Shown piece by piece: positions 1 to 37,945 of a stretch of 37,945 nucleotides of DNA. The translations under genes and the position numbers were made by a program. Under the pieces are notes generated by a model, which was not told the origin of the DNA, ran no database searches, and saw only the letters and a program-made list of their open reading frames with translations. Where the stretch lies: NCBI GenBank assembly GCA_021819585.1, contig JAKAQS010000008.1, positions 1 through 37,945 on the forward strand. The letters run 5' to 3'. The number at the start of each line of letters is the position of its first letter. The stretch's first letter is position 1. Origin of the DNA: Acidobacteriota bacterium (GTDB lineage: Bacteria; Acidobacteriota; Terriglobia; Terriglobales; Acidobacteriaceae).

Positions 1-1
1 C

Positions 2-301
2 CCCAATCCAGGCGTCATCGCCGCCGCCGTTCCTTTACTTCTGATCGCCGCCGGCTTCCAGTTCTTTGACGGCGTGCAGACCACCGCTACCGGGGCGCTG
101 CGCGGCGCCGGCAACACCCGGACGCCCTTCCTTATCCAGCTCCTAGGTTACTGGGGCATCGGCATGCCGCTGGGCATCCTGCTGGGCTTCCATGAGAAAC
201 TGGGCGCCGCCGGCCTGTGGTGGGGACTTCTGATCGCCCTCGCCTCCGCCGCCATCCTGTTGTGCCTGGTCTGGCGCCATACCACCCGCGCCCTCGCCTG
301 A
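2..301 (+). CDS. MATE family efflux transporter, C-terminal fragment (5' end outside window)
   Basis: Open from window edge in this frame; '...FQFFDGVQTTATGALRGAGNTRTPFLIQLLGYWGIGMPLGILLGF...' is a MATE/NorM C-terminal signature. Confidence 0.85.
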   Translation, partial: PNPGVIAAAVPLLLIAAGFQFFDGVQTTATGALRGAGNTRTPFLIQLLGYWGIGMPLGILLGFHEKLGAAGLWWGLLIALASAAILLCLVWRHTTRALA

Positions 302-1051
302 AGCCCGACGGCATGCACAGAATCTCCTCTGCCAACCAGGGCGAGGCCGCGCAGAGTGTTGACGTCCCTGTGACGGGCGCAATATAAATACGGTCATCTC
401 TTCGGGGATGGGACCATCATCCGCGGCGAGTCTCAGGGCTTAACTTTGGCCTTGGCCGCCGAAGAGAGGGCCCCCAACAGCAAAGCGGCAACTCCAGGCA
501 GGAGCTGCCGTGGCGTGGAAGGATCGCTTGTCTCTGGTTCCTTGCCAGGCTCGTCGTCTATCCGGAATCTTCCGGGTGAGGCTCGATCCTTGGGAACCGG
601 AATTGCGCAACCCTCGGGGCAGGATCTGGTTAGCCGCATTTCGTCAACGGGTTCTGGGAGCGGGCCTTTCGATAGCGACGGACAGCGGTTCCCGCAGGCA
701 AGCATACTGCAAGCCGTCAGAGCAGTATGGATCTCGGCTGCTGCAGGAACCTCCGTTGTCTCAGCCGTTGTGCTTCAAGAGTAAGGATCGGCACTCGGGT
801 TGGATCTTCATCCTGCCGACCGCGCCGTCTCCGTCGACGGAGTTGTCGCTCCCCGGGACAGAGCAGTCTGGCGGATGGGCCTCCCCTGCGGTGAGTGAGC
901 GCCAGGCAGCGGCAGTACCGCAGCAAAGGATGCATTGGGCCATCAGGGGGAGTGGGTCCGGTCTCGCGTTGTGCCGGCAGGCACTGCAGTGGCCGTTCAA
1001 GAGGTCTCCGGCGCTCGCGGGCCGGCAACTCAGAAGAGGAGGAAGTTCACC

Positions 1052-2071
1052 ATGACAGTTCAAGCTACAAAGTATGAATCGCTGGATACGGATAAGTTCC
1101 TTCAACTGCACCTATCGTTTGGGCCGTCCCGCATCCTGATGGCGGCGCTGCAACTTAGGGTGTTTTCACACATTGCCGCCGGGAACAACTCCGCGCCGGC
1201 CATCGCTAGCGCCGCCGGAGCGTCGGAGCGCGGCATGCGAATGTTGCTGGATGCGCTCGTGCCGCTCGATCTGCTGGGCAAGACAGACGGAACTTATATC
1301 CTTCCCCCCGCTTCCCAGCGGTACCTGGTCCACGAGAGCCCGGATTACCTGGGCTATATGCTGGAGAACGAGGCTCTGTGGGCTGCCTGGAGTGACTTGA
1401 CCGAATGCGTCCGCACCGGCAGGCCCTCCGCGGCGGTCAACCGGCGGGAGATAGCCGAGGAGTTCTTTCCCGTCCTGGTGCGTGGCCTGCACGTCACCCA
1501 TCGCGAGCCGGCGCGCCGCCTGGCGCAAGCTCTCGAGGCAGGCAACTCCGGCCGCGGCCTCCAGGTGCTCGATGTGGCGTGCGGCTCCGGCGTGTGGGGT
1601 ATCGCCATGGCGGAGGCGAACCCTCATGCTCGCGTCACCGCGCTGGACTTTCCCAAGGTGCTGGAGCTGACTCGGCAGTTCCTGCATCGGCACGGCGTCG
1701 AGAGCCAGTATGACTTTCTCTCCGGCGACCTGAAGGAGGTGGATCTGGGGGAGAGCCGATTCGATCTGGCGCTGCTGGGCAATATCGTTCACTCGGAGGG
1801 CGAGCGCTCCTCGCGCGACCTCTTGGCTAGGCTGCATCGGGCGCTCCGTCCCGGCGGCCGCGTCGCCATCCTGGACATGGTCCCCAACGATGACCGCACC
1901 GGGCCATTCTTTCCGCTGATGTTCGCGCTGAACATGCTGGTCAATACCGACGAAGGCGCCACCTATACGCTGGCCGAGTACTCCCAGTGGTTGATCGAGG
2001 CGGGCTTTGCCCGGATCGAAACTGCGGATCTCGGCCTGCACTCGCCGGTCATCGTCGCGGCCAAAGAGTAG
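1052..2071 (+). CDS. SAM-dependent O-methyltransferase (Methyltransf_2 / acetylserotonin O-methyltransferase-like, N-terminal dimerisation domain)
   Basis: ATG at 1052 preceded by AGAGGAGGAA; motif I 'VLDVACGSGVWGIAMA', 'ALDFPKVLE', 'LHRALRPGGRVAILDMV'. Confidence 0.9.
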   Translation: MTVQATKYESLDTDKFLQLHLSFGPSRILMAALQLRVFSHIAAGNNSAPAIASAAGASERGMRMLLDALVPLDLLGKTDGTYILPPASQRYLVHESPDYLGYMLENEALWAAWSDLTECVRTGRPSAAVNRREIAEEFFPVLVRGLHVTHREPARRLAQALEAGNSGRGLQVLDVACGSGVWGIAMAEANPHARVTALDFPKVLELTRQFLHRHGVESQYDFLSGDLKEVDLGESRFDLALLGNIVHSEGERSSRDLLARLHRALRPGGRVAILDMVPNDDRTGPFFPLMFALNMLVNTDEGATYTLAEYSQWLIEAGFARIETADLGLHSPVIVAAKE

Positions 2072-2201
2072 AAGTGATCGCAGCAGTCGCCGGTTCACAA
2101 CGTTGCTCAAAGCCGCGGTAGCACGGCCCTGCCGCATCTGTCGGCCGCAAGGGGCCGCGGGTGTTTCCTGCGCAACTGGACCGAACCGTGAGCGTTGCAA
2201 A

Positions 2202-2246
2202 CCGCGGCGTCCCCTGGGAGGGAGGCGCCGCGGTGAGGGCGATTTT
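2202..2246. terminator. Terminator-like hairpin between convergent genes
   Basis: CCGCGGCG (2202-2209) / CGCCGCGG (2226-2233) perfect arms, followed shortly by a GATTTTT run; lies between methyltransferase and DoxX 3' ends. Confidence 0.45.
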
Positions 2247-2291
2247 TCACGCTTCGCCGCCCGGTCGATCTGCCGTGGGCAGGCTCTGTGC

Positions 2292-2663
2292 TTACCTGGC
2301 GAAGATGCCGGCAAAGGACTCTCGCACACTCCAGGCCGTCAGCAGCCACAGAAGCACCACCAGGGTCGCCAGCGGGAGCCCGCTGGGAGCCATGAAGGCA
2401 TGGAAGAGCACGATGTTGACGATCACCGGCCCCAGCAGCACCAGCGCCAGCGGAACGTAGCGCCCCACCAGCAAAAGGATCGCGCCCAGCAACTGCAACA
2501 GGAAGATGACCACCAGCAGGTGGGAGACAAACAGCGCGCCCATGTACTGGCCTGCGACTCCCGCAGGCGGAGGCATGGGAATGAAGTGCAGAAACCCATT
2601 GGCTCCGAAGATCAGAAAGATCAGGCCCAAGAGATACCGCGCAATCAAAGAGGCAACTTTCAT
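2292..2663 (-). CDS. DoxX family membrane protein
   Basis: 123 aa, four hydrophobic segments, N-terminal 'ARYLLGLIFLIFGANGFLHFIPMP'. Confidence 0.8.
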   Translation of the reverse strand: MKVASLIARYLLGLIFLIFGANGFLHFIPMPPPAGVAGQYMGALFVSHLLVVIFLLQLLGAILLLVGRYVPLALVLLGPVIVNIVLFHAFMAPSGLPLATLVVLLWLLTAWSVRESFAGIFAR

Positions 2664-2762
2664 ACTTCATCTCCTTTCGACAGCAAATTTCCTTGGCCCG
2701 CTTCCGTCAGGAAGTTTGCCCCTTCCGGAGTCCTCCTGTCCATGGCCTTTTTCATCGGTGGC

Positions 2763-3392
2763 TCAAACCCGTACCGCGGCCAGAGTTGCAACCGCCTTCT
2801 CATGGGGCAGCAGAAACTCTGCCCGGTCCGCCCCGTAGTTCAGCGCCGAAGCGCCGCCGGCGGTATGGAAGGCCACGTCCGTGATTCCAATGAACCCAAA
2901 CAACGTCTTCAGATAGGGCTCAATAAAGTTCAGAGACTCCAACCCCGATCCGGGACCATACTTCCCGCCCGTAGCCACCAGAAGCGTCGCCTTCTTGCCC
3001 TCGAGCAGCCCCTTCGGTACTCCGTCTACATAGGCAAAGCTCCTTCCGACCCGCACCACTTGGTCGATCCAGAGCTTGAGCACGCTGGGAATATTGAAGT
3101 TATGCATCGAGACGCCAATGGCCAACTCATCGGCCGTCTCTACCTCCGCGAGCAGTTCATCGGACTTGGCCAGCAGAGCCTCCTGCTCCGGGCTCCGCGC
3201 CTCCTCCGGCGTATAGGCTGCCGCAACCCACTCGGCGGTGATCGCCGTCAGCCCGCTCCGAGTCAGATCGCGGGTGATTACCCTTCCTCCCGGGTGCGAC
3301 TTCTTCCAGTTCTCCACGTAGGTCCGGGACAGGTGCCGCGAGACCGACGAAGCCCCCATCGGGCTCGAATCGATATGAAGCAGGGTTGCCAT
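2763..3392 (-). CDS. azoR: FMN-dependent NADH-azoreductase
   Basis: 'LLHIDSSPMGASSVSRHLSRTYVENW', 'MHNFNIPSVLKLWIDQVVRVGRSFAY', 'LLVATGGKYGPGSGLESLNFIEPYLKTLFGFIGI' typical AzoR. Confidence 0.93.
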   Translation of the reverse strand: MATLLHIDSSPMGASSVSRHLSRTYVENWKKSHPGGRVITRDLTRSGLTAITAEWVAAAYTPEEARSPEQEALLAKSDELLAEVETADELAIGVSMHNFNIPSVLKLWIDQVVRVGRSFAYVDGVPKGLLEGKKATLLVATGGKYGPGSGLESLNFIEPYLKTLFGFIGITDVAFHTAGGASALNYGADRAEFLLPHEKAVATLAAVRV

Positions 3393-3423
3393 GATGAATC
3401 TCCTTTACAACAGTTGATGTCTA

Positions 3424-3446
3424 AACAACAGTTGTTGATTCAACAA
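3424..3446. promoter_or_regulatory. Overlapping palindromes in azoR/tetR divergent intergenic region, candidate TetR operator
   Basis: AACAAC-A-GTTGTT (3424-3436) and TTGTTGA-T-TCAACAA (3432-3446), both perfect odd-length inverted repeats. Confidence 0.6.
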
Positions 3447-3509
3447 AAACACAACACTTGTCGTTTAGTCAACAATTGGTGTTAAATATCTTTGAGTAAC
3501 CTGCCGTCC

Positions 3510-4157
3510 ATGGCGCTGCCGCCAGCCATCTCCGATGATTCTCCCTTTCCAGGCGAGCCGCGCACGGCTACGCCCGATGCTGCTGAGAGCCAGGACCCCC
3601 GGGTCCGCCGGACGCGGCAGATCCTCCAGCAGGCGCTTGCCGAGCTTCTCCAGAGCCGCGAGTTCGACACGCTCTCCGTGCAGGAGATCACCGACGCCGC
3701 AGGGGTGAACCGCGCCACGTTCTATGCCCACTATCCGGATAAATTTGCTCTGCTTGAGTGCATGATCGCGGGCCGCTTTCACGCCCTGCTCGAAGGACGC
3801 GGGGTGGCCTTCGACGGCTCCTGCAACATGGCGCTGCTGGGGATCGTTCTTGGCGTCTGCGACTTTCTCACCCAGTCGCTGCGCCAGGGCGCGGGCTCAA
3901 AGTGCCCCAAGGCCAATCAACTGCCTCCTCACATGGAGTCGGCCATCATCTCCGTGGTCCGCGGCATGCTGCTGGATGGCATTCGCAAGCACCCGCCGGA
4001 AGGCGGGTACTCCCCCGAGCTGATCGCCTCGGCGGCGAGCTGGGCGATCTATGGCGCCGCCCGTGAGTGGCTGCAAACCCCGGACCACCCTCCCTCCGAA
4101 GAGGCGGCCCCGGCGATTCAGCGCCTGGTGGCCCCGATCATGCATCTCGGGGGTTAG
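3510..4157 (+). CDS. TetR/AcrR family transcriptional regulator
   Basis: 'RRTRQILQQALAELLQSREFDTLSVQEITDAAGVNRATFYAHYPDKFALLE' TetR HTH; ATG 3510 (TTG 3492 alternative). Confidence 0.9.
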   Translation: MALPPAISDDSPFPGEPRTATPDAAESQDPRVRRTRQILQQALAELLQSREFDTLSVQEITDAAGVNRATFYAHYPDKFALLECMIAGRFHALLEGRGVAFDGSCNMALLGIVLGVCDFLTQSLRQGAGSKCPKANQLPPHMESAIISVVRGMLLDGIRKHPPEGGYSPELIASAASWAIYGAAREWLQTPDHPPSEEAAPAIQRLVAPIMHLGG

Positions 4158-4231
4158 GGGCATCCTGTTGCGTCGTTCTCAGGAGAGGCGACGCGCCGCG
4201 AGGCCGGTGGAGATGTGGACCTTGCGTCGCT

Positions 4232-5539
4232 TCAAGTGGTGAGTTTGGCCAGTGCTGTGAGCAGCCGCGTATAAGGAATGCCCTCTGCGTAAGTCTTCAG
4301 GATCAAGGAGCGCATCCAGGGGGTGCGCATGGCCTTGAAGCCTCGCTCTGGCCGGCTGTGGAACGCCCGGGCGGCGCGCATCGAAAAAGCCAAGGTCCGT
4401 TGCAGGGGACGGAGATGGCGAGCATACGCTGCGGCGATCTCGCTGGATCGCTCTCCCTCAGGCAACTCCAGGATGGCGGCGGCGGCGGCCTGCCCGCTGA
4501 CGATGGCGGAGTGAATCCCTTCTCCGGTGAGAGGATCCACCAGGCCGGCGGCGTCTCCGGTGAGCAGGACGCGGCCGTGCGGGATATAGTTGTGGCCACC
4601 CATTCCCAGTTGCTGGCCGGTGATGTGGGTCAGAGCGGTCACGCCCAGCTTCTGTTGCGCGTAGCTCCGCAGCAGCTCGCGGGTGATCTGCTTCAGCGTT
4701 TTGCTGCCGATGCCATGGGCTGAAGCGAAGGCGCCCACGCCGATGTTGACGTGGTCGGCTTTGGGGAAGAGCCAGCCGTAGCCGCCGCGCAGGGGAGCGA
4801 AGTCAAAGACCAGATCCTGGGGAGACCTGCCGCCGGGCAACGGCTCCGGCAGAGCGCTGTAGGGAACGGTGGCTTCCAGAGCGAAGCCGTCCTGCTCAAA
4901 GCCGGTGATGGACCGGCCGGCTGCGGAGAGGTGTTGGCCGGCCAGGCGGCGAGTCTGGCCGTTGGCTCCGTCGGCGCCGATCAGGATGGGCGCGCGCAAG
5001 GTATCGATGCGAGTCTCCCGGTCGTGTGTGCTCTCGACGTCCACCTCAACGAACTCCGGGCCTTCGCGCAGCGCGGCAATGCGGAGAATCTTGCGCAGAG
5101 AGATGGCTCCGCCGTTGCGCGCTGAAGCCAGGGTCTGCCGCAGGCAAAAGGCGTCGAAACGTTCCCGGACGGCCATGGCGCAGATGGGACTGGATCTGCT
5201 CAGCCGGATCGGGCTGGTAGAACCGGCGTCCGGCGGGAGGGCCGCCCCGGTTTGGTCCGCAGGTTTCTGAACCATTGCCTGCTCTGGGCTGCCGGCGGGT
5301 TCTACGTTTCGCGCTGGTTCCAGGACGATCTCCGAGCAGACGCGCTCAATCACCGGGTCCACAGAGTAGCGCAGCGCCTTCAGGGTCTTCTGGGTGAGCC
5401 CGCAGGCGCAGGGCTTGTGACGCGGAAAGCTGCTCTTGTCCATCAGCAGGACGTGTTTGCCGGCGCCGGCCAGGTCATAGCCGGCGGCGCAGCCGGCGGG
5501 CCCAGCTCCAACGATCAGGATCTCGAAGTCAAGGGTCAT
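4232..5539 (-). CDS. Geranylgeranyl reductase family protein / FAD-dependent oxidoreductase
   Basis: 'ILIVGAGPAGCAAGYDLAGAGKHVLLMDKSSFPRHKPCACGLT', 'LIGADGANGQTRR', 'GRVLLTGDAAGLVDPLTGEGIHSAIVSGQAAA'. Confidence 0.9.
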   Translation of the reverse strand: MTLDFEILIVGAGPAGCAAGYDLAGAGKHVLLMDKSSFPRHKPCACGLTQKTLKALRYSVDPVIERVCSEIVLEPARNVEPAGSPEQAMVQKPADQTGAALPPDAGSTSPIRLSRSSPICAMAVRERFDAFCLRQTLASARNGGAISLRKILRIAALREGPEFVEVDVESTHDRETRIDTLRAPILIGADGANGQTRRLAGQHLSAAGRSITGFEQDGFALEATVPYSALPEPLPGGRSPQDLVFDFAPLRGGYGWLFPKADHVNIGVGAFASAHGIGSKTLKQITRELLRSYAQQKLGVTALTHITGQQLGMGGHNYIPHGRVLLTGDAAGLVDPLTGEGIHSAIVSGQAAAAAILELPEGERSSEIAAAYARHLRPLQRTLAFSMRAARAFHSRPERGFKAMRTPWMRSLILKTYAEGIPYTRLLTALAKLTT

Positions 5540-5820
5540 GCCTGGAGTTCAGTGTAGTTCGGTTCGCTGCCGACGGCGAGCGGCCGGATCGGCCGTCTGG
5601 GGTTCGCGGGATTTTGTTGGAGAGCAGAGCCTCGGGAGAAAAGCCGCCTGACCCATTGCGTGCCACTGCTGCCGCTCTACCCCCGCGGCGCCTCGTGGGT
5701 TGCCTCGCCGCATCTTCCAACAAACTCCTCGCTCACGCGGTCTGCCAAGAGATTCACTGTGGATGAGAGATGCGGCATTCCGCGGGAAGGAAGATTACTC
5801 TAAAGACGGGGTCAGAACGG

Positions 5821-5900
5821 TTGGCTCTCCGCCTGAAGCGCCATCTTCAAGGAGAGAGCCAATGGCTGGGGCGTTTTGGATCTTCCGGCCGCCAGGCCGG
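5821..5900 (+). promoter_or_regulatory. Leader with two potential stem-loops upstream of heptapeptide-repeat gene
   Basis: TTGGCTCT (5821-5828)/AGAGCCAA (5855-5862); CCGGCC-GCCA-GGCCGG (5885-5900). Confidence 0.35.
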
Positions 5901-5935
5901 GGAGCCTGACAGGACCCCAACTCGTGGAGGTGTCC

Positions 5936-7633
5936 GTGGGCGGCGAGCAGCACCAAGCAAAGGTCATCCTGGCGTCGCTGCTGTTTTCTTGTGCGGCGCC
6001 ATGTCCGGCCCTGCATGCCCAGAGCGCCGCCGATCCACTGGATGCTCTGCGCCATGGGACTTTGGTCGTATGGTACGTCGGCAACTCGGTTCGCTCCCAG
6101 GAGATGGCGATTCAGGCGGTTTCGGCGCTAAACGACTTCACGCCGTTGAACTACACAGAACATAGCGTGGCGAACTTCGGGCAGAACGCCTCCACCTTCG
6201 GCCAGAATGCAGCCGGCTTCGGGGTGGATGCTGACAGCAGCAGCATCAGTGTGCCGTCCATTCCGGCCAACCGGGATGCCACCACAGCCACACCGAACGG
6301 CATCGGGTACAAACAGCAGGACAGCAGCACCTTCGGCCAGAACGAGGCCGGCTATGGGGGTAACGCCGGCAGCTACGGCATGGAGAGCAGCAGCTATGGC
6401 CAGAACAGCGCAGGCTACGGACAGACCTCGGGAAGCTATGGCACAGAGGCGAGCAACGTGGGCCAGAACGCCTCCAGCTTCGCGGAACCGCAGAATCAGG
6501 CAACAGCGCTGAGCAGTGTCAGTCAGTCCCTGCAGATGTCGAGCAGTCCAGAGGAGGAAAGGATAGAGCAGAGATTGCGCCAGGCGTATCCGGATCTGCA
6601 GACGAGTTTCTATGCCGTCTCGCCCAGCGACTTGCAGTCGATGCTCACCGGTTCCAGAGGGGCCAAGGAGTATCCAGATGTGCTGGTGGGAACCTTGCCG
6701 GCAGCGTGGTGGGGAGGGATGGGCAGCAACTTTGGACTGGTGTCGCTGCAACCCGCGGTGTTTTATCCCAACGGCGTCCTCAACCATCCGGAGAGCGCCG
6801 CCGAGGTTGCCATTTTGACCGATGCGGCGCACATGCAGACGGCGCGGGCCTTCGCCTTGTGGATGAGCGAGCCTTTTTCCGACTGCCCGGGTTGCGTGGC
6901 GAAGAGTCTCTCCGGCCCGGCGGCGGCAGCGGCGGCGGTGGCCCGGAAGGCCATCGAAAGGCTGGTAAACGGAGTGCCGCTGGGCAGCGTTGCAGATCCG
7001 CGCATGGCCCGCAACAGCTCCCAGGGGCAGCGGCGTTTGCTGGCCACGATCGGCGACGCTGCGAGCGTGAACGGGGGGATGCAGGTGCAGGTGGAGCAAG
7101 CCTCCGTGCATGGCAGCCTGGCGGCGATTGCGCTGCGCGTGCTGATCTCTACGCCGGGAATCTTTGGTGTCGTGCATCCCTTGGTGGTGCTTCGCCAGTC
7201 CCAACGAGGGGCCAAGCCTGGACCCTGGAAGGTATTGCAACTCACGTTGGACCTTCCCCAGTATGAACAGACCCAGGAGCGCCAGGTGCTGATGGTGAGC
7301 GATCCTCCCACCTGGGCCGAACAGCGGGGGGGAGTGAAGGGGGTCTCCCTGCTGGGGCCGATGGATGGGCAAGACGTGGTCCAGATGCCGCAACTGCAGT
7401 GGCAGAATCGCGGCGGCGCGGGGCTGGAGGTGGTGGAGTGGCAGAAGGGCGAGGGCCAGGGTTGGTCGGAGTCGCGTCTCTACTTTGTGGAGGATCAGAA
7501 TCCAACCCTGCGCATGCAGGCGATGGCCAAGTTCGCCGCCCAGAACGGGCGCTATCGCTGGCGGCTGTGGAGCGTGGGAGCTCATGGGGAGATGAAGATC
7601 AGTTCCTGGAGCTCCTTTTTTCTGGAGCAATGA
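5936..7633 (+). CDS. Secreted protein with [FY]GQN heptapeptide repeats, solute-binding-protein-like segments and a C-terminal FnIII-like segment; function unknown
   Basis: GTG at 5936 with GGAGG five nt upstream; signal peptide 'KVILASLLFSCAAPCPALHAQ'; repeats FGQNAST FGQNAAG and FGQNEAG YGGNAGS YGMESSS YGQNSAG YGQTSGS YGTEASN VGQNASS; C-term '...PQLQWQ...GRYRWRLWSVGAHGEMKISSWSSFF'. Confidence 0.8.
   Translation: MGGEQHQAKVILASLLFSCAAPCPALHAQSAADPLDALRHGTLVVWYVGNSVRSQEMAIQAVSALNDFTPLNYTEHSVANFGQNASTFGQNAAGFGVDADSSSISVPSIPANRDATTATPNGIGYKQQDSSTFGQNEAGYGGNAGSYGMESSSYGQNSAGYGQTSGSYGTEASNVGQNASSFAEPQNQATALSSVSQSLQMSSSPEEERIEQRLRQAYPDLQTSFYAVSPSDLQSMLTGSRGAKEYPDVLVGTLPAAWWGGMGSNFGLVSLQPAVFYPNGVLNHPESAAEVAILTDAAHMQTARAFALWMSEPFSDCPGCVAKSLSGPAAAAAAVARKAIERLVNGVPLGSVADPRMARNSSQGQRRLLATIGDAASVNGGMQVQVEQASVHGSLAAIALRVLISTPGIFGVVHPLVVLRQSQRGAKPGPWKVLQLTLDLPQYEQTQERQVLMVSDPPTWAEQRGGVKGVSLLGPMDGQDVVQMPQLQWQNRGGAGLEVVEWQKGEGQGWSESRLYFVEDQNPTLRMQAMAKFAAQNGRYRWRLWSVGAHGEMKISSWSSFFLEQ
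6176..6481 (+). repeat. In-frame heptapeptide tandem repeat region (two blocks, 6176-6238 and 6332-6481, separated by 31 codons)
   Basis: Aromatic-Gly recurring every 7 residues; read directly from translation. Confidence 0.85.
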
Positions 7634-7703
7634 TGTTCTTGCCCGCGCCTCCGGCAGTCCTGGATTGGCGCCGGGACGGGCTTTGATCCGCTATGCTCGA
7701 AGG

Positions 7704-8606
7704 GTGAGTCTTGAGGCCCAGGACGATTCGTTTCCTCAACTGCTTTCCGTGCAGGATCTTGGCATCGCTTTCTCGGGGCAACCAGCCGTGCGTGGGGTGT
7801 GTTTTGGGATCGCGCCGGGGGAGACCCTGGGGCTGGTGGGCGAGTCCGGCTCTGGAAAATCGGCTACCGCGCTGGCGCTTCTCCGGCTGTTGCCTCCGAG
7901 CGCGGCCGCCGGCGGCAGCGTCCGCTTGGCGCTGAGCGCCGATGCCGCGGACGATCTGCTGCAACTCCCTGAGGAGGCCATGCGACGGCATCGTGGGGCG
8001 TCGATCGCGATGATCTTTCAGGAGCCGATGACGGCCCTCAATCCCGTGATGACGGTCGGGCGGCAGATCGGTGAGGCGCTGCAGGCCCATGCTCCGGGAA
8101 GATCCTTGTTCGGCAGAGGCGGAATCACTCGCCGGCAGCTTCGCGAGCGCGTGCTGGAGGCGATGCGTGAGGTCGCGCTGGCCGACCCCGAGCGGCGCAT
8201 CGACGACTATCCGCATCAGTTCTCCGGCGGTCAGCGCCAGCGCATCATGATTGCCATGGCGCTGATCAACAAACCGCGCCTGTTGATCGCCGATGAGCCG
8301 ACCACAGCTCTGGATGTCACCGTGCAGGCGCAGATTCTGGATCTGCTGCGAGGACTCAAACGTGAGCATCATCTTTCCATGCTCTTCATCTCTCACGATC
8401 TTGCCGTGGTCGCTCAGATTGCTGACCGGATTGCCGTGATGCGCCATGGAGAGATCGTCGAGCAGGGCGGAACGAAACAGGTGTTGACTCGTCCCCGGCA
8501 TGAGTACACGCGTCAGCTTCTGGCTTCCGCTCCCACCATGACCACCGCTCGCGATCATCCGCTGGCGACGATCATTCGCCCAGCCTCTTCGCAGAGGGTT
8601 TCTTGA
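7704..8606 (+). CDS. ABC transporter ATP-binding protein, OppD/DppD family
   Basis: Walker A '[12 protein letters not shown]', '[20 protein letters not shown]', signature '[15 protein letters not shown]', Walker B '[20 protein letters not shown]'; start uncertain (ORF from TTG 7665). Confidence 0.9.
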
Positions 8607-8767
8607 ATGGCGGCCGGGATGGCGGCTGGGCGTACCTCCGCGGCATGGAGCCGCGCCCTGGGGAGGGTTGCAGCAGGCACGTCAAAGGTTGTGGATCTCC
8701 TGTGGGGCTGCGTTCGGTTGTACACCTATAGAAGAGCACTCACGGCCGCTCGGCCGGCTGGTAGTCT

Positions 8768-9547
8768 ATGCGCGCCCTGGTAATCTCTGATATTCATGGC
8801 AATCTGCATGCCCTGGAGGCGGTGCTCCAGGCCGCGCGGAGTTGCAGCGGGCGAGGATTCGATGAGCTTTGGAACCTTGGCGATGCGGTGGGCTACGGGG
8901 CGCGACCCAATGAGGTCATTGACCTGCTTCGTTCCACCGAGGCCAAGCGCATCCTGCATGTGCGCGGCAACCATGATCGTGTCTGCTGCGGCCTGAGCAG
9001 TTCGCAAGGATTCAACCCAGTGGCTGCTCTGGCCGCAGGCTGGACCCGGCAGCATCTGCGCCCGGAGAACCGGGAGTGGCTGCGGGCTCTGCCCATGGGG
9101 CCGATTCAGGCAAGCAACAGGGCGCTCTGCGCGCATGGCTCGCCTTTGCATGAGGACCAGTACATCGCGTCGATGCGAGATGCCTGGATTCCTCTGCAGC
9201 GTATGCCGCTCGAGCTTGCATTCTTTGGCCATACGCACCTGCAGGGAGCTTTCTCCCGCCGTGGCGAGTTTTGGTCAGAAGACCATCCTGAATATCCATC
9301 GGATGCCAGGGAACAGTTGCAGCAGTTCACCCTCCCGGTGCCGAGCGGCGCGCGCTACCTGATCAATCCAGGCGGAGTGGGGCAACCGCGCGATGGCGAC
9401 TGGAGAGCGGCGTTTGCCATCTACGACCAGAGCAACGAACAGGTCACCTTCTTCCGCACTCCTTACGACCTCGCAGCGGCCCAGGCGGCGATCCGGGAGG
9501 CCGGCCTGCCGGAGCGGCTGGCCTCTCGCCTGAGTGCCGGCAAATAG
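8768..9547 (+). CDS. Metallophosphoesterase family protein (YfcE/calcineurin-like)
   Basis: 'ALVISDIHGNLHALEAVL', 'LWNLGDAVGYG', 'HVRGNHDR', 'FFGHTH', 'LINPGGVGQPRDGD'. Confidence 0.9.
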   Translation: MRALVISDIHGNLHALEAVLQAARSCSGRGFDELWNLGDAVGYGARPNEVIDLLRSTEAKRILHVRGNHDRVCCGLSSSQGFNPVAALAAGWTRQHLRPENREWLRALPMGPIQASNRALCAHGSPLHEDQYIASMRDAWIPLQRMPLELAFFGHTHLQGAFSRRGEFWSEDHPEYPSDAREQLQQFTLPVPSGARYLINPGGVGQPRDGDWRAAFAIYDQSNEQVTFFRTPYDLAAAQAAIREAGLPERLASRLSAGK

Positions 9548-9615
9548 GACATCTCGCGAGTTCCTCCATCTCCGGCTGCCCGTTCGCGCGGCCGAAGCCC
9601 GGAGGGGAAGATGCT

Positions 9616-10239
9616 CTATCGCTCGTACTCTACAAACAGATCGGGAAACTGCGTCTTCAATGCCTCGATCTTCGGGATGTCACAGACCTGGATGTAAGGA
9701 TTGTGTGGATTCTTCATCGCGTAGTCCTGGTGATACTCTTCGCCGCGATAGAAGACGGAGAGCGGAACGATCTGGGTAACGATCGGCCCGGCAAAGACCT
9801 GTGCGGCATCGAGCTGTTGCACATAGGCTTGAGCGATCGCCCGCTGCTGCTCACTGGTGTGGAAGATTGCGGAACGATAGCTCGCGCCCACATCCGCGCC
9901 CTGGCGATTGAGCTGCGTGGGATCATGCACTACGGAGAAGAAGACACGCAACAGTGTGCCGTAACTCACCGCGGAGGGATCGTACAGGATCTCAATGGCC
10001 TCAGCGTGTCCGGTCCGCTGGCTGCAAACATCGCGGTAGTTGGCTGTGGCCGCGGAGCCCCCGCAGTAGCCAACTGTGGTCTCGACAACTCCCCGCACTC
10101 GTTGAAAGACGGACTGCACTCCCCAGAAACATCCTCCGGCAAAAACGGCTCTCTCCCGAGAGCCCGGGGAGTATCGGCCGTCAGGAGGCTGGAGATCTTG
10201 AAGAGGAGCGGGGATCGTCTGCTTGGGATGGGTGGCCAT
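9616..10239 (-). CDS. msrA: Peptide-methionine (S)-S-oxide reductase
   Basis: 'AVFAGGCFWGVQSVFQRVRGVVETTVGYCGG', 'GHAEAIEILYDP', 'FYRGEEYHQDYAMKNPHNPYI'. Confidence 0.95.
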   Translation of the reverse strand: MATHPKQTIPAPLQDLQPPDGRYSPGSRERAVFAGGCFWGVQSVFQRVRGVVETTVGYCGGSAATANYRDVCSQRTGHAEAIEILYDPSAVSYGTLLRVFFSVVHDPTQLNRQGADVGASYRSAIFHTSEQQRAIAQAYVQQLDAAQVFAGPIVTQIVPLSVFYRGEEYHQDYAMKNPHNPYIQVCDIPKIEALKTQFPDLFVEYER

Positions 10240-10304
10240 GAGAGTAGAACCTCCGGTGTTGTGGCCTCCGCGTTGCGCGCGGGGTCGTGAGGATGAGTCG
10301 CTTG

Positions 10305-10377
10305 AAGGAAAATCTTTTCCTTTCTGCACGGAAGAACGGGACGCGATCCATCGATCAGACTAGGAAATTTTTTTCCT
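10305..10377. promoter_or_regulatory. Repeated AGGAAA..TTTCCT palindromes upstream of msrA
   Basis: AAGGAAAA-TC-TTTTCCTT (10305-10322) and AGGAAA-TTTT-TTTCCT (10362-10377); half-match at 10390-10396. Confidence 0.4.
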
Positions 10378-10575
10378 TCAGCTCGTGATAGGAAAACTCT
10401 TTCTCTTCCGCGTGCAGAGGTTCGACGGCGATGATGCGAACTGCGGGCGCAAACTGACGAAAGGCCAGCAATGACGCAGGTTGCAACGAGTGAACCACGC
10501 GAGTTAACTCCCCCTAAAGCCTCACTTTAGGTGTTAGAGATCGCTAATGGAACAAGGTGACTCTACAACATTTTT

Positions 10576-10628
10576 GTGGTTACTTCGTTCTCGAATGATG
10601 GATTACCTTCGTTCGATTTAGTAACCAC
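10576..10628. repeat. 9-bp inverted repeat flanking a 35-bp AT-richer core with internal direct repeat
   Basis: GTGGTTACT (10576-10584) / AGTAACCAC (10620-10628); CTTCGTTC twice inside (10583-10590, 10607-10614). Confidence 0.5.
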
Positions 10629-10807
10629 TGTGTTCAAAATTCGCCTGAAGAGTTCGCAGCGAGATCGATGCGGTTTATCAGCAGGCGTTCGTATGGAGAG
10701 ATCTTCCGGCGCGGACCTGCAAGCTCGTGGTTGCGGGAGGGCGCTCGGAGATTTTGCGGCGCCACAGAAAGATCGGGAATCCGCAGGCCCGCCTCCGCGC
10801 GAGGTCT

Positions 10808-11173
10808 CTAGCCGGGAGGCCATCCCATCTCTCTTCCGCCGAGCAGATGCAGATGCAGGTGATCGACGCTCTGGCCGCCGTCCGGGCCGGTGTTGATCAC
10901 CAGCCGGAAGCCGCCGCCGCCGGGATGCACGCTGAGGCCTTGCTGCTGTGCCACCACGCAGGCTGCGGAGAGAAGCTGACCCAGCAGAGGGGACTCTCCG
11001 GCGGTGCAGTGCGTCAGAGATCCGAAGTGCTGTTTGGGAATCAACAGGATATGCACAGGCGCTTGTGGATGAATGTCCGGAAAGGCCAGTACATCGCTGG
11101 TCTCATAGAGACGCTTCACCGGGATGGCGCCACTTGCGATCTTGCAGAAGAGGCAATCAAAGTCGGTAGCCAT
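10808..11173 (-). CDS. HIT family (histidine triad) protein
   Basis: 'CLFCKIASGAIPVKRLYETSDVLAFPDIHPQAPVHILLIPKQH' and 'GGQSVDHLHLHLLGGREMGWPPG' (HxHxH). Confidence 0.95.
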   Translation of the reverse strand: MATDFDCLFCKIASGAIPVKRLYETSDVLAFPDIHPQAPVHILLIPKQHFGSLTHCTAGESPLLGQLLSAACVVAQQQGLSVHPGGGGFRLVINTGPDGGQSVDHLHLHLLGGREMGWPPG

Positions 11174-11353
11174 GGGTGCATCTTAAACCCAGCCGCGGGA
11201 AGGTGATCAAGAGTCTGCGAAGCTCGAACCCGTGAGGGGCTGATTGGACGGCAAAGTTTCTGGCCAAGGGTTTCGCGGCCCATGGCGCACCACTGCCGGC
11301 ACTCTCCCTTTGCCGCGTTTGGCGCGTTGGGCCGGCGCTGTTTCACGAAGCTC

Positions 11354-12724
11354 TTAGCGTTTGAAGTAGCGGGGCTTCCGGGGTGGCGCCCAGGGATTGT
11401 ACGCTTGGGCGAAAGCAGCGCGATACCCGATCGAGGGGTGGGAGTAGGTCCAAAAAACGTAGAGCGGGTTAGGGTTGGGATCGGCGAGAGATGTTTTGCC
11501 CAGGACGTCGAAGGCGTTTCTGGCGGTTGTCTGGGGATCGGCGACCAGGCCGTGGATGGCCTCTTCCCCGTAGACGTCGGCGGCGTGTTCATGCCTGCGG
11601 CTATAGGAGTTTTCAATGGGCTCCAGCAACGTTCCAAAGAGGGAAAAGGCCAGCAGCAGAACAGCCAGCGCTGCCCAGTCGTTCTGCGAATGCACGCCCC
11701 ATCTGGAACCAAACTTCTTGATGGACCACTGCACAAAGAGATAGCCGAGATAGAACGTCGCCAGAAGGATGGCCAGGGTAAAGAGGATGGTGTTGCGAAT
11801 ATGATGCAAAACGTAGTGGCCGGACTCATGGCCAAAGACGAAGACGATCTCATCCGGGGTCATGTGCGCGATGGTGGTGTCCCACACCACCACTCGCTTG
11901 CTGGCTCCGAAGCCTTCCACGTCGGCGTTAAGGGTGGAGAGCTTGGCGCTGGCCTTCATCAGGAACATCCGTTGCGGGGGGATGTTCATATGACCCTTCC
12001 GCACAACTTGTTCCAGACGAGCGACCAGAGCGGGGTTGGTCTTCTCCAGTGGCTGGTACTGGAAGAACATCGGTTCCATGTAAGGCGCCACGAAGATGCC
12101 GAAGAACAGAATTGGGATTGAGACACACCAGAAGACGAGCCACCACATCCGCTCCAGCTTGCGGATGATCCAAAACAGGAGCATGACCAGCAGACCGCCA
12201 ATTCCCCAAGCAAGCGCAAAGACCTTGATCTGGTCCCAGAACCAACTGGGCCAGCCCTGCACCGACAGGCCATAGCGCAGTGAGAGGTGGTGACCGTAGA
12301 GATCCAGCGGGAGATCCAGCAACGTTGTCGCCAGAAGGAACAGGAAGAGAAAGGCGTAGCCCTGTGCCCAGCGGTTGGAGCTGATCTGGAGGGATCTGTC
12401 ACGCATCCAGGCGATGGCGCCGAAGCTGAGGAGAAGAACAAGGCACAGGATGTCCCAGGCCTCCCCGCCAAAGTGCAGCAACTCGCCGACGCTGCTGAGA
12501 TGCTGTGCCTTGGCCAACTCCGCCGGAGCCAGTGAATACTGCGCAGTGTTGCCGTGGCGCGGAGCCGCGGCCAACTCCTGTCTGGCTGCAAGATCGGCCG
12601 CGTGCTCGGCCCTGGTCTGGCCGGCGCAACCGGTCAGGAACAAGACAAGGGCGCAGAGCAGAACAAGGAGTGAGAAAAGAGGGGCAGAAGACGGGTTCGA
12701 ATGCATCCAGCGCATCTCAGGCAT
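11354..12724 (-). CDS. M48 family metalloprotease (Ste24/CAAX-protease-like)
   Basis: 'NADVEGFGASKRVVVWDTTIAHMTPDEIVFVFGHESGHYVLHH' (HExxH); N-terminal hydrophobic stretch with 'LTGCAGQ'. Confidence 0.9.
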   Translation of the reverse strand: MPEMRWMHSNPSSAPLFSLLVLLCALVLFLTGCAGQTRAEHAADLAARQELAAAPRHGNTAQYSLAPAELAKAQHLSSVGELLHFGGEAWDILCLVLLLSFGAIAWMRDRSLQISSNRWAQGYAFLFLFLLATTLLDLPLDLYGHHLSLRYGLSVQGWPSWFWDQIKVFALAWGIGGLLVMLLFWIIRKLERMWWLVFWCVSIPILFFGIFVAPYMEPMFFQYQPLEKTNPALVARLEQVVRKGHMNIPPQRMFLMKASAKLSTLNADVEGFGASKRVVVWDTTIAHMTPDEIVFVFGHESGHYVLHHIRNTILFTLAILLATFYLGYLFVQWSIKKFGSRWGVHSQNDWAALAVLLLAFSLFGTLLEPIENSYSRRHEHAADVYGEEAIHGLVADPQTTARNAFDVLGKTSLADPNPNPLYVFWTYSHPSIGYRAAFAQAYNPWAPPRKPRYFKR

Positions 12725-12725
12725 C

Positions 12726-13457
12726 CTAATTCAAACGAACCAGATAGGGAACAACGTGCGGGAACGGCCGGCCGATCCACTCCATGATCGCCACCGCCTC
12801 GGCGTGGCCGGGATGGGCCGGATGGATGCGCACCCAGTAGCCGGTGGCTCCGGCGAACTCGATGACCTGGGATCCGGCGTAGCGGCGCAGCAGCGCTCTC
12901 TTCAGGTCGAGCGCATCCTTCCTGGTGGGGAAGGCGCCGGTTTGTACGCACCAGCTGGACACAGTTCTTGGCGAAGTGTTCAGGTATGCCTCCACCCGGA
13001 CCTTGGCCACGCCCATGCGATAGAGATCGATCTTCTTGGCGGCTCTCTCGGAAAGGTCGATGATACGGCCGTGCGCGAAAGGCCCGCGGTCGGTGATGCG
13101 CACCAGCACGGACTTGTTGTTGGCAAGGTTGGTCACCCGAACGATGGTCTCCAGCGGCAGAGTCTTGTGGGCCGCGGTCATTCCGGCGCCATCGTAGTAG
13201 GAGCCGTCGGCGGCGCGATGTCCGCTGGGAGCGTACCAACTGGCCATGCCGGTCTCCACAAACTCCGGCCGCCCCTTGGGTGCAGGAATCGGAGCCCGGT
13301 CAGAGCGCGCAGCGTTGCTCGGCTGGCTGCCCAGCGTTGGGGGGGGCGGCGCGTAGGGCTGTTGCTGGCGGTGATGGCAGCCACTGGAGAGCAGCATCAG
13401 CAGGCCGGCAGCGGCCCAGCCGGCCAAGGCCGGCTTTGGCCGCTCACCCCGCCTCAT
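12726..13457 (-). CDS. rlpA: RlpA-like septal ring lipoprotein with DPBB and SPOR-like C-terminus
   Basis: 'ETGMASWYAPSGHRAADGSYYDGAGMTAAHKTLPLETIVRVTNLANNKSVLVRITDRGPF...RIIDLSERAAKKIDL'; lipobox 'LLSSGC'; ORF extends to 13616, start chosen by signal peptide. Confidence 0.85.
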   Translation of the reverse strand: MRRGERPKPALAGWAAAGLLMLLSSGCHHRQQQPYAPPPPTLGSQPSNAARSDRAPIPAPKGRPEFVETGMASWYAPSGHRAADGSYYDGAGMTAAHKTLPLETIVRVTNLANNKSVLVRITDRGPFAHGRIIDLSERAAKKIDLYRMGVAKVRVEAYLNTSPRTVSSWCVQTGAFPTRKDALDLKRALLRRYAGSQVIEFAGATGYWVRIHPAHPGHAEAVAIMEWIGRPFPHVVPYLVRLN

Positions 13458-13713
13458 GGGCCGGCGGCGAGCGGAGATGCTTGCTCTCTGGCCATCCGGC
13501 AGGCCGGCCATCGATGGGCTCCCTTTGCTCAACATCCAACTTTCATGATTCGTGGCGACGGTCCCCGCCGTCAACGCTGTAGCCTGCGGCGTGTGCCTAG
13601 CTGGATACCTTTGCATCCGGATCCTGCCAGGCCACTCCTGGAACCGAGTCCCGTCTTCGGCACTCTCGGGCCTTCCCCAGCGTCTGGGCGTCAGGGAAAG
13701 AACGCGACGCGCA

Positions 13714-13749
13714 GACGGAAGTTCCTCTTTTCAAAGAGGAGCTTCCGTC
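13714..13749. terminator. Long hairpin between TonB-dependent receptor and rlpA genes
   Basis: GACGGAAG-t-TCCTCTTT-tc-AAAGAGGA-g-CTTCCGTC: 16 paired positions plus one T/G position. Confidence 0.5.
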
Positions 13750-13797
13750 CAACGCCAACAAAAAACTTCATCCGGAGCTGCTTCTGCGGAAGTTGGG

Positions 13798-16700
13798 CTA
13801 GAACGTGATGTGCAAGTCCATGGACATCATGCGCTGGCTGCCAATGGTGCCCGTCACCGAGCCCAACTGGGCGTTGTTGTTCGCACAACCGCTGGGAGTA
13901 ACCTCTGTGGCGGCCGAGCAGCCGTAGACGCCCAACGGAAGCGTCAAGGGGACTGTGGTAGCCCGGCCCGAAGTGCCGCCCGTGTAGGGCTTCTCGTACA
14001 GGTTGTCCCCTGCGGAGCCGCCTCCGGCAGGACCCGCTCCTGTAACCGTCGATCCCTGGTCCGCCTGGCTGGTGACGATCAAGCCGTAGTCTTCATAGCC
14101 GTTCTCACAGTCAAAGGCGGCCCCGGTATTTTGCGGGCCGGTGAGATAGCCGTTGGCACACGAGCCGTGCTGCCCGATGGTCGCCGAGTCCTGCGGTACG
14201 TCCATGCTGGTGGTGTTGGTGATGTTATAGACATTGAAGGAGTACAGCATATCGACTCTTCCTTTGATATGAAACTCCTTGCGCAGGGAGAGATCCAGGC
14301 TGCGCTGCGCTCCCTGGCGGAAGATGTTGCGCTGATCTCCAGGAGCGAAGGCAGTTTCATAGACGTCGACTGGATCCGTTGGTGCGCCTGCGGAGGCTGG
14401 AGGGACTCCGCCCTGGCCCGGCGCCAGGTACTCCACCGCAATCTGAGTGGGATCGAGCGCCGGCATATACTCCCCGCCCACGCCGCGGTACCGGCCGGAG
14501 CGGCCCGTCAAGGCGGAGCGATGATTGGCGGGATCGGCAATCGAGAGGATTGGATTGATGAGGGTGGGGAAGTAGCCGAGCTGCGCGCTGGCCACCGCTC
14601 CGTTGTACTCGTAGAGAGAGTATGGCTCGCCGCTTTGCAGAACGGTCATGCCGGTCAGGGTCCAGTCATTGGTCAGAATCGCCATCCGCGAGTGCTCCGG
14701 GGCGGCGTTGGGAAGCACAACCTGGAAGTTCGCAGTGAAGTCATGGGTGCGGTCGAAGTCCGACGATGCGTAGGACTGCTTCAGATCGTTGGGATTGTCT
14801 CCGGTAAAGAACAGGCCGATATCGCTCTGTTCATCCAGCGCGTGGCTCCACGTATAGCTGGCGCCGACCTGGAAGGAATGCGACAATCGCTTCTCCAGAT
14901 GAGTGTTCAGCGCATTGTAGGAGGAGTTGCCCACCGTCTTGTACATCGCGGAGTAGGGGCTGTAGCCGACGTAAGGAGCGCGGAAGTCGGAGTTTCCGCC
15001 ATCGTAGGTGGACCATGGCTCAGAGGCGATAGGGCATGGGTCACCGTACGCTCCGCAGCTCGTATTTCCGTTTGTCACGTCATAGCCGTAGCTGTAAATC
15101 TCTCCGCTGGAGTGCGCATCCTTGCCGAGAATCATCGCCGGGCTGCCCGGGGTCGCCACTTGCGGCATATTGAACGGAAGTGGAATCACTGAATGCCTGC
15201 CCAGATTGCCGGCGTAGCCGATTGTGACCGCCAGATCATTCCTCGGCTGCCACTGGATGTTCAGCGTGTAGTTCATCGTATAGGGCAGAACATTGTTCTT
15301 GTCATAGGATCCGATGTATAGAGGGGTCTCGGAGCACTCATTTTCGAAGTTGCCTACGCCGCCGCAGTTGAGGCCGAACGCAGCGGTGCTGCCCGTCATG
15401 TAGTTGAGCTGATTCTGCAGCGCCGTTGTCTCGACCGCAGGATTCTCGCTGGGCGCGGGAGGCGTGGTGCTGCTGGTGAGCAGGGCAGCTGAACCCAGAG
15501 GGTTCGCGATCGACGTCCCGGTGCCGGTCACGGCGCTCACCAGCGGAGCCTCCTGCGTCACGCCGAAGGGTCCACCCACTCCACCACCCGCCGGCGGGGA
15601 GAGATAGGCGAACAGTTCGCCGCGGTCGTAATAGATACCCGCTCCACCGTTGATCACGAACTTGCCCCCGTCCCGCTTGGGTGACCAGGCGAAGCCGACA
15701 CGTGGGGAGATGCCCCACTGTCGCCCGGTGAGGGTGGAGGCGCTGGTTCCCGGCGTGCGCGCCGTTGGATTGTTGCCTGCTACCACCAGGCCGTCGTTGA
15801 TCACCGTGAAACCACTGCCGCCCACCGCGGGATCCGTGCCGGTCACGTCATACGTGGTCGGATCGAAGTTGAAAAAGTTGCCATACTTCTCCGTCATGCC
15901 GCCGTGATAATCCCAGCGTACGCCCGCGGTGATGCTCAGGTTGGAGAGCGCTTGCCACTTGTCCTGAAGGTAGAAGGCGCCCTCATTGGTGCGGTAGTAA
16001 CGATCGGCGAGATTCTTTCCGTTGGAAGAGAGTGTCTCCAGCACGCTGGATGAATGCACGTTTCCTTCCAGAAGCTGCGTGAGGTCGGTGACGTCCTCCG
16101 TAATCAGGCCGTTGCGGTTGTTTTCAATGTTCAATTGCGTATAGCTGTATCCGCCGCCAACCATCAGGGTGTGGTTGCCCAGGATGAGGATCGCGTTGCT
16201 CGACGGATTGATCCGGTTCTGGTAATAGCCGGTGTTCACAAAGCTGCTGTTGGGGCCCACGCGGAGGTTGGGCGTACCCGACTCGTTCACGGCGAATCTC
16301 GATATGTTGAAGCTGGGAAGAAGGCCAGGCTGACCCGGGACATCGTCGGTGATGCCGAAGGTAGGACCGGCATTTGCGCCCGTCGCATTGTTGACCACCG
16401 TCTGGTTGTAGGTGGTATAGGTGCCCATGCGATCCCAGCCGACGCGCTGCTCCCAGTTCAGCCGCGGCCCCAGTTGGATGGTGTTATCCAGCGCGGCCAC
16501 CTGAGCATGGTTCTCTGTGACGGAGGGAAATCCTCCCACCTCTGAGGTAAAGCCGTAGGGCATGGTGACCGGGTCAGTCTGATAGTAGTATTTGAAGCTC
16601 AACCGGTCGGTTTGGGTAACGTCGTAGTCCAGGTCGCCCGTCGCCTGATCTCCTTTGAACAACGAAGTGCCTTGTAGCGTGACGTTGGGAACATCATAAG

Positions 16701-18006
16701 CGAAGGGCGCCGAGGTTTGAGCGTAGGGAATCAGATACTGCCCGTTGGGCAGGGTGGCGTTGAACAGCGCCTGAGCGACCCCGGAGGGATCCAGGGTAAT
16801 CGCGTTTGTTTTGCCGGAGTATCCCTGGTAAAGCGCCTGCAGACACGCGCTGGTGCGGCCGTTGGGGCAGTTGGTGGTATTGAACGCCTGGGGCACGGTC
16901 ATCTGGGCGAGGCCGGTGGCCTGATCCGAGTCATAAAGATGCTGATAGGCCACGAAGAAGAAGAGCTTGTTCTTGATTACCGGCCCGCCCAATGTGCCGC
17001 CAAGGGTCCAGCGATGGAGCAGAGGATTGCGCAAAGACATGGGAAAGGCTCCCACGCCCTGCTCCGCGAGAACGGCATCCTGATTGAAGAAGAACGGAGC
17101 CGAGTTCAGCGCGCTGTTGGAGTAGTTGCTGTACACCTGACCGTGATAGTGATTGGTGCCGGTCTGGGTGTTGACGTCGATCTGCGCTCCACTGGTGGCG
17201 CCCTCCTCTGAGTCGTACATGGAGGCATTGACACGCAACTCCTGAATGAACTCCGGCGGAGGAGCAGGCAGGCTGTTTCCGTTCGAACCATACACCGAAC
17301 TGCCTTCGGTGATTGCTCCGCCGACAGTGTTACCCTCGCCGATGTTGAAGTTGTAGCGCTGCGAGGTGTCGCTGCTGGAGCTCTTGCCGTTGAACAGGTT
17401 GTCAGCGTCCACGCCGTTCACCTGGAAAGTGTTGGATGTGTCGCGCTGTCCGTTGGCCCAGATGGGCTGATTCCCCAAACCGGCGTTGACGCCTTCGCCG
17501 CTCAGAAGCTCGGCGTTCACGCCCGGCGAAAGGATCGCCAGTTGCGTAAAGCTGCCCGTAGCCAGCGGCGTCAAGGCAATCTGCGCCTTATCCAGCGTGT
17601 AACCGTTGGTGGTATCGGTCGCATTCAGCAGGGGATTGGCCGTCACCGTCACCGCGGTTGCAACGTGTCCCACCTTCAGCTTCACCAGCAGGGTCTTGGC
17701 GGTAGCCTCCTGGACCTGGATGCCGGTCAAGTCAGTCGTGTCAAAGCCATCATGCATCGTGGTCACCTCGTAGGTGCCCACCGGCAGGTCGAAGATCTGG
17801 AAGTATCCATTCGCCTGAGTTTTGGTGGTACGGGTCACGCCGATGGCGTGGTCGGTCGCCGTCACCATGGAGCCCGGCACCGCTGCCCCCGAATCGTCCT
17901 CCACCGTTCCGTTCAAAGACCCAAGGGTCTGTTGCGCCTTCGCTACACCAACGCAGGCAAAGAGACCAACAAACAATGCCACTGCAAGAAGCTGAAGCTT
18001 TCGCAT
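13798..18006 (-). CDS. TonB-dependent receptor / carboxypeptidase regulatory-like domain protein (Oar-like)
   Basis: 1402 aa; signal peptide; 'GSLNGTVEDDSGAAVPGSMVTATDHAIGVTRTTKTQANGYFQIFDLPVGTYEVT'; plug-like region and C-terminal beta-barrel ending in 'QRMMSMDLHITF'. Confidence 0.9.
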   Translation of the reverse strand: MRKLQLLAVALFVGLFACVGVAKAQQTLGSLNGTVEDDSGAAVPGSMVTATDHAIGVTRTTKTQANGYFQIFDLPVGTYEVTTMHDGFDTTDLTGIQVQEATAKTLLVKLKVGHVATAVTVTANPLLNATDTTNGYTLDKAQIALTPLATGSFTQLAILSPGVNAELLSGEGVNAGLGNQPIWANGQRDTSNTFQVNGVDADNLFNGKSSSSDTSQRYNFNIGEGNTVGGAITEGSSVYGSNGNSLPAPPPEFIQELRVNASMYDSEEGATSGAQIDVNTQTGTNHYHGQVYSNYSNSALNSAPFFFNQDAVLAEQGVGAFPMSLRNPLLHRWTLGGTLGGPVIKNKLFFFVAYQHLYDSDQATGLAQMTVPQAFNTTNCPNGRTSACLQALYQGYSGKTNAITLDPSGVAQALFNATLPNGQYLIPYAQTSAPFAYDVPNVTLQGTSLFKGDQATGDLDYDVTQTDRLSFKYYYQTDPVTMPYGFTSEVGGFPSVTENHAQVAALDNTIQLGPRLNWEQRVGWDRMGTYTTYNQTVVNNATGANAGPTFGITDDVPGQPGLLPSFNISRFAVNESGTPNLRVGPNSSFVNTGYYQNRINPSSNAILILGNHTLMVGGGYSYTQLNIENNRNGLITEDVTDLTQLLEGNVHSSSVLETLSSNGKNLADRYYRTNEGAFYLQDKWQALSNLSITAGVRWDYHGGMTEKYGNFFNFDPTTYDVTGTDPAVGGSGFTVINDGLVVAGNNPTARTPGTSASTLTGRQWGISPRVGFAWSPKRDGGKFVINGGAGIYYDRGELFAYLSPPAGGGVGGPFGVTQEAPLVSAVTGTGTSIANPLGSAALLTSSTTPPAPSENPAVETTALQNQLNYMTGSTAAFGLNCGGVGNFENECSETPLYIGSYDKNNVLPYTMNYTLNIQWQPRNDLAVTIGYAGNLGRHSVIPLPFNMPQVATPGSPAMILGKDAHSSGEIYSYGYDVTNGNTSCGAYGDPCPIASEPWSTYDGGNSDFRAPYVGYSPYSAMYKTVGNSSYNALNTHLEKRLSHSFQVGASYTWSHALDEQSDIGLFFTGDNPNDLKQSYASSDFDRTHDFTANFQVVLPNAAPEHSRMAILTNDWTLTGMTVLQSGEPYSLYEYNGAVASAQLGYFPTLINPILSIADPANHRSALTGRSGRYRGVGGEYMPALDPTQIAVEYLAPGQGGVPPASAGAPTDPVDVYETAFAPGDQRNIFRQGAQRSLDLSLRKEFHIKGRVDMLYSFNVYNITNTTSMDVPQDSATIGQHGSCANGYLTGPQNTGAAFDCENGYEDYGLIVTSQADQGSTVTGAGPAGGGSAGDNLYEKPYTGGTSGRATTVPLTLPLGVYGCSAATEVTPSGCANNNAQLGSVTGTIGSQRMMSMDLHITF

Positions 18007-18500
18007 AGCTGACTCTCCTCAAAGTGAGTGCGGACAACGGTAACGCAGGCTAGGATGACCATGCCGCATCGCGGCCTGCATGAACATGAACAGGGGCGAC
18101 TCTTGTCTGTTGGTGATGTTCAGCGAATGGACGCTTCCCCCTTCGATCAGAGGCGCATCCCCGCTTACTCAGTACAAGGTCTTTGGATAGTCTGAACATA
18201 CATCATTACAAGCCTGTGAACAAACGAAATCGCCATCTCTGCGGCCGGGGACGCGCTGGAAGCCACGGGGACGAGGAAGAGGCCGGCGCGCCATGTCCGA
18301 ATCGAAGGACAGGCCTCTGGGCAACGGACGCAGGCCGTTGGAAGGTCAGGTTCCACCCCTCGAGAAGACCCTGAAAGAACTCTGCGCCTCGGCTCGAACT
18401 CCAACTGGAGTTGCGGCAGCAAGCGCCTGCAAGGGCCTGATGGACCGGGCGCTGCGCCTTCGCTTCCCGCCATTCTGTAAACTTCAGGATGAGGCTCCTG

Positions 18501-19715
18501 ATGTTCATTGATGAGGCAAGAATCCGGGTGAAGGCCGGCGCCGGCGGGGATGGCTGCATGGCCTTTCGCCGGGAGAAGTTTGTTCCCCGCGGCGGTCCTT
18601 CCGGGGGTGACGGCGGTCATGGCGGCGACATCCTCATGCGCTCCTCGCTCACCCACAACACGCTGATCCACTTCCGCTTCAACCCGGAGTGGAAGTCCGG
18701 CCGCGGAGGCCACGGTCTGGGCTCCAACATGAGCGGTCACGCCGGAGAGCACACCGTGCTCAACGTACCGGTGGGAACCCTGCTCTACGACGAAGCGACC
18801 GGCGAACTGGTGCATGACTTCATTCGCCCGGATGAAGAGATCGTGATCGCACGTGGGGGCCGCGGAGGGCGCGGCAATCAGCACTTCGCCACCCCAACCC
18901 ATCAGGCGCCCAGGGAGCACGAACTGGGCCGCCCCGGCGAAGAGCGCCACTATCGCCTGGAGCTGCGTCTGCTGGCCGACGTGGGCCTGGTCGGTTATCC
19001 CAACGTCGGCAAATCGACGCTGATCAGCCGCATCTCCGCGGCCCGGCCCAAGATCGCCAACTACGCCTTCACTACGCTGGAACCCAATCTTGGGGTGGTT
19101 CAGATCGGCGAAGCCCCCTATGAGCGATCCTTCACCGTTGCGGATATGCCCGGACTGATCGAAGGAGCTCACCTCGGCTCCGGGCTGGGCGTCCGATTCC
19201 TGCGGCACATCGAGCGGACCAGCGTCCTCGCCCATCTGATCGACGTGTCCGATGCCGGCGAGCTCCCGGCTGCGCAGGAGATCGCCGAGAGCCAGCCCGG
19301 CGAGCCATCCCCAGTCACAGAGGACTCCCTCACCCGCGCCGCCAGCCTCTCAGGATCTTCCCGCCCGGACCCCGTGGAAGACTACAACGTCATCACCGCT
19401 GAACTGAGGTCCTTTGACTCGGCGCTGGCAGCCAAATCCACGCTGCTGGTGGCCACCAAAGTCGACGCCGCCAACCCCGAAAAGCTCAGGCGGCTCACCG
19501 CCTTTGCTCGGCGCAAAAAGTTGCCGCTGTTCAAAATCTCAGCCGTCACCGGTGAAGGCATTGAAGAGCTGAAGTACGCCTTGGCAGAGGCCGTCAAAGC
19601 CCACCGCGGCAGCGGCCCGCTGGACCTCCCCTCCGAACCGGCCATCTTCAAGCCCAGCCGGCGCAAGCCCAACTACCCACCCCCGCCTCCCTCCGCCAAG
19701 ACTCGCGCTCGATAG
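18501..19715 (+). CDS. obgE: GTPase Obg/CgtA
   Basis: '[41 protein letters not shown]', '[18 protein letters not shown]', '[17 protein letters not shown]'. Confidence 0.96.
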
Positions 19716-19767
19716 CGCAACTTCGAAGGTGGATGGATGCGCAGCAAACCACGCAACGGCAGACCAA

Positions 19768-19788
19768 CGGCGGCAAGACGCCGCTTTT
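19768..19788 (+). terminator. Putative rho-independent terminator of obg
   Basis: CGGCG-GCAAGA-CGCCG followed by CTTTTAA. Confidence 0.45.
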
Positions 19789-19894
19789 AATGCATCGGAT
19801 GAAACACGTCCAGAATCACCACGCACGCGATCCCGAAGAGGATCAACAACAGCGGCCACCAACGGTCCAACCACGATTCCTTGGGTGAGCTCAT
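19787..19894 (-). CDS. Small single-TM membrane protein (35 aa), uncharacterised
   Basis: 'MSSPKESWLDRWWPLLLILFGIACVVILDVFHPMH'; GGAAGG upstream of ATG; the longer ORF to 20062 looks non-coding upstream. Confidence 0.5.
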   Translation of the reverse strand: MSSPKESWLDRWWPLLLILFGIACVVILDVFHPMH

Positions 19895-20013
19895 CCAGAC
19901 ACCATCCTTCCCTATGCTGTGACATTCTACCCGATTGGAGGCGGCGGCGGAGACCGGCTGCCGCCGCTGTGCTCCCTGTCCGGCTTCGGCTTTAGCCCCG
20001 GCCAAGCAGACGT

Positions 20014-20964
20014 TCAGGCCAGCGCCCCGGCGAACTCTTGTGGCCTGGGATAGCGTTCGCACCCAGCCAGCAGCGCTTCAATCTCTTCCACCGAGTGAAT
20101 GCCGCCACGGGCGCCGCTGGCCATGCAGTTCATCGCGGCAGCGGCACAGGCGAACGCCAACTGCCGGTCCAGTTCCCACCCCTGTGCCTGACCATAAAGA
20201 AATCCGGCATGAAAGATATCCCCCGCGCCGGTGGTATCCACCACCGGCACGCGGAAGGCGGGGCTGAAGGAAAAACGGAGCCCATCCCAAGCCACCACTC
20301 CATCCGGGCCCAGCGTCGCCGCCGTCAGCTTGCACCCATAGCGCGAGTGGATCTTGCGCAAGGCTCGCAGCAGATCGCTCTCCTGCATCAGGCGGCAGGG
20401 GAGATCCCGGCTCACAATGAGGTAATCCACCTGCTCGATCAGCCCATCCACTCCGGCATAGACCTCATCCAGATCCGCGGTCACCGGAAGGCCGGCCTCG
20501 CGGGCCCATCTTGCGGCCAGCGTCGCCGCCGCGGTTTCGAAGCCGTCCACGTGCAGAGCCCGGGCCCGCACAATCCACTCCCGTTCCAGATCCTGGGGCT
20601 GTAACGCCACTTGATCATCGCGGCGACAAAGCACGGTCCGCTCCCCGGATCCATCGACCAGAATCAGCGATCGTGGGCTGGCCGCGTTGGGCGCCGTCAC
20701 CAGCCGCGTCTCCACTCCGGCCTGAGCGAAGGCGCGGGCGTGCAACCGCGCCGCATCATCGTCACCCAGCTTGCCCACATAACGGGTGCTCATGCCCCAA
20801 CTCTGGCAGGCCACCACCGCTGTGGCGACCTGCCCGCCGGGCATCACGGTCTCTTGCCGGTACTCCATCTTCGACCCACGCGGGGGAAGGTGCGGCAGAG
20901 GGATTAATGTGTCCGTGGCATTGAGTCCCACTCCAACCAGATCTACTACGGGCGTCGATGACAT
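20014..20964 (-). CDS. PfkB family carbohydrate kinase
   Basis: 'PGGQVATAVVACQSWGMSTRYVGKLGDDDAARLH', 'VVDTTGAGDIFHAGFLYG'. Confidence 0.92.
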   Translation of the reverse strand: MSSTPVVDLVGVGLNATDTLIPLPHLPPRGSKMEYRQETVMPGGQVATAVVACQSWGMSTRYVGKLGDDDAARLHARAFAQAGVETRLVTAPNAASPRSLILVDGSGERTVLCRRDDQVALQPQDLEREWIVRARALHVDGFETAAATLAARWAREAGLPVTADLDEVYAGVDGLIEQVDYLIVSRDLPCRLMQESDLLRALRKIHSRYGCKLTAATLGPDGVVAWDGLRFSFSPAFRVPVVDTTGAGDIFHAGFLYGQAQGWELDRQLAFACAAAAMNCMASGARGGIHSVEEIEALLAGCERYPRPQEFAGALA

Positions 20965-21061
20965 TGCCTGATTCTAATCCGCTCCCATGTGCATTGACGG
21001 TGCATCGACGCCCGCGGCCTCCCCAAACAGCCCGGAAAGGAATTCAGGTTGGCTGACGGCC

Positions 21062-23254
21062 TCACTTCGTCCCGAGTTCCTTGTCTACCTCGACCAGCGT
21101 CGAATAGAACGTCGCTCCCCTGCCCAGGTCGGTAAGCCGCTCACTGGTGAGCGCATTGCCGTTCTGTCCGTCCACGCTCAGCTTCTGCCAGTCCATGCGC
21201 GAGGCCACCACCCCCGCGGGAACGGTAAATCCCACGCTCACGGTGAGGGTAAGCTGGCCACGGCGATTCCACACTCGCACGCGATCGCCAGAGACGATGC
21301 CGCGCTCGGAGGCGTCGATCGGGTGCATCTCCAGCACGCCCGCCATCGAGCGCTCCATCTGCCGGTGCCCGGGCAAGTTGGCAAAGGTGGAGTTCATATA
21401 GTGATCCGCCTTGCGAGCCAAAAACTCCAGAGGGAATCTTCCTCCACCCTCCGCCCCATGGCGTGACTCGACGGGCGGGACCCACTCTGGAACAGGGGTG
21501 AGTTCGGCACGGCCTCCAGGCGTGGCGAACCACTCCCGGGTGCTGAAGGGCAGCGTCTCTCCGTGGAGATCTTTGGGCAGCGAGAGCGCCACGTGCCCCT
21601 CGTTCTCCAGCCGCCTCCGGGTGATGCCTTCGAGGTAGGGGTGTCCGCTGCCAAGAGCCTGGTCGATCAACTGGTCCTCGTCATCGGCAAACGCCGGCTC
21701 GGCAGGGAACATCCGCTTGCCCAGTTCGCCGAACAACCAGACGTTCGAGCGTGCTTCCCCTCGGGGTGCGATGGCCGGCTGCGAGATCTGCGCAAACAGG
21801 TGCCCGTAAGCCCCCATCAGCTCCTTGCTCTCCAAAAAGGTCGTCGCCGGCAGCACCAGGTCGGCATAGTCCGTGGTGTCGGTGAAGAACTGTTCATGCA
21901 CCACGGTGAACAGGTCCGGACGGCGAAGACCGCGCAGCACGCGTCCGGAGTCCGGCGCGACGGCGGCCGGATTGCTGTTGTAGACAAACAGCGCCTTGAC
22001 GGGCGGCCCGGTTGGCGCGGAGCGTTCGCTCGCCGCGCCGCCCTCGCTACCGAGCTCGGTCAGCGCCAGCCCCAGCGCGGACATGTTCACGGTGCGCGCC
22101 GTCCGTCCGAGCGGGCCGGCCTGCATCAGCTCGGGCATTTGCAAGCGCTGCGAATCAAACGGGAACGCGCCGCTGACGGAGAGCAACAGGCCGCCTCCGC
22201 GCTGCTTCCAGCTTCCGGTGATCAGCGGCAGCATGGACACCGCGCGTACCGCCGTTCCGCCGTTCTGGCTGCGCTGCACACCGTAGTTGAGCCGGATCGC
22301 AGCCGGTCCGCCCCGTCCCTGCCCCGCCGCGCCATAGGCGCGCGCCAGGCGCTCAATGGATTCGGCTGGAATGCCCGTGACCGCCGAAGCCTGCTGCGGC
22401 GCGTGCTCGGCGCGCAGCGCATGGGCGCGCAGTTGATCGGCTCCGTTGGTACACTCGCGAAGATACTCGGCATCTTCATAGCCGTCGCGAAACAGAACAT
22501 GCATCAGGGATAAGGCGAGCAGCCCGTCGGTTCCCGGATGAATCGCCAGATGCTCGTCGGCCAGGGCGGCGGTGCGCGTGCTGTACGGGTCGATGACCAC
22601 CAGCCTGGCGCCGCCGCGCCGCGCCTGCTCCATGAAGGGCCAGAGGTGAATGTTGTTGCCATGCACATTCCCTCCCCACACCAGGATGAGGCCCGCATGC
22701 GCAAAGTCCTGGGGCGGCGTTCCCAGCCGGACTCCATAGACCTGCTTCAGGGCTTCGCCGCCGGCCGAGGAGCAGATGGTGCGGTCCAGTTGCGAGGCTC
22801 CCAGGCGGTGGAAGAATCTGCGGTCCATGGACCCATAGCCCAATTGGCCGATCGTGCCCGCATAGCTGTACGGCAGGATGCTCTCCGGTCCGAACTGATC
22901 GGCAATCTGCTGCAACCGCCGCGCGATCTCCTCCAGGGCCTCCTCCCAGCCAATGCGTTCAAAGATCCGGGCGGGATCCGTGGCGGCGGGTAGAGGGCCT
23001 TTGGCTACTCCCTTGCGGCGGCGCATGGGGTAGAGCAGGCGGTCTGGGGCATACACGCGATCCAGGTAACGCGCCACCTTGCCGCACAGAAATCCTCGCG
23101 TCACCGGATGCGCCGGATCTCCCTGCAACTTGACGGCGCGCCCGGTGAGCGTATCCACGGTCACCAGCACGCCACACGAGTCCGGGCAATCATGCGTACA
23201 CACAGCGTGTACCGTCTTGCCGCCAGTCCGGATCGCAGTGCTGACAGACGCCAT
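21062..23254 (-). CDS. Molybdopterin-dependent oxidoreductase (BisC/FdhF-like, COG0243 type)
   Basis: N-terminal 'CTHDCPDSCGVLVTVD...GFLCGK' FeS motif; 'ICSSAGGEALKQVYG'; 'LVVIDPYSTRTAALADEHLAIHPGTDGLLALSL'; C-terminal molydopterin-binding domain. Confidence 0.9.
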   Translation of the reverse strand: MASVSTAIRTGGKTVHAVCTHDCPDSCGVLVTVDTLTGRAVKLQGDPAHPVTRGFLCGKVARYLDRVYAPDRLLYPMRRRKGVAKGPLPAATDPARIFERIGWEEALEEIARRLQQIADQFGPESILPYSYAGTIGQLGYGSMDRRFFHRLGASQLDRTICSSAGGEALKQVYGVRLGTPPQDFAHAGLILVWGGNVHGNNIHLWPFMEQARRGGARLVVIDPYSTRTAALADEHLAIHPGTDGLLALSLMHVLFRDGYEDAEYLRECTNGADQLRAHALRAEHAPQQASAVTGIPAESIERLARAYGAAGQGRGGPAAIRLNYGVQRSQNGGTAVRAVSMLPLITGSWKQRGGGLLLSVSGAFPFDSQRLQMPELMQAGPLGRTARTVNMSALGLALTELGSEGGAASERSAPTGPPVKALFVYNSNPAAVAPDSGRVLRGLRRPDLFTVVHEQFFTDTTDYADLVLPATTFLESKELMGAYGHLFAQISQPAIAPRGEARSNVWLFGELGKRMFPAEPAFADDEDQLIDQALGSGHPYLEGITRRRLENEGHVALSLPKDLHGETLPFSTREWFATPGGRAELTPVPEWVPPVESRHGAEGGGRFPLEFLARKADHYMNSTFANLPGHRQMERSMAGVLEMHPIDASERGIVSGDRVRVWNRRGQLTLTVSVGFTVPAGVVASRMDWQKLSVDGQNGNALTSERLTDLGRGATFYSTLVEVDKELGTK

Positions 23255-23476
23255 TCTCTCCCCGATCGAAATGCCTCTCTGGCCGTTGCGGGCGCAGCCG
23301 CGGACGGCTGAACTCTTGCCGGATCAGAACCCCTCCGCGCTGCGGCCATCCCAGCAAGGCTGCTCCCGGTGATAGGGTAAGAGCAGCGTGCCGCGCGCCG
23401 GAAGATTGGTTCTCCGGACCGCGTACTGGAACACCCATTTCCTGCACGGCATTCTCTTCAGTCTACGCTCTGCCCT

Positions 23477-24316
23477 ATGCATGCTGACACTCTGCTCGAA
23501 GCCCATGATCTGGTGAAGGACTTCGGCGCGGCGAGCGTGATTCGAGGCGTCTCGCTCCGGATACTACGCGGCGAGACACTGGGCCTGGTCGGGGAATCCG
23601 GCTCCGGCAAGAGCACGCTGGCTCGCCTGTTGCTACGCCTGCTTGAACCAACCAGCGGCCGCATTCTGTTCCACGCAAGGGACCAGGAGGCTGCCGGCTC
23701 TCTGCCCGATGCCGTTGCGGGTCATGCCGGGAAGGTCTACAGTTTGTTGGACTTGAATACGCGGCAGATGCGCCGTCTTCGCCGGCGGCTCTGCATGGTC
23801 TTCCAGGACCCCTTTGCCGCGCTCAATCCGCGCATGACCATCCGCCAGATCCTGGCTGAACCCTTCCTGATCCATCACGAGCAGCCTCCTGCCGGCCTCT
23901 CGGCGCGGCTTCACGAGCTGCTCGTCGAGGTCGGGCTGGAGCCGGATGCGCTGGGCCGCTTCCCTCATGAGTTCTCCGGCGGCCAGCGGCAGAGGATCAA
24001 CATCGCCCGCGCTATCGCCCTGCGCCCGGAACTCCTGGTTCTGGACGAGCCGGTGAGCGCCCTGGATGTATCCGTAGGAGCCCAGGTGATCAATCTGCTG
24101 CGCGACCTGCAGCAGCGCTACGGTCTTACCTATCTGTTCATCTCCCACTCCATGCCGCTGGTGCGCTACCTCAGCCACCGCATCGCCGTGATGCAGGGAG
24201 GATGCATCGTGGAGTCCGGCGCCTGGGATGAGGTGTGTCACGCTCCGCGCGAAGCGTACACCCAGCGGCTACTGGCCGCCACTCCGGAGATCCCCGCCCT
24301 GGAGCGGCTGAGCTGA
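23477..24316 (+). CDS. ABC transporter ATP-binding protein, OppF/DppF family
   Basis: '[28 protein letters not shown]', '[21 protein letters not shown]', '[39 protein letters not shown]'. Confidence 0.9.
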
Positions 24317-24736
24317 GGCGCCCTGCCGGAGCGCCTCCACGTCGGCCACGTTGCGCAGGTAATCCCAGGAGTAGATTCCCGACTCATGCCCGTCGTTCCA
24401 CTTGAACTTCAGAGCGTAGTTGCCCACCGGTGAAACCTCCAAAGGACGTACCGGATCCTGATAGATGGGCAGGAGCGCCGCCTTGGCCCGGGTCTGCCCG
24501 GGCGCCAGACCCATCTTCTCTCGCTCCTCCGTGCAGGTGGCGCAGGGACAGGCGGAGCGCAACCAGGCAAAACTCCAGGAGCTGCTGTGGCCATCCTTCC
24601 AATGAATCACCATCCCGGCGCCGCCGCTCTTGTCCACCTTTACCCGGACCGGCTCAATGGCCTCTCCGGTCAGCTTCGGAGACTCCTGGGCTGCGCCGGC
24701 CTCGGGCTGCATCATTCGAATTCCTTCGTGGCTCAT
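24269..24736 (-). CDS. DUF971 domain-containing protein (gamma-butyrobetaine hydroxylase-like N-terminal fold)
   Basis: 'VIHWKDGHSSSWSFAWLRSACPCATCTEER' and 'GNYALKFKWNDGHESGIYSWDYLRNV'; start chosen at MSHEGIRM (approximate). Confidence 0.88.
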   Translation of the reverse strand: MSHEGIRMMQPEAGAAQESPKLTGEAIEPVRVKVDKSGGAGMVIHWKDGHSSSWSFAWLRSACPCATCTEEREKMGLAPGQTRAKAALLPIYQDPVRPLEVSPVGNYALKFKWNDGHESGIYSWDYLRNVADVEALRQGASAQPLQGGDLRSGGQ

Positions 24737-24839
24737 CTTGTCTCCATCTCCAAACTCTCGTGTTTCCATTCTCTCGCGTAGGGCTCCGCGTTGTAGCCGC
24801 GCAGCGGACTGCTTGGCTTCCCGTCTTGCGCAAGCCCAG

Positions 24840-25124
24840 CTATTTTGACCGCTCCTGCCGGTCAAAACGCAGCTTGAGCACCAGGATCGCAAGGGAGAAC
24901 GCAAGGGTCACCGTGTTGGCCAGCATCACCGGCGCGGAGCGCGCCAGAACCCCATAGATCAACCAGAAAAGCGTTCCCGCCGAAAAGATGAGGAACATCC
25001 CCAGGGAGATATCCCGCGCTGACCGCAGACGGATCACTCGCAGCATCTGCGGCAAAAAGGAGATGGTGGTCATCGTTGCAGCCGCATAACCGATCGCATT
25101 TACCTCGGGGCTTGGTACACTCAT
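24840..25124 (-). CDS. SemiSWEET-type sugar transporter (PQ-loop, three TM)
   Basis: 94 aa; 'GYAAATMTTISFLPQMLRVIRLRSARDISLGMFLIFSAGTLFWLIYGV'. Confidence 0.88.
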   Translation of the reverse strand: MSVPSPEVNAIGYAAATMTTISFLPQMLRVIRLRSARDISLGMFLIFSAGTLFWLIYGVLARSAPVMLANTVTLAFSLAILVLKLRFDRQERSK

Positions 25125-25235
25125 CCCTGCGCTTGCCTCCAGGAGAATTATGCGGCAGGAACAGTTCCGCTGACCACCCTACAAGTTGCCTAACCGGCTG
25201 CGAAGATCGGAGCAGGGGCAAAAGGTCTCCTGGTT

Positions 25236-25820
25236 TCAGTTGCTTGTGCTTGCGACCGGCTCTCCCTGCCGCACTCCTGCCAGACGCAGCGCCTCCTCGG
25301 CGCTGTCAGCGACCAGGAGAATTCCTCGGTTGCCACGCAGCATTCCTTCGCAGTCGCAGACGTCCAGGAACTGGAGCAGGGTGTCATAGAAGCCGGCGAC
25401 ATTGAGAAGGACCACCGGCTTGGAGTGCAGATGCAGCGTCTGCCAGGCCAGCGCCTCGAACATCTCCTCGAAGGTTCCAAACCCTCCCGGCAGGATAATA
25501 AAGGCATCCGCTCTCTCCGCCATCAGAGCCTTGCGGGTGTGCATGTTGCTGGTGACATGCAGCTCGCTGACGCCGTCGTGAGCCACCTCCAGATCCACCA
25601 GCACCTGGGGAATCACGCCCACAACGTGACCGCCGGCGGCCAGGGCGCCGGCGGCCAAGGCCCCCATCAGGCCCGTCTTTCCACCGCCATAGATCAGGCC
25701 CACACCGCGCTCGGCCAAAGTCCTCCCCAGCGCCTCAGCCGCGGCGGCGTACTCCCGCCGCGAGCCCTGCGCCGAGGCGCAGAACACCGCAACGCTCTTC
25801 TCCGGGTTCCTGGCTGTCAT
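25236..25820 (-). CDS. LOG family protein (TIGR00730-type nucleotide phosphoribohydrolase)
   Basis: 'VAVFCASAQGS', 'GLIYGGGKTGLMGALA', 'MHTRKALMAERADAFIILPGGFGTFEEMFEALAWQ' (PGGxGTxxE). Confidence 0.94.
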   Translation of the reverse strand: MTARNPEKSVAVFCASAQGSRREYAAAAEALGRTLAERGVGLIYGGGKTGLMGALAAGALAAGGHVVGVIPQVLVDLEVAHDGVSELHVTSNMHTRKALMAERADAFIILPGGFGTFEEMFEALAWQTLHLHSKPVVLLNVAGFYDTLLQFLDVCDCEGMLRGNRGILLVADSAEEALRLAGVRQGEPVASTSN

Positions 25821-25912
25821 GCTCCCAGCATACAACCGGGTATGGAGGACGCCGGCCGAGCAGACGAGCGCCGGTGGCGCCCAGAGGCGCCGCGCTCCAC
25901 TGCTTGCGGAAG

Positions 25913-26554
25913 CTAAACGCGGCCGGCACGCTTCTGCGCGATCACCAGACCGCGCGGCGTGGGCAGCAAAACCACCGAGATCAATCCTTCCGCCTCCATC
26001 CGCAGCGCCGCCTCGCGGACGACCTTCAGGTGAGAGCTGGCGTCGTGCATCAGGATGATCCCGTGCGGCTTGATCTGGGGCAGAAATCGCTTGATCTCCT
26101 GCTCGCGGATCGGCATGTCGCTATCGCTGAAGAAGATGTCGATCATTCCGTCGACTTGCATCTCCAGACTGGATTCATTGCGCAGATCAATCCACTCCTC
26201 AAGGCCGGAAGCGGCAATCCTCTCCTTCGCCTTGCGAAACACGACCGGATCGTACTCGCAGCTCACGATCTTGCCGAGACCGTTCTGCTTCAACCCTTCG
26301 GCGAGCCATAGCGTACTGACGCCAAGGAAGGATCCTGTCTCGACCACTCGATCCGGCTTAACCGTGGTCACCAGCGTGCGTAAAAACTGCAGCACTTCGG
26401 CTTCGGCGGTCATGGAGTCGTACATGCTCCATCGCTCCGGGTGCGGGCACTCAGGCGTCGCCCGATGATACTCGGTGAGTAGCGCTCCTCCGGCCTGCTC
26501 AGCCTGACGCATGACCTTGTGCTCTTGCTTCAGCTTTTTCCCAAACAGCGCCAT
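25913..26554 (-). CDS. Class I SAM-dependent O-methyltransferase
   Basis: 'DRVVETGSFLGVSTLWLAEGLKQNGLGKIVSCEYDPVVFRKAKERIAASGL', 'IDIFFSDSDMPIREQEI'. Confidence 0.85.
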   Translation of the reverse strand: MALFGKKLKQEHKVMRQAEQAGGALLTEYHRATPECPHPERWSMYDSMTAEAEVLQFLRTLVTTVKPDRVVETGSFLGVSTLWLAEGLKQNGLGKIVSCEYDPVVFRKAKERIAASGLEEWIDLRNESSLEMQVDGMIDIFFSDSDMPIREQEIKRFLPQIKPHGIILMHDASSHLKVVREAALRMEAEGLISVVLLPTPRGLVIAQKRAGRV

Positions 26555-26783
26555 GCGCTTGACGATTCTCCACGCGGTTTCACCATTTTAGCCGCAGGAA
26601 CCCGCAAATGTAAGCGTACCGCCGGACGCAGCCTGATGGCGGCATCGGCGAGGGTGAGTGGAGATACTGTGCGAGAGAGGGCGCAATTCGCGGCTATTGC
26701 TCTTTCGTGCCGTTGCAACCTGCACGGAAAAGGCTTCAGCGTTCGATCTGAGCAGGTGGCCGCAAGGGGTGGAATACGGGAAG

Positions 26784-26799
26784 GTCTCCTTATGGAGAC
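26784..26799 (-). terminator. Hairpin downstream of the cox operon
   Basis: GTCTCC-TTAT-GGAGAC perfect 6-bp arms; no strong U tract. Confidence 0.3.
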
Positions 26800-26888
26800 G
26801 CCCAGCGGACTTGTGTTGAACAGCTCTTCCGTCAAGAGAGATTGTCCGGCAAGGTTCCTGCATCACGAACCATGCGCAGGGCGCGGCT

Positions 26889-27224
26889 CTACCACATGCC
26901 CCAGGAACGGCTGATGTAGTCGCTCATGGTCATGGTAACCATCACCAGAAACATGAAGACCCCTGCGCCGATGGTCAGCTTGATGAGGCGTGACTGGAAG
27001 GCTGCGTGCATGAAGAACAGCGCTCCAATGGCCGCCTGGGTGCAAGCGATTCCTACGGCGATCACCGCATTGGCCCACTTGAGGTCGATGAAGGCCGCCG
27101 CGCAGGTCAGCGCCGTCAGGGCCAGCATGGCGATATAGACAAAGAAGTACTGGAGCGGAGTCACAATGCGATGCTCGGCGTGCTCCAGATCGTTGACGTG
27201 GGCGTGAGTGGCTTGATCAGTCAT
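26889..27224 (-). CDS. Cytochrome c oxidase subunit IV (caa3-type, CtaF/CoxD-like)
   Basis: 111 aa, three TM; 'FFVYIAMLALTALTCAAAFIDLKWANAVIAVGIACTQAAIGALFFMH'; position after subunit III. Confidence 0.85.
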   Translation of the reverse strand: MTDQATHAHVNDLEHAEHRIVTPLQYFFVYIAMLALTALTCAAAFIDLKWANAVIAVGIACTQAAIGALFFMHAAFQSRLIKLTIGAGVFMFLVMVTMTMSDYISRSWGMW

Positions 27225-27311
27225 CGTATTTCCTTGGAGTTCCTTCGCGCGTCAGGGTAGCAAGCCGAAGGGAAGAGACCGCGGCGTAAATCTGCCGCCG
27301 GGCCGGGCGTT

Positions 27312-28070
27312 TCAGTGCATGGGGTGACGGTTGATGAGATAGAGCAAAGGGTAAAGGAACAGCCACACGACATCGATGAAGTGCCAGTAGAGAGCGAAGT
27401 TTTCCACCGGCGCCACATAGCCTGAGCTGAAGTCGCCACGCCTGGCCCTGGGAATGAGCCAGCAAAGGATGCCGAGACCGATGATCATGTGCAGGGCGTG
27501 CATGCCCGTCATGGCAAAGTACAGGAAGAAGAAGACCTGCGTCTTTTGCGCCATATCCGGAGGCAGAGGAGCTTCCTTGATCCCGTACCCGGCGGGGTTG
27601 GTGAACATCGAGACATTGAAGTTGTTGCCGGGAATATGATGCAGCTCATACTTCTCGTGGTACTCGTCGTACTTCAGGCTCAGAAAGAGGACGCCCAGCA
27701 GAGTGGTCGTCACAAGCATGGCAGTCAGCAGTGAGCGTTTGCGCACCTCGGCGGCCCAAACGCCAATGGCCATGCAGAAGCCGGAGGTGATCAGCACCAT
27801 GGTGTTGAACGTGCCGATTCGCACGCTCAACTGGTTGGAGCCCACCACGAAGGCCGGGTAGTACCAGTTGCGATATAGCAGGTACGCCAGGAACATGCCG
27901 CCGAAGAACATGATCTCGGTCAGCAGAAACAGCCACATCCCGAAGCTGCCCGCCTCCCGCTGCTGCTCGACGGTCTCGAAGTGGTGGCGATGCTGAGGCA
28001 GAGAGACGTGGCCGTGCTCCTGCTCGGCATGGAGATCGGCTGGATCGGTTGTCGCCAGTGCGCTATCCAA
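27312..28070 (-). CDS. Cytochrome c oxidase subunit III
   Basis: '[24 protein letters not shown]', '[20 protein letters not shown]', '[18 protein letters not shown]'. Confidence 0.95.
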
Positions 28071-29739
28071 CGGTGGTCACCTCTTTCTTCGTCTTGTTCG
28101 CAAGCCACTCGTAGTCATAGACCTCATGGTCCATGATGGGTATCTCGGCAAAGTTTTCCGTAGGCGGCGGGGAAGCGATTTGCCACTCCAGCCCCGTGGC
28201 CTGCCAGGGATTGCTGCCGGCGATGGCGCCGTACTTCAGCGACCAGACCAGATAGAGCATGGGCAGCATGTAGCCGAAGCCGAGGACGGTGGCGCCCGCC
28301 GTGGAGAGCACGTTGAGCACCTGGAACTCCGGCGGATAGGCGGCATAGCGGCGCGGCAGGCCCAGATAACCAAGAACAAACTGGGGAAGGAAGGTCAAGT
28401 TGAATCCAATGAAGGTGGTGACCGCGGCCAGCTTGGAGATGGTCTCCGGGTACATCCGGCCGGTCATCTTGGGCCACCAGAAATGAATGCCCGCCAGGAA
28501 GGCCATCAACCCGCCGCCCACCATCACAAAGTGGAAGTGAGCCACCACGAAGTAGGTCTCGGTGAGGTGAATGTCCATGCCCAGCGAGCCAAGAAACACG
28601 CCGGTGAGGCCGCCGATGGTGAACAGGCCCATGAAGCCGAAGCAATAGAGCATGGGTGTCTCAAAGGTGATTGACCCCTTCTGCAGGGTAAAGGCCCAGT
28701 TGAAGATCTTGATGGCGGAAGGCACCGCGACCAGCATGGTGAGCAGGGAGAAGACCAGCGCCGAGTAGCTGGAGACGCCCATGATGAACATGTGGTGCTC
28801 CCAGACGAAGAAGCCGAACAGCGCAATGGCCACCGAGCTGAACGCCACCGCCGTATATCCGAAGATCCGTTTGCGGCTGCAGGTGGAGATCACCTCGGAG
28901 ATGACGCCCATGCCGGGCAGGATCATGATGTACACCGCCGGATGGGAGTAGAACCAGAAGAGATGCTGGAAGAGCAGCGGGTCTCCGCCTTTGGCCGGAT
29001 CGAAGATGCCGATGCCGAAGAGCCGCTCCAAAGCCACCAGCACGAGGGTGGTAGCCAGCACCGGGGTTCCCAGTACCATGAGCAGCGAGGCCGCATAGTG
29101 CGCCCAGAGGAAGAGCGGCATGCGGAACCAGGTCATCCCCGGGCAGCGCATGCGATGGATGGTGACGATGAAGTTGATGCCGGTAAGGATGGAGCTGAAG
29201 CCGGTGATGAAGATGGCCATCGCCGCGGTAATCACGTGCGTATTGAGATAGTGCGTCGAGAGCGGCGTGGTGAAGGTCCAGCCGGTGTCCACGCCGCCCA
29301 GCACCAAGGCGGCCAGCGTGAGAGTTCCGCCTGCCATGTAGACGTACCAGCTCAGCAGGTTGAGCTTGGGAAAGGCCAGATCCCTGGCCCCAATCATGAG
29401 CGGGATCAGGAAGTTCCCCAGCACGCCCGGAATGGAGGGCACAAGGAACAAAAAGATCATGATCAGGCCGTGCATGGTGAAGAACTTGTTGTAGGTATCG
29501 GCCGCCACCAGGTCAGGTTGAGGCGTGAGCAGCTCCAGGCGGATCAAGCCCGCAAAGGCTCCTCCTATGAAGAAGAAGAAGGTGACCGAGAACAGATAGA
29601 GGAGCGCGATCCTCTTGTGGTCCTCGGTGAGCAGCCAGCTCAGCAGACCATACTCGTTGTTGATGTAGTGGCGCTTGGGCAACTGCGCGGTGCTTTGGTC
29701 CGGTAAGGAGACGATGGTATTTCCAACCGCTGTACTCAT
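28063..29739 (-). CDS. Cytochrome c oxidase subunit I (haem-copper oxidase, A2-like)
   Basis: '[39 protein letters not shown]', '[36 protein letters not shown]', '[10 protein letters not shown]', '[14 protein letters not shown]'. Confidence 0.97.
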
Positions 29740-29743
29740 GGCT

Positions 29744-30793
29744 TCACCTTTCCCCCGCAGCCTGTGGTGGCGTTGTGGGAGCAGATTCTCCGGATGCAGC
29801 CGTTACCAGAGTCTGCTGCACACGGTAGTCGGACTGCATGTTCTTTATAAACTCCACCAGGTCGATCAGCCCGTCCTCGCTAAGCTGGCCCTGGTAGGTG
29901 GGCATAATCGCCGCATAGCCGGCGGTGACATGCGCGGAGGGGTTCAGGATCGCATCCCGCAGATAGGCATCGTCCACCAGAATCTGACGGCCGTCGGTAA
30001 GCGTGAGCTTGGAGCCATAGACGCCCGCCAGATCCGGACCTCTGGCCGCCGCAGTCCCGTTGTGACAGGAGTTGCAGCCCATGCTGGCATACAAGCGCTC
30101 TCCGTTTTGAGCCAGGCTCTGGCCTGAGGTGGACTGCTCCAGCCATGTCTTGTAGTCTTCCGGGGTCATCACCGTGATCCAGCCCACCATGCCGGAGTGC
30201 TGGGTGCCGCAGTATTGGCTGCAGAAGAGGTGATACCTTCCCACCTTGGTGGCCTCAAACCACACCGTGGAGTAGCGCCCCGGAATCACCTCGCGCTTGA
30301 TGCGGAAGTCGGGCACGGAGAAGCTATGGAAGACATCCTGGGAGATCATGGTCAACTGCACCGGCTGGCCTAGCGGCACGTGCAGCGCGTCAATCTCATG
30401 CTGCCCCCCGGGGTGCTCGGCCTTCCACATCCACTGTTTGCCGACGATGTAGATGTTCATGGCGTTCGTGGGGGGATTGTAGATGCGGAAGTAAAGCAGC
30501 GCTCCCCAGACGTAGACCACCAGAAAGATCGCCAGCGGAATGATGGTCCAGGTGGTCTCCAGGAGCGTGGAGCCCTCGATCTGGGTCGCCACAGGGCTCC
30601 TCTGCCTGCTGTAGCGCGCGGAGAAGACCACCACCAGCACAGCGACCAAGGTGGTCCCGAAGATGGTCATCAGGACCAGGAAGAAGTACAGCGCGTCCGT
30701 ATACGGCGCGATCGTGCTCGCCTCCGCTGGGAACAGCGTGGCGTTGTGGAGCCAGTTGACCAGAAATTGCCAGAGTACCGGACTGAGTCCCAT
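29744..30793 (-). CDS. Cytochrome c oxidase subunit II with C-terminal cytochrome c domain (caa3-type)
   Basis: CuA '[16 protein letters not shown]' and haem motif 'CNSCHNG...GPDLAGVYG'; two N-terminal TM. Confidence 0.95.
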
Positions 30794-30796
30794 CGT

Positions 30797-31837
30797 TTAG
30801 CCCTTATCCATCCCGCCGGGCCCTTCCGAGCCGGGCTGAAGGTCTTGTTGATGCGCAAGCTGGATGTCGCGCCGGAACATGATGAAGAGGAAGCCGCCCA
30901 GGGAGGCGACGGTAACAATTCCGCCGATCTGCACGGCGCGCACCACCATCAGAGACCGCTTGTCGATCTCCGGATTGTAGCGGTAGCAGTAGGTGAGAAT
31001 ATTCGGCACGCCGATGCCGATTTTGCCGCCGGAGGCGGCGCGCAAACTGTCCACCAAAGCCTGAGGCGGAAACTCGACGCCCAGGAAGTACTGCGCCACG
31101 CGGCCCTGGGGAGTCACAACCTCAATCGCGCTGGCGTGCGCGTATTGGTTCATCTTGCCGTCCGGGCCAGGCACACGAACATAGCCGAAACCGATCGCGT
31201 GGGTGACTGCGTCGACAGAGGACTGAGAGCCGGTGAGGTAATGCCATCCGTCCGCGGTGCCGGGGCGGCCGTAGCGGCGGAGATAGAGCGCCTTCTTTTC
31301 CGCCGCTAGCCGCGGCGTCTCGGTGGGATCAAAGCTGATGACGACCACCTGAAAGTCCTTGCCGGGGGTGAGATGCACCATCTCCAAGGCGCTGGTGAGG
31401 CCGTCCATCTCCTCCGGGCAAAGCATGGGGCAGTTGTAATAGACCGTGGTGAGGATGGCCGGCAGCTTGCCGTTGAAGTACTGGCCCAGCGTCACCGACT
31501 GCCCGCGGTCATCCACAAAACGGGCGCTGAGGGGCAGTTGGGCGTTGAGGCGCTGGTTGATCCGCACGCTGCGCAGCACGGTGGGCAGTTGTTCGCTCTG
31601 GTCCGCTACCTTCGCAGCCGTGGGGTCCTGGGCGTGGCAAGGCAGGACGAGGCTAGCCAGACCGAAGCTGAGCAGGAGGGGAAGCAAGAGACGCCGGCTG
31701 CTCCGAGACAGGCTGGGAGCGAGGCCGGCCTTTGCCTTGGCAGGCAACGTGCTGCGAGTTGTGCTTACTGTCCTCACCTTTTGCCCTTCTCCGGACGGCG
31801 GGAGATCGGGTCCGCCTCTTCCCGCCGGGGTCCGCAA
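30797..31837 (-). CDS. SCO1/SenC family protein with C-terminal TM
   Basis: 'AILTTVYYNCPMLCPEEMDGL' (CxxxC), 'VVVISFDPTETPRLAAEKKALYLRRYG', C-terminal hydrophobic 'IGGIVTVASLGGFLFIMF'; start uncertain. Confidence 0.9.
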   Translation of the reverse strand: MRTPAGRGGPDLPPSGEGQKVRTVSTTRSTLPAKAKAGLAPSLSRSSRRLLLPLLLSFGLASLVLPCHAQDPTAAKVADQSEQLPTVLRSVRINQRLNAQLPLSARFVDDRGQSVTLGQYFNGKLPAILTTVYYNCPMLCPEEMDGLTSALEMVHLTPGKDFQVVVISFDPTETPRLAAEKKALYLRRYGRPGTADGWHYLTGSQSSVDAVTHAIGFGYVRVPGPDGKMNQYAHASAIEVVTPQGRVAQYFLGVEFPPQALVDSLRAASGGKIGIGVPNILTYCYRYNPEIDKRSLMVVRAVQIGGIVTVASLGGFLFIMFRRDIQLAHQQDLQPGSEGPGGMDKG

Positions 31838-31858
31838 TCCCCGGATAGACTGCTGCTT

Positions 31859-32590
31859 CTACGGCTGGTCGGCTTTGGCCTCTTCGTTCTGCATGGCGGA
31901 GCGGTATTCGTTCTGCTGCTCCCGAGCCTGGATGGTCTGCTGCTCAAATCCTGTCCGGGCAAATCCGTTGGTCAGGGGAGCGGTGACCACGGGCTTGGTC
32001 TCTCCGGCCATCAGGATCTGTGGCTGGGCGGATGCAGGGGCCTGGGGCAGGCCGCGCTGGATGATCAACTCCATGGCGCGTTGGATGGGAATGCGGACGG
32101 TCCCCTGCGGGAGATCGGAGGAGGTGCTGTAGTAGTTGAGCAGCAGATCCTCGCGGGCATGCATGTCCGCAACCTCCTGGTTGCCATCGTCGGTCAGCAG
32201 CCGCGGGGTGGCAAACGCCTTGGTCATCTCCGCCAACTGGCGTTGCTCCAGGGTGGGGCTGGGGGTCAGATCCTGCAGCTTGCCGCCGTGCGGTGTTGCC
32301 CCCAGGGTGAGGGTGGTGTGCCATTTGTCCGCCGGGCCGTCGTGCTTGATCAGAGCGTAGTTGATCACCTTGCCCAGAGCAAAGCAAAAGAAGAAGAAGA
32401 TGGTGATGAATCCGGAGAGGCCGGCGAGGAAGGTCACCACGCCGCCGACGCTGATGTCCTCGGTCTCGTAGCCCGGTCCTTCAACCCCACGCAGGTGGGC
32501 CGCTTCGCCGCCCGCCTTGATCTCACTGCCGGGGCGCCGCGATCCGTCCCCTGGGGCGCCCGGCGAGCTGTTGTGTCCCTCAGTGTGCAT
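31859..32590 (-). CDS. Uncharacterised membrane-anchored protein of the ACIII-caa3 operon
   Basis: 243 aa, one N-terminal TM 'VGGVVTFLAGLSGFITIFFFFCFALGKVI', soluble domain with 'ADMHAREDLLLNYYSTSSDLPQGTVRIPIQRAMELIIQRGLP'; 11-nt overlap with actF. Confidence 0.85.
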   Translation of the reverse strand: MHTEGHNSSPGAPGDGSRRPGSEIKAGGEAAHLRGVEGPGYETEDISVGGVVTFLAGLSGFITIFFFFCFALGKVINYALIKHDGPADKWHTTLTLGATPHGGKLQDLTPSPTLEQRQLAEMTKAFATPRLLTDDGNQEVADMHAREDLLLNYYSTSSDLPQGTVRIPIQRAMELIIQRGLPQAPASAQPQILMAGETKPVVTAPLTNGFARTGFEQQTIQAREQQNEYRSAMQNEEAKADQP

Positions 32591-33920
32591 GTTCAGGCTC
32601 CAATAGCTCTTCCGTATGCGGATCGTTGACGTTGATCAACGGCCGCTTGGTAAGCTCGTTCAGGTAAAAGAACATCCAGAAGGCGACCACCGCGATGGGG
32701 ACGGTGACGTAAGCCAGGATGCCGATGTTCCCGGTAATGTGCAAGTTGCCGGCCGCGTCGGGGAAGTTCGGCTCGATCAGCCAGAACATGTCGATCAGGC
32801 GCGCCAGCAGCATGAAGACGCAGACCCAGATCATCTTGGCCTTGGACCGTTTGATATCCCGCGAGAGCAGGATGCAGAACGGGATCACCCAGTGACAGAT
32901 CACATCCAGCGAGCAGATGACCCACCAGCCTCCACGAATGCGATGCAGGTACCAGGGAATCTCATCGGGCACATTGCCGGACCAGATGATGAGAAATTCG
33001 GCGAAGCAGAGGTAGATATTGAGCATCACGAAGGCGAAGGCCAGCTTGCCCAGATCATGCTGTTCGGTGGTGCGGAACATTGTCTTGATGGGCTCATAGC
33101 GCGAGAGCAGGATCAGGGTGAGGATGCCCAGCGCCAGCACCGCGTAACCCTGCGCGACCAGAAACTGCAAACCGTAGACGGTGGAATACCAGGTGACGTC
33201 CAGCGACTTGACGAAGACGATCACAAAGTCGGTCATCAGCACCACGTAGAGCAGAATCATGGGGCCGGAGAGATTTTCAAACTTCACCCGCCAGCGGTCG
33301 AAGCTGGCCGGCGTGCCGGCCAGGGGATCGTTGTCGCGCTGCACCGACCAGCGGTTCAGCAAGGTGATCACCAGGGCCATGATGCCGAGCACGATCGCCG
33401 CCTGGATCCAAGCAGAGGAGGGATTCAGCATGGTCTGCTTGGAGGTGGCCGTCAACTGCTGTTCCTGAGTCATCAAGCCGTTGTGATAGGCCCACAGCTT
33501 GGAGACGGCATCGGGGAAGGCCGCCCACTGATAAAGGTGCTTCATCAGCAGGAGGATGGGCACGAGCATGAGAATCAGCACCCAGATGGTTCGGGTCATC
33601 GCCTCCAAGGGACGGCGCAGAATCTGGCCCCACTTGCCGCCCGAAACATACTGCACCATCAGAAACGCCAGGGCCCCGCCCACGAAGTTGAAGCAGGTCA
33701 TATAGCCCATCAGATAGGCGCGCAGCAGGTGCTCCTTGCCCAGAGGAACAAAGAGGAAAACCAGCGAGAACAGGCCAAAGACCACTGCCACCGCCGCTGC
33801 GCGCGTGCGCCAGGTGGAGACCACCTGAGGAGCCGTCAGGACGCCGGGCAGCACACGCGTCGCGTGGAGCGTATGCCCCAGGGTGAGATCCGCTCCGTGA
33901 TGTTCGTTTGCCATTTCCAT
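32580..33920 (-). CDS. actF: Alternative Complex III quinol-binding membrane subunit ActF (NrfD-like)
   Basis: Polytopic, 'LRAYLMGYMTCFNFVGGALAFLMVQYVSGGKWGQILRRPLEA'; position after actE. Confidence 0.88.
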   Translation of the reverse strand: MEMANEHHGADLTLGHTLHATRVLPGVLTAPQVVSTWRTRAAAVAVVFGLFSLVFLFVPLGKEHLLRAYLMGYMTCFNFVGGALAFLMVQYVSGGKWGQILRRPLEAMTRTIWVLILMLVPILLLMKHLYQWAAFPDAVSKLWAYHNGLMTQEQQLTATSKQTMLNPSSAWIQAAIVLGIMALVITLLNRWSVQRDNDPLAGTPASFDRWRVKFENLSGPMILLYVVLMTDFVIVFVKSLDVTWYSTVYGLQFLVAQGYAVLALGILTLILLSRYEPIKTMFRTTEQHDLGKLAFAFVMLNIYLCFAEFLIIWSGNVPDEIPWYLHRIRGGWWVICSLDVICHWVIPFCILLSRDIKRSKAKMIWVCVFMLLARLIDMFWLIEPNFPDAAGNLHITGNIGILAYVTVPIAVVAFWMFFYLNELTKRPLINVNDPHTEELLEPEHAH

Positions 33921-34011
33921 GCTTCTGTCGCCTTCAGTGCTTTAGTCGCAAATCCCTGTTGTGAATCGTTGCGTTTCCATCCCTGCATCAAGTTCTGAAT
34001 CCAATCCCGCG

Positions 34012-34866
34012 TCAAGGCTGCTTGCCAAATGGCGTGCCGTTGGAGACCGGAGCGATCGGCTCGCCGCCCGAATCCCTTTGCCCGGAGTTCTGGGTTGCCT
34101 TTTGTCCATAGTGGGCTGCCGCCCCGGCTGGAGGCGTCCCCATCGGCACGCCGGGAATTCCGTTGTCCGTGCCGTTGGGTGTTCCATAGACGGCCGTCGA
34201 GGGCAGGGTCCACGGATCGGCGAAGCCGGCCGGCATGCCCAGGTCGCGGGCGATCTCGTGCAGATCCTCCACCTGCGCTCCGGCGGGAACATCATTCCGC
34301 GTGGCGTTCTGGCTCAACTGCAGGGCGCGAATATAGGCCGCCACCGCCCAGCGGTCGGCCGGCGTCAACTGCGCGGCGTAGTCCGGCATGGCGCCGTAGC
34401 CGTTGGTCATCACGGCGAAGAAGTGGCCCAGCGGCGCTTTGCGCAGGCGGTCGGTGTGGAAGTTGCCGGCCGGCCGGTAGCCACGCTGCACGATCATTCC
34501 CTCGCCGTTGCCCACCCGGGAGTGACAGGGCGTGCAGTAGATGTTGTAACGCTCCTGGCCCCGCTCCAGGGTAGCCGCGTTGAGTGGAATGGGTAGGCCA
34601 TCGCCCTCCTTGCCGTCCTCGATGCCGGTGTAGAAGTAGGTATTCTCATCCATCTGGTTGCGCGCCACGGTGTGCTCCACCTGGGGGCGCACGCTGCGGC
34701 CGGAGGCGTAGAAGGTAGTTCCCCGCTGGGGAAAGAACTTGGGCTGGTTCTGCATGTCCTGGCGGCAGCCGGAGAAGAGCAGAAGAAGAGATACCGACCC
34801 CAGCAGGGAGGCCGCTCCGGCCCGGAGGCTCATCCGATGGCTTGCATCTGGCATCGCGTATCTCAC
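34012..34866 (-). CDS. actE: Alternative Complex III mono-haem cytochrome c subunit ActE
   Basis: Lipoprotein-like N-term 'LLLLFSGCRQDMQNQPKFFPQRGT'; haem motif 'CTPCHSRVGNGEGMIVQRGY'; 'NGYGAMPDYAAQLTPADRWAVAAYIRALQ'. Confidence 0.88.
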   Translation of the reverse strand: MRYAMPDASHRMSLRAGAASLLGSVSLLLLFSGCRQDMQNQPKFFPQRGTTFYASGRSVRPQVEHTVARNQMDENTYFYTGIEDGKEGDGLPIPLNAATLERGQERYNIYCTPCHSRVGNGEGMIVQRGYRPAGNFHTDRLRKAPLGHFFAVMTNGYGAMPDYAAQLTPADRWAVAAYIRALQLSQNATRNDVPAGAQVEDLHEIARDLGMPAGFADPWTLPSTAVYGTPNGTDNGIPGVPMGTPPAGAAAHYGQKATQNSGQRDSGGEPIAPVSNGTPFGKQP

Positions 34867-35408
34867 TAGTGCTGGACCTCCACGATCGAGATCGGAGAGC
34901 AGCTCTCCAGCAGCTTCCGGGTCTCGAGCCGATCGAACCTCGGATCGTTGGCCTCCAGACAGAGAAAGAACTTGTCTGTGGAGGCGCCGTCAGCGAAGTT
35001 GGGCGCATTGAAGAGCGGATGATAGAGCTGCGGGAGCCCGTTGAGGGCGAGCATGCCGAAGCAGGTGGAGAGGCCGGAGAACAGGATGGTCCACTCGTAG
35101 GCGGGAACCACGAAGGCCGGCCAGCTAAACAGCGGCATGGCGCGCAGGTTCAGCGGATATCCCCAGACGTTGATCCAGATCTCCAGCAGGGCTCCGGTGG
35201 TCAGGCCCATCAGGCCGCCCAGCAGGCAGATCAGAGGCACTCTGGTCTTGTGGAAGTGTAGCGCCTCCGCTGCCTCTTCCACCGGGTAAGGGGTGTAACT
35301 CTCCATGCGGCGATACCCGGCGCCATAGGCCAGCTTGGTGGCCTGCACCAGCTCACCCGGGGTATTGAACTCGGCCAGCAGGCCGTAGACTCCTTCACGC
35401 GGCGGCAT
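34866..35408 (-). CDS. actD: Alternative Complex III subunit ActD (DUF3341)
   Basis: 'YGLLAEFNTPGELVQATKLAYGAGYRRMESYTPYPVEEAAEALH', 'PLICLLGGLMGLTTG'; TGATG coupling to actC. Confidence 0.9.
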   Translation of the reverse strand: MPPREGVYGLLAEFNTPGELVQATKLAYGAGYRRMESYTPYPVEEAAEALHFHKTRVPLICLLGGLMGLTTGALLEIWINVWGYPLNLRAMPLFSWPAFVVPAYEWTILFSGLSTCFGMLALNGLPQLYHPLFNAPNFADGASTDKFFLCLEANDPRFDRLETRKLLESCSPISIVEVQH

Positions 35409-36847
35409 CAGATCGCCTCCTGAACAACGGCTTTGGCATCTTCTCCACCTTTGCCGATCTTGGTCTGGGGAAGCATGGTTCGAAGCTCGGACATGGGAAC
35501 CATGGGGGCGAAGCGCGCAAACAGAAGGAAGAGCGTGCTGAACAGCCCCCAGGTTCCGATGAAGAGCATGTAATCCCATTTGGTGGCCCGGTAGGTGCCC
35601 CAACTGGACGGCAGGTAATCCCGGTAGAGGCTGGTCACGACGATGACGAAGCGCTCAAACCACATGCCGATGTTCACCACAAAGGAGAGGAAGAACAGGT
35701 ACGCGGCGTTGACCCGAAGCTTGCGGCTCCAAAGGGTGGTGAGCGGGATCGCGAGGTTGGTCAGGACCAGCACCCAGTAGGCCCAGCCCATGGGACCGAA
35801 CATGCGGTTCCACATCATGAAGTACTCCCAGTGGCTGGCCGAGTACCAGCTCATGAAGACCTCCATGCCGTAGCCATAACCCACAATGGAGCCGGTGGCC
35901 AGCATCACCTTGGCCATGTTGTCCAGGTGGCGCAGAGTGACCAGATCCTCCAGGTGATAAAACTTGCGGATGGGAATCGCCAGCGTCAGCACCATGGCAA
36001 AGCCGGAGTAGACCGCGCCGGCGACGAAGTAGGGAGGGAAGATGGTGGTGTGCCAGCCGGCCATGGCCGCCACCGCAAAGTCAAAGCTGATGGTGGTGTG
36101 GACCGAGAGCACCAGAGGAGTGCTCAACCCGGCCAACAGCAGCGATGCGGATTCGTAACGAATCCAGTGGCGCGTGGAGCCTCTCCAGCCCACCGCCAGC
36201 ATGCCGTAGGCGTACTTGGCCAGAGGACTCTTGGCCCGGTCCCGCAGCGTGCCGAAGTCCGGGATCATGCCCATGTACCAGAAGACGATCGAGATGGTGG
36301 CGTAGGTGGAGACCGCGAAGACGTCCCAGGCCAGAGGGCTGCGGAACTGCGGCCAGACGTTCATCGAGTTGGGATAGGGCAGCAGCCAGTAGCCCAGCCA
36401 GGGACGGCCGACGTGGAGCAGAGGGAACATCGCCGCGCAGCAGACCGCGAAGATCGTCATCGCCTCCGCAAAGCGGTTGATCGAGTTGCGCCAGGTCTGC
36501 TTGAAGAGCAGCAGGATGGCCGAGATCAGGGTTCCCGCGTGGCCGATGCCGATCCACCAGACGAAGTTGATGATGGCGAAGCCCCAGGCGCCGGGGATGG
36601 TGATGCCCCAGATACCGACGCCCTTGAGCACCAGCCAGGTGACGGCGACCACCACGCCCATGGCCACGGTTGCGGCCAGAAACAGTCCGCCCAGCCAAGC
36701 CATCGGCGTGTTGTCGGTGAGGACGATGCCCGCAACCTTCTGGGTGACGCTCTTGAACGTGTGCCCTGGAGCGATGACCGCATACTCGCCGGTACGCGGG
36801 TCAATCATCGGATCGTCGATCTCCGGAATGGGTCCTTGGGTGGCCAT
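35408..36847 (-). CDS. actC: Alternative Complex III NrfD-like membrane subunit ActC
   Basis: 'FVWWIGIGHAGTLISAILLLFKQTWRNSINRFAEAMTIFAV...LLHVGRPW', polytopic NrfD/PsrC family. Confidence 0.93.
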   Translation of the reverse strand: MATQGPIPEIDDPMIDPRTGEYAVIAPGHTFKSVTQKVAGIVLTDNTPMAWLGGLFLAATVAMGVVVAVTWLVLKGVGIWGITIPGAWGFAIINFVWWIGIGHAGTLISAILLLFKQTWRNSINRFAEAMTIFAVCCAAMFPLLHVGRPWLGYWLLPYPNSMNVWPQFRSPLAWDVFAVSTYATISIVFWYMGMIPDFGTLRDRAKSPLAKYAYGMLAVGWRGSTRHWIRYESASLLLAGLSTPLVLSVHTTISFDFAVAAMAGWHTTIFPPYFVAGAVYSGFAMVLTLAIPIRKFYHLEDLVTLRHLDNMAKVMLATGSIVGYGYGMEVFMSWYSASHWEYFMMWNRMFGPMGWAYWVLVLTNLAIPLTTLWSRKLRVNAAYLFFLSFVVNIGMWFERFVIVVTSLYRDYLPSSWGTYRATKWDYMLFIGTWGLFSTLFLLFARFAPMVPMSELRTMLPQTKIGKGGEDAKAVVQEAI

Positions 36848-36849
36848 GG

Positions 36850-37945
36850 TTATGCAAGCTCCGGGTTGGGGTTGATGACGCCTGCGGTGTAGGTGGTGCG
36901 AGGACGGTAGTTGAGATCCGCCAGCACCTGGTAGTCGCGCTCGGTGGCCTTGCGCTGGACCACCTTGGAGGCAGGATCGTTCAGATTGCCGAAGACCAGC
37001 GCGTCGGTGGGGCACGCCTGCTGGCAGGCGGTGAGAATCTCTCCATCGCGGATGGCGCGATTGTTCTTGTCCGCCTCGATCTTGGCCGCCTCAATGCGCT
37101 GCACGCAGTAGTTGCACTTTTCCATGACGCCGCGGGAACGCACGCTCACATCCGGATTGCGCATGAACTTTAGGCTCTCGGTGTCATAGTCCGAATACAG
37201 CAGGAAGTTGAACCGGCGCACCTTGTAGGGGCAGTTGTTGGAGCAGTAGCGGGTGCCCACGCAGCGGTTGTAGACCATCATGTTGAGGCCTTCGGGGGTG
37301 TGGATGGTCGCGCCCACCGGACAGACCTGTTCGCAGCCGGCGCTCTCGCACTGCTGGCAGTACATGGGCTGGAAGTACGCCGCGGGGGCGTGCAGATCGC
37401 CTTCAAAGTAGGTATCGATGCGGATCCATTGCATGATGCGCCCGATCTTCACCTGCTCGCGCCCCACCACCGCTATATTGTTCTCCGCGTAACAGCTCAT
37501 GATGCAGGCGTTGCAGCCGACGCAGGAGTTGAGGTCCACGGCCATCGCCCACTTGTTCTGCAGCACCTTGGTATTCAGGCCGACCAACTCGATGTGGTCA
37601 TAGCGCCAGTTGTCCGGCCAGAAGCTTTCGTCGTGGGGAACGGCTTCTCCCTGAGGGTTATAGCCGACTTTGTCCACCAGGGTGAGATCGGAGTCCTTGG
37701 TGCCCAGGTGAGCGTAGTCCGGGTTCTTGAGCGCCTCCTCGTAGGTGGCGTAGCGGATGATGGAGCGCTCAAGCGCCTCATGGCCGGCCAGCGAGTACGT
37801 ACCCTCGGTGTCCAGTTCGGTGCGCTGCAGGTCGCGCTGGGCGTAGCGTCCGCGGTGCTCGATGTTGTGTACCTTGGTGACGCACAGGTCATAGGTGCCC
37901 TTGGACCGCTCCACGCTGAGGCCGGAGGCGGAGAGCGGCTGGTCC
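36850..37945 (-). CDS. actB: Alternative Complex III iron-sulfur subunit ActB, C-terminal portion (5' end outside window)
   Basis: Cys clusters 'CVGCNACIMSCYAEN', 'CQQCESAGCEQVCPVGA', 'CVGTRYCSNNCPYKVRRFNF', 'CNYCVQRI...CQQACPTDALVFG'; frame open to window end. Confidence 0.92.
   Translation of the reverse strand, partial: DQPLSASGLSVERSKGTYDLCVTKVHNIEHRGRYAQRDLQRTELDTEGTYSLAGHEALERSIIRYATYEEALKNPDYAHLGTKDSDLTLVDKVGYNPQGEAVPHDESFWPDNWRYDHIELVGLNTKVLQNKWAMAVDLNSCVGCNACIMSCYAENNIAVVGREQVKIGRIMQWIRIDTYFEGDLHAPAAYFQPMYCQQCESAGCEQVCPVGATIHTPEGLNMMVYNRCVGTRYCSNNCPYKVRRFNFLLYSDYDTESLKFMRNPDVSVRSRGVMEKCNYCVQRIEAAKIEADKNNRAIRDGEILTACQQACPTDALVFGNLNDPASKVVQRKATERDYQVLADLNYRPRTTYTAGVINPNPELA

Follow-up and report, generated by a model that had tools for sequence, protein, structure and literature searches.

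A heptapeptide array between β1 and α1 of a secreted, solute-binding-protein-like domain in Granulicella

In intact solute-binding proteins, the loop between β1 and α1 borders the ligand cleft. ATPases of the OppD/YejF type normally pair with family-5 binding proteins. Among repeat proteins, the YadA head repeat, the hexapeptide left-handed helix and the Lolium antifreeze β-roll share a hydrophobic-Gly-x-x-small pattern at short, strict spacing, and the heptad sequence of the RNA polymerase II C-terminal domain (CTD) self-associates. Here we describe a gene from Granulicella (Acidobacteriota), a lineage of soil bacteria, whose product carries an array of heptapeptides between β1 and α1 of a domain resembling solute-binding proteins. 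The window analysed is a stretch of 37,945 nucleotides of one contig, from an assembly in 347 contigs. Scans of Pfam and NCBIfam returned no family that covers the protein, and a literature search found no paper on such a repeat in Acidobacteria. The protein is an undescribed, lineage-restricted secreted family.

The secreted protein and its heptad array

The gene lies at 5936–7633 (+), with its stop codon at 7631–7633, and encodes 565 residues in a reading frame that is kept in orthologues. By inspection, the best start is the GTG at 5936, shortly 3′ of a GGAGG at about 5926–5930, and residues 1–28 (GGEQHQAKVILASLLFSCAAPCPALHAQ) form a signal peptide of the kind expected of SBP_bac_1 proteins, with cleavage expected near the junction of HAQ and SAADP; a signal peptide was likewise seen in the orthologues inspected. 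The C-terminal third comprises two domains that matched no known family. The first (7064–7276) resembles NTF2/DUF4440 at noise level only. The second (7277–7630) is Trp-rich and β-sandwich-like (PxLxWDNxGGAGLxVVEWQ, then YRWRVWSVG and a further W), with β-strands in a low-confidence AlphaFold2 model. Both NTF2/DUF4440 and CsgH were rejected as identities for these domains, as the matches were at noise level.

The original prediction of [FY]GQN heptads at 6176–6481 agrees exactly with the translation. Block 1 (6176–6238) holds three units, FGQNAST FGQNAAG FGVDADS, followed by a spacer of 31 residues, SSISVPSIPANRDATTATPNGIGYKQQDSST (6239–6331). Block 2 (6332–6478) holds seven, FGQNEAG YGGNAGS YGMESSS YGQNSAG YGQTSGS YGTEASN VGQNASS, and is directly followed by an F codon (6479–6481). 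The consensus over this region is mostly [FY]-G-Q-[TN]-[AS]-[SG]-[SN]. Residue identity at lag 7 is 0.28, compared with 0.095 ± 0.028 (maximum 0.26) in composition-preserving shuffles, none of 100,000 of which reached the observed value. At the DNA level, Tandem Repeats Finder detected only 2.3 copies (6175–6222, 77% matches), and the heptad repeat is thus a protein-level pattern. The inserted segment as delimited by profile, approximately 6134–6532, is larger than the interval first assigned to it.

In a set of 256 units, position 1 is occupied by F (39%), Y (32%) or V (12%), the remainder being mainly L, H, T, A or Q; it is thus aromatic in 71% of units and replaced in about 30%. Position 3 is Q in 52%, position 4 is T, N, A, S or D, position 5 is A or S in 87%, position 6 is S, G or A in 91%, and position 7 is S, N, T, D or G. 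Gly at position 2 was demanded by the unit parse; alignment A1 independently gives the Gly columns, held by the orthologues at 7-residue spacing, as nearly invariant. In two orthologues from outside the genus (L111 and L112) position 1 is frequently V, T, L or I, so that what stays constant is Gly together with the small residues rather than an aromatic. The predicted aromatic-Gly pair every seven residues therefore stands as regards the spacing, Gly 2 and A/S 5, and is too strict as regards the aromatic. Overall, arrays contain 18–27% G, 20–43% S+T, 8–21% Q+N and at most 10% charged residues, and no indels occur within blocks.

Within the genus, 24 further genomes matched (E ≤ 0.001), and orthologues occur in most of its genomes; the gene was not found in three genomes of the same genus (G017–G019), one of which, G019, is just 59% complete. 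In samples of the family, order and class, the only array-bearing relatives were three loci (L059, L111 and L112) in one other genus of the same family. The source genome, searched with the consensus array, yielded no further array protein, and the heptad repeat had no match among phage records. The contention that no named family has this arrangement holds for the repeat too: seven arrays searched against Pfam at E ≤ 10 gave only noise (best PF10145, E 0.037), and a profile of 13 real arrays matched nothing in the PDB at E ≤ 10.

All orthologues but one keep the 7-spaced array. Unit number, whose variation the original prediction had proposed to check, is usually between 7 and 11 with 10 the commonest; in L019 the array is reduced to two clear units. 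The 31-residue spacer is found in the clade of the source sequence and is absent from the array-bearing orthologues L015–L021. In the closer orthologue pairs, dN/dS in the array is 0.07–0.17, similar to the flanks, and synonymous divergence is likewise comparable. Units at the same position share 3.3–4.1 of six residues between species, as against 1.4–1.9 for units at other positions. Flank-like dN/dS and positional correspondence together indicate an ancient array maintained by purifying selection, and not recent slippage, as had been proposed from its varied synonymous codons. Three short orthologues (L022, L023 and L025) possess the array and half lobe and lack both C-terminal domains, which makes array plus half lobe the common core. 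A further orthologue (L024, G012:C220) has apparently lost the half lobe, the array and part of domain 1; its signal peptide leads straight into the C-terminal part and a stop is present, the result of either an internal deletion or an assembly fault.

Several other repeats were recorded in the course of these searches. An SLBB/Wza-like polysaccharide export protein, so named by its sequence and not via a family search, carries a heptad run, GAYGQQEGAYGQQGGAYGQQEGAYGQ (L028, G010:C433, 580–3357 (−)), which is probably independent of the family described here. Three other candidates were rejected as relatives of the array and attributed to chance or composition: L038 (G158:C45), whose genome belongs to the same family, has 7-bp DNA repeats (GTCGGGC and CCTGAAA-like) at 1643–1801 and 1953–2007; L060 (G241:C138) has a repeat of 21-bp period at about 1270–1780, directly 3′ of an RND-type transporter gene and readable without stops in several frames of both strands (for example as VQLDQKV and FWSSCTT heptads); and L061 contains a different repeat.

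A lobe I-like domain interrupted by the array

The sequences on either side of the array had been read as one domain split by it, reminiscent of periplasmic solute-binding proteins. With the full-length profile, the best PDB match was maltose-binding protein (E 4.2e-4), beginning after the array. With the array excised, the 32 PDB sequences that matched at E ≤ 1 were without exception solute-binding proteins, and the best matches, to UgpB/UspB (E 2.9e-4 to 4.5e-4), now ran from β1 on. SBP_bac_1 was matched by 5 of 25 members at full length (best 8.5e-4) and, after excision of the array, by 7 of 13 (best 1.1e-4). Searching with and without the repeat, a check put forward with the original prediction, thus favours a single interrupted domain.

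Against the source contig, the excised profile A3 aligned in two pieces. The first (6035–6133, profile 2–35) contains β1, GTLVVWYVG and the residues that follow, and this region aligns to GPIDFW of UgpB/UspB in the excised-profile PDB search. The second (6533–7057, profile 20–193) contains α1-β2-α2-β3, from EERIEQRLRQAYPDLQTSFYAVSPSDLQSML to PDVLVG. Against paralogues in G002 and G560, the same profile aligned in one piece each (profile 2–188 and 3–181), and in these two array-less proteins (L026 and L110) β1 runs directly into α1 with no interruption at the junction. The array therefore sits between β1 and α1 of a solute-binding-protein-like domain and is missing from the paralogues. In a tree computed without the array columns, the array-less pair is set apart with 100/100 support. 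Whether the array was gained in one branch or lost in the other depends on the root; gain is the simpler reading, since ordinary binding proteins have no such array.

The domain retains the lobe I order β1-α1-β2-α2-β3 (excised profile 9–102 against UgpB/UspB, E 3e-4), and the secondary structure of the low-confidence AlphaFold2 model agrees with this order. In the PDB profile matches, β3 is followed by no lobe II, then by a helix, ARAFALWMSEP, and a helical segment. Columns 240–262 of the profile correspond to residues 100–297 of the binding protein 2hfb, which implies that lobe II is essentially missing: where a second lobe would place some 190 residues between β3 and the late lobe I helix (about 197 in 2hfb), there are a few tens. 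No member scored reached the 26-bit Pfam gathering score of SBP_bac_1, the best being 19.8 and 18.5 bits, and the 565-residue source protein had no match. Comparison by hhalign with binding proteins of relatives gave no meaningful match; that set looked PstS-like (phosphate-binding), a different subfamily. The gap at lobe II and the Pfam scores below the cut-off define a half binding protein. A periplasmic binding protein with a surface insertion is therefore an overstatement: the insertion into a binding-protein-like domain is there, with only about one lobe left around it. The sequence comparisons strongly suggest a binding-protein derivative that is reduced and probably does not transport.

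Possible roles of the array

We propose that the family originated from an SBP_bac_1-like solute-binding protein, of the type of UgpB and MalE, which would have lost lobe II and acquired the two orphan domains at its C terminus. Members of the array-bearing branch also hold the array, usually of 7–11 heptapeptides, in the β1–α1 loop. Without lobe II, the protein would no longer perform ligand uptake by a two-lobe clamp; the remaining lobe may serve as a compact base from which the nearly uncharged, Gly/Ser/Thr/Asn-rich array projects as a repetitive arm. In the periplasm or at the cell surface, this arm could contact another macromolecule (a glycan, an envelope protein or another copy of the protein itself). 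Taken as a whole, this explanation seems to us evenly poised between right and wrong; within it, the likeliest function of the array is that of a conserved arm for contact or spacing.

The array might instead fold as a regular β-solenoid or β-roll, a rigid rod with sides of Y/F/V and Gly that offers a binding or adhesive surface. Its strict spacing without indels inside blocks and its [YFVL]-G-x-x-[AS] motif are consistent with such a fold, and units three apart are the most alike, a hint of a 21-residue coil. This super-period, with p = 0.0005 at first, weakened to p = 0.048 and 0.079 in two clades after a common permutation, in which all related sequences are shuffled together; it was not seen in L014 or L111, and 63-bp duplications are a possible source of it. 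AlphaFold2, run with five close sequences as the alignment in both cases, gave a mean pLDDT of 30.5 for the whole protein and 43.2 for the array alone, and neither model has strands in the array, which at this confidence carries little weight. The array profile is without a match in the PDB, and Pfam gave no YadA-head or hexapeptide match. The β-helical repeat of the original prediction is thus reduced to a weak super-period with no confident model behind it, and we regard the rod as unlikely, although it comes first among the alternatives. A more specific version, in which a new β-solenoid with three 7-residue sides per 21-residue coil and Gly corners, set in the cleft loop of a half binding protein, has converted a transporter subunit into a surface rod, is a long shot.

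A disordered Gly/Ser-rich linker or brush, flexible and of little importance in its exact sequence, is slightly less probable again. It accords with the composition, with the low AlphaFold2 confidence in the array and with the presence of the spacer in one clade and its absence from the other. Against it stand the positional conservation of units across species, a dN/dS nearly matching the low values of the folded flanks, and a 7-residue spacing maintained without indels.

Extracellular self-assembly, as a functional amyloid or by prion-like or FG-like condensation, is considerably more doubtful. It draws on the regular F/Y-G pairs among Q, N, S and T and on a match of the consensus array to the RNA polymerase II CTD heptads at 1e-7. 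This match vanishes with the profile of real arrays and reflects composition; we rejected homology to the CTD in favour of convergent composition. Replacement of the aromatic in about 30% of units and a modest Q+N content further weaken the prion-like reading, so that the amyloid or prion-like character first suggested from composition is not supported, and of the genes examined none was recognisable as a curli-type secretion gene.

The usual locus order is a divergent gene for a FAD-dependent, geranylgeranyl-reductase-like oxidoreductase (4232–5539 (−)), the heptad gene, an OppD-type ABC ATPase (7665–8606 (+)) and a calcineurin-like metallophosphoesterase (8768–9547 (+)). In L066 and L076 no ABC ATPase lies beside the heptad gene; the linkage is thus common and not obligatory. 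In L074 (G025, 6051–9182), about 3.1 kb separates the two genes. The window contains no cognate permease genes beside the heptad gene, and the three BPD_transp_1 permease matches of the genome are all on other contigs. Elsewhere on the source contig, an O-methyltransferase gene is followed by a frame of 492 residues (2007–3485 (+)) without Pfam or NCBIfam match, whose 3′ end contains an 18-bp DNA repeat (3407–3446), and 13798–18006 (−) encodes an outer-membrane β-barrel of 1,402 residues whose N-terminal domain is carboxypeptidase-regulatory-like (PF25183, PF13620).

A working ABC importer component, paired with the downstream ATPase and with the array shaping its ligand cleft, would fit the ATPase gene that directly follows in most loci and the similarity to lobe I, but is the least probable of these readings given the missing lobe II, an ATPase of the OppD/YejF type in a genome with a family-5 binding protein on another contig (G000:C5), and the two loci where the ATPase is not adjacent. 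The missing lobe II and the lack of an adjacent permease make a structural or binding role likelier than uptake.

Comparison with known systems

The family stands outside Pfam and NCBIfam and places a repeat array at the cleft loop of a solute-binding fold that it interrupts, with array-less paralogues as a natural comparison. If structured, the array would be a short-repeat architecture without a sequence match in the PDB; if disordered, it would be a low-complexity secreted segment whose sequence is strongly conserved. The protein, from one lineage of soil Acidobacteriota, is experimentally tractable.

With SBP_bac_1 proteins (PF01547; nearest UgpB/UspB, 6r1b and 4mfi, and maltose-binding protein, 8art) the heptad family shares secretion, the β1-α1-β2-α2-β3 order, a PD[VL] motif and a later helix resembling AxAFxxW. 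It differs in that lobe II is essentially absent, scores fall below the Pfam cut-off, the β1–α1 loop holds the array, two orphan domains form the C terminus and no permease genes were seen adjacent. With the RNA polymerase II CTD (YSPTSPS) the array has in common the period of seven, and Y1, T4, S5 and S7 match the consensus unit; unlike the CTD, it has no prolines, carries Gly at position 2 and belongs to a secreted bacterial protein. FG-repeat nucleoporins (PF13634, matched by one orthologue array only, at E 1.5) and FUS-like low-complexity domains likewise set FG or YG among S/T/Q/N-rich spacers, whereas the heptads keep strictly to a period of seven, tolerate replacement of their aromatics and are bacterial and secreted. 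To the YadA head, the hexapeptide helix and the Lolium β-roll the heptads are alike in pattern only, with no sequence match.
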